Of a stretch of 64,000 nucleotides of DNA, positions 1-64,000 are shown one piece after another. Every line of letters starts with the position of its first letter. Position 1 is the first letter of the stretch. Source of the stretch: an uncultured Oscillospiraceae bacterium (GTDB taxonomy: Bacteria; Bacillota; Clostridia; Oscillospirales; Oscillospiraceae); NCBI GenBank assembly GCA_949494735.1, contig CATABD010000001.1:41533-105532 (forward strand), in the 5' to 3' direction. The notes below the pieces were generated by a model. The model made no database searches. It had not been told where the DNA came from and was given only the letters and a program-made list of their open reading frames with translations. The position numbers and the translations under genes are program-made.

Positions 1-343
1 CGTCGAAGCCGTCGGAGATGGTCTTGTCGCCCACCATGAAGAAGCCGTCGCCGTCAATCATCATGTCCGTGGCCTTGCCGGTCACGGCGTAGTTGCCCGT
101 GCTCATGTCGATGTCCACCGAGCCCATGTTGGCGCCGTAGCCGATCTGGGAGGGGTTCTTGCCGCCCACGGTGTTGGTGCCGTCGGAGCCGCCGGACAAG
201 GTGGTGTAGATGGAGGTGCGGAACACGGAGCGGCTGGCCTTGTAGCCGTAGGTGTTCACGTTAGCCACGTTGTTGCCGATGACGTTCAGGTTCTGCATAT
301 GGGTCCGCAGACCCGCGATTGCCGCATACATTGCACCAGTCAT
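1..343 (-). CDS. flgE: Flagellar hook protein FlgE (N-terminal part, truncated by window edge)
   Basis: Reverse strand reads MTGAMYAAIAGLRTHMQNLNVIGNNVANVNTYGYKASRSVFRTSIYTTLSGGSDGTNTVGGKNPSQIGYG..., the typical flagellar rod/hook N-terminus; last gene of the flagellar operon in this window. Confidence 0.88.
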   Translation of the reverse strand, partial: MTGAMYAAIAGLRTHMQNLNVIGNNVANVNTYGYKASRSVFRTSIYTTLSGGSDGTNTVGGKNPSQIGYGANMGSVDIDMSTGNYAVTGKATDMMIDGDGFFMVGDKTISDGFD

Positions 344-444
344 AGTAAGAAAATTAACTCCTTTCGGTGTGGCGCCGCCCGGCCAGCGTCAATCGGACGC
401 GGGCCGAAGGCATCCGAAATTGGTCCTGCCTTCTGTCTATCATA

Positions 445-822
445 TTACAGGAACACGGCGCCGTCAATGTTTGTGAAAATATTTTGTTTCATTTCCTCTT
501 GGGTGATGGCCGTAATGACCCTGGCATTGGGCACATTGATGATAAAAGCCTTCTCGGTGTCCATGGCCAGGATATTGGTGGCCCCTTTGGCCTGGGCCCG
601 GATGACGCTGCCCGCCAGCTGGTCCATCAGATCGGGCGTCACCTCAATGCCCCGCTCCTGCGCCCGGGAGATGGCGTGCTTGGAAAACTCCACGCCCTGG
701 GGCTGCTCCTGTCTGGCCAGCTCCTGCTGGAGCATGGCGCCGAAGCCCCCCGCCGGTCCGCGCTGCTGTACCCGGGCCTGCGGCGCTTCCCTGCGCTCTA
801 GTCCTGATACACGCTGGATCAT
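445..822 (-). CDS. Flagellar operon protein, TIGR02530 family
   Basis: 125 aa protein with SKHAISRAQERGIEVTPDLMDQLAGSVIRAQAKGATNILAMDTEKAFIINVPNARVITAI, characteristic of the small protein between flgD and flgE in Firmicutes. Confidence 0.82.
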   Translation of the reverse strand: MIQRVSGLERREAPQARVQQRGPAGGFGAMLQQELARQEQPQGVEFSKHAISRAQERGIEVTPDLMDQLAGSVIRAQAKGATNILAMDTEKAFIINVPNARVITAITQEEMKQNIFTNIDGAVFL

Positions 823-843
823 CTCATGTCACCTCATTTTTCC

Positions 844-1476
844 TCAGTCGGTGGGTGCGCCCTGCTCACCCTGGTATTCGGGATTGGTTCCGGCCTCGCC
901 GGCGCCGTCCGTGGGGGGAGTGGGCTGGCCGCCCTCGGGCTTGTCGGCGCCCTCGCCCTCACCGGGGCCATCCACGCCGCCTTCGCCCTCGCCCTCGCCT
1001 TCACCGGGCTCTTCGCCCTCGCCGGGCTTTTCAATGGGCGGAAGCTGGCCGACCGCCATAATCTGGTTGAGGCCATAGGTCTCCACCTTACCATTGGCGT
1101 CCTTGCCGAAGATCACCTGCTGGCCGTTCATCACGCCGGTGCCGGTGACCAGGACTTCCCGCTCCTCCAGGCCCTTGTCGGTCACAATGCCGATGGTGAC
1201 CACCTTGCCCACCAGGGAGCTGGCATAGCTCTGGACGCTGGTTTCAGTCATATTGGAGATAGCTGTAACCATCTGCATCTGGATCATCTGGTTCATCATC
1301 TCGCTGGTGTCCATGGTGTCGTCAATGGTCTGGTTTTGGAGCTGTACGATCATCAGCTGGAGGAAATCCTGCATATCCAGCTCGGTGTTGTTTTTGCGGC
1401 TGGTGCTGTTTTCGGGACGCAGTCCCGCGCCGGCGCCCATCAAGCCCGCAATATCCGCCATAGAATTGCTGCCCAT
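844..1476 (-). CDS. flgD: Flagellar hook assembly (capping) protein FlgD with acidic Gly/Glu/Pro tail
   Basis: DMQDFLQLMIVQLQNQ...TSEMMNQMIQMQMVTAISNM motif of FlgD; C-terminus is low complexity. Confidence 0.85.
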   Translation of the reverse strand: MGSNSMADIAGLMGAGAGLRPENSTSRKNNTELDMQDFLQLMIVQLQNQTIDDTMDTSEMMNQMIQMQMVTAISNMTETSVQSYASSLVGKVVTIGIVTDKGLEEREVLVTGTGVMNGQQVIFGKDANGKVETYGLNQIMAVGQLPPIEKPGEGEEPGEGEGEGEGGVDGPGEGEGADKPEGGQPTPPTDGAGEAGTNPEYQGEQGAPTD

Positions 1477-1496
1477 AGCATTTGCTCCTTTCTGTG

Positions 1497-2648
1497 TTAT
1501 TCTTCTCCGGGAACCAGTCCCAGCCGAAGCTGCTGCATGAAGTCCTGGGAGCTGGTATGCTCCTGATTCCGCCGGCGGCGCTCCTGGCCGTCCTGGGCGT
1601 GGCCGTTGTGGCCGTCGTAGCTCTGGTGCTGCTGGTTCTGGCCCTGCTGGCTCTCCGGCTGGCGCTGGATGTCCACCTGGACCTCCTGGCCGCGGCTGCT
1701 GAGCATTCCCTGCAAATCGCCCGCGTGCCGCTCCAGCAGTCCGCGGGTCTCGGCGCTGTGGGCGCTGAGGGCCACCCGCAAAATGCCGTCGGCGCTCTGG
1801 CTGATCTCCACGGTGACGCTGCCCAGATGCTCCGGGGTGAGCTGGATGCGCACCAGGGATTCGCCCTTCTGCAAGGCCTGGGCCAGCTGGGTGTCGATCT
1901 GCCTGGCCACGTCCGGCTCCTGGGCCTGCTGGGCGTCATATGCCTCGCCCACCTTCACCGGGGCGGCCTCCACGTCGCGGAAGAGCTGCCTGGGGGCCTG
2001 CTGGGCGTCCAGAAGCTCCATCTGGGGATCGTCCTCCCCCTCCTGGGGCTGGACTTCCTCCGCCACCTGCTTGACTTCCTTGCCGAACTGCTCCGCCGTC
2101 ACCTTTTCCAGCAGCTGGGCGGGGCCGTGCTCCACGGTGGGGTCGGTGGCCTCCAGCATGGCGTCCGCCTCGGGGTCGGACACATCGTACAGAGCGGGAT
2201 CAACCACCTGCTTGCCGTACATCCTGGCCGCCTCGTTGGCCCCCATCAGGATCGGGATGTCCTCGCCGTTCGCGCCGGTACGTACCCCGATGCACACGAT
2301 GGGTTCGCCCTCTTCCAGGTTTTGGGGCAGCCACTCCGCGGGGTACTGGGCCAGCTGCTCGGGGCTGACCGGGGCCAGGTACACCTGCATCCGCTTGGAC
2401 GCCTCCACCGGGTCCTCCTCCTTCTGGCCGGGGGACTTTTCCGGCTTCCGGGTGGCAGGCTTTTCGGCCTTGGGCTGCTCAACCTCGCTGTCCGGTTGGC
2501 CGGACGCGGCCTTCTCGATGAGCTTCTGGAAGTCGTCATTTTTGGCGCCGGAGGCATCCTTGCCGATATCCGATATCAAGCCCGTCGTGTCGTAGGTCGC
2601 TACGCAGGCAGCCAGCATGTTCAGCTTCTGGTAACCTAAACTGTCCAT
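1497..2648 (-). CDS. fliK: Flagellar hook-length control protein FliK
   Basis: Position between fliJ and flgD; C-terminal LRIQLTPEHLGSVTVEISQSADGILRVALSAHSAETRGLLERHAGDLQ typical of Flg_hook domain. Confidence 0.82.
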   Translation of the reverse strand: MDSLGYQKLNMLAACVATYDTTGLISDIGKDASGAKNDDFQKLIEKAASGQPDSEVEQPKAEKPATRKPEKSPGQKEEDPVEASKRMQVYLAPVSPEQLAQYPAEWLPQNLEEGEPIVCIGVRTGANGEDIPILMGANEAARMYGKQVVDPALYDVSDPEADAMLEATDPTVEHGPAQLLEKVTAEQFGKEVKQVAEEVQPQEGEDDPQMELLDAQQAPRQLFRDVEAAPVKVGEAYDAQQAQEPDVARQIDTQLAQALQKGESLVRIQLTPEHLGSVTVEISQSADGILRVALSAHSAETRGLLERHAGDLQGMLSSRGQEVQVDIQRQPESQQGQNQQHQSYDGHNGHAQDGQERRRRNQEHTSSQDFMQQLRLGLVPGEE

Positions 2649-2713
2649 TTTGTTTTCCTCCTTTCTTCTAAAAGATATTTATTTCCAAACGGCGCAAGCC
2701 GTTCAGAACAAAA

Positions 2714-3166
2714 TCATGCGCCGATGCCGGCGCGGGCCCGGGCGGAGCTGACAAACTCGTCGATGAGGTTTTCCTCCGCCTTCTGTACCGCCTTGTTATA
2801 GTCCTCCAGCTTGTGCTCCTTGAGCTTCTCAATGGAGGAGGTGTCGATTTTGGCGTCCACCACCTGTTGGCGCTTAGCCTCCTCCTCCTTGCGCAGCTCC
2901 TCCAGCCTGGCGGTCTCCCGTTCAATCTCCGCCTCCAGCACCCGCAGGCCGTTCTGGTAGAACATGGCGTCGGCCACGGTAATCCCCTCCAGCTTGCGCC
3001 GGCGGTACTCCTCGTTGCAGTCCCGGTAATCCCGCCAGACTGCCTCCAGCACATCCTCCTGCTCCCGGACCCGGGCCAGGATGGCGGCGTGCTCCCCCTT
3101 CAGGGAGTCCAGCACCTGCTGCTTGTAGGACAGTACCGAGTCTAAAGAGAATTTGAATTTCTTCAT
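2714..3166 (-). CDS. fliJ: Flagellar export protein FliJ
   Basis: MKKFKFSLDSVLSYKQQVLDSLKGEHA...; coiled-coil 150 aa protein directly after fliI. Confidence 0.82.
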   Translation of the reverse strand: MKKFKFSLDSVLSYKQQVLDSLKGEHAAILARVREQEDVLEAVWRDYRDCNEEYRRRKLEGITVADAMFYQNGLRVLEAEIERETARLEELRKEEEAKRQQVVDAKIDTSSIEKLKEHKLEDYNKAVQKAEENLIDEFVSSARARAGIGA

Positions 3167-3186
3167 CTATCTGTGCACCTCGCGGC

Positions 3187-4497
3187 TTATTTGAGGAGCT
3201 TGCCCATCTCCTCCACACACTGCTCATAGGAAAAGGCTTCGTTCACGTCCTGGGTCAGGAAACCGTTCACCGCGTCGATCTTGGACATGGCGAAGTCCAG
3301 CTTACGGTTGCTCCCCGGCTTATAGGCCCCAATGGCCACCAGGTCGGCGTTCTTCTCATACACGCTCATAATATCCCTTATGCGGGAGGCCAGCTGGCGG
3401 TGTTCCGGCGGGACGATCTCCACCATCAGGCGGGAGATGCTGGCGGACACGTCGATGGCGGGGTAGTGGTTGGAGTTTGCCAGCTGGCGGGAGAGGACGA
3501 TGTGCCCGTCCAGAATGCCGCGCACCGTGTCCGCGATGGGTTCGTTGGTGTCGTCGCCCTCCACCAGCACCGTATATACCCCCGTGATGGAACCCCGGCT
3601 GAAATTGCCGCTGCGCTCCAGCAGCTTGGGCATCTCGGCGTACATGGAGGGGGTGTAGCCCCGGGCCACCGGCGGCTCGCCGATGGCAAGGCCGATCTCC
3701 CGCTGGGCCATGGCGAAACGGGTGAGGGAGTCCATCATCAACAGCACGTCGTAGCCCTGGTCCCGGAAATATTCCGCGATGCCGGTGGCCACGCTGGGAC
3801 ACTTCATGCGCAGCATGGCGGGCTGGTCGGAGGTGGCCACCACCAGGATGGAGCGCTTCATCCCCTCGGGGCCCAGGTCTTTCTCCACAAATTCCAAAAC
3901 CTCGCGGCCCCGTTCGCCCACCAGGGCGATGACGTTGATATCGGCGGTGACGTTCTTGGCGATCATGCCCATCAGGGTGGATTTGCCCACGCCGGAACCG
4001 GCGAATATGCCGATACGCTGGCCTTTGCCGATAGTGATGAGCCCGTCGATGGCCTTCACGCCGAACTGGATGCGCTCCCGGATAGGGGGACGCTGGAGGG
4101 GGTTTATGTAATTGCCGCCCACGCAGTAGGGGGTGCCCCCCTCAAAGGGGCCCTTGCCGTCGATGGGCTGGCCCAGGGCGTTGATGATGCGCCCCCGGAG
4201 GAACTCGCCCACCTGCAAGGTGAGCTGCGCGCCGGTATTGCGCACGAAATTGCCCGCCGAGATGCCGCTCATATCGGAATAGGGCATAAGCAGGATGTGG
4301 TCGTTCTTGAAGCCCACCACCTCGGCGGTGACCTGCCCGCCCGAGTCGCCGTTGTAGATGCGGCAGATGTCGCCCACGGCGGCCCGGCCGCCGCTGGCCT
4401 CGATGGACATGCCCACAATATTCTCGATTTTCCCCGTCAGGCTGTAGGGCTCCGCGTTATAGACCTGACGGGTCATTTGTTGAAATACGGAAGGCAT
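3187..4497 (-). CDS. fliI: Flagellum-specific ATP synthase FliI
   Basis: Walker A GIFAGSGVGKSTLMGMIAKN, ERGREVLEF, MMDSLTRFAMAQREIGLAIGEPPVARGYTPS. Confidence 0.95.
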   Translation of the reverse strand: MPSVFQQMTRQVYNAEPYSLTGKIENIVGMSIEASGGRAAVGDICRIYNGDSGGQVTAEVVGFKNDHILLMPYSDMSGISAGNFVRNTGAQLTLQVGEFLRGRIINALGQPIDGKGPFEGGTPYCVGGNYINPLQRPPIRERIQFGVKAIDGLITIGKGQRIGIFAGSGVGKSTLMGMIAKNVTADINVIALVGERGREVLEFVEKDLGPEGMKRSILVVATSDQPAMLRMKCPSVATGIAEYFRDQGYDVLLMMDSLTRFAMAQREIGLAIGEPPVARGYTPSMYAEMPKLLERSGNFSRGSITGVYTVLVEGDDTNEPIADTVRGILDGHIVLSRQLANSNHYPAIDVSASISRLMVEIVPPEHRQLASRIRDIMSVYEKNADLVAIGAYKPGSNRKLDFAMSKIDAVNGFLTQDVNEAFSYEQCVEEMGKLLK

Positions 4498-4567
4498 ATC
4501 TTCACCCCACCGGCCTGTGCCTCACGGCCCCGTTCCCGGCCTGGGAGAAAGGGGGCCTTGCGATATA

Positions 4568-5434
4568 TCAGTGAAACAGGTTCATCCCCGACGCGCTGTT
4601 GGCGGTGTCCATGAGGATGGTCCGCAGGTTGTTGAGCTGGGTGGCCGCGCTGGCGTCCACGATCTCGTCCGGCATTTCGATGATACAGGTGCCCGACTCG
4701 TCGTCGGACATGGGGATGAGCCGCACCCGGTCCGACAGGGCGCTGAGCGCGGCGGACAAGGAAGCGGGGATCTGGGTGAGCCGCTTGGCGTCGCACTCGG
4801 ATATGTATATGTGCACCCATTCCTTTTTCTTCCGCTTGTCGATGGCGGTCTGGATCATCCGGCTGATGACGTCGCCGCTGCTCTTCAGGCTGACGCACAC
4901 CACCTTCTCCGCCACCGCCAGGGCCAGGTCCCGCAGGTCGTCCACGCTCTGGTCCATCTGCCGGTCCAGGGCCACGCCCGCCTGCTCCATGAAGCGGTGG
5001 ACCTCTTCCTCCAGGCGCCTGGCCTGCTCCTCCCGGAGCTGCCTGGACTCCTGGGACGCCTCCGCCATCCCCTGGACATAACCCTCCTGGCGTCCGTCCT
5101 CCCGGGCCTTGGCAAAAACCTCCTCCGCCTCGCGCCGGGCGTCCTCCCGGACCCTGGCCATCAGCTCCTCGGCCTCACGCCGGGCGTCGGCCAGGATCAC
5201 CTCGGCCTGGAGCTGGGCGAAGCTCACCGGGTTCTCTTCCGGCTCCGGCTCCGCTGCAACCTCCGGCTCCGGATCGGCCACCCTCACATCCAGTCCCCCC
5301 GCCTCCTCCGGCGGGCTGTCCTCCGGGGCGGGCGGCGCCTCCTCGGGCTCCGGCTCCACCACCAGCTCCGCCGCGTCAGGGAACTGGTAGGGCTCGGCCT
5401 TCGCCCTGGAAAAGGCTTTGAATATATTAGGCAA
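4568..5434 (-). CDS. fliH: Flagellar assembly protein FliH
   Basis: Glu/Ala-rich coiled coil followed by FliH/HrpE domain (VAEKVVCVSLKSSGDVISRMIQTAIDKRKKKEWVHIYISECDAKRL); between fliG and fliI. Confidence 0.82.
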   Translation of the reverse strand: MPNIFKAFSRAKAEPYQFPDAAELVVEPEPEEAPPAPEDSPPEEAGGLDVRVADPEPEVAAEPEPEENPVSFAQLQAEVILADARREAEELMARVREDARREAEEVFAKAREDGRQEGYVQGMAEASQESRQLREEQARRLEEEVHRFMEQAGVALDRQMDQSVDDLRDLALAVAEKVVCVSLKSSGDVISRMIQTAIDKRKKKEWVHIYISECDAKRLTQIPASLSAALSALSDRVRLIPMSDDESGTCIIEMPDEIVDASAATQLNNLRTILMDTANSASGMNLFH

Positions 5435-6521
5435 TGATATCGTCCTTTCCGCCCTTCGCTATGATGATCTCGTTTTTCTCCTCCAGGTCGCGGATGATAT
5501 CCACAATGCGCTGCTGGGCGTCCTCCACGTCCTTCAGCTTGACGTTGGTTGTAATCTCCAGGTCGTCCCGGATGTTCTGGGCCATACGGGTGGACATGTT
5601 GCTGAGCAGCTTCTTGGAGACCTCCTCGTTGGCGGTCTTGAGGGCCAGCACCAGATCCCGCGGGTCGCAGTCCCGGACAAAGCGCTGGACGGAGCGGTCG
5701 TCCATGGTGATAATATCCTCGAACACGAACATCCGCTTGCGGATCTCGTCGGCCAGCTCCTGGTCATAGGCGGACAGGCCGTCGAAAATGTTTTTCTCGC
5801 TGGCGCGGTCGATGTTGTTCATCACGTCGGCCACGTAGTCGATGCCGCCCACCTTGACGTTGGCATTGGTGACGATGTTGGAGAACTTCTTGCGCATCTC
5901 CGCCTCGATGATCTTGACGGCCACGGGGGACACGCTCTCGATCTTGGCCATGCTCTCCACCACCTGGATCTGGCGCTTCTCGTCCAGCTGGGAGATGACG
6001 CCGGCGGCCTTGTCCGGCTCCACATAGGACAGCACCAGCGCGATGGTCTGGGGCCGCTCGTTTTGCAGCGCGGAGTACAGCGACTTGTCGTCCGCCTTCT
6101 CCATGAAGGAGAAGTTGCGGTTTTGCAGGGATTTTGTGACCTTGCCCAGCAGCTCGTCCGCCGTCTGGGGCCCGTATGCCTTTTCCAGCACCGTGCGGGC
6201 GTACTCCAGGCCGCCCTCGGTCACCGCCCGGTTGGTGCGGCACAGCTGGTAGAACTCATATAAAATTTCCTCGGTCTGCTCCGACCCCAGGAAGCCCATT
6301 TTCGCGACCTCCAGGGTGAGCTGCTCCACGTCATCCGGCTCCATATGCTTGTAGAGGGCGGACGCCCGCTCCACGCCCAGGGCGATGATGACGGTGGCGG
6401 CCCGCTGCGCGCCGGTGAGGGGGACCTCGTTGGCAATCTTCTTCCGGCCCGCGGGGGCCTTGGGCTCCGCGGGTGCGGCGGTCTTCTGTTCCGCCACGGC
6501 GGCGTCAGCCATTGTCTCCAT
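5427..6521 (-). CDS. fliG: Flagellar motor switch protein FliG
   Basis: EQLTLEVAKMG..., ERPQTIALVLSYVEPDKAAGVISQL, MFVFEDIITMDDRSVQRFVRDCDPRDLVLALK. Confidence 0.95.
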   Translation of the reverse strand: METMADAAVAEQKTAAPAEPKAPAGRKKIANEVPLTGAQRAATVIIALGVERASALYKHMEPDDVEQLTLEVAKMGFLGSEQTEEILYEFYQLCRTNRAVTEGGLEYARTVLEKAYGPQTADELLGKVTKSLQNRNFSFMEKADDKSLYSALQNERPQTIALVLSYVEPDKAAGVISQLDEKRQIQVVESMAKIESVSPVAVKIIEAEMRKKFSNIVTNANVKVGGIDYVADVMNNIDRASEKNIFDGLSAYDQELADEIRKRMFVFEDIITMDDRSVQRFVRDCDPRDLVLALKTANEEVSKKLLSNMSTRMAQNIRDDLEITTNVKLKDVEDAQQRIVDIIRDLEEKNEIIIAKGGKDDIIA

Positions 6522-8184
6522 CCTCCTTCAGCCAGCTCTTGATCAGCAGCGCCGCGACCTCCATATTCTCGTCCACATAGTCCCGGATGCTCTGGCGCAG
6601 CTCCATGCTCCGTTCCGTATGCAGGTCCATCACGTCGGCCCCCACAGGCTCGCCGTTCTCGTCCACCTGCACGCCGTCCTCCGTCTGCTGGGGCATTGCC
6701 ACCGCCAGCAGCTCCTCCACGGCCCGCTGCTCCGCCTCCTGCTTCTTGCGCTTCTTGCTGCGCAGCAGCAGGATGATGGTCAGCACGATGGCGAACACCA
6801 GCAGGCCGGCGCCCGCGGCGATGACCACCCACAGCGGGATGCCCAGGGCCTCCCAGCCGGAGGGCTCGGGCTCGGGTACAGGCCTCTCGTAGTACTCCTC
6901 GTGGAGGACGGAAATGTACCGGGACAGGTACTCCGCCTCGGTCATGCCATCCTCCATCTCCAGAGGCGCCACGATACCGCAGGCCTTGGCCACCGCGTTG
7001 CGGACCTCGTCCACCTTGGCGTTGGGAGCGGTGCGGGCGTTGACGCTCACCGCCACGCTCACGTTCTTGATGGTGCCCGCGGTGATCACCATCTGGGTCT
7101 GGGTCTTGGAATTGTCGTACTCGGTCTCATGCCGCTCCTCCAGGATGCCCTGGAGCTCCGCCGCCGCATCCCCCGGCTCCACATAGGTGGGCAGCTCGGC
7201 ATTGGACGGGGTGCCCACCACGCCGCCCACGGCGGCCTCGTCGGGCGTGAGGAACTGATAGAAATACACCTGCTTGCCGACAATGCCCCTGCCGTTGGTG
7301 TCGCCCTCCTCGGCGAACTTGGGCAGGGTGACCTTGTAGTCGTTGATGGTCTTGTCGCCCAGCTCCACCTCCACGTTGACCCCGGCGGTGATGTTTTCCT
7401 TCCCGTAGATGGGGGCCAGGAGCTCAACGATGGAGTCCTCCATCTGTTTCTTGATCTGCCGCTCCAGCTGGAGCTTCAGCGCCGAGCTGGCCGCCGCACT
7501 GGTGCCCGTGCCGCCCATACCGGAGTAGTCGTGGCCGTCGGTGTCCTCGATGGAGACCGACTCCACCGTCAGCCCCGCCACGCTGTGGGCCACATAGTTG
7601 CGGATAGCGTTGACCTGCCCGTCGGTGAGCACCTTGCCCTTCTGCATGGTGAGGATTACGCCGGCGGACGCCTCCACCACGTTGTTGGTGTCCAGCACAT
7701 AGGCCCGGTCCTCGCCCAGGTTGATGGTCACCGTGGCGGAGCGCACCTCGGGGAACTGGCAGATGGTGCGCTCCATCCGGCTTTGCAGGTCCACCAGCCA
7801 GGCCCGGTTCCGGTCCGCCTGGGTGGACAGGGCGCTGACCTGTTCAAAATACCCGGTGGGGGTGGAATTGGCCTGGGAGTACTGGTCCACCAGCAGCCGG
7901 GCCTTCAGGCTGCTGACCTGGCTCTCCGGCACCTTGACCGTCCCTGTGCCCTCCACCCGGTAGTTGGTGACCCCCTGCTCCTGGAGCCAGGTGAGCACCG
8001 CCCCGGTCTCCTCGCTGGTCGCGCCCGCGATCAGGGGGGCATAGGGCCTGGTATTCAGGAAAATGACGATGCCGATGGCCAGGGCGGCCACCGTGACACC
8101 GATAATAATCCATATTTTCTTGGATATCTTCCCCAGGGCTGTCTTTGCCTTTTCAAAATAGCCCTGCAGCTTTTCCTTGTTCAA
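6505..8184 (-). CDS. fliF: Flagellar basal body M-ring protein FliF
   Basis: Two terminal TM segments; NRAWLVDLQSRMERTICQFPEVRSATVTINL, ASAGVILTMQKGKVLTDGQVNAIRNYVAHSVAGL. Confidence 0.94.
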   Translation of the reverse strand: MNKEKLQGYFEKAKTALGKISKKIWIIIGVTVAALAIGIVIFLNTRPYAPLIAGATSEETGAVLTWLQEQGVTNYRVEGTGTVKVPESQVSSLKARLLVDQYSQANSTPTGYFEQVSALSTQADRNRAWLVDLQSRMERTICQFPEVRSATVTINLGEDRAYVLDTNNVVEASAGVILTMQKGKVLTDGQVNAIRNYVAHSVAGLTVESVSIEDTDGHDYSGMGGTGTSAAASSALKLQLERQIKKQMEDSIVELLAPIYGKENITAGVNVEVELGDKTINDYKVTLPKFAEEGDTNGRGIVGKQVYFYQFLTPDEAAVGGVVGTPSNAELPTYVEPGDAAAELQGILEERHETEYDNSKTQTQMVITAGTIKNVSVAVSVNARTAPNAKVDEVRNAVAKACGIVAPLEMEDGMTEAEYLSRYISVLHEEYYERPVPEPEPSGWEALGIPLWVVIAAGAGLLVFAIVLTIILLLRSKKRKKQEAEQRAVEELLAVAMPQQTEDGVQVDENGEPVGADVMDLHTERSMELRQSIRDYVDENMEVAALLIKSWLKEDGDNG

Positions 8185-8226
8185 GCCCTATCAACTCCGC
8201 TCTCCGCGTTCTTTCCCTTGCAGGTT

Positions 8227-8586
8227 TTAGACGCTCATGTTTTTCAGTTCGTTATAAGCGTCCAGCGCCTTGTTGCGCATCTGGATCAGCAGGTCCACCG
8301 CGATCTCGTTTTTATAGGCGGCGATGCCCAGCTGCACAGGGTTCTCCAGCTGGCCGGTGGCCAGCAGATACTGGGCCTGGGTGAACTCGGCGTCGGTGTC
8401 CTTCACGTTCTGGATGAGCCCGGTGAACAGCGATCCAAAGGCGCTGTCCTTCACCTGGCTCAATTCGGTGGCCTTCTCCTCCTGCCCGGGCCGGACGGGG
8501 GGGGTAATTGCCTGGATGGTATTGGTAATGCCCGTAATGCCCGCGGGGGGGGCAATGTTTGGGATGCCGTCAATCATGGCGCTCAT
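8227..8586 (-). CDS. fliE: Flagellar hook-basal body complex protein FliE
   Basis: Short protein ending QLGIAAYKNEIAVDLLIQMRNKALDAYNELKNMSV; between flgC and fliF. Confidence 0.85.
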   Translation of the reverse strand: MSAMIDGIPNIAPPAGITGITNTIQAITPPVRPGQEEKATELSQVKDSAFGSLFTGLIQNVKDTDAEFTQAQYLLATGQLENPVQLGIAAYKNEIAVDLLIQMRNKALDAYNELKNMSV

Positions 8587-8626
8587 GGCAGTTCCTCTCC
8601 TTTATACAATAATGGAAGCCGCGCCC

Positions 8627-9094
8627 TTACCGGCCGACCTCCAGCCCGCTGGAAATCACAGATTTCAGCGTGTTGAACGCGGTGACGTCGGAGGCGAAGG
8701 CCCGGGTGGCCGCCATAGCGTCCGCCATTTCCTTCACCATGTCCACGTTGGGGAGTTCCAGGTATCCGTCCTCATCCGCATCGGGATGGGTGGGGTCATA
8801 GACGATTTTCATGGGGGACTCATCCTCCACAATCTCGGTCACCCGCACGCCGCCGGCGGTGGGGCTGACATCCTTGTTGGACACCGCGCCGCTCATGGCG
8901 CGGGCCATGGCCTCCCGGAAGCTGTCGCGCCCGCTCACCGCCTCGAACACCACCATTTTCCGGCGGTAGGCGCCCTCGCCGTTCTCCACCCGCGTGGTCT
9001 GGGAATTGGTCACGTTCTCCGCCACGATATCCAGCCGCAGCTGCTGGGCGGTGAGGCCGGAACCAATGATATTGATAGAATTCATGAAGCCCAT
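8627..9094 (-). CDS. flgC: Flagellar basal body rod protein FlgC
   Basis: INIIGSGLTAQQLRLDIVAENVTNSQTTR...YLELPNVDMVKEMADAMAATRAFASDVTAFNTLKSVISSGLEV. Confidence 0.92.
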   Translation of the reverse strand: MGFMNSINIIGSGLTAQQLRLDIVAENVTNSQTTRVENGEGAYRRKMVVFEAVSGRDSFREAMARAMSGAVSNKDVSPTAGGVRVTEIVEDESPMKIVYDPTHPDADEDGYLELPNVDMVKEMADAMAATRAFASDVTAFNTLKSVISSGLEVGR

Positions 9095-9153
9095 CGTTCA
9101 TTACCCCCTTGTTTTGTCGCGTCCCGCCTGCGGGCCGCAGGGCTCACGCGCTT

Positions 9154-9543
9154 TTACTGGCCCTTGACGGCCATGCGCAGAATGGCATAGTGCTTGTTGA
9201 TGGCCTGGTAGACATACTGCTGCTGGTACGCGTTGCGGATCAGCTCCACCATCTGCTCCGTGGTATCCACCCCGTTGTCGTCCATGCGCTTTTGCTCCCG
9301 GGCCTCAAACACGGTGACCTCCGGGTCCTCCAGGATATCCCGCACCGACTTCTCTGCCTCCCCGGGGTGGGCGGCGGCCTGCTCCAGCTTGCTCCGAATG
9401 CTCTCCTCGAACGTGACGACCTTGGCCTTATAGTTGGGTGTCTCCGCGTTGGCAATATTATCCAGGATCGCGGCCTGCTTCGTCCAAAGGAAGCCTACAG
9501 ATTTTTCTAGCAGCAAAGCGGAATTGCTCGTTAAAATATCCAT
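9154..9543 (-). CDS. flgB: Flagellar basal body rod protein FlgB
   Basis: MDILTSNSALLLEKSVGFLWTKQAAILDNIANAETPNYKAKVVTFEE; the ORF-track start at 9642 is an extension, the RBS (GGAGGG) precedes ATG at 9543. Confidence 0.9.
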   Translation of the reverse strand: MDILTSNSALLLEKSVGFLWTKQAAILDNIANAETPNYKAKVVTFEESIRSKLEQAAAHPGEAEKSVRDILEDPEVTVFEAREQKRMDDNGVDTTEQMVELIRNAYQQQYVYQAINKHYAILRMAVKGQ

Positions 9544-9670
9544 ACCTGAACCCTCCCTCGTGCGTGGCCGCAGCCTGCCCGCGGCACACATCATGAATAC
9601 TATGAAACGGCGTTTCGGAACATGCGAAAAAATGGGGACCACCCAGACCGGTCAATCTCCGCCCACCGGC

Positions 9671-9710
9671 GGTTCCCGCTCAAATGGCCCACAAGATCAA
9701 TGCGGGAACC
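9671..9710 (-). other. Inverted repeat in flgB 5' leader (ggttcccgc ... gcgggaacc)
   Basis: Perfect 9 bp arms at 9671-9679 and 9702-9710, lying between the predicted promoter and flgB. Confidence 0.6.
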
Positions 9711-9769
9711 AATACAGCCCCCTTCCGCTGCACCGAACACTTTTATACACCACATCATAGCGGCAGTTA

Positions 9770-9798
9770 ATTATAGCATGGCACGGAAAAAAACGCAA
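9770..9798 (-). promoter_or_regulatory. Sigma-A type promoter of the flagellar operon
   Basis: Minus strand TTGCGT-17 nt-TATAAT with extended -10 (TGCTATAAT); -35 at 9793-9798, -10 at 9770-9775. Confidence 0.8.
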
Positions 9799-10174
9799 CA
9801 TGTTTTTGCCCTTTTGGGCAATGAAACCTAGTGCCAAAGTGCTGGTAAAATATTCCGAATACTCCTTATTTTCCAGATTCTTCAAGGTGTTTCCACCTGA
9901 CGGATTGCCTGCCCACAATATATAGTATGCGTGGTCTGCCCACCCCAATCCCTACCCCTCAGCGGGTGAAAGCTGGAGGCAAAACCACTCCGCAGGCACA
10001 AAGCCGAACCCTTGCCACAGCCTTTTTTCACCCGGAACCCCCCATCAATTGATGTCCATCCCTCAGCTTACTCGTGTACGTTACAGGGACTTGCAAAACC
10101 TCTGCACATGTCCCCGCATGTTTACCCGGAGCCATATATTCTTTGTCACACTCCATGAGATGTAAAGACATGTG

Positions 10175-10211
10175 AAAAAGCCTGCCGAACAAATTTCAGC
10201 AGGCTTTTTCC
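10175..10211. terminator. Bidirectional rho-independent terminator after uxaA
   Basis: gaaaaagcctgc-cgaacaaattt-cagcaggctttttc: stem with T/A tracts on both strands. Confidence 0.85.
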
Positions 10212-10220
10212 CGGCTTGTT

Positions 10221-11699
10221 TCAGAGCACCACGCCGTCCTTGAAAATGGAAATCTCCCGGAAGCCCTGTTCCTCCGCGCGGGTGGGCTTGCCGCTTGCCA
10301 CCTCCAGCACAAAGTCCAGCAGCCGGTCCCCGGCGCCGTCCAGGCTCTCCCCTTGGGCCACGGTTCCGGCGTTAAAGTCGATCCAGTTCCCCTTTTTCTC
10401 AAACAGGGGGGTGTTGGTGGAAATCTTCACCGTGGGGGCGGGGGCCCCGAAGGGCGTCCCCCGGCCTGTGGTGAACAGGATCAGGTGGGCCCCCGCCGCC
10501 GTCAGGGCGGTGGCGGACACCAGGTCGTTGCCCGGGCCGGACAGCAGGTTGAGGCCCTTTTTCACCACTGCCCCGCCGTAGTCCAGCACGTCCACAATCT
10601 GGGCGCTGCCCCCCTTCTGGACGCAGCCGCAGGATTTGTCCTCCAGCGTGGTAATGCCCCCGGCCTTGTTGCCGGGGCTGGGGTTCTCGTACACCACCTG
10701 GTTGTGGGAGGTGAAGTAGCCCTTGAAGTCCTCAATCATCTTCACCGCCTTGCGGAACACCGCTTCGTCCCGGCACCGCTCAAAGAGGATGGACTCCGCG
10801 CCGAACATCTCGGGCACCTCGGTGAGCACCGTAGAGCCCCCCAGGGCGATGAGCCGGTCGGAGAACCGGCCTACGGTGGGGTTGGCGGTGATGCCGGACA
10901 GGCCGTCCGACCCGCCACACTTCATGCCCACCACCAGCTCCGACGCGGGGAGTTCCTCCCTTCGGAAGCCCCCGGCGTAGTCCGCCAGCTCCTTCAGCAG
11001 CGCGGAGCCCGCCGCGATCTCGTCGGGGACCTCCTGGCAGACCAGGAACTTCACCCGGTTTTCGTCATAGGGCCCCAGCTCCGCCTTGAACTGCTCCTGG
11101 GTCAGGTTCTCGCACCCCAGGCCCAGCACCAGCACGCCCCCGGCGTTGGGGTGGCGGGCTAGGGCGGCCAGCAGCCTGCGGGTCTGGGCATGGTCATCCC
11201 CCATCTGGCTGCACCCGAAGGGATGGGGAAAGGTGTAAAGCCCTTCCACCGTACCCTGAACCAGGTGCTGGTTTTCCCGCACCAGCCGCTGGGCAATGGA
11301 ATTGACGCAACCCACGGTGGGGATAATCCACAGCTCGTTGCGGATGGCCGCCCGGCCATCCAGCCGCCGGTAGCCCCGGAAGGTTCGGGGCTTTACACTG
11401 GACAGCTCATAGGTTTTGTGGTCATAGCGGTATTCCCCGCCCTCGGACAGCCCCGTGCGCACATTGTGGACGTGGACCCAGGCCCCGGGGGCGATATCCG
11501 CCTTAGCCGTGCCAATGGCGCAGCCGTACTTCATGACCGCTTCCCCGGCGGAGATGGGGGTCAGGGCAATTTTATGGCCCCGCTGGATATCCTCGGCAGC
11601 GGCAAACTCCAGTCCGTCCACGGACAGTCCCTCGCCCTGGGCCACGTCCTCCAGGGCCACCGCCACGTTATCCCGGGGGTGAAGGCGGATGACTTTCAT
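10221..11699 (-). CDS. uxaA: Altronate dehydratase UxaA
   Basis: 492 aa; SAF N-terminus MKVIRLHPRDNVAVALEDV, TFRGYRRLDGRAAIRNELWIIPTVGCVN, HPFGCSQMGDD, KCGGSDGLSGITANPTVGRFSD. Confidence 0.93.
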   Translation of the reverse strand: MKVIRLHPRDNVAVALEDVAQGEGLSVDGLEFAAAEDIQRGHKIALTPISAGEAVMKYGCAIGTAKADIAPGAWVHVHNVRTGLSEGGEYRYDHKTYELSSVKPRTFRGYRRLDGRAAIRNELWIIPTVGCVNSIAQRLVRENQHLVQGTVEGLYTFPHPFGCSQMGDDHAQTRRLLAALARHPNAGGVLVLGLGCENLTQEQFKAELGPYDENRVKFLVCQEVPDEIAAGSALLKELADYAGGFRREELPASELVVGMKCGGSDGLSGITANPTVGRFSDRLIALGGSTVLTEVPEMFGAESILFERCRDEAVFRKAVKMIEDFKGYFTSHNQVVYENPSPGNKAGGITTLEDKSCGCVQKGGSAQIVDVLDYGGAVVKKGLNLLSGPGNDLVSATALTAAGAHLILFTTGRGTPFGAPAPTVKISTNTPLFEKKGNWIDFNAGTVAQGESLDGAGDRLLDFVLEVASGKPTRAEEQGFREISIFKDGVVL

Positions 11700-11711
11700 C
11701 TCCGTTCCCCC

Positions 11712-13205
11712 TCACAGGCAGGCGGCAAAGGCCGCCTTGGCCCCCTGCTCCCGGATGAGCTTCAGCCCCGAGACAACCGCTGCCTCAAAGCCGTCCACCT
11801 CCGTCAGGTCCCGACCCCACATCCGCTCATTGGTCATCACGGCATGAACCAGCTCCTCCGGGCTGTCACCCCGGTGCTCATAATAGAACTCCAGCACCCA
11901 GCGGTCATCGGAGCAGACGTACTCGTTCCCCTTGGGGCGGCGGCACACCAGCCCCTTGTCGTCCAGCCTCTGGACATCGCCGGAGAAGAAGGCGATGTAG
12001 GCGGCGAAGCTCATGGTAAGGCAGGGGGGCAGCTCCCCCTTGGCCTCCATATACTCTAAGAAGGAGGGCATGTTCCGCGACCGCCACTTGGAGGTGGAGT
12101 TCAGGGAGATGGACATCAGCTCGTGATCCACAAAGGGGTTGTTGAATCGGTCCTGGACGGCGCCGGCGAAGTCCTCCAGATCCTTTTTATCCAGGGGAAG
12201 GGTGGGGATGACCTCCTCATAGAGCATTTTGTTCATAAAGTCCCGCAGCGTATCGTCCTGCATACAGTCCCGCACAATGTCGAAGCCCGCCAGGTAGGCC
12301 CCCAGCACAAAGCCGGTGTGGGCGCCGTTCAGGATGCGCACCTTGCGCTTTTTATAGGGGGTCACATCGGGCACCACCGGGCAGTTGAGCCCCGCCTTTT
12401 TGAAGGGGAGCTTTTCCTCCAGCCACGCCGGCCCCTCGATATTCCACACGCCAAAGATCTCGCCCACGTCGATGAGCTGGTCGCGGTAGCCGTTGGCCTC
12501 CTCCATTTTGGCCGCCTCGGCGGGGTCCTTCACCCGGCCGGGGACAATACGGTCCACCAGGGTGGAGCAGAAGGTGCAGTCCTCGTTGACGTACTTTTTG
12601 AAGCCGTCCCCCAGCCCCCACTGGTCCACATACTGGTTGACGCACTTGAGCAGCTCCATTCCGTTGTTGTCAATGAGCTCGCAGGACAGGATGACCAGCC
12701 CCGGCTTGCCAGCCTGCCAGCGCTTATATAGTACCTGGGTGAGCTTGCCGGGGAAGGAGGAGGCGGGCACGTCGTCCAATTGGCAGGCGCTCTCGTAGAC
12801 GATGCCCGCCTCGGTGGTGTTGGACACCACGTACTCCAGGCTGTCCGAGACAGCCACCTCCATCATGGCGTCGAAGTCCGCCTTCTCGTAGGGGTTGAGG
12901 CAGCGGGACACGGAAGAAATGACCCGCTTTTTGTCCACCCGCCCGCCGTTCTCCCTGCCCCGGAGGTAGAGGGTGTACAGCCCCTGCTGGTCGTTGATGA
13001 GCCCCGACAGGCCGGGGGCAATGGGCTGCACCAGCACGCACTTGCCGTTCCACCCCGCCTTCTCGTTGGACACATCGAACCAGTAATTCACAAAGGCCCG
13101 CAGAAAGTTCCCCTCGCCGAACTGGAGCACCTTTTCCGGCGCGTCCTTCAGCAAATATCCCTGATAGCCCAGCTTCTCCAGGGTCTCGTAGCTCAGTTTT
13201 TCCAT
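11712..13205 (-). CDS. uxaB: Tagaturonate reductase (altronate oxidoreductase) UxaB
   Basis: VLQFGEGNFLRAFVNYWFD, RILNGAHTGFVLGAYLAGFDIVRDCMQD; mannitol dehydrogenase family next to uxaA. Confidence 0.9.
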   Translation of the reverse strand: MEKLSYETLEKLGYQGYLLKDAPEKVLQFGEGNFLRAFVNYWFDVSNEKAGWNGKCVLVQPIAPGLSGLINDQQGLYTLYLRGRENGGRVDKKRVISSVSRCLNPYEKADFDAMMEVAVSDSLEYVVSNTTEAGIVYESACQLDDVPASSFPGKLTQVLYKRWQAGKPGLVILSCELIDNNGMELLKCVNQYVDQWGLGDGFKKYVNEDCTFCSTLVDRIVPGRVKDPAEAAKMEEANGYRDQLIDVGEIFGVWNIEGPAWLEEKLPFKKAGLNCPVVPDVTPYKKRKVRILNGAHTGFVLGAYLAGFDIVRDCMQDDTLRDFMNKMLYEEVIPTLPLDKKDLEDFAGAVQDRFNNPFVDHELMSISLNSTSKWRSRNMPSFLEYMEAKGELPPCLTMSFAAYIAFFSGDVQRLDDKGLVCRRPKGNEYVCSDDRWVLEFYYEHRGDSPEELVHAVMTNERMWGRDLTEVDGFEAAVVSGLKLIREQGAKAAFAACL

Positions 13206-13223
13206 ACTTGCTCTCCCTTTCGG

Positions 13224-14435
13224 TCAATTCGTTTTATTTTCCCGTGCGTCCATCCGCTTTACGCTGAGTACGCTGAGCACGATGCTCAGCAGCAGCAGCG
13301 CGGTGAGCACGGCCACCAGGCCCATACCCGCCTGGATGCCCGCCCGCTCGGCCACCTGGCCCACCAGGAAGGGGGTGATGATGCCCCCCACGCTGCCGGT
13401 GAAGATCATGATGCTGCACCCCAGGTCGTTGCCCCGGATGCAGTCGCTGCCGAAGGCGAAGGCAGTGGGGTAGATGGTAGCCATAAACAGGCCCACCCCC
13501 ACCAGGCCCAGGATGATGGGCGCCGGAGTGCGGCTGAAGAACATCACCAGGAAGCAGGCAAAGAAGCCCGCCCCGTCCAGCAGCAGCAGCTTATTCCGGG
13601 ATACCTTGCCGGTGATGGCCGCGCCGATCATCCGCCCGATGAAGATGACCAGCCACAAAAGGCTGTTCATCAGCTGGGACCAGCTGGCGTCCAGGATGCC
13701 CATGTCCTGGAAGTAGGTCACCAGCCAGCCCACAATGGCGTACTCCGCCGAGATGTAGAACAGCAGCATGGCGCTGCCCAGCCAGAACTGCTTCACCTTG
13801 AGGAAGCTGCGATCCGCGGAACGCACCCCCTTCCGGGGGGGCTCGGCGGGCAGGGGCATTCTGGCGTATACGATAAGCTGGCTCAGACACACCAGGCACA
13901 AAAGCCCCGCCATCAGCCGCCAGCCGAAGCCGGGCCACCGCCCCGCGCAGAATACCAGCAGCAGCGGCGAGAGCAGCGCCCCCACCGCGAAGCAGCCGTG
14001 GAGCAGGTTATACCCCCGGGTGGCCTTGTCACCGGGGAGGGTGGAGATCATGGTGTTGGCGAAGTTGGAATTTCCCCCCCGGGCCACCCCCGTCATCAGG
14101 AAGGCGGCCACCAGCAGCGGCGCGGCCCCCAGCCCGGCGGCAAAGATGAGGTAGGCCACCATCATCCACACCGCCGTGGCCAGCACCGCCCGCCGCCGCC
14201 CCAGCCACAGGGGCAGGAACCCCGCCAGCAGCACCGAGATCAGGTTCCCCACCGACTGGCAGCTGAGCAGCACGCCCGACAGGTCGTAGCTGAAGCCGTA
14301 GGTCTCCCGCAGGAAGGGGATGAAGGACCCCAGGGGCTGGGACGCCGCCCCGCTGACAAAAAAGCTGAACAGGACGCAGCACAGCAGCTGGTCCTGCCGC
14401 CGCTCCGCCTGGGTCTTTGCCGCCGCCGCGCTCAC
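13224..14435 (-). CDS. MFS transporter, probably hexuronate or hexuronate-derived substrate
   Basis: 12-TM-like 403 aa protein (LLCCVLFSFFVSGAASQPLGSFIPFLRETYGFSYDLSGVLLSCQSVGNL) inside the uxa operon. Confidence 0.75.
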   Translation of the reverse strand: MSAAAAKTQAERRQDQLLCCVLFSFFVSGAASQPLGSFIPFLRETYGFSYDLSGVLLSCQSVGNLISVLLAGFLPLWLGRRRAVLATAVWMMVAYLIFAAGLGAAPLLVAAFLMTGVARGGNSNFANTMISTLPGDKATRGYNLLHGCFAVGALLSPLLLVFCAGRWPGFGWRLMAGLLCLVCLSQLIVYARMPLPAEPPRKGVRSADRSFLKVKQFWLGSAMLLFYISAEYAIVGWLVTYFQDMGILDASWSQLMNSLLWLVIFIGRMIGAAITGKVSRNKLLLLDGAGFFACFLVMFFSRTPAPIILGLVGVGLFMATIYPTAFAFGSDCIRGNDLGCSIMIFTGSVGGIITPFLVGQVAERAGIQAGMGLVAVLTALLLLSIVLSVLSVKRMDARENKTN

Positions 14436-15865
14436 AGGGCGAAGTACCGGGCGGCGTTGTTGTAGCAGATGCCCTCCACGATCTTCTTCAGGGGCGCCTC
14501 ACAGTTGGGGTACTCGCCGTTTTCCACCCACTCGCCGATGAGATTGCACAGAATGCGGCGGAAGTAGTCGTGCCGGGCATAGGAGAGGAAGGAACGGGAG
14601 TCGGTGAGCATGCCCACGAAATTGCCCAGCAGCCCCAGGTTGGCCAGCGACTTCATCTGGGCCTCCATTCCGGACCTGGTGTCGTTAAACCACCAGGCGG
14701 AGCCGTGCTGGAGCTTGCCGGGCAGCTCGTCGGACTGGAAGCAGCCCAAGATGGTGCCCAGCTGCTCGTTGTCGGCGGGGTTCAGGGAGTAGAGGATGGT
14801 CTTGGGGCAGCGGCCCTCGGCGTCCAGGGCGGAGAGCAGACGGGCCACGGCCTCGCCGCAGGTGTTCTGGGAGATGGCGTCGAAGCCGGTGTCCGGCCCC
14901 ATCTTGGCGTACATCCGCTCGTTCATGTTGCGCATGCAGGAGTAGTGCAGCTGCATGGCGATGTTCAGCCGGTGGTACTCCCGGCCCAGGTGGAGCAGAA
15001 TGGCGGTCTGGTAGCGCTCGGCGTCCTTGGTGCCCAGCTCTTCGCCCGCCATGGCCTTTTGGAACGCCTCGTTGGCCTTCTTGGGGGACGCGGGCCGGAA
15101 GGGCACATAGTCCAGGCCGTGGTCGCTGGCCCGGCAGCCCAGCTTGTGGAAAAACTCCAGGCGCTGGGTCAGGGCGGCGCAAACGTCCTCCACGCTGTCC
15201 AGGCTGTCCTTGCCCACGCTGGCGGCCAGCTTGCCGATATACTCCGCGAAGCCGGGCTTGTTGATGTTGATGGCCTTGTCCGGGCGGAAGGAGGGGCACA
15301 CCTTCACGCTGATGGTGGGGTCTGCGGCGATTTTCTCATGCCACTCCAGGGAATCGACGGGGTCGTCGGTGGTGCCCACCATGGCCACGTTGGCCTTTTT
15401 GATGATGCCGCGGACGGTGAGGTCCGGGTCGTGGCGCAGCTTTTCGTTGCAGAAATCCCAGCACTCCCGGGCGGTCTCCGGGGTGAGGGGCTTGTCATAG
15501 CCGAAGAACTGCCGCAGCTCCAGGTTACACCAGTGGTACATGGGGTTGCCGATGGCCATCTCCAGGGTCTCGGCAAACTTCACGAACCGCTCAAAGCCGG
15601 GCTTGGAGCCGGTGACATACTCCTCGCCCACGCCGTTGGAGCGCATAAGGCGCCACTTGTAATGGTCGCCGAAGTAGGTGCCGTCCGGATTCTCCCCACC
15701 CAGCCACACCTGGGCCAGGTCGTCGAACCGGCGGTCCTCATAGATCTCCCTGGGGGAGATATGGCAGTGGTAGTCCACCAGGGACATATGTTCCGCGTAG
15801 TCGTGGAACAGGCGCCGGGCGGTCTCGGTGCCCAGCAGGAAATCCTTGTCCATAAATTCCTTCAT
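14432..15865 (-). CDS. uxaC: Glucuronate isomerase (uronate isomerase) UxaC
   Basis: MKEFMDKDFLLGTETARRLFHDYAEHMSLVDYHCHISPREIYEDRRFDDLAQVWLGG; start set at 15865 with upstream GGGAGGAAA. Confidence 0.94.
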   Translation of the reverse strand: MKEFMDKDFLLGTETARRLFHDYAEHMSLVDYHCHISPREIYEDRRFDDLAQVWLGGENPDGTYFGDHYKWRLMRSNGVGEEYVTGSKPGFERFVKFAETLEMAIGNPMYHWCNLELRQFFGYDKPLTPETARECWDFCNEKLRHDPDLTVRGIIKKANVAMVGTTDDPVDSLEWHEKIAADPTISVKVCPSFRPDKAININKPGFAEYIGKLAASVGKDSLDSVEDVCAALTQRLEFFHKLGCRASDHGLDYVPFRPASPKKANEAFQKAMAGEELGTKDAERYQTAILLHLGREYHRLNIAMQLHYSCMRNMNERMYAKMGPDTGFDAISQNTCGEAVARLLSALDAEGRCPKTILYSLNPADNEQLGTILGCFQSDELPGKLQHGSAWWFNDTRSGMEAQMKSLANLGLLGNFVGMLTDSRSFLSYARHDYFRRILCNLIGEWVENGEYPNCEAPLKKIVEGICYNNAARYFAL

Positions 15866-16013
15866 GACGTTTCCTCCCATTATAAAAATACGGCGGCCGC
15901 CCGCCCTGTCAGGAACGGACGGCCTCCCTTTTGGTTCGGCGTTTGTGATTGCCTGGTTTATGTATTGAGCGCGCTCCGACCCACCCGGGCCTGCGCGCCT
16001 GCCCTCGCGCTTC

Positions 16014-17042
16014 TTACCGCTGAATCCGCCCGGAGCCGTCTCCGCCGGCCAGCTTCTCCACCTCGGCCACGGTGACCATGTTGTAGTCGCCCTCAATGGA
16101 GTGCTTCAGGGCGGAGGCCGCCACCGCGAACTCCACCGCCGCCTGGGTGGACTTGCCGGTGAGCAGGGAGTAGATCAGCCCGCCGCCGAAGCTGTCGCCG
16201 CCGCCCACCCGGTCGATGATGTGCAGCTCGTACTTCTTGGAGAAGCAATACTCATTGGACGCCACGTCGTACAGCATGGCGCTCCAGCCGTTGTCAAAAG
16301 CGGAGTGGGACTCCCGGAGGGTGATGGCCACCTTCTCGAAGCCGAACTTGTCCGCCAGCTGCTTGGCCACGGACTTGTAGCCCTCGTGGTTGAGCTCGCC
16401 GCCGTAGATATCCGTGTTCTCCGCCTCGATGCCGAACACGTCCTTGGCGTCCTCCTCGTTGGAGATGCACACGTCCACGTACTGGCACAGCTCAGTCATG
16501 GCGGCCCGGGCCTGCTCCCGGGTCCACAGCTTGCCCCGGTAGTTCAGGTCGCAGGAGATCTTGACGTTGTGGGCCTTCGCCGCCTTGCAGGCCTCCTTGC
16601 AGATCTCCACCACGTTGGGCCCCAGGGCCGGGGTGATGCCGGTAAAGTGGAACCAGTCCACGCCCTCAAAAATCTTGTCCCAGTCGAAGTCGGCGGCAGT
16701 GGCCTCCTGGATGGCGGAGTGGGCCCGGTCGTAGATGCAGACGGAGCCGCGCTGGGAGGCGCCCTTCTCGTTGAAATAAATCCCCACCCGGTCGCCGCCC
16801 CGGACGATCATGCTGGTGTCCACGCCGTAGCGGCGCAGGGAGTTCACCGCCGCCTGCCCGATGGCATGGGCGGGCAGCTTGGTGACATAGGCTGCGTCCA
16901 GGCCGTAGTTGGCCAGGGATACGGCCACGTTGGCCTCGCCGCCGCCGAAGGTGAATTCCAGGTGGTCGGCCTGGACAAAGCGCTCATAGTTGTAGGGCTG
17001 AAGCCGGATCATCAGCTCGCCGAAGGTGACTACTTTAGACAT
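16014..17042 (-). CDS. kdgK: 2-dehydro-3-deoxygluconokinase (PfkB family)
   Basis: MSKVVTFGELMIRLQPYNYERFVQADHLEFTFGGGEANVAVSLANYG...DRVGGGDSFGGGLIYSLL. Confidence 0.88.
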   Translation of the reverse strand: MSKVVTFGELMIRLQPYNYERFVQADHLEFTFGGGEANVAVSLANYGLDAAYVTKLPAHAIGQAAVNSLRRYGVDTSMIVRGGDRVGIYFNEKGASQRGSVCIYDRAHSAIQEATAADFDWDKIFEGVDWFHFTGITPALGPNVVEICKEACKAAKAHNVKISCDLNYRGKLWTREQARAAMTELCQYVDVCISNEEDAKDVFGIEAENTDIYGGELNHEGYKSVAKQLADKFGFEKVAITLRESHSAFDNGWSAMLYDVASNEYCFSKKYELHIIDRVGGGDSFGGGLIYSLLTGKSTQAAVEFAVAASALKHSIEGDYNMVTVAEVEKLAGGDGSGRIQR

Positions 17043-17081
17043 TTTATGTTCCTCCAATTACTTTAATTATAGTGGCCCGCT

Positions 17082-18044
17082 TTATTTTTGTACGAGATGG
17101 ATCGCAAAGCCGGACAGCTCCTGCTTGATGTAAATGGCCTTGGTCTTGCCCTTGGCGTCCGTCACGCGGCTTTCCTCAATGAACTCCACCCCCTGGCGGC
17201 CCAGGTGGTAGACGGCCCGGTCCACGCTGTTGGTGGCGATGGCGATATGTCCGTTGGCCCCCCGGCCGGGCTTCTTCATGCACTCCACCGCCTTGCCCGC
17301 GAAGATGGAGGAATTGCCCGCCTTGTACTCCAGGCCGAACAGGGCGCACAGGGTCTTGGCGGTCTGCCCCGCCTCGGCCTCATTCCCGCAGTTCACGCCG
17401 ATGTGGCCCAGCTGGAAGCCCAGCATGGTCTTGACCGCCTCCTTGCAGATGGCGGTGATCTCGTCCCACTTCCCGGCCTTGATGAGCTCGCTCTTACACA
17501 TCCAGGTGCCGCCCACCGCCGCGATCTGGTCGTAGCCCAGGTAATCGTTGACATTCTTGGCGTTTACGCCGCCGGTGCACATCCACTTGGCGGTCTTGAG
17601 GGCCGCGCCGATGTTCTTCAACATGGACACGCCGCCGTTGGCCTCGGCGGGGAAGAACTTGAGCATCTCGCAGCCCTGATTCATGGCCTGCTGCATCTCC
17701 CCGGCGGTGGCGGTGCCTGGCATCATGATGCCGCCCTTGTCCATGACGTGCCGGGTGACGTTGGGGTCGTAGCCGGGGGCCACAATAAAACTGGCCCCGG
17801 CGGCCATGGCCCGGTCCGCCTGCTCGCAGGTGAGTACCGTGCCCGCCCCCACCAGCATCTCGGGCACCTCCTTGACGATGGCGCGGATGGCGTCCTCGGC
17901 GGCGGCGGTGCGGAAGGTGACCTCGGCGGCGGGCAGGCCACCGTCGGCCAGGGCCCTTGCCAGGGGCACCGCCTGGGCGGCGTCCTCAATGGCGATGACG
18001 GGGATAATGCCGATCTCGTAGACCTTTTGAAGCGTGCTGTTCAT
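17082..18044 (-). CDS. kdgA: 2-dehydro-3-deoxy-phosphogluconate/4-hydroxy-2-oxoglutarate aldolase with C-terminal VOC/glyoxalase-like domain
   Basis: MNSTLQKVYEIGIIPVIAIEDAAQAVPLARALADGGLPAAEVTFRTAAAEDAIRAI...LVGAGTVLTCEQADRAMAAGASFIVAPG (KDPG aldolase), then QLGHIGVNCGNEAEAGQTAKTLCALFGLEY...VDRAVYHLGRQGVEFIEESRV (VOC-like). Confidence 0.88.
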   Translation of the reverse strand: MNSTLQKVYEIGIIPVIAIEDAAQAVPLARALADGGLPAAEVTFRTAAAEDAIRAIVKEVPEMLVGAGTVLTCEQADRAMAAGASFIVAPGYDPNVTRHVMDKGGIMMPGTATAGEMQQAMNQGCEMLKFFPAEANGGVSMLKNIGAALKTAKWMCTGGVNAKNVNDYLGYDQIAAVGGTWMCKSELIKAGKWDEITAICKEAVKTMLGFQLGHIGVNCGNEAEAGQTAKTLCALFGLEYKAGNSSIFAGKAVECMKKPGRGANGHIAIATNSVDRAVYHLGRQGVEFIEESRVTDAKGKTKAIYIKQELSGFAIHLVQK

Positions 18045-18131
18045 ATCTGCATCCCTCCATAAAATAATGTACTGGGTTGTTTTGGACGGGCTCACGCGGG
18101 GCAATCCGCTGGTGGAGGCCTTCTATCCCCT

Positions 18132-18159
18132 ATTATACATCTTGTATACTAGAATGCAA
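18132..18159 (-). promoter_or_regulatory. Promoter of kdgA-uxaA operon with embedded GntR-type operator
   Basis: Minus strand TTGCAT-16 nt-TATAAT; palindrome CTAGTATACAAG (18141-18152) lies between -35 and -10. Confidence 0.65.
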
Positions 18160-18226
18160 TTAGAGGAACCACCCAAATTGCCCCTTCTTTTTTGTGCAAT
18201 ATCGCCATTCTCCTCTGGGAAGCCCC

Positions 18227-18748
18227 TCAGCCCCGGGTCTTCCCGGGCAGGTGGGCGGTGAGGAACGTCCAAATCCGTTCGCCCTGCTCCTCGTCCCGCG
18301 GGGGAAGCAGATAGGCCCGCCGTTCATCCACGTAGACGCACAGGCACCGCCTGAGCCGCCAGGCCCCCGCCACCTGCTCCCAGGGACAGCGCTCCTCCTT
18401 CTCCCCCTGGCGGGCGCTCAGCCCCCCCTCGTCCAGCCGGATATGGTAGGCCACCGGGCTCCCCGCCGCCTTCAGCGCCTTTTCCCTGCGGCGCACCGAC
18501 AGATAAAAGGACAGCACATAGGCCGCCGGGAGCCCCAGCCCCACCACCAGCAGCACCGTGCCGATGAGCGCCGCCTGCTCCCTGCTTCCCCGCAGGGCAA
18601 AGCACACGGCGGCAAATCCCCCCATAATGAGGGCAAACAGCACCGGCCCCTTCCAGCGCTTCTGGCGGCGGAAGGTGTCGAAAAAGGCGAACTCCCGGAA
18701 CACCTCGGGGGTGACCCTGGCCTCCAGGGCCAGCGGCTCTGACTTCAT
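18227..18748 (-). CDS. Hypothetical YcxB-like membrane protein
   Basis: 173 aa, two hydrophobic segments then YHIRLDEGGLSARQGEKEERCPWEQVAGAWRLRRCLCVYVDERRAYLLPPRD, resembling YcxB-like domain. Confidence 0.5.
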   Translation of the reverse strand: MKSEPLALEARVTPEVFREFAFFDTFRRQKRWKGPVLFALIMGGFAAVCFALRGSREQAALIGTVLLVVGLGLPAAYVLSFYLSVRRREKALKAAGSPVAYHIRLDEGGLSARQGEKEERCPWEQVAGAWRLRRCLCVYVDERRAYLLPPRDEEQGERIWTFLTAHLPGKTRG

Positions 18749-18891
18749 AACGCGCCCCTCCTCCCGTTCAAACGGCCCCGCGTGCCTGTCTGCCGGCGCC
18801 CTTTCTTACATCTTTACCATTTAGCTGAGCTTTTTGCAAGATGCTCCTGCTATTTTTGACGTTGTGCACAAAAAGAGGGTCGCTTTTTTTA

Positions 18892-18932
18892 CTAGTACAC
18901 TAGTGGACAAAACCCATTCTTTGTGGTACAGT
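18892..18932 (+). promoter_or_regulatory. TRAP operon promoter region with GntR-type operator
   Basis: CTAGTACACTAG (18892-18903) abutting -35 TGGACA (18904-18909), 17 nt spacer, -10 TACAGT (18927-18932). Confidence 0.5.
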
Positions 18933-18989
18933 GGGTGTCGGAAGGCGAAACCCCTAAGATGCCACAATGATTTTAAGGAGGATTTCAAA

Positions 18990-20063
18990 ATGAAGATGAA
19001 GAAGCTCTTGTCTGCCGTTCTGGCTGCGCTCATGATCATGAGCCTGGCCGCCTGCGGCGGCCAGCCCGGCGGTGAGGCCAGCAAGGCCCCCGGGAACAAC
19101 AATGAACCCGCCAGCATGGACGATGTGGCTAACGATCCCAAGGTGACCCTGGTGTACGCCGAGGTCAACCCCCTGGACACCATTGTGGGCCAGACCGCAT
19201 CTGAGTTCAAGCGTCTGGTGGAGGAGAAGTCCGGCGGCTCCATCACCATCGACGTGCGCGCCAGCGGCGTGCTGGGCTCTGAGAACGACGTGCTGGACGC
19301 CATCATCGGCGGCGACGACTCCATCGACATGAGCCGTATCTCCGCCTTCGCCCTGACCAGCTACGGCGCCGAGAAGTCCGTGCTGCTCTCCCTCCCCTTC
19401 GCTTTTGAGAGCCGCGACCACTGGTGGGCCTTCGCCAACAGCGAGCTGGCCGCCGAGTTCCTCAACGAGCCCCAGGAGATCGGCCTGCCCCTGCGGGGCA
19501 TTTTCTACGGCGAGGAGGGCTTCCGCCACTTCTTCGCCAACAAGCCCGTCAGCTCCATTGAGGATCTGAAGGGCATGAAGATCCGTGTGTCCAACGACCC
19601 CATCATGAACGGCATGGTGGAGAGCCTGGGTGCCTCCCCCACGGTGGTGTCCTTCGGTGAACTCTACTCCGCCCTGAATACCGGCGTGTGCGACGCCGCC
19701 GAGCAGCCCATCGCCAACTACAAGTCCAACGCCTTCCCCGAGGTGGCCAATAACCTGATCCTGGACGGCCACACCCTGGGCGCCATCCAGTGCGTCATCA
19801 CCGACACCGCCTGGGCCAAGCTCACCCCCGCCCAGCAGGCCGTCATCATGGAGGCCGGCAAGGAGGTCCAGAAGTTCAACCAGGAGCTGTCCCAGTCCGC
19901 TGAGGACGAGGTCCTCCAGCAGCTGCGGGACGAAGGCTGCAACGTGGTGGATGTTACCGACAAGGGCCCCTGGCAGGAGGCCTGCTCCAGCGCCCCCGCC
20001 ATCAAGGAGGCCATCGACAAGCAGGCCGACCTGTATCAGAAGATTCTGGACATGAAGCCCTGA
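18990..20063 (+). CDS. TRAP transporter substrate-binding protein (DctP family lipoprotein)
   Basis: Lipoprotein signal MKMKKLLSAVLAALMIMSLAACGG; DSIDMSRISAFALTSYGAEKSVLLSLPFAFESRDHWWAFANSE; RBS AAGGAGGA. Confidence 0.9.
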   Translation: MKMKKLLSAVLAALMIMSLAACGGQPGGEASKAPGNNNEPASMDDVANDPKVTLVYAEVNPLDTIVGQTASEFKRLVEEKSGGSITIDVRASGVLGSENDVLDAIIGGDDSIDMSRISAFALTSYGAEKSVLLSLPFAFESRDHWWAFANSELAAEFLNEPQEIGLPLRGIFYGEEGFRHFFANKPVSSIEDLKGMKIRVSNDPIMNGMVESLGASPTVVSFGELYSALNTGVCDAAEQPIANYKSNAFPEVANNLILDGHTLGAIQCVITDTAWAKLTPAQQAVIMEAGKEVQKFNQELSQSAEDEVLQQLRDEGCNVVDVTDKGPWQEACSSAPAIKEAIDKQADLYQKILDMKP

Positions 20064-20151
20064 GGCAGCTTGTAGCGCACACCGTCCAATCAAAGCGGGG
20101 ACGCGGGTTAGTCCCGCGTCCCCGCTTGTTATATGAGAGGGAGGGAACCCC

Positions 20152-20724
20152 ATGCCAAAAATTTTCACGACCCTGGATAAAATCCGCCCCGCTTACGACA
20201 TGACCTACCAAATCGTCATGCTCCTGTGCAAGCTGTTGCTGATCGCGGACATCCTCATCACCTCCTATGCGGTGCTGGGCCGTTACTGCCAGCAGCTGGC
20301 CAACGACTACCCCGACATACTCAGCTGGCTGGCCGTGGTCAAGGACCCTGCCTGGACCGAGCAGATCGTGCTGACGTGCATGTCCTACATGGCGGTGCTG
20401 TCCGCCGCCCTGGCTATCCGCACCGGGGCCCACATCCGTATGACCGCCTTTGACACCATACTGCCCAAGACTGTGGTGAAGGTGTCCAATATCATCGCCG
20501 ACATCGGTGTGATGGCGCTGGCCGTCATTATGCTGGTAGTGGGCTGGGAATACGCCAGCACCCTGGGCAGCAAGGGCTTTTACGAGTCCATCCCCTGGCT
20601 GAGCCGGTTCTGGATGTACTTCCCCGTCCCCCTGGCGGGCATCGCCATGATCGTGTTTGAGCTGGAAGCGCTCTACGAGCACATCAAAGCGTTCTTTATC
20701 AAAGAAGAGGAGGCGACGGCGTAA
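20152..20724 (+). CDS. TRAP transporter small permease (DctQ family)
   Basis: 4-TM 190 aa protein between DctP and DctM genes. Confidence 0.88.
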   Translation: MPKIFTTLDKIRPAYDMTYQIVMLLCKLLLIADILITSYAVLGRYCQQLANDYPDILSWLAVVKDPAWTEQIVLTCMSYMAVLSAALAIRTGAHIRMTAFDTILPKTVVKVSNIIADIGVMALAVIMLVVGWEYASTLGSKGFYESIPWLSRFWMYFPVPLAGIAMIVFELEALYEHIKAFFIKEEEATA

Positions 20725-22064
20725 TGGACCCCAATACACTTGCTATCATCGTCCTGCTGGGCAGCTTCGCCCTTATGATCTTCCTGCGCTTCCCAATCGC
20801 CTACGCTGTGGGCCTGTCCTCCGTGCTGTGCCTGCTCACCATGGGCAACAGCTTGAACGCCATCTGCCGCCTGATGGTGAAGGGCATCTCCTCCTTCCCC
20901 CTGATGGCGGTGCCCTTCTTCATCACCATGGGCGTGCTCATGGGCAAGGGCGGCATCTCGGATAAGCTCATCGCCCTGGCCAACGCCTGCGTAGGCTGGA
21001 TGCGGGGCGGCCTGGCCATGGTAAACATCGTGGCCTCCTACTTCTTCGGCGGTATCTCCGGCTCCGCCGCGGCGGACACCGCCTCCATCGGCTCCATCAT
21101 GATCCCCATGATGGTGGACCAGGGGTACGATGCTGACTTCTCCACCGCCGTCACCATCACCTCCTCCTGCGAGGGGCTGCTGGTGCCCCCCAGCCACAAC
21201 ATGGTCATCTACGCCACCACCGCGGGCGGCATCTCGGTGGGCTCCCTCTTCCTGGCGGGCTACCTGCCCGGGGCCCTGCTGGCCGGTTCCCTGATGGTGG
21301 GCTCCTACATCATCTCCGTCAAGCGCAACTACCCCAAGGGCGAGCCCTTCCACATCATCAACTTCCTCAAGCAGCTGTGGATCTCTATCTGGGCGCTGCT
21401 GGCCATTATCATCGTGGTGGTCGGCGTGGTGGGCGGCGCGTTTACCGCCACCGAGTCCGCTGCCATCGCCGTCATCTACTCCCTGATCGTGTCCGTGTTC
21501 GTGTACAAGGGCGTGAACTGGAAGGGCGTGTGGAAGGCGCTGGACGAGTGCGTCAACACCCTGGCCATCGTGATGATCCTCATCGCCACCTCCGCGGTGT
21601 TCGGCGACTGCCTCACCAAGCTGCACGTGCCCGACCTGGCCGCCCAGGCCATTGTGGGCATCACCGACAACAAGATCATCCTCATCCTGCTGCTCAATGT
21701 GATCCTGCTGGTGCTGGGCATGATTATGGACATGGCCCCCATCATCCTCATTGCCACCCCCATCCTGCTGCCGGTGGCCACCCAGTACTGCGAGCTGGAT
21801 CCCATCCAGTTTGGCATCATGGTGGTGCTCAACTGCGGCATCGGCCTGCTGACCCCGCCTGTGGGCGCGGTGCTGTTTATCGGCTCCGCCGTGGCCAAGC
21901 GGCCCATGGAAAAGGTGGTCAAGGCCACCCTTCCCTTCTACCTGTGCATGGTTATCACCCTGCTGCTGGTGTCCTACTGGCAGGACGTGTCCCTCATCAT
22001 CCCCAAAATTTTTGACGACTATAAGCCTGTTGTGGCTGGTTTGGCAAGCATTTTGCTCAGATAA
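20724..22064 (+). CDS. TRAP transporter large permease (DctM family)
   Basis: FSSFPLMAVPFFITMGVLMGKGGISDKLIALANACVGWMRGGLAMVNIVASYFFGGISGSAAADTASIGSIMIPMM; start codon overlaps the stop of the DctQ gene. Confidence 0.93.
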   Translation: MDPNTLAIIVLLGSFALMIFLRFPIAYAVGLSSVLCLLTMGNSLNAICRLMVKGISSFPLMAVPFFITMGVLMGKGGISDKLIALANACVGWMRGGLAMVNIVASYFFGGISGSAAADTASIGSIMIPMMVDQGYDADFSTAVTITSSCEGLLVPPSHNMVIYATTAGGISVGSLFLAGYLPGALLAGSLMVGSYIISVKRNYPKGEPFHIINFLKQLWISIWALLAIIIVVVGVVGGAFTATESAAIAVIYSLIVSVFVYKGVNWKGVWKALDECVNTLAIVMILIATSAVFGDCLTKLHVPDLAAQAIVGITDNKIILILLLNVILLVLGMIMDMAPIILIATPILLPVATQYCELDPIQFGIMVVLNCGIGLLTPPVGAVLFIGSAVAKRPMEKVVKATLPFYLCMVITLLLVSYWQDVSLIIPKIFDDYKPVVAGLASILLR

Positions 22065-22074
22065 CATCAAACAG

Positions 22075-22111
22075 CAGGGCGCGCCGCCGTTTTACGGTCT
22101 GGCGCGCCCTG
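22075..22111 (+). other. Intercistronic hairpin between dctM and uxuB
   Basis: Perfect 11 bp arms cagggcgcgcc (22075-22085) / ggcgcgccctg (22101-22111); no T-tract. Confidence 0.6.
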
Positions 22112-22137
22112 TCCTGAAAACCAGGAGGGAGCAGACC

Positions 22138-23757
22138 ATGAAATTGTGTCATCAGGGCATCCAAAACCGGGCTGCCTGGGAGCAGGCGGGAATCAGGCTG
22201 CCTGCGTTCGACTGGAAGGCCATGCGCACCGAAACGGATCGTAACCCTGTTTGGGTCCACTTCGGCGCGGGCAACATCTTCCGGGGCTTTATCGCCAAAC
22301 TCCAGCAGGACCTGCTGGAGCAGGGGCTGGTAAACAGCGGCATCACCGCCGCCGATACTTTTGACTACGGCATTATCGACCAAATTTATACCCCCTTCGA
22401 CAGCATGACCCTGATGGTATCCCTGCTGCCCGATGGCTCCATGGATAAGGAGGTCATCGCCTCCGTGGCCCAAGGGCTGCGGGCCGGATCGGCGTATCCC
22501 GGGGACATGGAGCGGCTGAAGGAGATCTTCCGCAGCCCGTCCCTCCAGATGGTGAGCTACACCATCACCGAAAAGGGCTATGCCCTCACCAACATTCATG
22601 GGGAGTATTTTCCCTTTGTCCAGGCCGACTTTGAGAAGGGCCCTGGGAGCTGTTCCCACGCCATGAGCATGACCACCGCCCTGTTGTGGGAGCGCTTCCG
22701 GGCGGGCGGCGCGCCCATCGCCGTGGTGAGCATGGATAACTGCTCCCACAACGGGGAGAAGCTGCGCACCGGCGTCATGGCTGTGGTGGAACAGTGGCTG
22801 GACCGGGGCCATGTCACCCCCGAGTTCGCCGTTTGGGTGGCAAACGAGAACAAGGTATCCTTCCCCTGGTCCATGATCGACAAGATTACCCCCCGCCCTG
22901 CCAAGGTGGTAGAGGAGGCGCTGGCGGGGCTGGGCGTGGAGGATATGGCCCCCATCGTCACCGAAAAGGGCACCTTCATCGCCCCCTTCGTCAACGCTGA
23001 GCGGCCCCAATACCTGGTGGTGGAAGACCGCTTCCCCAACGGCAGGCCGCCCCTGGAAAAGGCGGGCGTCTATATGACCGACCGGGACACGGTGAACAAG
23101 ACGGAAAAGATGAAGGTGACCACCTGTCTCAACCCGCTGCACACCGCCCTGGCGGTGTACGGATGCCTGCTGGGGTATGAATCCATCGCCGCCGAGATGA
23201 AGGACCCCCAGCTCAAGGCGCTGGTGGAGAAAATCGGCTACGGCGAGGGCATCCCCGTGGTTGTAGACCCAAAAATCCTCAGCCCCATGGACTTCATCCA
23301 CGAGGTCATCGACCAGCGGCTCCCCAACCCCTTCATCCCGGACGTGCCCCAGCGCATCGCCACCGACACCAGCCAGAAGGTGCCCATCCGCTTCGGCGAG
23401 ACCATCAAGAGCTACGCCGCCCGGCCCGACCTGGACGTGACCGGCCTGACCTATATCCCCCTGGCCATCGCCGGGTGGCTGCGCTACCTGCTGGCGGTGG
23501 ACGATGAGGGCAAGCCCATGGAGTGCAGCAGCGACCCCATGCTGGATACGCTCCAGGCCCAGCTTTCCGGCGTGAAGCTGGGCGACCCTGACAGCGCGTC
23601 CGACGAGGCGCTCTCGCCCATCCTGTCCAACACCGCCCTCTTCGCTGAAAACCTGTGCCGGGCCGGCCTTGCGGGCAAGATCGGCGGAATGCTGCGGGAA
23701 ATGCTGGCGGGTCCCGGCGCCGTCCGGGCCACGCTGGAAAAATACCTGGGCTGCTGA
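22138..23757 (+). CDS. uxuB: Fructuronate reductase / D-mannonate oxidoreductase (mannitol dehydrogenase family)
   Basis: MKLCHQGIQNRAAWEQAGIRLPAFDWKAMRTETDRNPVWVHFGAGNIFRGFIAKLQQ...; RBS aggaggg before ATG at 22138; context of hexuronate genes. Confidence 0.8.
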   Translation: MKLCHQGIQNRAAWEQAGIRLPAFDWKAMRTETDRNPVWVHFGAGNIFRGFIAKLQQDLLEQGLVNSGITAADTFDYGIIDQIYTPFDSMTLMVSLLPDGSMDKEVIASVAQGLRAGSAYPGDMERLKEIFRSPSLQMVSYTITEKGYALTNIHGEYFPFVQADFEKGPGSCSHAMSMTTALLWERFRAGGAPIAVVSMDNCSHNGEKLRTGVMAVVEQWLDRGHVTPEFAVWVANENKVSFPWSMIDKITPRPAKVVEEALAGLGVEDMAPIVTEKGTFIAPFVNAERPQYLVVEDRFPNGRPPLEKAGVYMTDRDTVNKTEKMKVTTCLNPLHTALAVYGCLLGYESIAAEMKDPQLKALVEKIGYGEGIPVVVDPKILSPMDFIHEVIDQRLPNPFIPDVPQRIATDTSQKVPIRFGETIKSYAARPDLDVTGLTYIPLAIAGWLRYLLAVDDEGKPMECSSDPMLDTLQAQLSGVKLGDPDSASDEALSPILSNTALFAENLCRAGLAGKIGGMLREMLAGPGAVRATLEKYLGC

Positions 23758-23780
23758 AACGGCCCGCCCTGCCACAGAAT

Positions 23781-23801
23781 TTGTATCCTCCGGTATACAA
23801 G
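23781..23801 (+). promoter_or_regulatory. Putative autoregulatory GntR operator
   Basis: ttgtat-cctccggt-atacaag inverted repeat; CCGGTATACAAG matches 10/12 to CTAGTATACAAG at 18141-18152. Confidence 0.55.
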
Positions 23802-23856
23802 TCTCGGCGCCTGGGCAAATATTCTGGATACTGGAGATGCAATGGAGGCGAGCCCA

Positions 23857-24531
23857 ATGAAATTACTGGAGCGGCTTCCCCGGGAGTCCGGCGGAGACTA
23901 CGCCCTGCGTACCATCAAGGAAAACATCATCAATCTGGAGCTTCCCCCCGGCAGCCAGATCAGCGAGAACGAGCTGGCCGCCGAGATGGGCCTGTCCCGC
24001 ACCCCCGTGCGGGAGGCCCTCATCGAACTGTCCAAGGTGAAAATCGTGGACATACAGCCCCAGAAAAAGAGCACCATCCCCCTCATCGACTACGACATGG
24101 TGGACGAGTCCCGCTTTATGCGCAGCCTTCTGGAGTGCGCCGTGGTGGAACTGGACTGCGAAATGGCCACCTCCCTGGATCTGGAGCGGCTGAACCAGAA
24201 TATCCGCCTCCAGGACCTTTACCAGGACAATTTCTATTCCGGCCAGCTTTTGGAGTTGGACAACCAATTCCACGGCATCCTGTTTGAGATCGCCAAAAAG
24301 CCCCAGATTTACGCGCTGATGCAGAATATCTCCATCCACTTTGACCGGGTGCGCAGCATGGCCCTGTCCTCGGTCAAAAACCTGAAGATCATCCAGGACC
24401 ACAAGCAGATCACCGCCGCCATCGCCCGCCGGGACCCCAAATCCGCCCGCATTTTGATGGAGGAGCACCTCAACCGCTACAAGATCGACGCGGCCGCCAT
24501 CCGGGCCGCCTATCCCCAGTACTTCAAATAA
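23857..24531 (+). CDS. GntR family (FadR/FCD subfamily) transcriptional regulator
   Basis: DYALRTIKENIINLELPPGSQISENELAAEMGLSRTPVREALIELSKVKIVDIQPQKKSTI wHTH followed by FCD helices; RBS ggaggcg before ATG 23857. Confidence 0.92.
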   Translation: MKLLERLPRESGGDYALRTIKENIINLELPPGSQISENELAAEMGLSRTPVREALIELSKVKIVDIQPQKKSTIPLIDYDMVDESRFMRSLLECAVVELDCEMATSLDLERLNQNIRLQDLYQDNFYSGQLLELDNQFHGILFEIAKKPQIYALMQNISIHFDRVRSMALSSVKNLKIIQDHKQITAAIARRDPKSARILMEEHLNRYKIDAAAIRAAYPQYFK

Positions 24532-24552
24532 CCGCCGTGAGGAGGTCAACCT

Positions 24553-24903
24553 ATGTTCACCAAGCAGGACCAACGCTGGGTTTTTCACAAGGACACCCTG
24601 GCCCAGGACGCCGGCCCGGGCGTCACCCGCCGGGTGCTGGCCTTTAACAGCCAGCTCATGTGCGTGGAAAACCGCTTCGAGCAGGGCGCCGTGGGCCCCG
24701 CCCACAGCCACCCCCACACCCAGATCACCTATGTGGCCAGCGGCCGCTTCTCCTTCACCATCGGCGGGGAGACCCACGAGGTCGGCCCCGGGGACACCCT
24801 GCTGAAAACCGACGGCGTGATCCACGGCTGCGCCTGCCTGGAGGCGGGCGTACTGTTGGACATCTTCAACCCCATGCGGGAGGATTTCCTCCCCCAGGAG
24901 TAA
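24553..24903 (+). CDS. kdgF: Cupin protein, KdgF-like (unsaturated uronate linearisation)
   Basis: RFEQGAVGPAHSHPHTQITYVASGRFSFTIGGETHEVGPGDTLLKTDGVIHGCACLEAGVLLDIFNPMREDFL closely follows the KdgF cupin pattern. Confidence 0.78.
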   Translation: MFTKQDQRWVFHKDTLAQDAGPGVTRRVLAFNSQLMCVENRFEQGAVGPAHSHPHTQITYVASGRFSFTIGGETHEVGPGDTLLKTDGVIHGCACLEAGVLLDIFNPMREDFLPQE

Positions 24904-24920
24904 CAAACAAGCCCGCGTAA

Positions 24921-24960
24921 GCAAGAGACAGGAGGCCGCCCGGCCTCCTGTCTCTTGCTT
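24921..24960. terminator. Bidirectional terminator between kdgF and PBP genes
   Basis: gcaagagacaggaggcc-gccc-ggcctcctgtctcttgc perfect 17 bp stem between convergent genes. Confidence 0.8.
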
Positions 24961-24993
24961 ATATGGACTTGGGCCCCGGTACGCGCCGCCCGC

Positions 24994-26055
24994 TCACCCT
25001 TCCAGCTCCCGGACTATCTCCTCCAGGTTGTCCCGGTCCACCCTGCGGTAGGGCAGCCATACATAGTGGCCTTCCTGGAGCTCCACAACCCCGCCCGGGT
25101 CTCTGCCGTCCGCCAGGGCCAGGGCCAGATCCACCATGGCCTGAGCCTGCCCCCGGGCGTCGTTGAGCACGGTGCCGTACAAATCACCCGCAGCCACCGC
25201 CTCCCGGGCGGGGGCGGTGGCGTCCACCCCCACCACCAGGGGCATGGGGCCGCCCCACTCCCGCAGCGCGTCGATGGCCCCCAGCGCCATGTCGTCGTTG
25301 TTGGAGAACACCACCTCAATCCGCTCCCCGTACTCCTTGATCCACTGGTTCATCCGGGCTGCCCCCTGGCCCCGGTTCCAGTTGGCCGGGGCGTTGGCCA
25401 GCTTTTCCACCTCAATACCCGCCCCGGTCACCGCCTCAATGGAGTATTCCGTGCGCAGCAGGCTGTCCTGGTGGCCCGGCTCCCCCTCCAGCATCACGTA
25501 TTGGAGCACGCCGTCCCCGTTGCGGTCCAACCCCTCCTCCTTCCACGCCTGGGCCACCAGCTCGCCCTGGAGCCGTCCGCTCTCCTCCGCGCTGGCCCCC
25601 ACATAGAACACCCTTCCCCGGTAATTGATATCCTCCGCCACCGGCTGGCGGTTGAAGAAGACCAGCGGCACACCCGCCTCCTGCGCCTTGTCCACAATGA
25701 CCGCCGCCGCCGTGCGGTCCACGATGTTGACGAACAGCACGTCGCACCCCCGTTCCAGCAGGCGGTCCACCTGGCCCATCTGGGCGGTCTGGTTGTTGGC
25801 CGCGTCCATCACGGACAGGTTGATCCTCTGGCCCCGCTCCACCTCCGCCTCCTGTACCAGCCGCTCCAGGTCCTGGGTGAGGGAGGCAATGAAGGTGTCG
25901 TCCTGGGCGTAGAGGATCACACCCCACCGAAGGGTATCGGTGTCCTCCCCTCCCTGGGCGCACCCCCCCGCCCCCAGCAGCACGGCCAGCGCCAGTCCCA
26001 GGGCGGCCGTCCGCTCAAGAAACCGGGAACAGCAGCTTCTGATATTTCGGCTCAT
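24994..26055 (-). CDS. Sugar-binding lipoprotein, MglB (galactose-binding protein) paralogue
   Basis: Lipobox LAVLLGAGGCAQGG; DRNGDGVLQYVMLEGEPGHQDSLLRTEYSIEAVTGAGIEVEKL...IEVVFSNNDDMALGAIDALRE parallels MglB at 33395-34399 including the DxNxDG Ca-loop. Confidence 0.85.
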   Translation of the reverse strand: MSRNIRSCCSRFLERTAALGLALAVLLGAGGCAQGGEDTDTLRWGVILYAQDDTFIASLTQDLERLVQEAEVERGQRINLSVMDAANNQTAQMGQVDRLLERGCDVLFVNIVDRTAAAVIVDKAQEAGVPLVFFNRQPVAEDINYRGRVFYVGASAEESGRLQGELVAQAWKEEGLDRNGDGVLQYVMLEGEPGHQDSLLRTEYSIEAVTGAGIEVEKLANAPANWNRGQGAARMNQWIKEYGERIEVVFSNNDDMALGAIDALREWGGPMPLVVGVDATAPAREAVAAGDLYGTVLNDARGQAQAMVDLALALADGRDPGGVVELQEGHYVWLPYRRVDRDNLEEIVRELEG

Positions 26056-26950
26056 AGATATCCTCCCCCCGCAGAATGAAAAAGGGCAGCGGGTCGGCCT
26101 GGCGCTGCGTCCCCCGGGCCAGCGCCGCCGCCCCCTCCACCGCCAGGTAGCCCGCGGCAAAGTCGCTCCAGGCCGCGGCGGCGGTCACCGTGCCACGCTC
26201 CAGCCCGGCGGCCACATTGGCCGTCACCCCCGCGCCGTACAGGGGTACGTCCAGCCCCATGCCCTCCTTCAGCGCCAGCGCCCGCTCGGTCAGCGCGGGC
26301 TCAAAGACCATCACAGCGGCCCACTCTCCGTCCAGCAGCCCTTCCAGCTGCCCCTCTTCCTCCAACCGAACCTCCAGCCCCGCCTCCTCCAGCGCCTGCC
26401 GGGCGCCCCGGACCCGCTGGGTCACTCCCGTACTGTCCGGCGAGGCGTTTGCCAGCAGCACCGGCCCCCGGCATCCGTCGTCCAACGCCGCCTGGGCCAG
26501 CGCCCGGCCCAGCGCCCCGTTGTCCGGCGCCACCGTCTGGGGCGCCCCGTCCACGGCCGACTCCAGGCTCACCACCGGGCAGCCCAGCTCCCCCTGAATA
26601 AGGGCCAGCCCCAGCTCCACCGGGTCCGCCGGCACCACCACCAGGGCGTCCGCCTTCTGCTCCGCCTCCCGGCGCACAACGCTGAGCTGTCCCTGGGCGT
26701 CGTTTGCCTGGGCCAGGGTGAGCACGCGCAGCTCCGCCCCCAGCTCTCCGGCGGCCTGCTCCATCCCCAGCCGGGCGGTGGCCCATAATGTGCTGTCCGC
26801 CTCCCGGAGCACCACCGAGATCTCCAGCGGCTCCACCGCCTTGCGGCCCTCCGCCTGCCTCGGCAGCAAAATAGTGAGCAGCACCGCCGCCCCCAGCGCC
26901 ACCAGGATGGCCAGCTGGATCAGTGCCTGTCTGCTGTTTTTCATGGCCAT
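26015..26950 (-). CDS. Membrane-anchored periplasmic sugar-binding domain protein
   Basis: N-terminal TM LIQLAILVALGAAVLLTILLP followed by Peripla_BP_4-like fold (ISVVLREADSTLWATARLGMEQAAGELGAELRVLTLAQANDAQGQLSVVRREAEQKADALVVVPADP). Confidence 0.75.
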   Translation of the reverse strand: MAMKNSRQALIQLAILVALGAAVLLTILLPRQAEGRKAVEPLEISVVLREADSTLWATARLGMEQAAGELGAELRVLTLAQANDAQGQLSVVRREAEQKADALVVVPADPVELGLALIQGELGCPVVSLESAVDGAPQTVAPDNGALGRALAQAALDDGCRGPVLLANASPDSTGVTQRVRGARQALEEAGLEVRLEEEGQLEGLLDGEWAAVMVFEPALTERALALKEGMGLDVPLYGAGVTANVAAGLERGTVTAAAAWSDFAAGYLAVEGAAALARGTQRQADPLPFFILRGEDIYEPKYQKLLFPVS

Positions 26951-26956
26951 TCCCCC

Positions 26957-28762
26957 CTACTGGTACCGGGCCGCCGCCCCTTCATCCAGAACAGGCAGGC
27001 GCACCCGCACGGTGGTCCCCTCGTCCGGCTCACTGAAAATGGTCAGGCCATACCCCTCCCCGAAGGTGAGGCATACCCGCCGGTGGACATTCCGCACCCC
27101 GATGCCCGAACCGCTGCCGCCGGACTCCGGCCCGTGTTCCTCCAACAGGCAGGCCGCCTTTTCCGGCGGCATCCCCACCCCGTTGTCCATCACATCAATC
27201 ACCAGGTCGTCCCCCTCCCGGTAGGCGTCCACCCGGATCAGCCCGTCCTCCTCCGCCCCGGCCATGCCGTGGTAAATGGCGTTTTCCAGCAGCGGCTGGA
27301 CGGTGAGCTTCAAGGTATACAGCCCCTGCGTCCCCGGCCGGGCCTCCACCTGGGCGTCAAACCGGTTCCGGTAGCGGATCTGCTGGATGTTCAGGTAGTG
27401 GCGGGCGTGCTCCAGCTCGTCGGCCAGGGGGATCATCCGCCTGCCGCCGCTCAAGGAGATACGGAACAGCCGCGCCAGCGACGTGACCATCTGCACCGCC
27501 TCCTGGGTGCGTCCGCACTCCGTCATCCAGATGACGGAATCCAGGGTATTGTATAGAAAATGGGGGTTGATCTGGGAGTGGAGCACCTCCAGCTCGCTGC
27601 GGCGCTTCTGCTCCTCCTGCTCGATGATGTCGTCCATCAGGTGGCGCAGGGTGGACACCATGGAGCGGATGGACCGGCTGAGCCGCTGCACCTCGTAGCA
27701 GCCGCCCTCCACGTCCACCTCCACAGTCTCCCCGCCTGCCTCCAACTCCTTCACCGCCTGGTCCAGGCGGCGGATGGGGTCGGCGATGTATGCGGACACC
27801 CGGAAGTTGAGGAAGGCCATCAGGAAGGCGGAGAACAGCAGCAGGGACAGCCCAAAGAGCAATACCGAGTCCGTCTCCCCCCACAGCGGGGCACTGGGCG
27901 CAACCCCCACCAGCTTCCAGCCGGTGTACCCCACCGTCTTGACCGTCACCTCCCGGGCCTTCCCCTGGAAGCTCTCCTCGTGGGTGCCGTCGGAGTAGCC
28001 CGCCGCCGCCACGTTGTTCTCCTCCAGCAGCCCCGCGTAGATGAGCTGCTGCCTGGGGTGATAGATCAGCTCCCCCTCCCGGCTGACCAGATATACGTAC
28101 CCGCCGTTGGGCAGCTCCACCTCCCGGCACACCTGGGCGATGCCGTTGAAGCTCATGTCCACCAGCAGTACGCCGCTCTCGGTGTCCCCGCCCCGGGTGA
28201 GCTGCACCTGACGGCTGAGGGACACCACCCAGCGGTAGCGGTAATCCGGGTCATCAAACAGCTCCTGGATGTGGGGGGTGGAAAAGTGGAGGTTTTCCAT
28301 CCGTTCCGCCGCCGCCCGGAACCAGCGGCTCTGGCTGGGCTCCGCCGACGCCTTCATGCCCGACAGCGGAGCCGCCTCCACCAGCCTCCCCGCCGCGTCG
28401 AACAGGGCGATGGACACCAGCGCGTCCCGGTTCTCCTCATAGAGCAGCCCCATCTCCTCATCCAGGGTGTCCGAGGCCAGGTCGGTATTCTTGATGACCC
28501 GGTAATACATGGTGTCGGACACCCGCATCATCCGGCGCAGATAGCTGTCCAGGTTCAGGTTCACCTGGGCCAGCACCCGCCGGGTGGCCTGCTGGCTCAG
28601 GTTCCGGGCGGAGTCGGAAAAGCGCAGCAGCAGGCTGCCTCCCATGAAAACCACGCCCACCAGGGCCACGGCGGTAAACGAGAGGGAGAGCACCATTTGT
28701 ATGCTCATCCCCTGGTACCGCTTCACCACCCTGCCCGCCAGGCCCTTGAGCAGCCCGCGCAT
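26957..28762 (-). CDS. Sensor histidine kinase, YesM type (dCache-HAMP-HisKA_7TM-like/HATPase)
   Basis: N-terminal TM, extracellular domain, TM, then LHSQINPHFLYNTLDSVIWM and HATPase NAIYHG / DVMDNGVGMPPE / GIGVRNVHRRVCLTFG. Confidence 0.93.
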   Translation of the reverse strand: MRGLLKGLAGRVVKRYQGMSIQMVLSLSFTAVALVGVVFMGGSLLLRFSDSARNLSQQATRRVLAQVNLNLDSYLRRMMRVSDTMYYRVIKNTDLASDTLDEEMGLLYEENRDALVSIALFDAAGRLVEAAPLSGMKASAEPSQSRWFRAAAERMENLHFSTPHIQELFDDPDYRYRWVVSLSRQVQLTRGGDTESGVLLVDMSFNGIAQVCREVELPNGGYVYLVSREGELIYHPRQQLIYAGLLEENNVAAAGYSDGTHEESFQGKAREVTVKTVGYTGWKLVGVAPSAPLWGETDSVLLFGLSLLLFSAFLMAFLNFRVSAYIADPIRRLDQAVKELEAGGETVEVDVEGGCYEVQRLSRSIRSMVSTLRHLMDDIIEQEEQKRRSELEVLHSQINPHFLYNTLDSVIWMTECGRTQEAVQMVTSLARLFRISLSGGRRMIPLADELEHARHYLNIQQIRYRNRFDAQVEARPGTQGLYTLKLTVQPLLENAIYHGMAGAEEDGLIRVDAYREGDDLVIDVMDNGVGMPPEKAACLLEEHGPESGGSGSGIGVRNVHRRVCLTFGEGYGLTIFSEPDEGTTVRVRLPVLDEGAAARYQ

Positions 28763-28786
28763 ATCCGCTCCCCCTCTCCCCGTCCG

Positions 28787-30397
28787 TCATCCCTGCCGTT
28801 CCCCCGCCCGGTATTTGGACGGTGAAACGCCGAAGTGCCGTTTGAACACATAGCTGAAATAGTTTGGGTCCGCATATCCCGCCCGCTCCGCGATGAGGTA
28901 GGTCTTTTCATCGGTGTCCCGGAGCATTTGGGCCGCGTGATCCATGCGCAGGTCGGTGACATAGGCCGTAAAGCTCTTCTGGGTCTCCCGCTTGAACAAC
29001 GTGGAAAAATAGGCGGGGGACAGGTGGAGGTGGGCGCACAGCGTCTCCACGCTCAGGCCGCTGTCGGCGTAGTGTTCCTCAATAAAGCTCTTGGCCCGCT
29101 CCACCGTTTTCCACGCGGAATCGCTGCGCTGGCGGCCCAGCCGCTCCCACAGCTTGAGCCCGCGCTCCAGCAGCCACCCTTCCGCCTCGTCCAGGCTGCC
29201 GAAGCCCGTGATGTCCACCGTTCCGGCAAAGCCGGGGCCGAACACCTCCTCCAGCTCCACGCCGCTGGCCTGGGCCAGCTGGGTCAGCGCCCGGAGAACT
29301 TCCAAAAAGAACATGCAGCTCTGGGGCAGGGACAGCCGCCGTTCCCGCGCCCGGTCCACCTGGCGGTGGATCAGCCTGGCCACCTCTTCCCTTCCCCCCA
29401 GCTTGACGGCTGCGGCCAGCGCCCGCCGGTCCTCCTCCCCCAAGGCAAGCCCGGCGGAGCGGTCCGGCTCCAGATCCCCGATATACAGCACCTGGGCGCC
29501 CCCCATCAGCACCCGGTAATCCGCCGCCGCGGCCGCCCCCTCCGCCGACTGGTGGAGGCGCTCCGGTCCCCGGCAGGGGCGGCCCACCCCGGCGAACAGC
29601 GTCAGCCCCAGCAGGCTGGCCGCCAGCCTGCACAGCCGCCCCAGCTCTTCAATGAGGGGGTAGACCTGCTCCTCCCCCTCCAGGCGGAAGAGCAGGGCGG
29701 CGGTGTCGTTATACAGCACCGTGTGCAGCGTACACCCGGGCAGGGCGAAATGGCCCTGGAAGAAGGACTGGATGGAGGGCAGCAGCAGCTCGTCACAGCC
29801 CCCCTCCCCATCTTGGCCGGAGACATCCGCCGACATCAGCGCCGCCGCCCACCAGCCGCCGGGCAGCTCGAGCTCATACCGCGCCGCCCGGTCCCGCACC
29901 TGTCCGGCGGGGATGCGCCCGTCCAGCAGCCGGGTGAAAAACAGCTCCCGCAGGATGGGCAGGCTGTCCTCATACCGGCGGCGGAGAGCCTCCATATCCC
30001 GGCGCTCCAGCCGCTCCTGGTCCAGCTGCGCGCGCAGCCGCCCCAGCACCTCCCCCAGCTCCGGGGCGTTGATGGGCTTCAGGATATACTCATAGACGTT
30101 CATCCCCACCGCCTGACGGGCATACTCGAAGTCGTCAAACCCGGAAAACACCACCATTTTGGACGCGGGCAGCATCTGCCGCAGCCTCCGGCACAGCTCC
30201 AGCCCATCCATATAGGGCATTTTGATGTCGGTGAGCACCACGTCCGGCCTCACCTGTTCCGCCAGCTCCAGCGCGTCCATGCCGTTTGCCGCCGCGCCGC
30301 ACAGCTCAAAGCCCAGCCCCTCCCAGCCGATTTTCCGGCGGATACCCTCCCGGATCTCCTCCTCGTCGTCCACCAGCAGCACTCGGTACAGTTCCAT
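28787..30397 (-). CDS. Response regulator with AraC-type DNA-binding domain, YesN type
   Basis: MELYRVLLVDDEEEIREGIRRKIGWEGLGFELCGAAANGMDALELAEQVRPDVVLTDIKMPYMDG...; C-terminal VETLCAHLHLSPAYFSTLFKRETQKSFTAYVTDLRMDHAAQMLRDTDEKTYLIAERAGYADPNYFSYVFKRHFGVSPSKYR. Confidence 0.95.
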   Translation of the reverse strand: MELYRVLLVDDEEEIREGIRRKIGWEGLGFELCGAAANGMDALELAEQVRPDVVLTDIKMPYMDGLELCRRLRQMLPASKMVVFSGFDDFEYARQAVGMNVYEYILKPINAPELGEVLGRLRAQLDQERLERRDMEALRRRYEDSLPILRELFFTRLLDGRIPAGQVRDRAARYELELPGGWWAAALMSADVSGQDGEGGCDELLLPSIQSFFQGHFALPGCTLHTVLYNDTAALLFRLEGEEQVYPLIEELGRLCRLAASLLGLTLFAGVGRPCRGPERLHQSAEGAAAAADYRVLMGGAQVLYIGDLEPDRSAGLALGEEDRRALAAAVKLGGREEVARLIHRQVDRARERRLSLPQSCMFFLEVLRALTQLAQASGVELEEVFGPGFAGTVDITGFGSLDEAEGWLLERGLKLWERLGRQRSDSAWKTVERAKSFIEEHYADSGLSVETLCAHLHLSPAYFSTLFKRETQKSFTAYVTDLRMDHAAQMLRDTDEKTYLIAERAGYADPNYFSYVFKRHFGVSPSKYRAGERQG

Positions 30398-30454
30398 CCC
30401 GCGCCTCCCTCCGCCGCCCGGAGGGCAGCGTTTATCCTTTCCCCATGGGGGAAA

Positions 30455-30480
30455 GGGACCGGCGCCGCGGCGCCGGTCCC
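30455..30480. terminator. Perfect 26 bp palindrome between mgl operon and response regulator gene
   Basis: gggaccggcgccg|cggcgccggtccc followed on the minus strand by TTTCCCC; probable terminator or attenuator. Confidence 0.6.
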
Positions 30481-30492
30481 TGTTGCGTTGTC

Positions 30493-30714
30493 CTATAGGA
30501 TTCCTCTTGCCTTGAGCACGCCTGCCGCCACCACAATCACCAGGGCGGCCACGCACAGCCAGATAAAGATGTCCAGGTATCTCACCGGCACCCTCCGAAA
30601 GTGCTCGTACACGCGCTCAAGGGCATTGAGCTGGCCGGAGTCGGGGCGCTGGGGCCCGTTTTGCTCCGAACCCTGGTCCAGCCCCTGGTTTTCCCTCTCG
30701 TTCCGCCGGTCCAT
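30493..30714 (-). CDS. Small single-TM protein at end of mgl operon
   Basis: 73 aa MDRRNERENQGLDQGSEQNGPQRPDSGQLNALERVYEHFRRVPVRYLDIFIWLCVAALVIVVAAGVLKARGIL; start immediately after mglC stop. Confidence 0.6.
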   Translation of the reverse strand: MDRRNERENQGLDQGSEQNGPQRPDSGQLNALERVYEHFRRVPVRYLDIFIWLCVAALVIVVAAGVLKARGIL

Positions 30715-30715
30715 C

Positions 30716-31777
30716 TTACTTCTTGGCCAGGTACTTGCGCAGGTCGAGGGCCACAGCGATGATGATGACCAGGCCCTGGGCCACAAAGGTGTAGGCCGGG
30801 TCCACGCCCAGGAATTGCAGGCAGATCTTCAACGCCTCAAACACCAGCACGCCCACCAGGATGCCGGACACCTTGCCCACGCCGCCGTTGGTGGACACGC
30901 CGCCGATGGTACACGCGGCAATGGCCTCCAGCTCATAGCCGAAGCCGGTGGCCGTGGACGCGCCGCCCGCCTTGGCGCCCACCAGGAAACCGCCCAGGCC
31001 GTACATGACGGCGGCCAGGATGTAGATGCGGATGAGGGTGGCCGCCACATTGACGCCCGCCACCTGGGCTGCGCTCTCGTTGCCGCCGATGGCGTACATG
31101 TACTTGCCGTGCCGGGTTTTATTATACAGGAACCAGAAGAAAATGCCAACAATCACCGCAAAAATTGCCAGGTACGGGATCTCCCGGACGCCGGGGATGG
31201 GGTCGAAGGGCTTCATATCCCCAATGGCGAAGTCGCGCAGGCGGCCGCTGGCCACGCCCCGGTAGGTATCCTTATAGCCGCCCATGGGCTGGTTGCCGGT
31301 GATGATGGAGCACAGGCCGTACACGATGGTCTGCATACCCAGAGTGGCGATGAAGGGGGGAACCTTCAGGAAGGCCACCACGCAGCCGTTCACCGCGCCG
31401 AACAGCGCCATGATCGCCATGACGATGAGCATGGCCACGCCCCAGGGGATGTCGGGCAGCCAGGGCAGCATCCGGGCGGAGTAGTCCAGCTGCTGGAGCA
31501 GCATGGCGGCCAGGCAGGCGGCCAGACCCACCTGCCGGCCCGCAGACAGGTCGGTGCCCTTGGTAATCAGGCAGCCGGATACGCCGCAGGCGATGATAAA
31601 CCGGGGGGACATGTTGACCACCAGGTTGCTGAAGTTGCCAAAGGTCAGGAAGGTGTTCTGCCCCCGGGTCCACCAAGTCCACGACGCGGTGAACACGGCC
31701 AGCAGGAAGATCAGAATGATGATGGCGTTATTGGAAAGGAATTTCGTCACGCTTTTGACGCCCAGTTTTTTATCCAT
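30716..31777 (-). CDS. mglC: Galactose/methyl galactoside ABC transporter permease
   Basis: RFIIACGVSGCLITKGTDLSAGRQVGLAACLAAMLLQ...YAIGGNESAAQVAGVNVAATLIRIYILAAVMYGLGGFLVGAKAGGASTATGFGYELEAIAACTIGG. Confidence 0.93.
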   Translation of the reverse strand: MDKKLGVKSVTKFLSNNAIIILIFLLAVFTASWTWWTRGQNTFLTFGNFSNLVVNMSPRFIIACGVSGCLITKGTDLSAGRQVGLAACLAAMLLQQLDYSARMLPWLPDIPWGVAMLIVMAIMALFGAVNGCVVAFLKVPPFIATLGMQTIVYGLCSIITGNQPMGGYKDTYRGVASGRLRDFAIGDMKPFDPIPGVREIPYLAIFAVIVGIFFWFLYNKTRHGKYMYAIGGNESAAQVAGVNVAATLIRIYILAAVMYGLGGFLVGAKAGGASTATGFGYELEAIAACTIGGVSTNGGVGKVSGILVGVLVFEALKICLQFLGVDPAYTFVAQGLVIIIAVALDLRKYLAKK

Positions 31778-31795
31778 GGTTCTCTCTCCTCTCGC

Positions 31796-33304
31796 TTATT
31801 CAAATTGGGTGGCCAGGGCCATGATGTTCTCCTGATTGGCCTCCTTGCCGTCGATGAAGCCGGTGACCCGCCCGTCGCACATGACCATCACGCGGTCGGA
31901 CATGCCGATCAGCTCGCCCATTTCGGAGGAGATCATGATGACGCTCTTGCCCTGCCTGGCCAGCTCCGCGATGATGCAGTATATCTCATACTTTGCGCCC
32001 ACGTCTATGCCCCGGGTGGGTTCGTCCAGAATAAAGACTTCCGGGTCGTTGGCCAGCCAGCGGCTGATGAGCACCTTCTGCTGGTTGCCGCCGGAGAGAG
32101 ACTGGATCAGCGTCTTGGAGGAGGGGGTTTTGATGGACAGCTTGGCCACGTTGTCCTGCACCAGCTGCTCGATCTTCTTGTCGTCCAGCATGATGCCGCC
32201 GATGAGGTATTGCTTCAGGGAGGCAATGGACACATTGTCCGCTATGGACAGCACCCCCAGGATGCCGGTGGCCCGGCGGTCCTCGGTGAGCATGGCGATT
32301 CCGTTGTCGATGGCCTGCTTGGGCTGGTTGATCTTCAGCTCCTCGCCCTTGTAGGTTATCTTGCCCGTATCGTGGCAGCGCAGGCCGAACAGGCCCTCCA
32401 TCAGCTCGGTGCGCTGGGCCCCCACCAGGCCGGCCACACCCAAAATCTCCCCCTTGCGCACGTTGAAGCTCACGTGCCGGAAGCTCTTGGGGTTGATGGA
32501 GGTGAAGTCCTCCACCTCGAACACCACCTCCCCGGGCACGTTCTGCCGCTGGGGATAGAGGTTGGACAGCTCCCGGCCCACCATTTTGGTAATGATGAAA
32601 TCGGTGGTCAGCGATTTGGCCTCCCAGGTGCCGATGTACTGGCCGTCCCGCATGATGGTGACCTCGTCGCTGATGCGCAGGATCTCATCCATCTTGTGGG
32701 AGATATACACGATGGACACGCCCTTGCCGCGCAGCTCGTTTACAATGGTAAACAGCGCCTCCACCTCCCGGGCCGTCAGGGAGGAGGTGGGCTCGTCAAG
32801 GATGAGCACCTTACAGTCGGCGGACACCGCCTTGGCGATCTCCACCAGCTGCATCTGGGATACGCTCAGGCTGCCCAGCTTGGCCCTGGGGTTGAAGTCC
32901 AGGTGGACTTCCTCCAGCACCTTGGCCGCATCCTCATACATTTTCTCGTGGTCGATGGTCACCACGGGGCCGAACCGCTTGACTGGGTAGCGGCCCACGT
33001 AGATGTTCTCGCCAATACTGCGCTCAGGGATAGGCTGGAGCTCCTGGTGCACCATGGCGATCCCCTTGTTCAACGCGTCCAGGGGGCCGTTGATCTTCAC
33101 CGGTTCCCCCTCGTAGAACATCTCCCCCTCGTCCATATGGTAGATGCCGAACATGCACTTCATCAGCGTGGATTTGCCCGCGCCGTTCTCCCCCATCAGG
33201 GCATGGACGGTGCCCGGGCGAAGCTTGAGCTGGGCGTGGTCCAGCGCCTTGACGCCGGGGAAGGTTTTCACCACGCCGCGCATTTCCAAACGATAATCAG
33301 ACAA
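31796..33304 (-). CDS. mglA: Galactose/methyl galactoside ABC transporter ATP-binding protein
   Basis: Two ABC domains: GENGAGKSTLMKCMFGIY, LSVSQMQLVEIAKA, LSGGNQQKVLISRWLANDPEVFILDEPTRGIDVGAK. Confidence 0.95.
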   Translation of the reverse strand: MSDYRLEMRGVVKTFPGVKALDHAQLKLRPGTVHALMGENGAGKSTLMKCMFGIYHMDEGEMFYEGEPVKINGPLDALNKGIAMVHQELQPIPERSIGENIYVGRYPVKRFGPVVTIDHEKMYEDAAKVLEEVHLDFNPRAKLGSLSVSQMQLVEIAKAVSADCKVLILDEPTSSLTAREVEALFTIVNELRGKGVSIVYISHKMDEILRISDEVTIMRDGQYIGTWEAKSLTTDFIITKMVGRELSNLYPQRQNVPGEVVFEVEDFTSINPKSFRHVSFNVRKGEILGVAGLVGAQRTELMEGLFGLRCHDTGKITYKGEELKINQPKQAIDNGIAMLTEDRRATGILGVLSIADNVSIASLKQYLIGGIMLDDKKIEQLVQDNVAKLSIKTPSSKTLIQSLSGGNQQKVLISRWLANDPEVFILDEPTRGIDVGAKYEIYCIIAELARQGKSVIMISSEMGELIGMSDRVMVMCDGRVTGFIDGKEANQENIMALATQFE

Positions 33305-33332
33305 TTTTCGGTCCCCCCTTGTGATGACAGGA

Positions 33333-33364
33333 ACGGGTGCGTGCGCACACGCGCACGCACCCGT
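33333..33364. other. Strong intercistronic hairpin between mglB and mglA
   Basis: acgggtgcgtgcg-cacacg-cgcacgcacccgt, 13 bp perfect arms. Confidence 0.75.
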
Positions 33365-33394
33365 CTGAAAGCTCTGCGGTTGTCCTGCGTCAGA

Positions 33395-34399
33395 TTACTT
33401 GAAGTCCTTCACGTTGTCGGGCGTCACCTTCACGTAGTCCACGTACACGCTCTGCTCGCCGGAGGCATAGGTCTTGCCGCCCAGCAGCTCTTCCATGCAC
33501 TCCACAGCCTTGGTGGCCTGGCCCTTGGCGTCGTTGAGCACGGTGCCGGTCATGTTGCCCTGCTCCACCTCGTTCAGGGCCGCGTCCAGCGCGTCCACGC
33601 CCACCAGATAGATGTCCTTGTTCACCGTGCGGCCAGCGGCCTGGATGGACTGCAGGGCGCCGATGGCCATGTCGTCGTTGTTGCAGAACACGACCTCAAT
33701 CTGGTCGCCGAACTTCGCCAGGTCGTTCTGGGCGATCTCCTGGCCCTTGTTGCGGTCCCAGTCGCCGCGCTGGAGGTCCAGCTCCTCCACCTCAATGCCC
33801 GCGTCCTTCAGCGCCTTGACGGAGTACTCGGTGCGGAGCTGGGCGTCGATGTTCTCGGGGTCGCCCTGGATCATGATGTAGGATACCTTGCCGTCGCCGT
33901 TGATGTCGCCCTTGTTGGGGGTGTCCAGAATCAGCTCGCCCTGGAAGGTGCCGGACTGGGCGGCGTCGCAGCCCACGTACACCAGCTTGTCGTAGGCGGA
34001 CATCTGCTCGGCGGTGGGCTCACGGTTGATGAGCACGGTGGGGATGTTGGCGTTCTTCACCTTGTCGATGATGGAGTCCGCCGCAGAGGTCATGACGGGG
34101 TTGATGATGAGGGCCTTCACGCCCTGGGTGATGAAGGTGTCGATCTGCTCGTTCTGCTTGTTCTGGTCGTTGTTGCCGTCCACCACGGAGACCTTGTAGC
34201 CCTTGGACTTCAGGATCTCTTCCAGGTTGTTCCGGTAGGTGGTCATAAAGGCGTCGTCGAACTTGTAGATGCACACGCCGATGGTGCCCTTGTCGCCGTC
34301 GGCGCCGCCCTTGTTGTCGTCGGCGGGCTTGCCGGCGCAGCCGGCGAACAGCGCCATGACCATAATGGCGGAGAGAAGGAGCGCAATGATCTTTTTCAT
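33395..34399 (-). CDS. mglB: Galactose/glucose-binding lipoprotein MglB
   Basis: MKKIIALLLSAIMVMALFAGCAGK; GDINGDGKVSYIMIQGDPENIDAQLRTEYSVKALKDAGIEVEEL; VVFCNNDDMAIGAL. Confidence 0.93.
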   Translation of the reverse strand: MKKIIALLLSAIMVMALFAGCAGKPADDNKGGADGDKGTIGVCIYKFDDAFMTTYRNNLEEILKSKGYKVSVVDGNNDQNKQNEQIDTFITQGVKALIINPVMTSAADSIIDKVKNANIPTVLINREPTAEQMSAYDKLVYVGCDAAQSGTFQGELILDTPNKGDINGDGKVSYIMIQGDPENIDAQLRTEYSVKALKDAGIEVEELDLQRGDWDRNKGQEIAQNDLAKFGDQIEVVFCNNDDMAIGALQSIQAAGRTVNKDIYLVGVDALDAALNEVEQGNMTGTVLNDAKGQATKAVECMEELLGGKTYASGEQSVYVDYVKVTPDNVKDFK

Positions 34400-34599
34400 C
34401 CTAAAATTCCTCCTGTTTCAAAGTTGGGCGCCGTGCCGCCCTCCTCTGGGCGGCCTGCCGCGCCGTTTGAATTCTGCCGGCAGCTTCCCCTGACGGCACA
34501 CCTATTTTCTTCCTTTTCTTTTAAAAAGTCGATAGAAAATTCTTTGCACATCTATGAAAAAACTTCGCTCTTCCCCCACCCCTTAATCCCAAAGCATAA

Positions 34600-34641
34600 A
34601 CCGGCCCCTCCCTTCCGCTAGCGCGGAAGGGAGGGGCCGGT
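34600..34641. terminator. Terminator of opp operon
   Basis: accggcccctcccttccgc-tagc-gcggaagggaggggccggt: 19 bp perfect stem downstream of the last opp gene. Confidence 0.8.
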
Positions 34642-34656
34642 CATAATTTCATTTCC

Positions 34657-34857
34657 TCACAGCAGGCCGAACAGCCAGCACGCCAGCAGGGACAGCCCGA
34701 TGAGCACCAGCAGGCAGGGCAGGACAATTACCACATAGGCGGTGAGCACCATGACAAGCCGCTCCCGGAAGCTGACGTGAAGCCCGTCCCGTTCCTCCTC
34801 CGAGGGCTGCTTTTCCTCCTGCTCGCCGGCATATTTTTTCAGACGCCTCCAGATCAT
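34657..34857 (-). CDS. Small single-TM protein at end of opp operon
   Basis: 66 aa MIWRRLKKYAGEQEEKQPSEEERDGLHVSFRERLVMVLTAYVVIVLPCLLVLIGLSLLACWLFGLL; 15 nt after oppF stop. Confidence 0.6.
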   Translation of the reverse strand: MIWRRLKKYAGEQEEKQPSEEERDGLHVSFRERLVMVLTAYVVIVLPCLLVLIGLSLLACWLFGLL

Positions 34858-34872
34858 TCCCGGCCTCGCAGA

Positions 34873-36477
34873 TTATTCCGCCGCCTCGGCGGAACCACGG
34901 CTGGACTTGCGCTCCATCTTGGGCAGCTCAAAGAGGTAATTGCCCTGGGCATCCAGCTTGGGCTGGGGGAAGTGGCAGGCCAGGAAGTGGCCCGGCTCAA
35001 TCTCTTGCAGAGGGGGCGGCACCCGCTTGCACTTGTCGCAGGCCATATAACAACGGGTATGGAACTTGCAGCCGGAGGGTGGCCTGATGGGGCTGGGGAT
35101 ATTGCCCTCCAGCAGAATGCGCTCCTTCTCCAGGCTCTCCGGGTCGGTGGTGGGGATGGAGGAGAGCAGCGCCACCGTGTAGGGGTGTCTGGGATCCTTG
35201 AAGATGGTCTCGGCATCGGCCAGCTCTACAATGTTGCCCAGGTACATCACGCAGATCCGATCGGAGATATAACGCACCACCGACAGGTCATGGGAGATGA
35301 ACATATAGGTCAGGTTCTGCTTCTCCTTCAGCTCCTGGAGCAGGTTGATGATCTGGGACTGGATGGACACGTCCAGCGCGGAGACACACTCATCGCACAC
35401 GATGAACTTGGGCTTCACCACCAGCGCCCGGGCGATGGCCACGCGCTGGCGCTGGCCGCCGGAAAACTGGTGGGGATAGCGGTTGACCATATAGTCCTGG
35501 AGGCCGCACTCGTCCATGGTGGACAGGATATGCTCCTCCATCTGCTTGGAGCCCTTGCGGTAGAAATTATGGGTGAGCAGGCCCTCCTCAATGATCTGGC
35601 CGATGGTCATCCGGGGGTTTAGGCTGGAATAGGGGTCCTGGAAGATGATCTGCAAATCCTTGCGCAGCAGGCGCATCTCGCTGTACTGCAGGCGGGCCAG
35701 GTCAATGCCGCTGTCCCGCATGGCCTCGTATTTGGCAAACTCCGGGTTAGCCGCGTTCCGGGCGCGCAGGTCGTCCAGCTCCCTCTGGCAGGCGGCGGTG
35801 CTTCGGTCATAGACGGCGATCTGGCTGTCCAGCTCGTCCAGCTTGGCCTTCAGCCCGGCGGCTTTTCCGCTGTCTCCCTTGCCCACACTCAGCTCGTACT
35901 CCGCGTTGATATCCGTCCGCTTTTCCAGCAGCTTGTTGCGCTTCACATTCTCATAGTAGACCTTTTCCATCAGCTCCCGGCCCTTGCCGCCCTCGTCCTT
36001 GGCGAAAAAGCCGCCCAGGATGGTGACGATGTGCATCAGGCAGGTCTGCTCGTCGCACAGCGCCAGGTTGCGCTCCTGGAGCAGGTAGAAGTCCGCGTTC
36101 TCCTCACCGCCCGCGTCCATCACCTTTTTGCTTAGCTCGGCGGCCTTCTCACTGGCCTTTTCCAGCCTGGCCTTGTAGCGGTCCAGGTGGTGCAGGGTGT
36201 CGATCACGTACTTGGGGGTGGTGGAGTCCAGGGTGGCGCCGTAGTACATGGTGGTGCCGGCGGTCTGGGGGTAGAGCTGGAGGAGCACGCGGCCCAGGGT
36301 GGACTTGCCGCAGCCGCTCTCGCCCACCACGCCCACGGTCTCGCCCTCGTAGATGTCAATGGAGATATCCTCGTTGGCCCGGACGTACAGCTGCTCCTTC
36401 TGGAAGATGGAACTCTTAGCCACGGGGAAATATTTTTTCAGATTACTGATGGACAGTAATTTTTTGGTGCTCTTCAC
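34873..36477 (-). CDS. oppF: Oligopeptide ABC transporter ATP-binding protein (OppF type) with coiled-coil insertion
   Basis: VGESGCGKSTLGRVLLQLYP, then ~170 aa insertion, then LLRKDLQIIFQDPYSSLNPRMTIGQIIEEGL, FSGGQRQRVAIARALVVKPKFIVCDECVSALDVSIQSQIINLL. Confidence 0.93.
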   Translation of the reverse strand: MKSTKKLLSISNLKKYFPVAKSSIFQKEQLYVRANEDISIDIYEGETVGVVGESGCGKSTLGRVLLQLYPQTAGTTMYYGATLDSTTPKYVIDTLHHLDRYKARLEKASEKAAELSKKVMDAGGEENADFYLLQERNLALCDEQTCLMHIVTILGGFFAKDEGGKGRELMEKVYYENVKRNKLLEKRTDINAEYELSVGKGDSGKAAGLKAKLDELDSQIAVYDRSTAACQRELDDLRARNAANPEFAKYEAMRDSGIDLARLQYSEMRLLRKDLQIIFQDPYSSLNPRMTIGQIIEEGLLTHNFYRKGSKQMEEHILSTMDECGLQDYMVNRYPHQFSGGQRQRVAIARALVVKPKFIVCDECVSALDVSIQSQIINLLQELKEKQNLTYMFISHDLSVVRYISDRICVMYLGNIVELADAETIFKDPRHPYTVALLSSIPTTDPESLEKERILLEGNIPSPIRPPSGCKFHTRCYMACDKCKRVPPPLQEIEPGHFLACHFPQPKLDAQGNYLFELPKMERKSSRGSAEAAE

Positions 36478-37462
36478 TGCGCCTCACCTCCTTTTCGGGA
36501 TAGAAGCAGCGGATGAGCTGGCCTCCGCCCACATCTTCCAGGCCTGGCTCCTCCTCAATACACTTCTGCGTGCAGTATTTGCACCGCGGGGCGAACTTAC
36601 ACCCCTTGGGCAGATCCAGCGGGTGGGGCACAGCCCCGGGGATGGGCTCGATCCGGGTGTGGATGGCATCCAGCCGGGGGATGGAGAACATCAGCCCCTC
36701 GGTGTAGGGGTGGCTCATGGCGCAGTCGGCAAAGATAAGCCGGGCGCTGGCCTTTTCCACCACCTGCCCACAGTACATAACGGCCACATCGTCCGCCATC
36801 TCGTTGATGACGCCCAGGTCATGTGTGATAAAGATGATGGAGGTGCCGTTCTCCTCCTGGAGCTCATTCATCAGGCGGAGGATCTGGGCCTGGATGGTCA
36901 CGTCCAGGGCGGTGGTGGGCTCGTCGGCAATGAGGATCTTGGGCCGGCAGGCCAGAGCCATGGCGATCATCACCCGCTGGCGCATTCCGCCGGACAGCTG
37001 GTGGGGGTACTGGTTGAGCACCGCCTCGGGGTTGGGGATCTGCACCGCGCGGAGCATCTCCAGGCTCTTTTCCGCCGCCTGCTTCTTGTTCATGCCCTGG
37101 TGGATCATAAAGGGCTCGGACAGCTGGCGCTTGACGGTGAACACCGGGTTCAGGCTGGTCATGGGCTCCTGGAAGATGACGGAAATGGCGTTGCCCCGGA
37201 TGTGGTACATATCGTCCATGGGCAGCTTGGTCAGGTCCCTGCCCTCAAAGAGGATCTCCCCCGAGTCGATATAGCCGTTGGCGTCCAGCAGGCGCAGGAT
37301 GCTCATGGCGGACACGGACTTGCCCGAGCCGGACTCGCCCACAATGCCGATGGTCTTGCCCGGCTCCAGGCTGTAGGACACGTCGTTCACTGCCTTGACG
37401 GTGCCGTTCCTGGTCCTGAAATAGGTGTGGAGGTTCTTGACCTCAAGGAGCATATCCGCCAT
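36443..37462 (-). CDS. oppD: Oligopeptide ABC transporter ATP-binding protein (OppD type)
   Basis: GIVGESGSGKSVSAMSILRLL, LSGGMRQRVMIAMALACRPKILIADEPTTALDVTIQAQILRLM, C-terminal oligo_HPY Cys cluster. Confidence 0.94.
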   Translation of the reverse strand: MADMLLEVKNLHTYFRTRNGTVKAVNDVSYSLEPGKTIGIVGESGSGKSVSAMSILRLLDANGYIDSGEILFEGRDLTKLPMDDMYHIRGNAISVIFQEPMTSLNPVFTVKRQLSEPFMIHQGMNKKQAAEKSLEMLRAVQIPNPEAVLNQYPHQLSGGMRQRVMIAMALACRPKILIADEPTTALDVTIQAQILRLMNELQEENGTSIIFITHDLGVINEMADDVAVMYCGQVVEKASARLIFADCAMSHPYTEGLMFSIPRLDAIHTRIEPIPGAVPHPLDLPKGCKFAPRCKYCTQKCIEEEPGLEDVGGGQLIRCFYPEKEVRRSEEHQKITVHQ

Positions 37463-39405
37463 TATTTCTCCACCTCCGATTTCGGGTCAAGTACATCGCG
37501 CAGGGTGTCGCCGATGGTGTTGATGCAGATGACGACGATGGACAGGAACAGGGCCGGGAACAGCCAGCGCCACCAATAGGACTCGATGACCAGCGCGCTG
37601 CGGGAGCCGTTGAGCATATTGCCCCAGGTGGGCCGGGGCAGCTGCACGCCGAAGCCCAGGTAGGACAGCTGGGACTCGGTGAGCATGCAGGTGGCGAAAT
37701 CCAGGGTGACCGTCACCAAAATGACGGACACAATGTTGGGCAGGATGTGCCAGAAGGCGATGCGCCCCTCCTTTACGCCCATGGACCGGGCGGCGGTGAC
37801 GAATTCCTTCTCGCGCTCGGCCAGGATCTGGCCGCGGACCAGCCGCGCCAGCCCCGCCCAGCTCAAGACGCCCAGAATAATCATGATGATGAAGATCCGG
37901 GTGTCCTCATGGATGTCGGTGGACTGGAAGATGGCCGACAGGCACAAAGCGAAGGGCAGGAAGGGGATGGCGCCCACGATCTCGCACAGGCGCATGAGCA
38001 GCATATCCACGATGCCGCCGAAATAGCCGGAGATGCAGCCCACAATGACGCCGATGACGGTGGAGATGATGACGGCCACCGCGCCGATGGTCATGGTCAT
38101 CTTGCCGCCGTTTACAATGCGGTTGAACACGTCGCGGCCCATCTCATCGGTGCCCATGATATAGCCCTTCAGCCCCCAGCTGTCCACGAATTTCCCGTCC
38201 TTGAAGGCGTAGTTCTGGAAGCCGCTGGTGATGACGGTGTCCGCCGCCCCCTCCTGCTTCAGGCTGTCGGGTACATTGCACTGGTTGCGGTAGTTCTGGC
38301 CCCAGGCGTATACCCGCCCCTTGTCGGTGAGTAGGGAGAAGTGCCGGGTGCCGCCGCTGACGGCGATGGCGTCCTCATCGTCCATGAGCTGGGGCATGGG
38401 GTCCTTCATGCCGGACATGATAATCTCGCCGTCGTCGGTGACCAGGGCCAGGGCGCCGCCGGTGGCGGCAATGTCCACCAGCTTGCGCTCCCCCAGGTAC
38501 TCAAACAGGTCCATGGTCACGTTTTTGCCGTTCTCGTCCTGGACGGTGACGATATTGTACTTGGTGCTCTTGCCGTAGACGAAATCGCCGAACTCATCGA
38601 TGCCGTAGATGCCGTCGTTAGTAAACACGATCTTCTCCAGCTTGCCCACCTGCTTGCCGTGCTTGATGACGGAGGACAGGTTGGTGGCGGCCAGGCCGTC
38701 GTTGCCCCAGGCGTAGACGGTGCCGTCCTCCATGAGGATGGCGGTGACCTGGTTGCCGCAGATGAGCTGGCGCACGGCGGAGGCGTCGATGGTGTTATCC
38801 CCCATCAGCTCCTCCGGCTGTTTGCGGGCGGACATAATCATGGAGCCGTCATGGCCGTACTGGCCGTTGTCCATCTCGCCCCAGCAGTACACGTGGCCGT
38901 CCTCCGAGATGGCCACGCAATGGTCGGAGCCGGCGGCCACATGGATAATTTTGCTGTTCTTCACCGCCTCGGGGATGTTCATCACGTCCCGGGCGGGGTC
39001 GCCGGAGGTATTGAAATAGTACCCCCACATGGATACCTGTCCCTCGGTGTCCACGCCGATGGTGAAGGTGCCCCGGGAGGAAATGTCCAGCGCGCCGTCC
39101 TTCATGCCCTCGGGCAGCTTCATCAGGCTCTGGGTGGGGGCCATGTTGGTGTGCAGCATCTCGCTGCCCGTCTCGGTCAGGTCCACCGGCGCGATGGCCG
39201 AGCCGATGAACACGAACAGGAACATCCCCACCAGCACGATCACCGAGCCGGTGGCCAGCGGCTTGCGGAAAAACCGCTTCACCGCCTGCTTGGAGGGGCT
39301 GTCGTAGCGGTCGTCCTTCACCTCGCCGTAGGAACCCATAAACATGCGCTTCATCCAGCGCAGGGGGGTGCCCCCCTTCTTCGCGGAACCATTCTTTTCA
39401 CTCAT
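37462..39405 (-). CDS. oppC: Oligopeptide ABC transporter permease (OppC type) with inserted RCC1-like domain
   Basis: N-terminal TM (SVIVLVGMFLFVFIGSAIA), RCC1-like repeats (HVAAGSDHCVAISEDGHVYCWGEMDNGQYG; AILMEDGTVYAWGND; GGTRHFSLLTDKGRVYAWGQNYRNQ), then IMGTDEMGRDVFNRIVNGGKMTMTIGAVAVIISTVIGVIVGCISGYFGG and BPD_transp_1. Confidence 0.93.
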   Translation of the reverse strand: MSEKNGSAKKGGTPLRWMKRMFMGSYGEVKDDRYDSPSKQAVKRFFRKPLATGSVIVLVGMFLFVFIGSAIAPVDLTETGSEMLHTNMAPTQSLMKLPEGMKDGALDISSRGTFTIGVDTEGQVSMWGYYFNTSGDPARDVMNIPEAVKNSKIIHVAAGSDHCVAISEDGHVYCWGEMDNGQYGHDGSMIMSARKQPEELMGDNTIDASAVRQLICGNQVTAILMEDGTVYAWGNDGLAATNLSSVIKHGKQVGKLEKIVFTNDGIYGIDEFGDFVYGKSTKYNIVTVQDENGKNVTMDLFEYLGERKLVDIAATGGALALVTDDGEIIMSGMKDPMPQLMDDEDAIAVSGGTRHFSLLTDKGRVYAWGQNYRNQCNVPDSLKQEGAADTVITSGFQNYAFKDGKFVDSWGLKGYIMGTDEMGRDVFNRIVNGGKMTMTIGAVAVIISTVIGVIVGCISGYFGGIVDMLLMRLCEIVGAIPFLPFALCLSAIFQSTDIHEDTRIFIIMIILGVLSWAGLARLVRGQILAEREKEFVTAARSMGVKEGRIAFWHILPNIVSVILVTVTLDFATCMLTESQLSYLGFGVQLPRPTWGNMLNGSRSALVIESYWWRWLFPALFLSIVVICINTIGDTLRDVLDPKSEVEK

Positions 39406-39419
39406 ATTGTCCCGCCCCC

Positions 39420-40448
39420 TTACTTGTTTACGCGCACACGCGGGTCGGCCAGGCCATAGGCCAGGTCCACCACCAGGTTGCCCACAAGCCCCAGGATCAC
39501 GTAGAACATCTGGAGCAGCAGCACAACCTCGAAATCCTTTTTGCTCAGGCTCTCGATATAAATGCGGCCCACGCCGTTCAGGCCGAAAATATTCTCAATT
39601 ACGATGGAACCGCTGAAAATCCCCGTAAACCAGCCGATTACCAGCGTGATAATGGGGATCAGCGCGTTGCGGAAGGCGTGGCTGTACACCACCACCCGCT
39701 CCCGCAGGCCCTTGGCCCGGGCGGTGCGGATGCAGTCCAGGCTCAGCGCCTCGCTCATGGCGGCGCGGGTGTACCGCGTCATGCCGCCCAGGGAGGCAAA
39801 GGTCATGGCGATCAGGGGCAGGGCCATATAATACAGCCGGTCCTGCAGCTCCTGTAGTCCCGTATAGTTGGATCCCGGCGTCTTCATGCCCGACACCGGG
39901 AACCACCCCAGCTTGATGGCGAACACCCAGATGAACACAATGGCGATGATGAAGCTGGGGATGCTGTAGCCCACGATGGTTGCCACCTGTACGCCGGTGT
40001 CCAACCGGCTGCCCCGCTTGGTGGCGCACAGGATGCCCAGGGGTATGGTGATGCCCAAACCCAGTATGGTGGCGAAAATGTTGATGAACACGGTGTTCTG
40101 CATGGGCCGGACCAGCACATCGGTGACGGGCCGGTTATACTCGTAGCTGTAGCCGAAATTGCCCTGCAAAATGCCGTTATACTTGCCGTTGATCGGCCCC
40201 AGGCCGATCCAGCCCAGGTAGCGCACAAATACGTTCTGGTCGGTGCCCAGCTCCCGGCGCAGCTGTTCGATCTTCGCCGCGTACAGCTGCGGGGCGTTGG
40301 GGTTGTTTTTCAAGCTCTGCTTATAGGTGTCCGCCTCCGCCACAGCCCGGTCAAAGGGGATGATGGAGTACACTAAGAACATGATAAAGGAGAGGATCAT
40401 CAGCACGACCAGCATATACGCCAAACGCTTTATTATATATTTTCCCAT
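39420..40448 (-). CDS. oppB: Oligopeptide ABC transporter permease (OppB type)
   Basis: MGKYIIKRLAYMLVVLMILSFIMFLVYSIIPFD...TRYTRAAMSEALSLDCIRTARAKGLRERVVVYSHAFRNALIPIITL; start at 40448. Confidence 0.93.
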   Translation of the reverse strand: MGKYIIKRLAYMLVVLMILSFIMFLVYSIIPFDRAVAEADTYKQSLKNNPNAPQLYAAKIEQLRRELGTDQNVFVRYLGWIGLGPINGKYNGILQGNFGYSYEYNRPVTDVLVRPMQNTVFINIFATILGLGITIPLGILCATKRGSRLDTGVQVATIVGYSIPSFIIAIVFIWVFAIKLGWFPVSGMKTPGSNYTGLQELQDRLYYMALPLIAMTFASLGGMTRYTRAAMSEALSLDCIRTARAKGLRERVVVYSHAFRNALIPIITLVIGWFTGIFSGSIVIENIFGLNGVGRIYIESLSKKDFEVVLLLQMFYVILGLVGNLVVDLAYGLADPRVRVNK

Positions 40449-40562
40449 ATCGCACTTCCCTTCTTGCTGCGGCGCGGGAACGGGGATGGGGCAGCCGAAC
40501 CCTGCGGCTGGCTGCCCCATCCATTGTCTTGCCTATTCCCTGCTAAGCAAATTTTTAGCGGC

Positions 40563-42707
40563 TTAGAAGCCCTTCACGTTGGCGTAAAGGATGGCGCGGT
40601 GCTGGCCGAAGAACGGAGAGGTGTGGAAGTTCTCGATCTTGGCGTTGTACACGTCATAGTAGTAGTTGGAGTACAGGGGGATGTCGGGCATGAGCTCGTT
40701 CCAGCGCTCAATATAGCCCATCCACCAGTGGTTGTACTCGTCCTCGGTGGTGGCGTTGAAGATCATGGCCATGGACAGGTAGTCCATACCCAGCTTGTCG
40801 CCGGAAGCCTCCACGGCCTCCTCATAGGTCAGCTTCTCCGCCTTCAGGTCATAGGGGAACGCCTTGTCGTACTCATCAAACACCTTGTTGGCGGAGTAGG
40901 GGAAGTACATGGGATCCAGGGACCAGTTGTAGGAGTAGTCATACACGGCGCTGGGCCAGCCGGTGGCCAGGTTGTACATGCCGTAGGTGGGAGTGCCCTC
41001 GTAGCCGTAGGACGCCTCGCGGTAGATGTTGCCCTGGAGCAGGGTGAAGTCGCCGCGGGTGGAGCGGATGACCATGCCCGCCTCGGTCACCTGGCTGCCG
41101 TTGGCCAGGGAGGTGGTCAGCATGTCGGTGACGGTGTTCTCGTCGGTGCCGAACCAGTTGATGGCCAGGGGCATATAGTACTCGCCGTTGATCTCCACGG
41201 TCTTGTAGGTCACGCCGTCGGTGTTGGCCACGGAGGCGTAGTTCTTGTTGATGTCGGCGGTGCCGTCGCCGGAGGCGGCGTTGGCCTCCTCGGCGGTGAG
41301 CTTCTTGTAGCGCACAGCGTCCACGCCGGTCTGGCCGGGCTCATAGGGCTCGCCCTTGGAGTTATAGATCCAGCCGCCCTCCTCCAGCACCTTCACGGCG
41401 GTGTCGGGGGAGTAGGAGTAGTCGGTCAGCTCGATCTCGTCCTGCACGCCCTGCCACATGGAGAAATCGGGGCTGTAGGGGCCGTCCACCACCACGCCGT
41501 AGCCGCCGGTGAAGGTCTGGCAGAACTCGTTGCGGTTGAGCAGGTAGGCCACGGCCTGGCGGACTTCCTTAAACATGGTGGGGCCAAAGTCGCAGTCGAA
41601 CTGGATCTTGCCGTAGCCGGCCCGCTGGTAGTGGGTCTCCACGAATTTCTCGCCGTCCACCACGGCCAGGGCGGCCTTGGTGTCGTCGCCGCCGGTGATG
41701 CTGGACAGGACGTCCATCTCGCCGCCGGTCAGCTGGGCAATCTGGGTCTCGGAGATGATGCGGCCGTAGACAACGGTCTCAATGGAGGGCTTCTGGCCCT
41801 CGAAGTTGCCCTTAAACTCGGGGTTGATGGTCAAGACCGCCTGACTGGTGCCCTCGTCCCACTCGGAGACCACATAGGCGCCGCTGTAGGGGATGTCCAG
41901 GTTGTAGCGGTTGCCCAGAATCTCGGCGGCCTTGACGTAGTCGTCGCCGTTCTTCTCATAGTAGTTGTCGGTGAGGTAGCAGCCGTTGCCGTCGTCCATG
42001 ATATCCACGTCCTTGCCCAGCCACTGCTCCATGACGTAGGGCTGCACAGCGGCGTTGGTGTAGGCAAAGTAAGAGGGATAGTACTCGCTGGACACGGTCA
42101 GGGAGAAGGTGTAGTCGTCCAGCAGGCGCACACCGGAGAACTCCTTGGTGCCGGTCTCGGAGCCGGGGCCGGTGTAGGCGTTGAAGTCCTCAAAGCCCAC
42201 CAGGGCCTGGCCATTCATGCCGGAGTGGTTGGTGCCCTGGGCCACGGGGGTGGAGAAGCTCAGAACGTAGGCCAGGTAGTTCTTGGCGGTGACGGGGCTG
42301 CCGTCGCTGAACTTCAGGTCGTCATAAATCTCAATGGTGTAGGTGCAGGTGCTGTCGTCGTTCTCGGTCTCCTCATGGCTTTTGACCACGGTCTGGCTCC
42401 ACTGGTAGGCGCCGCCCTGGTCGGACTCCATGGTGGACAGGCCGCTGGTCAGGAACCAGACTCCCTGGTCGGACGCGCCCACGGAGCTGGAGCCCCAGCC
42501 GGGATAACGGAAATCGCCGGACAGCTCGGTGACGTCGCCCAGGATCACCTTGTTCTCAAAGACCTCCTGAGACCCAGATGGAGCCTCCGAGGGGGCCGTG
42601 CTGTTGTCGGCGGGGGGATTGCTCTCGCCGGTTTCCTTGGGACCGCAGCCGGCCAGAAGGCCAAGACACATCACGGCCGCCAGCAGAAGCGCAAGAAACT
42701 TCTTCAT
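40563..42707 (-). CDS. oppA: Oligopeptide ABC transporter substrate-binding lipoprotein (SBP_bac_5)
   Basis: MKKFLALLLAAVMCLGLLAGCGPK; KFSDGSPVTAKNYLAYVLSF; QFDCDFGPTMFKEVRQAVAYLLNRNEF. Confidence 0.9.
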   Translation of the reverse strand: MKKFLALLLAAVMCLGLLAGCGPKETGESNPPADNSTAPSEAPSGSQEVFENKVILGDVTELSGDFRYPGWGSSSVGASDQGVWFLTSGLSTMESDQGGAYQWSQTVVKSHEETENDDSTCTYTIEIYDDLKFSDGSPVTAKNYLAYVLSFSTPVAQGTNHSGMNGQALVGFEDFNAYTGPGSETGTKEFSGVRLLDDYTFSLTVSSEYYPSYFAYTNAAVQPYVMEQWLGKDVDIMDDGNGCYLTDNYYEKNGDDYVKAAEILGNRYNLDIPYSGAYVVSEWDEGTSQAVLTINPEFKGNFEGQKPSIETVVYGRIISETQIAQLTGGEMDVLSSITGGDDTKAALAVVDGEKFVETHYQRAGYGKIQFDCDFGPTMFKEVRQAVAYLLNRNEFCQTFTGGYGVVVDGPYSPDFSMWQGVQDEIELTDYSYSPDTAVKVLEEGGWIYNSKGEPYEPGQTGVDAVRYKKLTAEEANAASGDGTADINKNYASVANTDGVTYKTVEINGEYYMPLAINWFGTDENTVTDMLTTSLANGSQVTEAGMVIRSTRGDFTLLQGNIYREASYGYEGTPTYGMYNLATGWPSAVYDYSYNWSLDPMYFPYSANKVFDEYDKAFPYDLKAEKLTYEEAVEASGDKLGMDYLSMAMIFNATTEDEYNHWWMGYIERWNELMPDIPLYSNYYYDVYNAKIENFHTSPFFGQHRAILYANVKGF

Positions 42708-42865
42708 ATTTACTCTTCCTCCTTGAAATATTTATCCATAACCGCCCTCCGGCCTTCCCTGCTGGAAAGGACTGCGGCGGCTATCGACCGTAAACCAGGC
42801 CCCGACGCGGGGCGGGCGGGGCGCTTTTGCACTTTGCTCGAATAAACCCCGGCTATCTGGAAAAA

Positions 42866-42951
42866 GGGAGCTCCGCTTCTGATGGGAATAGTGAAGCGTG
42901 CTCCCCTTTTGGGGCAGCCAAAAGGGGGCGCAAGGGCCGGCCCTTGCGCCC
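42866..42951 (-). promoter_or_regulatory. Hairpin cluster in the oppA leader including a terminator-like hairpin
   Basis: Minus strand: GGGCGCAAGGGCC|GGCCCTTGCGCCC; CCCCTTTTGG-loop-CCAAAAGGGG; GGGAGCACGCTTC-loop-GAAGCGGAGCTCCC followed by TTTTT. Confidence 0.5.
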
Positions 42952-43341
42952 GACCGATTTTGCGTTGGACCCAGGGCCGGAGAACCACGAAACCCCCGGT
43001 TGAACTTACCGATTATTTTAGTATAATCCGCGCAACTTTTCAATGAGAAGCCTGCATTTTTTCTTTTTTCTGTAAAATCGCTAAAAAGACACGCTGTTTT
43101 TTCGGCTCCAATTAGTGAATTTGTTTGTTTTCTTCCACAGCCTTCCAATCTTTTTGGGGCTGAGCGCCCGCCCGGCGCATACATTCGTTTCTCTCGGGCG
43201 GTCTTTTGTTTCGGGCGGGACATGGGAGGGCCGCCGGAGCCATTCTCCGGCGGTCCTGACCCGCGAAAAGCGCCCTGGGCTGTCCGTGTCTGAAAGTGTG
43301 AGAATTTTAAATTCATTTTCCCCGGCGGCCCGTCCGGTTAT

Positions 43342-46300
43342 TCAATAGGAGGCGTCCAGCTCCCACTCCTCCTTCCCGATCTGGAAGCCGCCGCCGGTGA
43401 AGTCCAGCCTTACCCTGATGTAGCGCAGCTCATGGAGGTCCGCGCCGGTGAGCTCCATGCTCATCCAGCAAAACACGTTTCCGTCCTCGACGCTGTAGCG
43501 GGCGTGTTCCCCCACGCTGACGGCCTCGACCTCCCCCTTCCTGATCACCATCGGCCCATACGTGCCCGGGCCCTCCAGATAGAACCGGGTCCCCTCCTCG
43601 GTGCATTTGAACTGGCCCGCCACGCCCTCCCTGAGCCCGGACAGGTCGTACTCCTCCAGCGTCTGGGCGTCGAAGGCATGCAGCTCCTGGGCGGGCTCCC
43701 CGGCAAAGCTCAGGTAGTCGAATACGCACACGATCTCGTCCCTGCCGTCGCCGTTCAGGTCCAGCACCTTCACATAGGGCTGGTCCTGGGAGCGCCAATT
43801 GGCGAAAAAGTCCGCCGTCCGGTCCTGGTAGCGCAGCCGCGCCGACCGCAGGCAGCCGCTCCCCGCCTCCCCCATGTCCATTATCTCCGGCTCGACGGCG
43901 TACCACCGCGCCTCCATGGCCGTCTGGTAATCTTTCAGGTTTTCCAGCAGGGATTTGCCCGGGTCGCGGGTGAAGCCCTCCTCGGGGAAGGCGTCCAGCC
44001 ACCACAGGCTGTCGTACAGCCGCCCCTCCTTTTCAAAGGCGCCCAGCAGATCCTGGTCGGTGTTGAGCAGCTGGACGCTGTTTTCCAGCAGGCTGTTCAC
44101 CTTCTCCATGAAGTCGGCGATGGCCTCCGGGTCAAAGTTCTGGTGGAGCATGGGCTGGAAGTTTATGTCGAACTCCACCCGGCCCTCCCGTACCGTCATC
44201 TCCTCCCCGGCGCGGGACAGGGTGAACAGCTCAAAGGTATAGGAGCACACGCCCTGGTACATGGTGGGGTGGTAGCGCAGCAGGCAGTCCTCCCCGTCCA
44301 CCGTGCACAGAAACAGGGCGTTCCAGCCCGCGTGGGCGTAGTAGCCCTCCTCGGAGAAGAGCAGCTTCTCCCCCTCCCAGATCTCCACCCGGCGGCCCAC
44401 CGGCGTGCCGCCCGCCACGATGTCGCACATCTGGACCCGCTCGGCCACGCCGTCCCCGTCCAAGTTGGTGGCACGGGCCTCGCCGTTGGCGTGGTAAAGG
44501 CCTTCCGCGTTTTCATAGCGCTCGACGGAACTCAGCCCCGCCCCTTGCAGGGCGTCCAGCAGGTCGTTGCGGAAGCCCACCGACCCGAACTCGGCCTGGG
44601 TCAGAAAGCGCGTCATCGTTCTGTCCTCTTCGCCGGTGACAGCCACGTAGTTGAAGCCGTTTGTAAAGTTCATCCAGCCCTCGTCGTCCAGGGTCATGCC
44701 GCCGGCCAGCAGGTTTTGGGCAAACTCCGGCACGGTGGTGTGGTACTCGAAGGCCACCTTCCACAGCTCCGCCACCACGTCCTCCCCATCGGCCTGCACT
44801 GTGTAAAGGAAGGGGCCTTCCATGCTCTTGATACGCACCCGGTCGAAGGGCACCGCCTTGGCCAGCAGGACCGGCTCCCACGCCCCTGTCTCATCGTTGT
44901 AGCTCTCGCCCCAGCTGGTGAGCACGCCCCCCGGCACGTCGGCCTGGAACTGGGCGGCCACATAGGCCTTGGCGGCGTTCAGCACGTCCGCCGGGACGGC
45001 GAAGCTGGAAACCGGGTTGTTTCCCGTGTACTGGAAGGCGATTTCCACCACCGGGGTCTTGTGGTTGTTATACCACTCCTCCGCCGCGGTCAGCAGCCGG
45101 GCGGCGATGCGGGCCGCGCGGATGGCCTCCTCGTCGGAGATCGTCTCGGGATAGAGCTGTAACGGGGTGTCCAAGCTGGCACGAGAGGACATGCCTTCCA
45201 CGGGAACCATCTCCGTGACCTGCGCGCCGTGTATTCCGTACAGCTCCACAGTAAATATCCAAAAGATCTCAGGAGGGCCGCTGAACCGCGCGTCCACTCT
45301 GGTGCGCAGGTCCACCGTCCCGCTGTCCGCCCAGTACGCCTCCATGATAACGCCCTCGGGCGCGCCCTCAAAGGGATAGGACATCGTAAGGGTTTTGGCG
45401 GGGGCGCCTGACGGCTGCCAATAGGTCCCCTCTCTCAGCGTCAGGCCGTCCACCTCGCCCTCAATGACCACAAGATCGTTCTCATCCAGGGAAAAGCGCA
45501 GATCGTCCGTCCGGCGGGAGAACCGCTCCCCGTCCTTCACGTCCACGTACATGAATTTCGCGGACTTCTCCGCCTGGAAGACCAAATTGCCGTCCTCAAC
45601 CGTGAAATAGTAACGCTGTATTCCGGCGCTGCCCTCCAGCCCCTCGTCGGCCAGGCAGACCACGCCGTCCTCCTGGGTCCAGGTCCCCATGCCGATGTAG
45701 CTGCTCAAAAGTCCGGCGTAGTAGGAAAACGTGCCGTCCTGGTTCAGGGTCACCGCGAAGTCCCCGCCGAAGCCGCCCGCGTCCCGGATATACGTCATCC
45801 GGCTCACGCCGTAGGGCCAAAGCAGCGCGTCCACCTCTTCCTCCGGCTCGGCCTGTCCGAAGGCGCACGCGCAGGCCAGCGCCGTGGCCAGCACCACGGC
45901 CACCGCCGCCCACAGCCACCGCCTGGGGGCCTGGGCGATGCGGGTGATGCGCTCCTTCAGGCTCCTCTTGTCCCCCGCCATGGTGGTGGTGCACCGGAAC
46001 AGGTCGCCCGGGCCGGGCTTGGCGGTGACCAAGGCCAACAGGGTGTTCCCGTAGGCGGCCCGTTCGCCGTCGCCCAGCCGCCGGAGCGCCCCCTCGTCGC
46101 AGGCCAGCTCGCCGTCCCTCCGGCTCAGCCCCACCGCCAGCCACACCAGCGGGTTCCACCAGTGGACGGCCAGGGCGGCGCACCGCAGGAGGCTCCAGAT
46201 GTGGTCGCCCTGGCGGAAGTGGGTGTACTCGTGGGCCAGCACATGGCGCAGCATGTCCGGGTCCGCCGCCGTCTCGGGGGCGACGTACACCGCCGGGCGG

Positions 46301-46869
46301 ACAATGCCGAACAGGCACGGGGAGGGCAGTCCCCCTGCCTCATACACCGCCAGCGGGCAGTCCGCCCCCTCCAGCGGGACGCGCCCCTTCCGCAGCCGCG
46401 CATAAAACCGCAGGTTGGACGCCAACAGCACCAGCGCCGCCAGCCCGGTCCCCGCCAGCCACGCCCGGCCCAGCCAGGGGGCCAGTGCGCTCAAATCAGG
46501 GGCGGCTGGGGGCTCCGGCGCATCCGGCGCCGCAGGAGAGCCGGGGAGGGTTGGCACACTTCCCGGCTTCACGTCCGTCACAGGCAGGCCGGTTATCCCC
46601 GCCGCCGGGGGCTCAGGCAGACTGGGGGCGGTCATCGCCGGGGGCGGAGCAACCGCGTTCCATTCGGTGCGCGCCTCCGTCAGCGCCCACGTCCCGGCGA
46701 TGGGGGATTCAAACAGCTGCACCGGCACCAGCAGCCGCAGCAGCACCACCGCCCACAGGGCGTAGCGCATACGGGCGCTGATGCGCCTGCCCAGCGCGGC
46801 GCGCAGGGCCAATACCACTAAAATAAGGAATACGGAGGTAAAAACCCACTCCAGCAGCGTCCGCGTCAT
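43342..46869 (-). CDS. BlaR1-type M56 family membrane metallopeptidase with very long C-terminal extracellular region
   Basis: N-terminal TMs, zinc motif VLAHEYTHFRQGDHIWSLLRCAALAVHWWNPLVWLA, then TM near residue 320-335 and ~840 aa extracellular. Confidence 0.9.
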   Translation of the reverse strand: MTRTLLEWVFTSVFLILVVLALRAALGRRISARMRYALWAVVLLRLLVPVQLFESPIAGTWALTEARTEWNAVAPPPAMTAPSLPEPPAAGITGLPVTDVKPGSVPTLPGSPAAPDAPEPPAAPDLSALAPWLGRAWLAGTGLAALVLLASNLRFYARLRKGRVPLEGADCPLAVYEAGGLPSPCLFGIVRPAVYVAPETAADPDMLRHVLAHEYTHFRQGDHIWSLLRCAALAVHWWNPLVWLAVGLSRRDGELACDEGALRRLGDGERAAYGNTLLALVTAKPGPGDLFRCTTTMAGDKRSLKERITRIAQAPRRWLWAAVAVVLATALACACAFGQAEPEEEVDALLWPYGVSRMTYIRDAGGFGGDFAVTLNQDGTFSYYAGLLSSYIGMGTWTQEDGVVCLADEGLEGSAGIQRYYFTVEDGNLVFQAEKSAKFMYVDVKDGERFSRRTDDLRFSLDENDLVVIEGEVDGLTLREGTYWQPSGAPAKTLTMSYPFEGAPEGVIMEAYWADSGTVDLRTRVDARFSGPPEIFWIFTVELYGIHGAQVTEMVPVEGMSSRASLDTPLQLYPETISDEEAIRAARIAARLLTAAEEWYNNHKTPVVEIAFQYTGNNPVSSFAVPADVLNAAKAYVAAQFQADVPGGVLTSWGESYNDETGAWEPVLLAKAVPFDRVRIKSMEGPFLYTVQADGEDVVAELWKVAFEYHTTVPEFAQNLLAGGMTLDDEGWMNFTNGFNYVAVTGEEDRTMTRFLTQAEFGSVGFRNDLLDALQGAGLSSVERYENAEGLYHANGEARATNLDGDGVAERVQMCDIVAGGTPVGRRVEIWEGEKLLFSEEGYYAHAGWNALFLCTVDGEDCLLRYHPTMYQGVCSYTFELFTLSRAGEEMTVREGRVEFDINFQPMLHQNFDPEAIADFMEKVNSLLENSVQLLNTDQDLLGAFEKEGRLYDSLWWLDAFPEEGFTRDPGKSLLENLKDYQTAMEARWYAVEPEIMDMGEAGSGCLRSARLRYQDRTADFFANWRSQDQPYVKVLDLNGDGRDEIVCVFDYLSFAGEPAQELHAFDAQTLEEYDLSGLREGVAGQFKCTEEGTRFYLEGPGTYGPMVIRKGEVEAVSVGEHARYSVEDGNVFCWMSMELTGADLHELRYIRVRLDFTGGGFQIGKEEWELDASY

Positions 46870-47267
46870 GCCTTTCCACCCCCTTCAATCCGGTCCAGGA
46901 TGGCGCGCAGCTCCGCCACCTCATCGCCGGACAGCTCCTGGCGCCTGGCCATGGCGCTCATCATCAATCCCACGCTGCCCTGGTACACCCGGTCTAAAAA
47001 GCTGTGGGTCTCGGCGGTGACGGCCTGTTCCCGCTCCACCGCCGGGGTATACAGCTTGCCCCGCGCGCCCTGCTCCGCCCGGACCAGCCCCTTTTCCTCC
47101 ATCCGCCGCAGGGTGGTGATGGTGGTGCTCTTGGCCCACCCCACCTGTCCCCCCAGCGCCGCCACCAGCTGCATCACCGTGCGGGGGCTGTCCTCCCACA
47201 GGCAGCTGAGCACGCTCCACTCGCTGGCGGTGAGCTTGACGCCGCCCATATCCTTTTTGGCCTCCAT
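46866..47267 (-). CDS. BlaI/MecI/CopY family transcriptional repressor
   Basis: KLTASEWSVLSCLWEDSPRTVMQLVAALGGQVGWAKSTTITTLRRMEEKGLVRAEQGARGKLYTPAVEREQAV. Confidence 0.94.
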   Translation of the reverse strand: MEAKKDMGGVKLTASEWSVLSCLWEDSPRTVMQLVAALGGQVGWAKSTTITTLRRMEEKGLVRAEQGARGKLYTPAVEREQAVTAETHSFLDRVYQGSVGLMMSAMARRQELSGDEVAELRAILDRIEGGGKA

Positions 47268-47288
47268 ATCCGCTTCCTCCCGTTTGGT

Positions 47289-47332
47289 TTACGTTGTAGC
47301 CCTATCATAGCACAGAAGGTTTACATTGTCAA
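47289..47332 (-). promoter_or_regulatory. Promoter and paired BlaI-type operators of the blaI/blaR1-like operon
   Basis: Minus strand TTGACA (47327-47332)-17 nt-TATGAT (47304-47309); operator-like ttacattgtcaa (47321-47332) and ttacgttgtag (47289-47299). Confidence 0.8.
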
Positions 47333-47427
47333 CCAATATTGGGAGAAAAAACACCCCAAGGCGGAGGCGAACGCTTTTAGAAGCCCCACACGGCGCTGAT
47401 GCGCCGTACATTCGCAGCCGCCGCAGG

Positions 47428-47466
47428 CGGCGGAGAATTGCGCAGGGGCGGCTTTGCCGCCCCTGG
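47428..47466. repeat. REP-like palindromic unit, copy A
   Basis: gcggcggagaattgcgcaggggcggctttgccgcccctgg; related to copy at 58309-58345. Confidence 0.55.
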
Positions 47467-47552
47467 CATTCCAATTCCCGGAGGATAAGCGGCCAAAGGG
47501 AGCGGAACCCAAAAGAAAGACACGCCTTTGGGGCAGCTCCCGTAAGGAAGCT

Positions 47553-47590
47553 AATACCCGCTGAAAAACGCTTGTTTTTCAGCGGGTATT
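47553..47590. terminator. Terminator-like hairpin overlapping promoter of downstream gene
   Basis: aatacccgctgaaaaa-cgcttg-tttttcagcgggtatt, then gttttataat. Confidence 0.6.
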
Positions 47591-47600
47591 GTTTTATAAT
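47572..47600 (+). promoter_or_regulatory. Promoter for the hypothetical gene at 47631
   Basis: TTGTTT (47572-47577)-17 nt-TATAAT (47595-47600). Confidence 0.6.
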
Positions 47601-47630
47601 TGTTCAGACGGCAAAGGGAGGTTATTCCAT

Positions 47631-48221
47631 ATGGATTTTTTTAAGCATAGGCGGCGTCAGAAAACCGGCGTTCGTCCCCGCCAAATTATCTTTGAGAAAG
47701 AGAATCCTGAAAATACATACATCACCTGGGAAGACAAGATGAAGCCGCGCATTGATCTGGACGACGGTATTACCCGGGAGGAGTATCAGTCCCTGGCTTC
47801 CCGCTGGGATGAGATGATATCCCTGGCTGAGGAGATTATCTGGCGGAACTATCTGAACCCCAACAGTGATGACCTCATGTCCGAGGTAGACTCTTTCCCT
47901 GATATCCGATTCCTTACCGGGAATTACTACGTGGGGGATGTGTCCTATGGCTATGTCTATCGGGATAAAAAACATCGGCCCTACCACATCAAGGAGGGTC
48001 GGCTGCGCCATAAGCACCACAACGGAACGGAATGGATATCGGAATGGCTCTCTCTGGACAGCCCGGAGATTACCCGATATTATCAGATCCTTCTCTCACT
48101 CCGCCTCACCGGCGATGAGAGCGGGAAGGAAGATGACTATATGGGCCTGGATCTGGAGACGGAATTTTTAAAACTGGACGATCCCATAGAATTTGGGATA
48201 CTCTCCCATGACGTAATTTAA
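47631..48221 (+). CDS. Hypothetical protein
   Basis: 196 aa from ATG 47631 with RBS aaagggagg; no family recognised. Confidence 0.7.
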   Translation: MDFFKHRRRQKTGVRPRQIIFEKENPENTYITWEDKMKPRIDLDDGITREEYQSLASRWDEMISLAEEIIWRNYLNPNSDDLMSEVDSFPDIRFLTGNYYVGDVSYGYVYRDKKHRPYHIKEGRLRHKHHNGTEWISEWLSLDSPEITRYYQILLSLRLTGDESGKEDDYMGLDLETEFLKLDDPIEFGILSHDVI

Positions 48222-48295
48222 TTTGTCAGCCACATTTTTCGTTCTCTCCCACAACACTTTCCCCGAAAGTGTCATAGTGGGTTATACAGTACGAA

Positions 48296-48333
48296 AAGGA
48301 CAAGGCGAACCGTTTGTGGCTCACCTTGTCCTT
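48296..48333 (+). terminator. Hairpin after hypothetical gene
   Basis: aaggacaagg ... ccttgtcctt inverted repeat, weak T-tract. Confidence 0.45.
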
Positions 48334-48491
48334 AACTTCTTTATGAAGACTTACCCTTCAGCGTGTCTTTCTTTTGGGTTCATGTGGCAAAACCACTATC
48401 CACAGGTCAGATAAAACGGGACCCCTATGAAAGCCCCCCTCAGCTTTCGTGGGGATAAGGAGCCGCAGCAGAATGAGCGGGCGGTGACCTT

Positions 48492-48528
48492 AAAAAAATC
48501 GCCGCAAGCGATATGACGCTTGCGGCGA
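48492..48528 (-). terminator. Terminator of tRNA-Leu(CAG)
   Basis: Minus strand CGCCGCAAGCG-TCATATCGC..-CGCTTGCGGCG followed by ATTTTTTTA. Confidence 0.8.
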
Positions 48529-48530
48529 CG

Positions 48531-48617
48531 TGGTGCGCGAGGCGGGAGTCGAACCCGCACGCCCTTGCGAGCACTGGCACCTGAAGCCAGCGAGTCTACC
48601 AATTCCACCACTCGCGC
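48531..48617 (-). tRNA. tRNA-Leu, anticodon CAG
   Basis: GCGCGAGTGGTGGAATTGGTAGACTCGCTGGCTTCAGGTGCCAGTGCTCGCAAGGGCGTGCGGGTTCGACTCCCGCCTCGCGCACCA; long variable arm, encoded CCA. Confidence 0.95.
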
Positions 48618-48648
48618 ATCTGGGCGCTTGACGTTCAGCGCGAAATAA

Positions 48649-48677
48649 ATAGTACCATGCCGGACGCCGGTTGTCAA
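48649..48677 (-). promoter_or_regulatory. Promoter of tRNA-Leu(CAG)
   Basis: TTGACA-17 nt-TACTAT on the minus strand. Confidence 0.8.
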
Positions 48678-48691
48678 CAGTTTTTTTACTC

Positions 48692-48720
48692 TTGACAAAA
48701 AAGTTTTTGCGCATTATAAT
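48692..48720 (+). promoter_or_regulatory. Consensus promoter of tRNA-Leu(GAG)
   Basis: TTGACA (48692-48697)-17 nt-TATAAT (48715-48720). Confidence 0.9.
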
Positions 48721-48763
48721 CTGCTTATTCCCGTCGGAGGGAAACCCTCCCGGCGCGTGCGAC

Positions 48764-48849
48764 GCGGATGTGCTGGAACTGGTAGACTGGCTAGCTTGAG
48801 GTGCTAGTGGCCCACGGCCGTACGGGTTCGAGTCCCGTCATCCGCACCA
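48764..48849 (+). tRNA. tRNA-Leu, anticodon GAG
   Basis: GCGGATGTGCTGGAACTGGTAGACTGGCTAGCTTGAGGTGCTAGTGGCCCACGGCCGTACGGGTTCGAGTCCCGTCATCCGCACCA. Confidence 0.95.
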
Positions 48850-48853
48850 GTTC

Positions 48854-48916
48854 AGAAATTCCCACCACCGTTCCGTTTCCGGCTTCGCCGAAAACTATAC
48901 TCTGGTGGGAATTTCT
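48854..48916. repeat. Inverted repeat immediately downstream of tRNA-Leu(GAG)
   Basis: agaaattcccacca (48854-48867) / tggtgggaatttct (48903-48916), perfect 14 bp arms. Confidence 0.7.
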
Positions 48917-49022
48917 TCGCTTCCACCCAAGACCCGCTGCGCTGGGTTCTCGGTGGGGCCGCCCTGCGGGCGGCTGCCGCATCAAATTCCGGATAGCGGT
49001 TTTGCCACACCACGCCAACTGA

Positions 49023-49056
49023 GAGAGACACGCCGTTGGCGTGCCTCTCTTTTTTG
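49023..49056 (+). terminator. Rho-independent terminator downstream of tRNA-Leu(GAG)
   Basis: gagagacacgcc-gtt-ggcgtgcctctc then tttttt. Confidence 0.8.
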
Positions 49057-49105
49057 TCTCCCGGCGGCCCTGCCGCCCATCCCAACAACACAGAGGATTG
49101 CCAAC

Positions 49106-50035
49106 ATGGAAAAACAGACCATAACCATCGGCCTGCCCCGGGCCCTGCTGTATTACCGTTATTATGCCCTCTGGCGCACCTTTTTCCAGGAGCTGGGCAT
49201 CGAGGTGGCGGTCAGCACCCCCACCGACCGGGATATTCTGGACCGGGGTACAGCCCTGGCCATCGACGAGGCCTGCCTGTCGCTGAAAATCTACCTGGGC
49301 CACGTGGCCGCGCTGGTCGGGAAGTGCGACTACATCCTGGTCCCCCGGGTGAGCAATTTCGGGCGGCATCGGAACATGTGCACCCGGTTTGAGTCCACCC
49401 CCGACCTGGTGCGCAGCGTATTCCGGGATTCCGGCCAGAGCTTCCTCTCCTACGAGGTGGACGAGGAGCAGAAAAAGACGGAGGAGGACGCTTTCCTGGA
49501 CCTGGGCAAACGCCTGGGCTGCCCGCCCAAGGCCGTGAAGCGGGCCTATAAGCAGGCAAAAAAAGCGGAAGCCGCCCACCACAAGGCCCGCGTGCAGAGA
49601 TACGAGCAGCAGTACAAGCGGGACGGCCTCAAGGTGCTCATCGCCGCCCACAGCTACGTCATGGAGGACCCGTACATGGGCCGGCCGGTCACCGACTACC
49701 TGAAGCGGGTGGGGGTGATCCCCCTGCGGGCGGACATGGTAGACCGGGACGGGGCGCTGAAAAAGGGACGGGAGCTGTCCCCCACCTGCAAGTGGGAGAT
49801 CAGCCGGGAAATCCTGGGCGGCATCGCCATGCACCGGGACGATGTGGACGGCATCATCCTGCTCAGCGCCTTCCCCTGCGGGCCCGACGCCATGGTCAAC
49901 GAGCTCATCGCCCGGCGGGTGAAGGGCGTGCCCATGCTGAACCTAGTGCTGGACAGCCAGAGCGGCACCGCCGGGGTGGAGACCCGGCTGGAGAGCTTCA
50001 TCGACATCATCCGCTTTCAGGAGGGCAAATTGTAA
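49106..50035 (+). CDS. Acyl-CoA dehydratase activase-related protein (DUF2229-type)
   Basis: MEKQTITIGLPRALLYYRYYALWRTFFQELGIEVAVSTPTDRDILDRGTALAIDEACLSLKIYLGHVAALVGKCDYILVPRVSNFGRHRNMCTRF. Confidence 0.82.
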   Translation: MEKQTITIGLPRALLYYRYYALWRTFFQELGIEVAVSTPTDRDILDRGTALAIDEACLSLKIYLGHVAALVGKCDYILVPRVSNFGRHRNMCTRFESTPDLVRSVFRDSGQSFLSYEVDEEQKKTEEDAFLDLGKRLGCPPKAVKRAYKQAKKAEAAHHKARVQRYEQQYKRDGLKVLIAAHSYVMEDPYMGRPVTDYLKRVGVIPLRADMVDRDGALKKGRELSPTCKWEISREILGGIAMHRDDVDGIILLSAFPCGPDAMVNELIARRVKGVPMLNLVLDSQSGTAGVETRLESFIDIIRFQEGKL

Positions 50036-51114
50036 TGGCAGAGGTAAAGACCAGAAAGGTGGCTTTCCCCCGGTACGCGGAGTATAGCTGCGCCTTCAAA
50101 TACATTGTGGAGCAGGCCCTGGGCTGCAAGTACGTCATGCCCCCCGCCCTCACCAAGCGCACCATGGAGCTGGGCACCAAGTACAGCCCCGACTTTGTGT
50201 GCACCCCCTTCAAAACCATGCTGGGCAGCATCATCGAGGCGCTGGAGGCCGGGGCGGACACCCTGATGATGACCCATGGGCTGTGCCGGCTGGGGTACTA
50301 CGGGGAACTGCTGGAGCAGATCCTCCGGGATCTGGGCTACCAGTTTGACTTCATCAACCTGTCCGAGTACGACATGTCCAAGAAAAAGGAGTATATCCGC
50401 ATCGTCCGCCGCTTCAACCCCAAGGTGAACTACGCCCGGTTCCTGGTCCAGTTCATGGAGGGCCTGCGGATGACGGAGTACGTGGACGAGATCACCGCCG
50501 AGTATTACAAGGGCTGCGGGTTCGACGCCTCCGGCGGCCAGTATAAGCGGGCCTACCAGGACTTCCTCACCGCCATGTACACCGCCCAGGGCCGCGCCGA
50601 TGTGGAGGCGGGCTACCGCGCCGCCAAGCGCTCCCTCCAATCCATCCCCCTGGACAAGCCCCAGCGGCCCCTGCGGGTGGGCATCCTGGGGGAGTTCTAT
50701 ACCGCCATGGACGCCTTTTCCAACCTGGAGCTGGAGCAGAAGCTGGCGGACATGGGGGTGGAGGTCCACCGCTGGATGAATGTCACCAACCAGTTCCTGC
50801 GCTACGGCAGCGGGCAGAAGAACCTGCGGGTGAAGATTCAGGACCTGTCCCAGTACGACATGGGCCCCACCTCCACCGCCAATATCTGGTATGCCCGGGA
50901 GTGCGCCGAGCGGGGCTATGACGGCCTGGTCCACATCAAGTCCTCCGGGTGCACCCCGGAGATCGACGTGATGCCGGTGCTGCAAACTATCAGCACAGAC
51001 TACAAAATCCCCGTGCTCTACCTCACCTATGACGCCCAGACCAGCGACGTGGGGCTCATGACCCGGCTGGAGGCGTTTTACGACATGATCGACATGAGAA
51101 AGAAGGTACTCTGA
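50035..51114 (+). CDS. 2-hydroxyacyl-CoA dehydratase-like / activase-associated protein
   Basis: MAEVKTRKVAFPRYAEYSCAFKYIVEQALGCKYVMPPALTKRTMELGTKYSPDFVCTPFKTMLGSIIEALEAGADTLMMTHGLCRLGYYGELLEQIL; ATG overlaps previous stop (TAATG). Confidence 0.8.
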   Translation: MAEVKTRKVAFPRYAEYSCAFKYIVEQALGCKYVMPPALTKRTMELGTKYSPDFVCTPFKTMLGSIIEALEAGADTLMMTHGLCRLGYYGELLEQILRDLGYQFDFINLSEYDMSKKKEYIRIVRRFNPKVNYARFLVQFMEGLRMTEYVDEITAEYYKGCGFDASGGQYKRAYQDFLTAMYTAQGRADVEAGYRAAKRSLQSIPLDKPQRPLRVGILGEFYTAMDAFSNLELEQKLADMGVEVHRWMNVTNQFLRYGSGQKNLRVKIQDLSQYDMGPTSTANIWYARECAERGYDGLVHIKSSGCTPEIDVMPVLQTISTDYKIPVLYLTYDAQTSDVGLMTRLEAFYDMIDMRKKVL

Positions 51115-51115
51115 T

Positions 51116-52066
51116 TTGGAACACGCATATCTGGGCGTCGACGTGGGGTCCATCTCCACCAAGGGCGTCATCATCGACAAGAAGAACCATATTCTGGCCA
51201 GCCGGTATATCTGGACCCAGGGGGACCCCATCGGGGCGGTAAAGGAACTGGTGCGGCTGCTGGAAGAACAGTTCGACAAGGAGAAGTACAAAATCGTGGC
51301 CACCGGCACCACCGGCTCCGCCCGCAAGCTGGTGGGCGCCGTCCTGGGGGCTACCATGGTGAAGAACGAGATCACCGCCCACGCCGTGGGCACCACCACC
51401 TTCTACCCCGACGTGCGCACCATTTTGGAGATCGGCGGCCAGGACTCCAAGATCATCCTGGTGGAAAACGGCGTGGCGGTGGATTACGCCATGAACACCC
51501 TGTGCGCCGCGGGCACCGGGGCTTTCCTGTCCAGCCAGGCCAAGCGGCTGGGCATCGAGGTGGAGGAGATCGGCGAGTACGCCCTTCGCTCCACCCACCC
51601 CACCCCCATCGCCGCCCGGTGCACCGTGTTCGCCGAGTCCGACCTGGTGCACAAAATCCAGATGGGCCACCCCCGGGAGGACATCATCGCGGGGGTTTGC
51701 AACGCGGTGGCGGCCAACTACCTCAACAACGTGGGAAAGGGCAAGAAGATTGTCTCCCCGGTGGTGTTCCAGGGCGGCGTGAGCAAGAACAAGGGTGTGG
51801 TGGCCGCCTTTGAGCGCACCCTGAACTGCCCGGTGATTGTGGACCCCAACGGCCACCTGATGGGCGCCCTGGGGGTTGCCATCCTGGCCCGGCGCGGCAG
51901 CGGGCGGCGGGAGTTCGACTTCGCCGTGGAGGACATGGACTTCCGCACCCGGGAGGCCGGCTGCGGCGGCTGCTCCAACAACTGTGAGATCATCTGCGTC
52001 TACCGGGGCAATGAGCTCATCGACTCCTGGGGCAACCGCTGCGAGCGGGGAGCGCGGGTGCGCTGA
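51116..52066 (+). CDS. Acyl-CoA dehydratase activase (BadF/BadG/BcrA/BcrD ATPase, HgdC-like), TTG start
   Basis: YLGVDVGSISTKGVIIDKKN, ATGTTGSARKLVGAVLGA, IGGQDSKIILVENGVAVDYAMNTLCAAGTGAFLSSQAKRLG. Confidence 0.92.
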   Translation: MEHAYLGVDVGSISTKGVIIDKKNHILASRYIWTQGDPIGAVKELVRLLEEQFDKEKYKIVATGTTGSARKLVGAVLGATMVKNEITAHAVGTTTFYPDVRTILEIGGQDSKIILVENGVAVDYAMNTLCAAGTGAFLSSQAKRLGIEVEEIGEYALRSTHPTPIAARCTVFAESDLVHKIQMGHPREDIIAGVCNAVAANYLNNVGKGKKIVSPVVFQGGVSKNKGVVAAFERTLNCPVIVDPNGHLMGALGVAILARRGSGRREFDFAVEDMDFRTREAGCGGCSNNCEIICVYRGNELIDSWGNRCERGARVR

Positions 52067-52122
52067 GGCAAAAAAAGCGGGCCGGATGCGGTTTCCTCCG
52101 GCCCGGTGCTTTTCTTCATAGG

Positions 52123-52155
52123 AAAGCGCCGCTTCCCAGGGAAGCGGCGCTTTTT
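52123..52155. terminator. Terminator between activase cassette and convergent membrane protein gene
   Basis: aaagcgccgcttc-ccagg-gaagcggcgcttttt. Confidence 0.85.
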
Positions 52156-52182
52156 GCAGGTTTTTACCGGGCCTGGGCCCCT

Positions 52183-52956
52183 TCACATCATCTTCACCGT
52201 GAAGTATACCGCCTGGGCGAACAGCCACCCGGCCAGCACGTACAGCAGGTACTGCCCGGCGGACACCCCCAGGACGAGGGCCAGCACCATCACCACGGCG
52301 GTCACGGCGCAGGTGAGCCAGGTCATAAAGTAGTTGGACTCGGGGGGGAGTACCCGGACGCGGCCCAGCGTACCGTCGTTCCTGCGCAGCAGGAATGACA
52401 GCGCCGCCGCCAGGGCCAGCACCACCAGCCCGCCCACGATACACGCGGTGATGAGCCTGGGGTGGTTCATATAGTACTGCCTATGGAGCCACACCGCCAG
52501 CAGCCCGCCGCAGGTAAGGGCGGCATTGTAAAAGAAGGGGCGCTGGTAGAGGAACAAGATGATGATAAGCACCGCGCCGCCGGCGGGGAACAGCATGAGG
52601 ATGCGCACGCCGTCGGGGTAGATGAAGCGGCACACCAGGGACACCACCCAAAGCACCCCCCCGACCGCGGCCAGGGCGGCGGGCAGCGCCACAGGCTTCC
52701 CGCTGCGGGCGAAAAGCGCCGCCCAGACGGCGCAGCCGGCGAGGATCACCAGCCCGGCGATGTTGAAAATCTTGAAAAAGTCCAGCAGCCCCTTGGCCGC
52801 CACCGCGCCAAACGCCATGTCCACATATGCCTTTTGCAGCAGAAGCAGCAGCAGCTCCAGCACCACCGCGCCCGCAAGCCAGAGGAGCATCCGGTTAAAG
52901 ACCTTGTCGTCCTCATTCTGGCGGCGCGCACGCTTTCCCTTGTCGAACATTGTCAT
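52183..52956 (-). CDS. Hypothetical polytopic membrane protein
   Basis: MTMFDKGKRARRQNEDDKVFNRMLLWLAGAVVLELLLLLLQKAYV..., repeated hydrophobic segments; no family recognised. Confidence 0.7.
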   Translation of the reverse strand: MTMFDKGKRARRQNEDDKVFNRMLLWLAGAVVLELLLLLLQKAYVDMAFGAVAAKGLLDFFKIFNIAGLVILAGCAVWAALFARSGKPVALPAALAAVGGVLWVVSLVCRFIYPDGVRILMLFPAGGAVLIIILFLYQRPFFYNAALTCGGLLAVWLHRQYYMNHPRLITACIVGGLVVLALAAALSFLLRRNDGTLGRVRVLPPESNYFMTWLTCAVTAVVMVLALVLGVSAGQYLLYVLAGWLFAQAVYFTVKMM

Positions 52957-53213
52957 CCGTCCTTTATCTTTGATGGCCTGCGGGAACGGCCTCTCCACAC
53001 GGCCTGCTTTTGCATTTTAACCGGCCTGGGGCACCCCCCGGCATTGAACGCAGTATAGTATACCAGAAACTTCCCCGCATTGCAACAACAAAAATCGCCC
53101 CGCAGCCCACTTTCCCCCTTCCGCAGGAGGAAAAAAGCTGGTATACTATAGAATCCAGGGGCCGGGCGGCCCCCCGCCTGCCAATAGGCGCAATTTGGAA
53201 AGGAGTTTTTAAT

Positions 53214-53606
53214 ATGACCGATCAAGCCTTGGTAGACCTGGCCTTTTCCATGCTGGAGCGCTCCTACGTGCCCTACTCCCACTTCCCCGTGGGGGCGGCC
53301 CTGTTGTGCGCCGACGGCTCGGTGTTCACCGGCTGCAACATCGAAAACGCCGCCTACGGCCCCACCCTGTGCGCCGAGCGCGCCGCCGTGGCCAAGGCCG
53401 TCAGCGAGGGGCGCCGGGAATTCGCCGCCATCGCCATCGCGGGGAAGGGTGCGGACTACTGCTGGCCCTGCGGGGTGTGCCGCCAGGTGCTGTATGAGTT
53501 TGCGCCGGAGCTGACGGTGCTGGTGGCCCGGGGGGACGGGGCCTTCGTGAAGTTCCCCCTGAAGGAGCTTCTCCCCCACGGCTTCGGCCCCAGCTCGCTC
53601 AACTGA
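53214..53606 (+). CDS. cdd: Cytidine deaminase
   Basis: YVPYSHFPVGAALLCADGSVFTGCNIENAAYGPTLCAERAAVAKAVSEG...WPCGVCRQVLYEF; RBS aaaggag. Confidence 0.95.
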   Translation: MTDQALVDLAFSMLERSYVPYSHFPVGAALLCADGSVFTGCNIENAAYGPTLCAERAAVAKAVSEGRREFAAIAIAGKGADYCWPCGVCRQVLYEFAPELTVLVARGDGAFVKFPLKELLPHGFGPSSLN

Positions 53607-53651
53607 AACCAGAAGGGCCTCTGCCGGCGCAGGGGCCCTCTGTTTTGCCTG

Positions 53652-53713
53652 AAAAAAGCGCTGGTTCAATATGCCTGGGGCATCCTGCCGGTTTAATCAG
53701 CCCTTCCTTAAAG
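53652..53713. repeat. Short MITE-like repeat copy
   Basis: aaaaaagcgctggttcaatatgcctggggca ... cggtttaatcagcccttccttaa; ends match the inner element at 55631-55796. Confidence 0.6.
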
Positions 53714-54142
53714 GAACCGCTTCATTTCCTCAATGTTGGCCTGCTCGGTTTTGAGCAGCCTGTCCGCCAGGCGGCGGATGCCCTCGTCCCGCAAATCGCA
53801 CTCCCGGATGGTGCGCAGGCTCTTGGTCACCCCCATGGTGGAGCCCTGGATCACCATCTCGGCGATGTTGGCCGGGGAGCGGTCCGCCATGGCTTTCACC
53901 GTGCTCATCACCTCGGAGGAGGCCTTGGTCACCGGGCCCAGCCCCTTGGGGGGCTCCCCCCGGGCGTGGAGCAGGGACCCGGCGGCGTTTTGCAGCTTTT
54001 CATACTCGGCCAGCTGGCTGTTCAGGGCGGACACCAGCTTTGGCTCCCCGGCGTATTTCAGCACCGACCGGATGCCCTCCTGTCCCATTTCGGCGGTCTG
54101 GTAGATGTGGTTGAGCAGTTGGTTTTCGCTGAGCATTGTCAT
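53708..54142 (-). CDS. Hypothetical protein (helical, possibly ferritin-like/DUF2383-like)
   Basis: 144 aa MTMLSENQLLNHIYQTAEMGQEGIRSVLKYAGEPKLVSALNSQLAEYEKLQNAAGSLLHARGEPPKGLGPV...; mostly helical. Confidence 0.65.
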   Translation of the reverse strand: MTMLSENQLLNHIYQTAEMGQEGIRSVLKYAGEPKLVSALNSQLAEYEKLQNAAGSLLHARGEPPKGLGPVTKASSEVMSTVKAMADRSPANIAEMVIQGSTMGVTKSLRTIRECDLRDEGIRRLADRLLKTEQANIEEMKRFL

Positions 54143-54235
54143 CACCTCAGCGCTAGTATGCCCGAAACGCCGGGAGAAAACCCCGCCGCGCGGACAGCAA
54201 AGCCTTCCCACCGGGGGAAGGCTTTGGAAGGGCCT

Positions 54236-55546
54236 CTATTTGTCCAGCTGTACCGGGGCCTTGGGCTCGTTCTTTTTCCGGGCGCTGGTCCGTCCCGCCT
54301 CGTGGATCTCCCCGGCGGCCACCAGGGAGCGTTTGGTCAGCGCCGGGCCCACCAGCTCGTACACCAGCACGGAGAACAGCACCACGCTGCGCACCACCGC
54401 GCCGTCGGCCAGCTGCTGGGCGGTGAGGGCCATGCCCAGCGCCACCCCCGCCTGGGGCAGGAGGGTGACGCCCAGATGCTTTTTGATGCTGTCGCTGCAC
54501 CCGGTGAGGGCGCAGCTCCCATAGGCCCCAAGGTACTTGCCCAGGGAGCGGAACACGATATATACCAGCCCGATGAGCAGCACCATGGGGTTGGACAAAA
54601 TTTTCAAATTCAGTTCCGCGCCGCTCAACACAAAGAACAGCACAAACAGCGGGGCGGTCCAGCCGTCCACGCGGCTCATCAGCTCCTCGGAGAAGTCGCA
54701 GATGTTGCAGAAGATGGTGCCGGTCATCATGCACACCAGCAGCAGGCTGAAGCCGAAGTGGATGCCGCCCAGCTCGAACTCCACCATGGACAGCCCCACG
54801 GTGAGCAGCACGAAGCCGATGGAGATGGACAGGCGCTTGCTGCGGGAGTGGAAAAACTTCTCCACCCAGAACAGCACCCCGCCCGCCACCGCCCCCAGGG
54901 CCAGGGACAGCACGATCTCGATCACCGGCTCCACCAGCACGGTGACCAGGCTGATGGAGCCGCTCTCCAGTGCCGTGGCCACCCCGAAGGAGGCGGAAAA
55001 CAGCACCAGCCCCACCGCGTCGTCGATGGCTACCACCAGCAGCAGCAGCCGGGTGAGCGGGCCGTCCGCCTTGTACTGCCGCACCACCATCAGCGTGGCG
55101 GCGGGGGCGGTGGCGGCGGCGATGGCGCCCAGGGTAATGGCGGAGGAGATGGAGATCAGCTCCGGGTTGATGAAGTGCAGGGCCACCAGGGCCGCGTCCA
55201 CCAAAGCGGTGGTGGCCACCGCCTGGAGAATGCCCACGGCAATGGCTTGCCTGCCCATGTGCTTGAGTTGCTCCAGCCGGAACTCATTGCCGATGGTGAA
55301 AGCGATAAAGCCAAGCGCCACCTGGGAGATAATATCCAGATGGGCCACCGCCTCGGAGCTGGTAAAGCCCAGGGAGGTGAGGTGCAGCGCCCCCAGGCAA
55401 TAGGGGCCCAGCAGCAGCCCGGTCACCAGGTAGGCGGTGACGGCGGGGAGGTTGAGCAGCTTGGCCACACGGGACATCAGCAGCCCGCCCACCAGGGAAA
55501 AGGACAGTTGGATCAGAATTTCCATGAGAGACACCTCGGTTTTCAT
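54236..55546 (-). CDS. Cation:proton antiporter (Na+/H+ exchanger domain, CPA-type)
   Basis: LPAVTAYLVTGLLLGPYCLG, FITIGNEFRLEQLK-type region, 12-TM hydrophobicity over 436 aa. Confidence 0.82.
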   Translation of the reverse strand: MKTEVSLMEILIQLSFSLVGGLLMSRVAKLLNLPAVTAYLVTGLLLGPYCLGALHLTSLGFTSSEAVAHLDIISQVALGFIAFTIGNEFRLEQLKHMGRQAIAVGILQAVATTALVDAALVALHFINPELISISSAITLGAIAAATAPAATLMVVRQYKADGPLTRLLLLVVAIDDAVGLVLFSASFGVATALESGSISLVTVLVEPVIEIVLSLALGAVAGGVLFWVEKFFHSRSKRLSISIGFVLLTVGLSMVEFELGGIHFGFSLLLVCMMTGTIFCNICDFSEELMSRVDGWTAPLFVLFFVLSGAELNLKILSNPMVLLIGLVYIVFRSLGKYLGAYGSCALTGCSDSIKKHLGVTLLPQAGVALGMALTAQQLADGAVVRSVVLFSVLVYELVGPALTKRSLVAAGEIHEAGRTSARKKNEPKAPVQLDK

Positions 55547-55569
55547 AGAGAAACGGGCCCACGTCTCTT

Positions 55570-55895
55570 AGAACCTGTATTCACAGCCTCAAACGCCGTC
55601 CGGGCGGGTCCTTACCCGCCACACTGCGTTTAAGGAAACGCTGATTAAATACGCCTGCGGCGCTTTGCAGATATTTTGCACCAGAATTTTGTTGCAATTT
55701 CTTGAAATAAACACAATTATTCCTGCGAAATTGCGCCGCATTCTGGCGCAAAATCTCTCGCAAATCGCTCTTGTCGATTTAATCAGTCCTTCCTTAATTT
55801 TCTTGAGATACACAAAGTATTCCAGCGGAAATTCGCCTTGACTGGTGGGGAAAGCCCTCGCCCACCCGACATCTTCGGCTGTGAATACAGGTTCT
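55570..55895. mobile_element. Nested palindromic MITE-like element
   Basis: Outer 19 bp perfect terminal inverted repeats agaacctgtattcacagcc / ggctgtgaatacaggttct; inner imperfect TIRs taaggaaacgctgattaaat (55631-55650) / atttaatcagtccttcctta (55777-55796). Confidence 0.75.
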
Positions 55896-56190
55896 TTAGT
55901 CAGCGCGCTTTTTCAGCTGCACCGACTATCCCGACAGGCCCGCACATCTTTTGAGCGGTACAAATCATAGCACCTCACATGAAAAATCGCAAGGAACAAA
56001 ACAACGAAAATCCGTCCTTTTCCCCGCCCGGTTTTGGAGGGGTATACCGAGCGCGGGGCGTTTGAAAGCCTGTATCTTAAGCGAATCTAAATATTTTTCA
56101 AAGAAAACCGCCTTGTCCCTATTCTGCTGCTATGGTATAATAATATGCTCAATTTTTAGGCCGCCATCGAAAATTTGTCCAACTACAGGG

Positions 56191-56219
56191 TTGACATATT
56201 AAAACCGATGTTCTATTAT
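56191..56219 (+). promoter_or_regulatory. uvrB promoter with LexA-box-like spacer
   Basis: TTGACA-17 nt-TATTAT; spacer holds AAACcgatGTTC (56202-56213). Confidence 0.65.
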
Positions 56220-56278
56220 AAAGCTGTTCATCATAAAAGGCCGCCCTATCATCACACAAGGTCACGGGGGGATCACTT

Positions 56279-58249
<1,971 letters not shown>

Positions 58250-58308
58250 CCGCCTCCTGGGGCCCCGCCTTGGGCGGGGCGGCGCAAGCGCCGCAAATTC
58301 GGAGCGAA

Positions 58309-58345
58309 GCGGAGAATTTTGCAGGGCGGATTCATTCCGCCCTGC
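58309..58345. repeat. REP-like palindromic unit, copy B
   Basis: gcggagaattttgcagggcggattcattccgccctgcgggg; related to 47428-47466. Confidence 0.55.
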
Positions 58346-58388
58346 GGGGAATCAAACCGGGGCCCCCGCGCGGCTTGCCCCGTGGGGC

Positions 58389-58468
58389 GCGGCCAAGACG
58401 CTGGAGTTCGAGGTTGCCGCCGCTTTGCGGGACCAGATCATCAAACTGAGAGGGGAAGCGTAACCGCC
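58389..58468 (+). pseudogene. Duplicated 3' end of uvrB
   Basis: gcggccaagacgctggagttcgaggttgccgccgctttgcgggaccagatcatcaaactgagaggggaagcgtaaccgcc nearly identical to 58172-58254. Confidence 0.85.
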
Positions 58469-58882
58469 ATGTGGGTACTGTTCGCAATTTTGTCCGCGGT
58501 GTTCGCGGCGCTGACATCTATCCTGGCCAAAATCGGCATTGAGAATGTAGACTCCACCCTGGCCACCGCCATCCGTACCGCAGTAGTGCTGGTGATGGCC
58601 TGGGGCATGGTGCTGCTGACCGGGAAAGCCGGGGGCATCTCACATATCGCCGGCCGGAGCTGGCTGTTCCTGGCCCTGTCCGGCCTTGCCACCGGGGCTT
58701 CCTGGCTGTGCTATTATTACGCCCTCCAGCAGGGCCCCGCCAGCAAGGTCATCCCCATCGACAAGCTCAGCGTGGTCATCTCGCTGGTGCTGGCCTTCGC
58801 GGTGCTCCACGAAAAGGTGGACGCAAAGGCCATTGCCGGCGGCGCGCTCATCACTGTGGGCACGCTGGTGATGGTGCTGTAA
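58469..58882 (+). CDS. EamA/DMT family transporter (half-size)
   Basis: MWVLFAILSAVFAALTSILAKIGIENVDSTLATAIRTAVVLVMAWGMV...YALQQGPASKVIPIDKLSVVISLVLAFAVLHEKVDAKAIAGGALITVGTLVMVL. Confidence 0.9.
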   Translation: MWVLFAILSAVFAALTSILAKIGIENVDSTLATAIRTAVVLVMAWGMVLLTGKAGGISHIAGRSWLFLALSGLATGASWLCYYYALQQGPASKVIPIDKLSVVISLVLAFAVLHEKVDAKAIAGGALITVGTLVMVL

Positions 58883-58892
58883 GGAGTGCGGC

Positions 58893-59384
58893 ATGGCAAA
58901 ACAGAAGGACGAAAAAACCAACGTCATGCGCGTATTGGACCAGAAAAAGGTCCCCTACACCCCCCACGCCTACCCCGTGGGGGATACCGCCCCCGACGGC
59001 GTGACGGTGGCCCGGCTGCTGGGCCAAAATCCGGCGGCGGTGTTCAAAACCCTGGTAGCCAAGGGGGCGTCCGGGGGGTGTTACGTGTTCGGCATCCCCG
59101 TGGAGGCCACCCTGGATTTGAAAAAGGCCGCAAAGGCGGCGGGGGAAAAGTCGGTGGCCATGCTGCCCGCGCGGGAGCTGCTGCCCCTGACGGGCTACGT
59201 CCACGGGGGCTGTTCCCCGGTGGGGATGAAAAAGCGCTTCCCCACCCTGTTCCACGAGAGCTGCCTGGAACTGGAGACCATGTGCGTGTCCGCCGGGAAG
59301 GTGGGATATCAGGTGGAGCTGAACCCGGCAGAGTTGATCGCCCTGGCGGGCGCAGCCACGGCGGATCTGATTGCGGAGGGATGA
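58893..59384 (+). CDS. ybaK: Cys-tRNA(Pro) deacylase YbaK/EbsC family
   Basis: VARLLGQNPAAVFKTLVAKGASGGCYVFGIPVEATLDLKKAAKAAGEKSVAMLPARELLPLTGYVHGGCSPVGMKKRFPTLFHES. Confidence 0.92.
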   Translation: MAKQKDEKTNVMRVLDQKKVPYTPHAYPVGDTAPDGVTVARLLGQNPAAVFKTLVAKGASGGCYVFGIPVEATLDLKKAAKAAGEKSVAMLPARELLPLTGYVHGGCSPVGMKKRFPTLFHESCLELETMCVSAGKVGYQVELNPAELIALAGAATADLIAEG

Positions 59385-59387
59385 GAG

Positions 59388-60320
59388 ATGACGGAGCAGT
59401 CTAAAAAAGTCCTGGACGGGATGCAGGTGCGCAAGTCCAAAAAAGAGAAGGAAGCCTTCCGTTCCTGGCTTTGCGGCGAGCTGGAAGCGGCGGGGTACGC
59501 CCCCACCATAGAGAAGGGCTTTGCCGCCCAAAATGTGGTGGTGGGCGGCCCGGAGGGCGCCAAGGTGCTGCTCACCGCCCACTATGACACCCAGGCCGTG
59601 CTGCCCGTCCCCAACTTCATCACCCCCCGCAACCCGGTTTTCTTTGTTCTCTACCAGGTGCTCATCGTCCTCCCCCTGTTCCTGGTAGTGGGGCTGACCA
59701 GCGGCCTCATCCTCGCCTTCGCCCCGGAGGCGGTGGCCTGGTGGCTGGGCCCCCTGTCCTCCATCGCCATCTGCGGCTTTTTCATGTGGTGGCTGATAGA
59801 CGGCAAGGCCAACAAGCACACCGCCAACGACAACACCAGCGGCGTGCTCACCCTCATCGAAACTGCCCTGGCCCTCCCCCCCGAGCAGCGGGGGCGGGTG
59901 TGCTTCGTGTTCTTCGACAACGAGGAAAAGGGGATGTTCGGCTCCGCCGCCTTTGCCAAGCGGCACAAAAGCGTAAAGAAAAACACCCCCGTGCTCAACT
60001 TCGACTGCGTGGGGGACGGGGACTCCATCCAGTTCTTCCCCCGGCGCAGGCTGAAAAAGGACGGGGACGCCATGGCGCGTATGGAGGCCGCCTTCCTCCC
60101 CAGCCGCGGCAAGGACGTGCAGATGGTGCGGGGCTTCGGCTTCTATCCCTCGGACAACGCCAATTTCAAGAAGGGCGCGGGGGTGTGCGCGCTGAAGCGC
60201 AAGCCCGTCGTCGGCTACTACATGGACCGCATCCACACCAGCAAGGATACGTCCCTGGACGAGGCCAACATCGCCCTGCTCCGGGACGGGGCCCTGCGGT
60301 ATATCGCCGCCCTGGGCTGA
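59388..60320 (+). CDS. M28 family metallopeptidase with two TM segments
   Basis: VLLTAHYDTQAVLPVPN, NDNTSGVLTLIETALALPPEQRGRVCFVFFDNEEKGMFGSAAFAKRH, DRIHTSKDTSLDEANI. Confidence 0.85.
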   Translation: MTEQSKKVLDGMQVRKSKKEKEAFRSWLCGELEAAGYAPTIEKGFAAQNVVVGGPEGAKVLLTAHYDTQAVLPVPNFITPRNPVFFVLYQVLIVLPLFLVVGLTSGLILAFAPEAVAWWLGPLSSIAICGFFMWWLIDGKANKHTANDNTSGVLTLIETALALPPEQRGRVCFVFFDNEEKGMFGSAAFAKRHKSVKKNTPVLNFDCVGDGDSIQFFPRRRLKKDGDAMARMEAAFLPSRGKDVQMVRGFGFYPSDNANFKKGAGVCALKRKPVVGYYMDRIHTSKDTSLDEANIALLRDGALRYIAALG

Positions 60321-60321
60321 T

Positions 60322-61098
60322 ATGGCCAGCTGGAATCCCTGGCACGGCTGCCACAAGGCCTCCCCCGGCTGCGCCAACTGCTACGTCTACCGGGGGGATC
60401 AGCGCCGGGGGCTGGACGCCTCGAAGGTATACCGCACCAAATCCTACGACCTGCCCCTGCGCCAGAAGCGGAACGGGGACTGGACAATCCCGCCCGGCGA
60501 CATGGTGTGGACCTGCTTCTCGTCGGATTTCCTGCTGGAGGACGCGGACGAGTGGCGGCCCTGGGCCTGGGCCATGATGAAGGTGCGCACCGACCTCAAT
60601 TTCTTCTTTATCACCAAGCGCATCCACCGCCTGGCGGACCATCTCCCCCCGGACTGGGGGGACGGCTATGACAACGTGGCCATCTGCTCCACGGCGGAGG
60701 ACCAGCAGCGGGCCGGTTTCCGCCTGCCCATCCTGAAGGCCGCCCCGGTCAAGCACAAGTCCATCACCTGCGAGCCCCTCTTGGGCCCCGTTGACCTGAC
60801 CCCCTGGCTGGGCGGGGACATCACCCAGGTGGTGGCGGGGGGCGAATCCGGGCCGGACGCGCGGCCCTGCCGGTACGAGTGGGTTCTGGACCTGCGCCGC
60901 CAGTGCGTGGAGGCCGGGGTGCCCTTCCTGTTCAAGCAGACCGGGGCCAGGCTCATCAAGGACGGGAAGCTCTACCAGATCCCCCGCAGGCTCCAGCACA
61001 TCCAGGCCCGGAGGGCCGGCATCAACTACCGCTGCCAGACCTTCCGCCCCAAGCACGACGGGCGGGAGTGGTCGGTATCACACGGAGAAGTCTTTTGA
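60322..61098 (+). CDS. DUF5131 / phage Gp37-Gp68-like protein
   Basis: WNPWHGCHKASPGCANCYVYRGDQRRGLDASKVYRTKSYDLPLRQKRNGDWTIPPGDMVWTCFSSDFLLEDADEWRPWAWAMMKVRTDLNFFFITKRIHRL. Confidence 0.85.
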   Translation: MASWNPWHGCHKASPGCANCYVYRGDQRRGLDASKVYRTKSYDLPLRQKRNGDWTIPPGDMVWTCFSSDFLLEDADEWRPWAWAMMKVRTDLNFFFITKRIHRLADHLPPDWGDGYDNVAICSTAEDQQRAGFRLPILKAAPVKHKSITCEPLLGPVDLTPWLGGDITQVVAGGESGPDARPCRYEWVLDLRRQCVEAGVPFLFKQTGARLIKDGKLYQIPRRLQHIQARRAGINYRCQTFRPKHDGREWSVSHGEVF

Positions 61099-61111
61099 GG
61101 AGGAAAAGGGC

Positions 61112-61495
61112 ATGAAATATGAATGGCTGGACGAATATCTGCTGGAAAAGCCCGGCGTGGAGAAGGATTTCAAGCTGGAGTGGGGCTGGCACCGCTATAT
61201 GGTGCGGGGCAAGCTGTTCGCCGCCGTGTGCTCCCCAAAGGGGATGAAGGACGAGCGGTATAACGACCACGACCTGGTGAACCTCAAATGCGACCCCCGG
61301 CTGGCCGAGGCGTTCCGGGAGCAGTACCCGGAGATTCTCCCCGGCTTCTACTGCGACAAAAAGCTGTGGGTGGCCGCGCTGCTGGACGGGGAGCTGCCCG
61401 ACCTTGTGCTCAAGGATCTGTGCGACATGTCCTACCAGCTGGTGGTGTCCAAGCTGCCCAAGTATGTCCAAAAAGAGCTGGCCGGTGGCGGCTGA
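61112..61495 (+). CDS. MmcQ/YjbR family protein
   Basis: FKLEWGWHRYMVRGKLFAAVCSPKGMKDERYNDHDLVNLKCDPRLAEAFREQYPEILPGFYCDKKLWVAALLDG. Confidence 0.85.
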   Translation: MKYEWLDEYLLEKPGVEKDFKLEWGWHRYMVRGKLFAAVCSPKGMKDERYNDHDLVNLKCDPRLAEAFREQYPEILPGFYCDKKLWVAALLDGELPDLVLKDLCDMSYQLVVSKLPKYVQKELAGGG

Positions 61496-61545
61496 GCCTC
61501 GCGCAGTTTGTGGGATATTCCCGAATAATCCATCAAAAATGGGGC

Positions 61546-61574
61546 TTGACATTAAAAATTCGTTTCATTATCCT
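61546..61574 (+). promoter_or_regulatory. uvrA promoter
   Basis: TTGACA-17 nt-TATCCT. Confidence 0.6.
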
Positions 61575-61616
61575 TATATCCGGGCCCAAATTTAAAGAAA
61601 ACTGAGGAGAACACCC

Positions 61617-64000
61617 ATGCAGGACAAGATCGTCATCAAAGGCGCGCGAGAAAACAACCTGAAAAACATCGACGTGGAGATACCCCGGGACAAGCTGGTG
61701 GTGCTCACCGGCCTGTCCGGGTCGGGGAAGTCCTCCCTGGCCTTTGAGACGCTGTACGCCGAGGGCCAGCGGCGGTATGTGGAGTCCCTGTCCTCCTACG
61801 CCCGGATGTTTTTGGGCCAGATGGAGAAGCCCGACGTGGACTACATCGAGGGGCTGTCCCCCGCCATCTCCATCGACCAGAAGACCACCTCCAAAAACCC
61901 CCGGTCCACTGTGGGCACCGTCACCGAGATTTACGACTACCTGCGCCTGCTGTGGGCCCGGGTGGGCACCCCCCACTGCCCCAAGTGCGGCAAGGAGATC
62001 AAGCAGCAGACCATCGACCAGATCATCGACCAGGTGATGACCCTCCCCGAGGCCACCCGCATCCAGGTGCTCTCCCCCGTCATCCGGGGCAAAAAGGGTG
62101 AGCACGCCAAAATCTTTGAGGACGCCCGGAAGTCGGGCTACGTCCGGGTGCGGGCAGACGGCTCGCTCTACGACCTCACCGAGGAGATCAAGCTGGACAA
62201 GAACCGCAAGCATTCCATTGAGATCGTGGTGGACCGGCTGGTGATCCGGGAGGACGTGGCCCGGCGGCTCACCGACAGCGTGGAGACCGCCTCCAACCTG
62301 TCCGGCGGCATCGTTGTCATCAACGTCCTGGGGGAGGAGGAGCGGGACATCACCTTCTCCCAGAACTACGCCTGCGAGGACTGCGGCGTGTCCATTGAGG
62401 AGCTGTCCCCCCGGATGTTCTCCTTCAACAACCCCTTTGGGGCCTGCCCCGCCTGCACCGGCCTGGGTGCGCAGCTGAAGGTGGACCCTGACCGAATCCT
62501 GCCCAACCGCTCCCTGTCTATCCTGGAGGGGGCCATCACCGCCTCCGGCTGGAACCACATCAAGTCGGACGGCATCTCCCGGATGTACTTCGACGCCTTG
62601 GCGAAAAAATACAAGTTCAAGCTCACCGACCCGGTGGAAAAGCTGTCCGGCGAGGTGCTGGACATCATCCTCTACGGCACCCGCGGGGAAAAGCTCACCC
62701 TCAACTACGACCAGCCCCGGGGCAAGGGCACCCTGTACCAGCCCTTCGAGGGGATTATCAACAACCTGGAGCGCCGCTACCGGGAGACCCAGTCGGACGC
62801 CATGAAGCGGGAGATCGAGGAGTGCATGAGCGAGTGCCCCTGCCCCGAGTGCCAGGGCAAACGCCTTAAGCGTGAGGCCCTGGCGGTGACGGTAGGCGGC
62901 AGCTCCATCCACCAGTTCTGCGAGAAGCCGGTGGACGAGGCCCTGGCCTTTCTGGACACCATCACCCTCACCGACACCCAGGCCATGATCGCCGACCAGA
63001 TTTTGAAGGAAATCCGGGCGCGGCTGGGCTTTTTGAAGTCGGTGGGCCTGCAATACCTTACCCTCACCCGGCAGGCGGGCACCCTGTCCGGCGGCGAGAG
63101 CCAGCGCATCCGGCTGGCCACCCAGATCGGCTCCTCCCTCATGGGGGTGCTGTATATCCTGGACGAGCCGTCCATCGGCCTGCACCAGCGGGACAACGAT
63201 TTGCTGCTGGGCACCTTGAAGCACCTGCGGGACCTGGGCAATACCCTGATTGTTGTCGAGCACGACGAGGACACCATGCGGGCCGCCGACTACATTGTGG
63301 ATATCGGCCCCGGCGCGGGGGTCCACGGCGGGCAGGTGGTGGCCTGCGGCACCGCCGAGGAAGTCATGAATACCCCCGGCTCCGTCACCGGCGACTACCT
63401 GGCGGGGCGGAAGAAGGTCCCCGTCCCCACCCAGCGCCGGGCGGGCAACGGCCACCTGCTCACCGTGCGCGGCGCGGCGGAGAACAACCTGCGCCACATC
63501 GACGTGAGCTTCCCCTTGGGGACGTTTATCGCCGTCACCGGGGTGTCCGGCTCAGGCAAGTCGTCCCTGGTGAACGAAATCCTCTATAAGCGGCTGGGGG
63601 CGGAGCTCAACCGCACCAAGGCCCGGCCGGGGAAGCACGACGGCATGGAGGGCATTGAGCATCTGGATAAAGTAATCGCCATCGACCAGTCCCCCATCGG
63701 CCGCACCCCCCGCTCCAACCCCGCCACCTACACGGGGCTGTTCAACGACATCCGGGAGCTGTTCGCCTCCACCCAGGACGCCAAGGCCAGGGGCTACGGC
63801 CCCGGCCGGTTCTCCTTCAACGTCCGGGGCGGGCGGTGCGAGGCCTGCTCCGGCGACGGCCTGCTGAAAATCGAGATGCACTTCCTGCCCGACATCTACG
63901 TGCCCTGCGAGGTGTGCAAGGGCAAGCGCTACAACCGGGAGACGCTGGAGGTGCGCTACAAGGGCAAGAACATCCACGAGGTGCTGGAGATGACGGTGGA
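61617..64000 (+). CDS. uvrA: Excinuclease ABC subunit A (truncated by window edge)
   Basis: [75 protein letters not shown]; not listed in the ORF track because no stop is reached. Confidence 0.97.

Follow-up and report, generated by a model that had tools for sequence, protein, structure and literature searches.

A seven-bladed RCC1 propeller within the OppC permease of an OppABCDF importer from Clostridia-related genomes

In the window (the whole stretch of 64,000 nucleotides analysed), a single uninterrupted frame on the minus strand encodes a 647-aa OppC permease with an RCC1 beta-propeller inserted between its first two transmembrane helices (Table 1). This propeller-bearing OppC is confirmed as a real, little-known variant of a familiar transporter. 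According to profile searches and a permease tree, it most likely represents an ancient conserved subfamily of Clostridia-related genomes, in which the insertion happened once. An earlier note, made from the sequence alone, had described the insert and inferred that it was novel; no description of the combined RCC1 and OppC architecture was found in the literature searched, the scope of which excluded subscription journals and preprints. The same note missed the ancient subfamily, the other domains carried by sister OppC proteins, and the domain inserted in the OppF ATPase. Gut anaerobes depend centrally on peptide uptake, and their Opp importers belong to a textbook class whose members are held to vary mainly in the binding protein.

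Table 1. Position of the importer genes and of the OppC domains in the window
Feature	Coordinates	Strand	Evidence
oppF, ATPase, 534 aa, predicted four-helix insert at ~residues 98-241	34873..36477	-	Pfam, NCBIfam, AF2
oppD, ATPase, 339 aa	36443..37462	-	Pfam, NCBIfam
oppC-RCC1, 647-aa permease with propeller insert	37462..39405	-	ORF, Pfam, NCBIfam
BPD_transp_1 permease core, OppC residues 413-647	37465..38169	-	Pfam, NCBIfam, AF2
RCC1 propeller, predicted seven-bladed, OppC residues 105-411	38173..39093	-	Pfam, AF2, Foldseek
TM1, OppC residues 49-72	39190..39261	-	AF2, sequence; OppC_N in Pfam
oppB, permease, 366 aa	39420..40520	-	Pfam, NCBIfam
oppA, peptide-binding lipoprotein, 714 aa, lipobox LLAGC, SBP_bac_5	40563..42707	-	Pfam, sequence

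Domain layout and fold of the permease

According to Pfam, OppC_N (residues 36-90, 31.8 bits against a cut-off of 23.9), RCC1_2 (90.1 against 22), RCC1 (56.7 against 21.7), and BPD_transp_1 (residues 452-642, 106.8 against 26.4) all exceed their cut-offs in one polypeptide. The profile search that the earlier note had proposed as a check of its central claim, an RCC1 propeller inserted into an OppC permease, thus finds both families together, and the 647-aa protein is the sole match of PF00415 in its own genome. The whole-domain model WD40_RLD (PF25390, residues 103-333) stays below its cut-off with 112.5 bits against 150, whereas the single-repeat models pass. As for NCBIfam, models of the OppC type align to the C-terminal region alone, starting at about residue 408-416, and all fall below their cut-offs, including the Opp4C equivalog (NF045476), which has 296.2 bits against a curated cut-off of 350 and aligns to residues 414-642 only. 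The protein carries the features of an Opp/Dpp OppC, namely the BPD_transp_1 core, its GTDxxGRD start, an EAA loop, and the N-terminal OppC_N domain. The core contains the motif GTDEMGRD, TM2-TM6, and the cytoplasmic EAA loop at ~534-545.

In the AlphaFold2 (AF2) model, built with 35 homologues, residues 105-411 form seven repeats with three clear strands each, followed by the permease helices, and ten-residue blocks of the propeller mostly have pLDDT values of 80-92. A Foldseek search with this model reports BLIP-II as the best hit by target-normalised TM-score (TMt 0.75) and UVR8 as the best by E-value, while the permease core matches OppC/DppC with TMt up to 0.67. Relatives in the PDB are distributed likewise: OppC/DppC at residues 411-644, and HERC2, UVR8, RCC1, and BLIP-II in the middle. 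Taken together, Pfam, AF2, and Foldseek confirm the insert, as modelled, to be a complete seven-bladed RCC1 beta-propeller. BLIP-II and UVR8 share this fold and both act by protein-protein contacts; they are, however, stand-alone soluble proteins with ~19% sequence identity to the OppC propeller. The tryptophan motif GWRHT, a feature of the UVR8 photoreceptor (PMC5108777), does not occur in the 647-aa sequence.

The earlier note correctly placed TM1 (53-72) and the GTDEMGRD start (418). Its interval for the insert, 38170-39123 or residues 95-412, is right in location, with the folded propeller being slightly shorter in the AF2 model.

Distribution and origin

Relatives with 33-87% identity are present in 39 other GTDB loci, and nearly all of them span the fused domains. 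At E <= 1e-90 the full-length profile matches 17 of the 388 class-sample genomes and 14 of the 398 phylum-sample genomes; the window's own genome is counted in both, and genome G161 appears in both match lists. Few genomes of the genus to which the window belongs have this type: a strong match occurs in 4 of 42.

A permease-core profile free of the propeller retrieves the same 17/388 class-sample genomes as the propeller profile, after which there is a jump in E-value from 6.7e-97 to 1.5e-81. In a maximum-likelihood tree of the permease core, the 66 sequences of RCC1 type group together as a single clade (support 100/100), with one gain of the propeller and zero losses; nor was any loss within the clade seen in the permease-only search of the class sample. 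Since the tree has a single gain and the core-only profile returns the same 17 genomes, the insertion is most likely single, ancient, and since retained. That an assembly chimera or a frameshift fused an RCC1 gene to oppC, a possibility raised in the earlier note, is practically out of the question, given the recurrence of the fusion among the 39 loci and in 66 sequences of one clade, which come from many assemblies and include two from single-contig genomes (G122 and G139).

The nearest non-RCC1 OppC proteins (L077-L088, L164-L176) have 38-46% core identity, and their TM1-TM2 loop, too, is often enlarged by an insert, of ~130-300 residues. These sister inserts are unrelated in sequence to RCC1, and six examples scanned had no Pfam match within the insert. 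In the permease-core tree, the sister OppCs included form one group beside the RCC1 clade, and two members have no large insert. In the loci examined, the sister operons encode an OppF without the helical insert. The occurrence of unrelated inserts in the same loop makes the OppC TM1-TM2 loop an insertion hotspot. A wider reading, which we put forward tentatively and would not bet on, is that this loop serves as a modular bay in Clostridia-related importers, where unrelated extracytoplasmic domains (the RCC1 propeller in one clade, uncharacterised modules in its sister) are installed as docking or capture devices, and that in the RCC1 clade this device works together with a second accessory domain, the cytoplasmic one in OppF. 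RCC1-type and sister-type OppC do not overlap in the genus (4/37 and 9/37 genomes); the probability of this by chance, calculated by hand, is ~0.31, and mutual exclusion is not claimed.

Membrane side of the propeller

The N-terminus ahead of TM1, taken to be cytoplasmic, is basic, and residues 1-53 comprise 13 K+R and 5 D+E. In the Opp/Dpp permease family the EAA loop is cytoplasmic; according to the sequence and the AF2 model, the chain crosses the membrane three times, as TM2-TM4, on its way from the propeller to this loop. By helix parity, the propeller is thus expected to be extracytoplasmic. In agreement with this, the cryo-EM structure of E. coli Dpp has the TM1-TM2 region of DppC in the periplasm (PMC12136057). 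Blade 7 leads straight into the GTDxxGRD elbow (..WGLKGYIMGTDEMGRD), which would keep the propeller near the permease. A location outside the membrane and close to the permease is therefore inferred with good support, and the outward orientation proposed in the earlier note is upheld against a cytoplasmic one.

Operon and the OppF insert

Wherever the flanks suffice, RCC1-type loci have the complete OppA-B-C-D-F operon, with the substrate-binding protein, second permease, and two ATPases of an Opp/Dpp importer. The lipobox LLAGC suggests that OppA is probably membrane-anchored. It has 714 aa against 562 aa in the closest solved relative, 9p48, with the surplus spread over at least two regions.

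An ordinary OppF has about 320-340 aa. In the window's OppF, ~150 extra residues lie between Walker A and the Q-loop and are predicted by AF2 as four long helices with pLDDT mostly >90. Foldseek matches this model to ABC ATPases and names no structure with such an insert. Nearly every RCC1-type system has this insert: among the 53 OppF proteins of RCC1-type loci, 49 have at least 472 aa, and the rest belong to the Roseburia-like L020, L021, and L027, and to L178 with OppF split over two frames. In the three Roseburia-like loci, a ~230-aa protein without a Pfam match follows the insert-less oppF (L020: 10287-10979). As DppC pairs with DppF in E. coli (PMC12136057), both extra domains probably sit, by analogy, on the OppC/OppF half of the transporter.

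Comparison with known importers

The solved OppABCDF/DppABCDF type I importers (E. coli 8z21 and 8z1v, M. tuberculosis 8j5q) have the same gene order and subunits, and the core of the window's OppC aligns to them over residues 413-643. In contrast, their OppC/DppC has a short TM1-TM2 loop where the window's OppC has a propeller of ~307 residues, and their OppF is devoid of the helical insert. At the same position many sister OppC proteins of Clostridia have large inserts as well.

Regarding folded domains outside the membrane, the closest parallel is MalF-P2 (residues 91-271), likewise located inside a permease subunit of a type I importer, the maltose system, where segment 240-249 contacts the binding protein MalE directly (PMC3150292). 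MalF-P2 is, however, unrelated to the RCC1 propeller and belongs to a different ABC family, and the contact with a binding protein is a feature of MalF-P2 itself. The scoop of DppB, within the equivalent extracytoplasmic TM1-TM2 loop, touches the binding protein DppA (PMC12136057); unlike the OppC propeller, it comprises ~30 residues of the B subunit and is not a folded domain.

Possible roles of the propeller

RCC1 propellers are general binding scaffolds that act through protein-protein contacts; the bacterial RCC1 propeller BLIP-II, for instance, is a tight protein binder. Because of these contacts and of the MalF-P2 interaction, we favour a propeller that would dock or retain OppA; by analogy with MalF-P2 and the DppB scoop, docking has the best precedent among the functions put forward in the earlier note, namely ligand capture, docking of the binding protein, or contact with the cell wall. 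We give roughly an even chance to the reading in which the OppC propeller of an OppABCDF importer works outside the membrane as a platform that docks or retains lipid-anchored OppA, similar to MalF-P2. The propeller, acquired by the OppC of an ancient Clostridia-related subfamily in its TM1-TM2 loop, could hold or orient lipid-anchored OppA above the OppB/OppC entrance, raise the local OppA concentration, and steady the delivery complex; peptides would pass from OppA through OppB/OppC into the cytoplasm, driven by OppD/OppF. Most Opp importers work without such a domain.

Conservation and co-divergence do not point specifically to OppA as the propeller's partner. Over 62 sequences, conservation peaks at the permease junction (mean 0.68) and in the linker, for example at P90 and P98, and is lowest in blade 4 and in the blade 2-3 and blade 4-5 loops. 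Among the conserved propeller residues structural G, W, and P prevail, and no conserved pocket or catalytic residues were seen. A conserved face of the UVR8 type is not apparent either: the turn class of the UVR8 dimer interface scores 0.49 against 0.52 for the opposite turns, so that no binding face is singled out. According to the mirror-tree analysis, propeller distances track those of OppA (partial r 0.36). The value is higher, however, for the ATPase part of OppF (0.45), which cannot touch the propeller, and the signal with OppA is thus non-specific.

Two other readings draw on the same conservation pattern, and each is unlikely. The propeller may be a second receptor that feeds the transporter by direct binding of peptides or of some extracellular protein, for example a protease or a surface complex. 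Its nature as a binding scaffold, its distal rim (blade 4 and the two loops named above), which is the most variable part, as would suit a specificity surface, and the oligopeptidase genes nearby are consistent with this, whereas the lack of a visible pocket and the full OppA present wherever flanks suffice argue against it. With a similarly low probability, the propeller could be a regulatory or stabilising lid that gates the outer entrance or buttresses OppB/OppC and has no other partner. The strong conservation at the junction, the linker, and the F-Q-N-Y motif of blade 7 beside the permease would fit such a lid, as would the probable placement of both extra domains on the OppC/OppF half; a seven-bladed protein-binding scaffold, however, is large for this role, and the variable distal side suggests one that faces outward. 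A role as an anchor in the cell wall or the surface layer is quite improbable: the predicted location of the propeller outside the membrane of Gram-positive-type cells would fit, but the Pfam matches include no cell-wall-binding family, the system spans many families, and the neighbours shared between loci showed no conspicuous cell-wall gene.

If docking of OppA holds true, a eukaryote-like docking propeller in the permease, together with an insert in its ATPase partner, would change the picture of how OppA delivers its cargo. The subfamily offers a testable case of how importers handle lipid-anchored receptors, and direct binding and deletion tests are possible because the propeller has a clear fold and boundaries.

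Neighbouring genes

M3 oligopeptidase genes adjoin 12 RCC1-type and 8 sister-type loci. Loci of the two kinds with such a gene nearby are L101-L110, L010, L013, L021, L024, L027, L029, L030, L181, L182, L191, L192, and L194. Together with the family of OppA (SBP_bac_5), these neighbours support peptides as the probable substrate. A short conserved protein without a Pfam match flanks 11 loci (L008, L011, L017, L019, L022, L026, L031, L032, L036, L037, and L039), an example being the 167-aa protein at 3876-4379 of L036. In the window itself, a 1175-aa ORF (43342-46869, minus strand) lies upstream of oppA, and its N-terminal part resembles, by eye, an antirepressor-type metalloprotease of the BlaR1/M56 kind.
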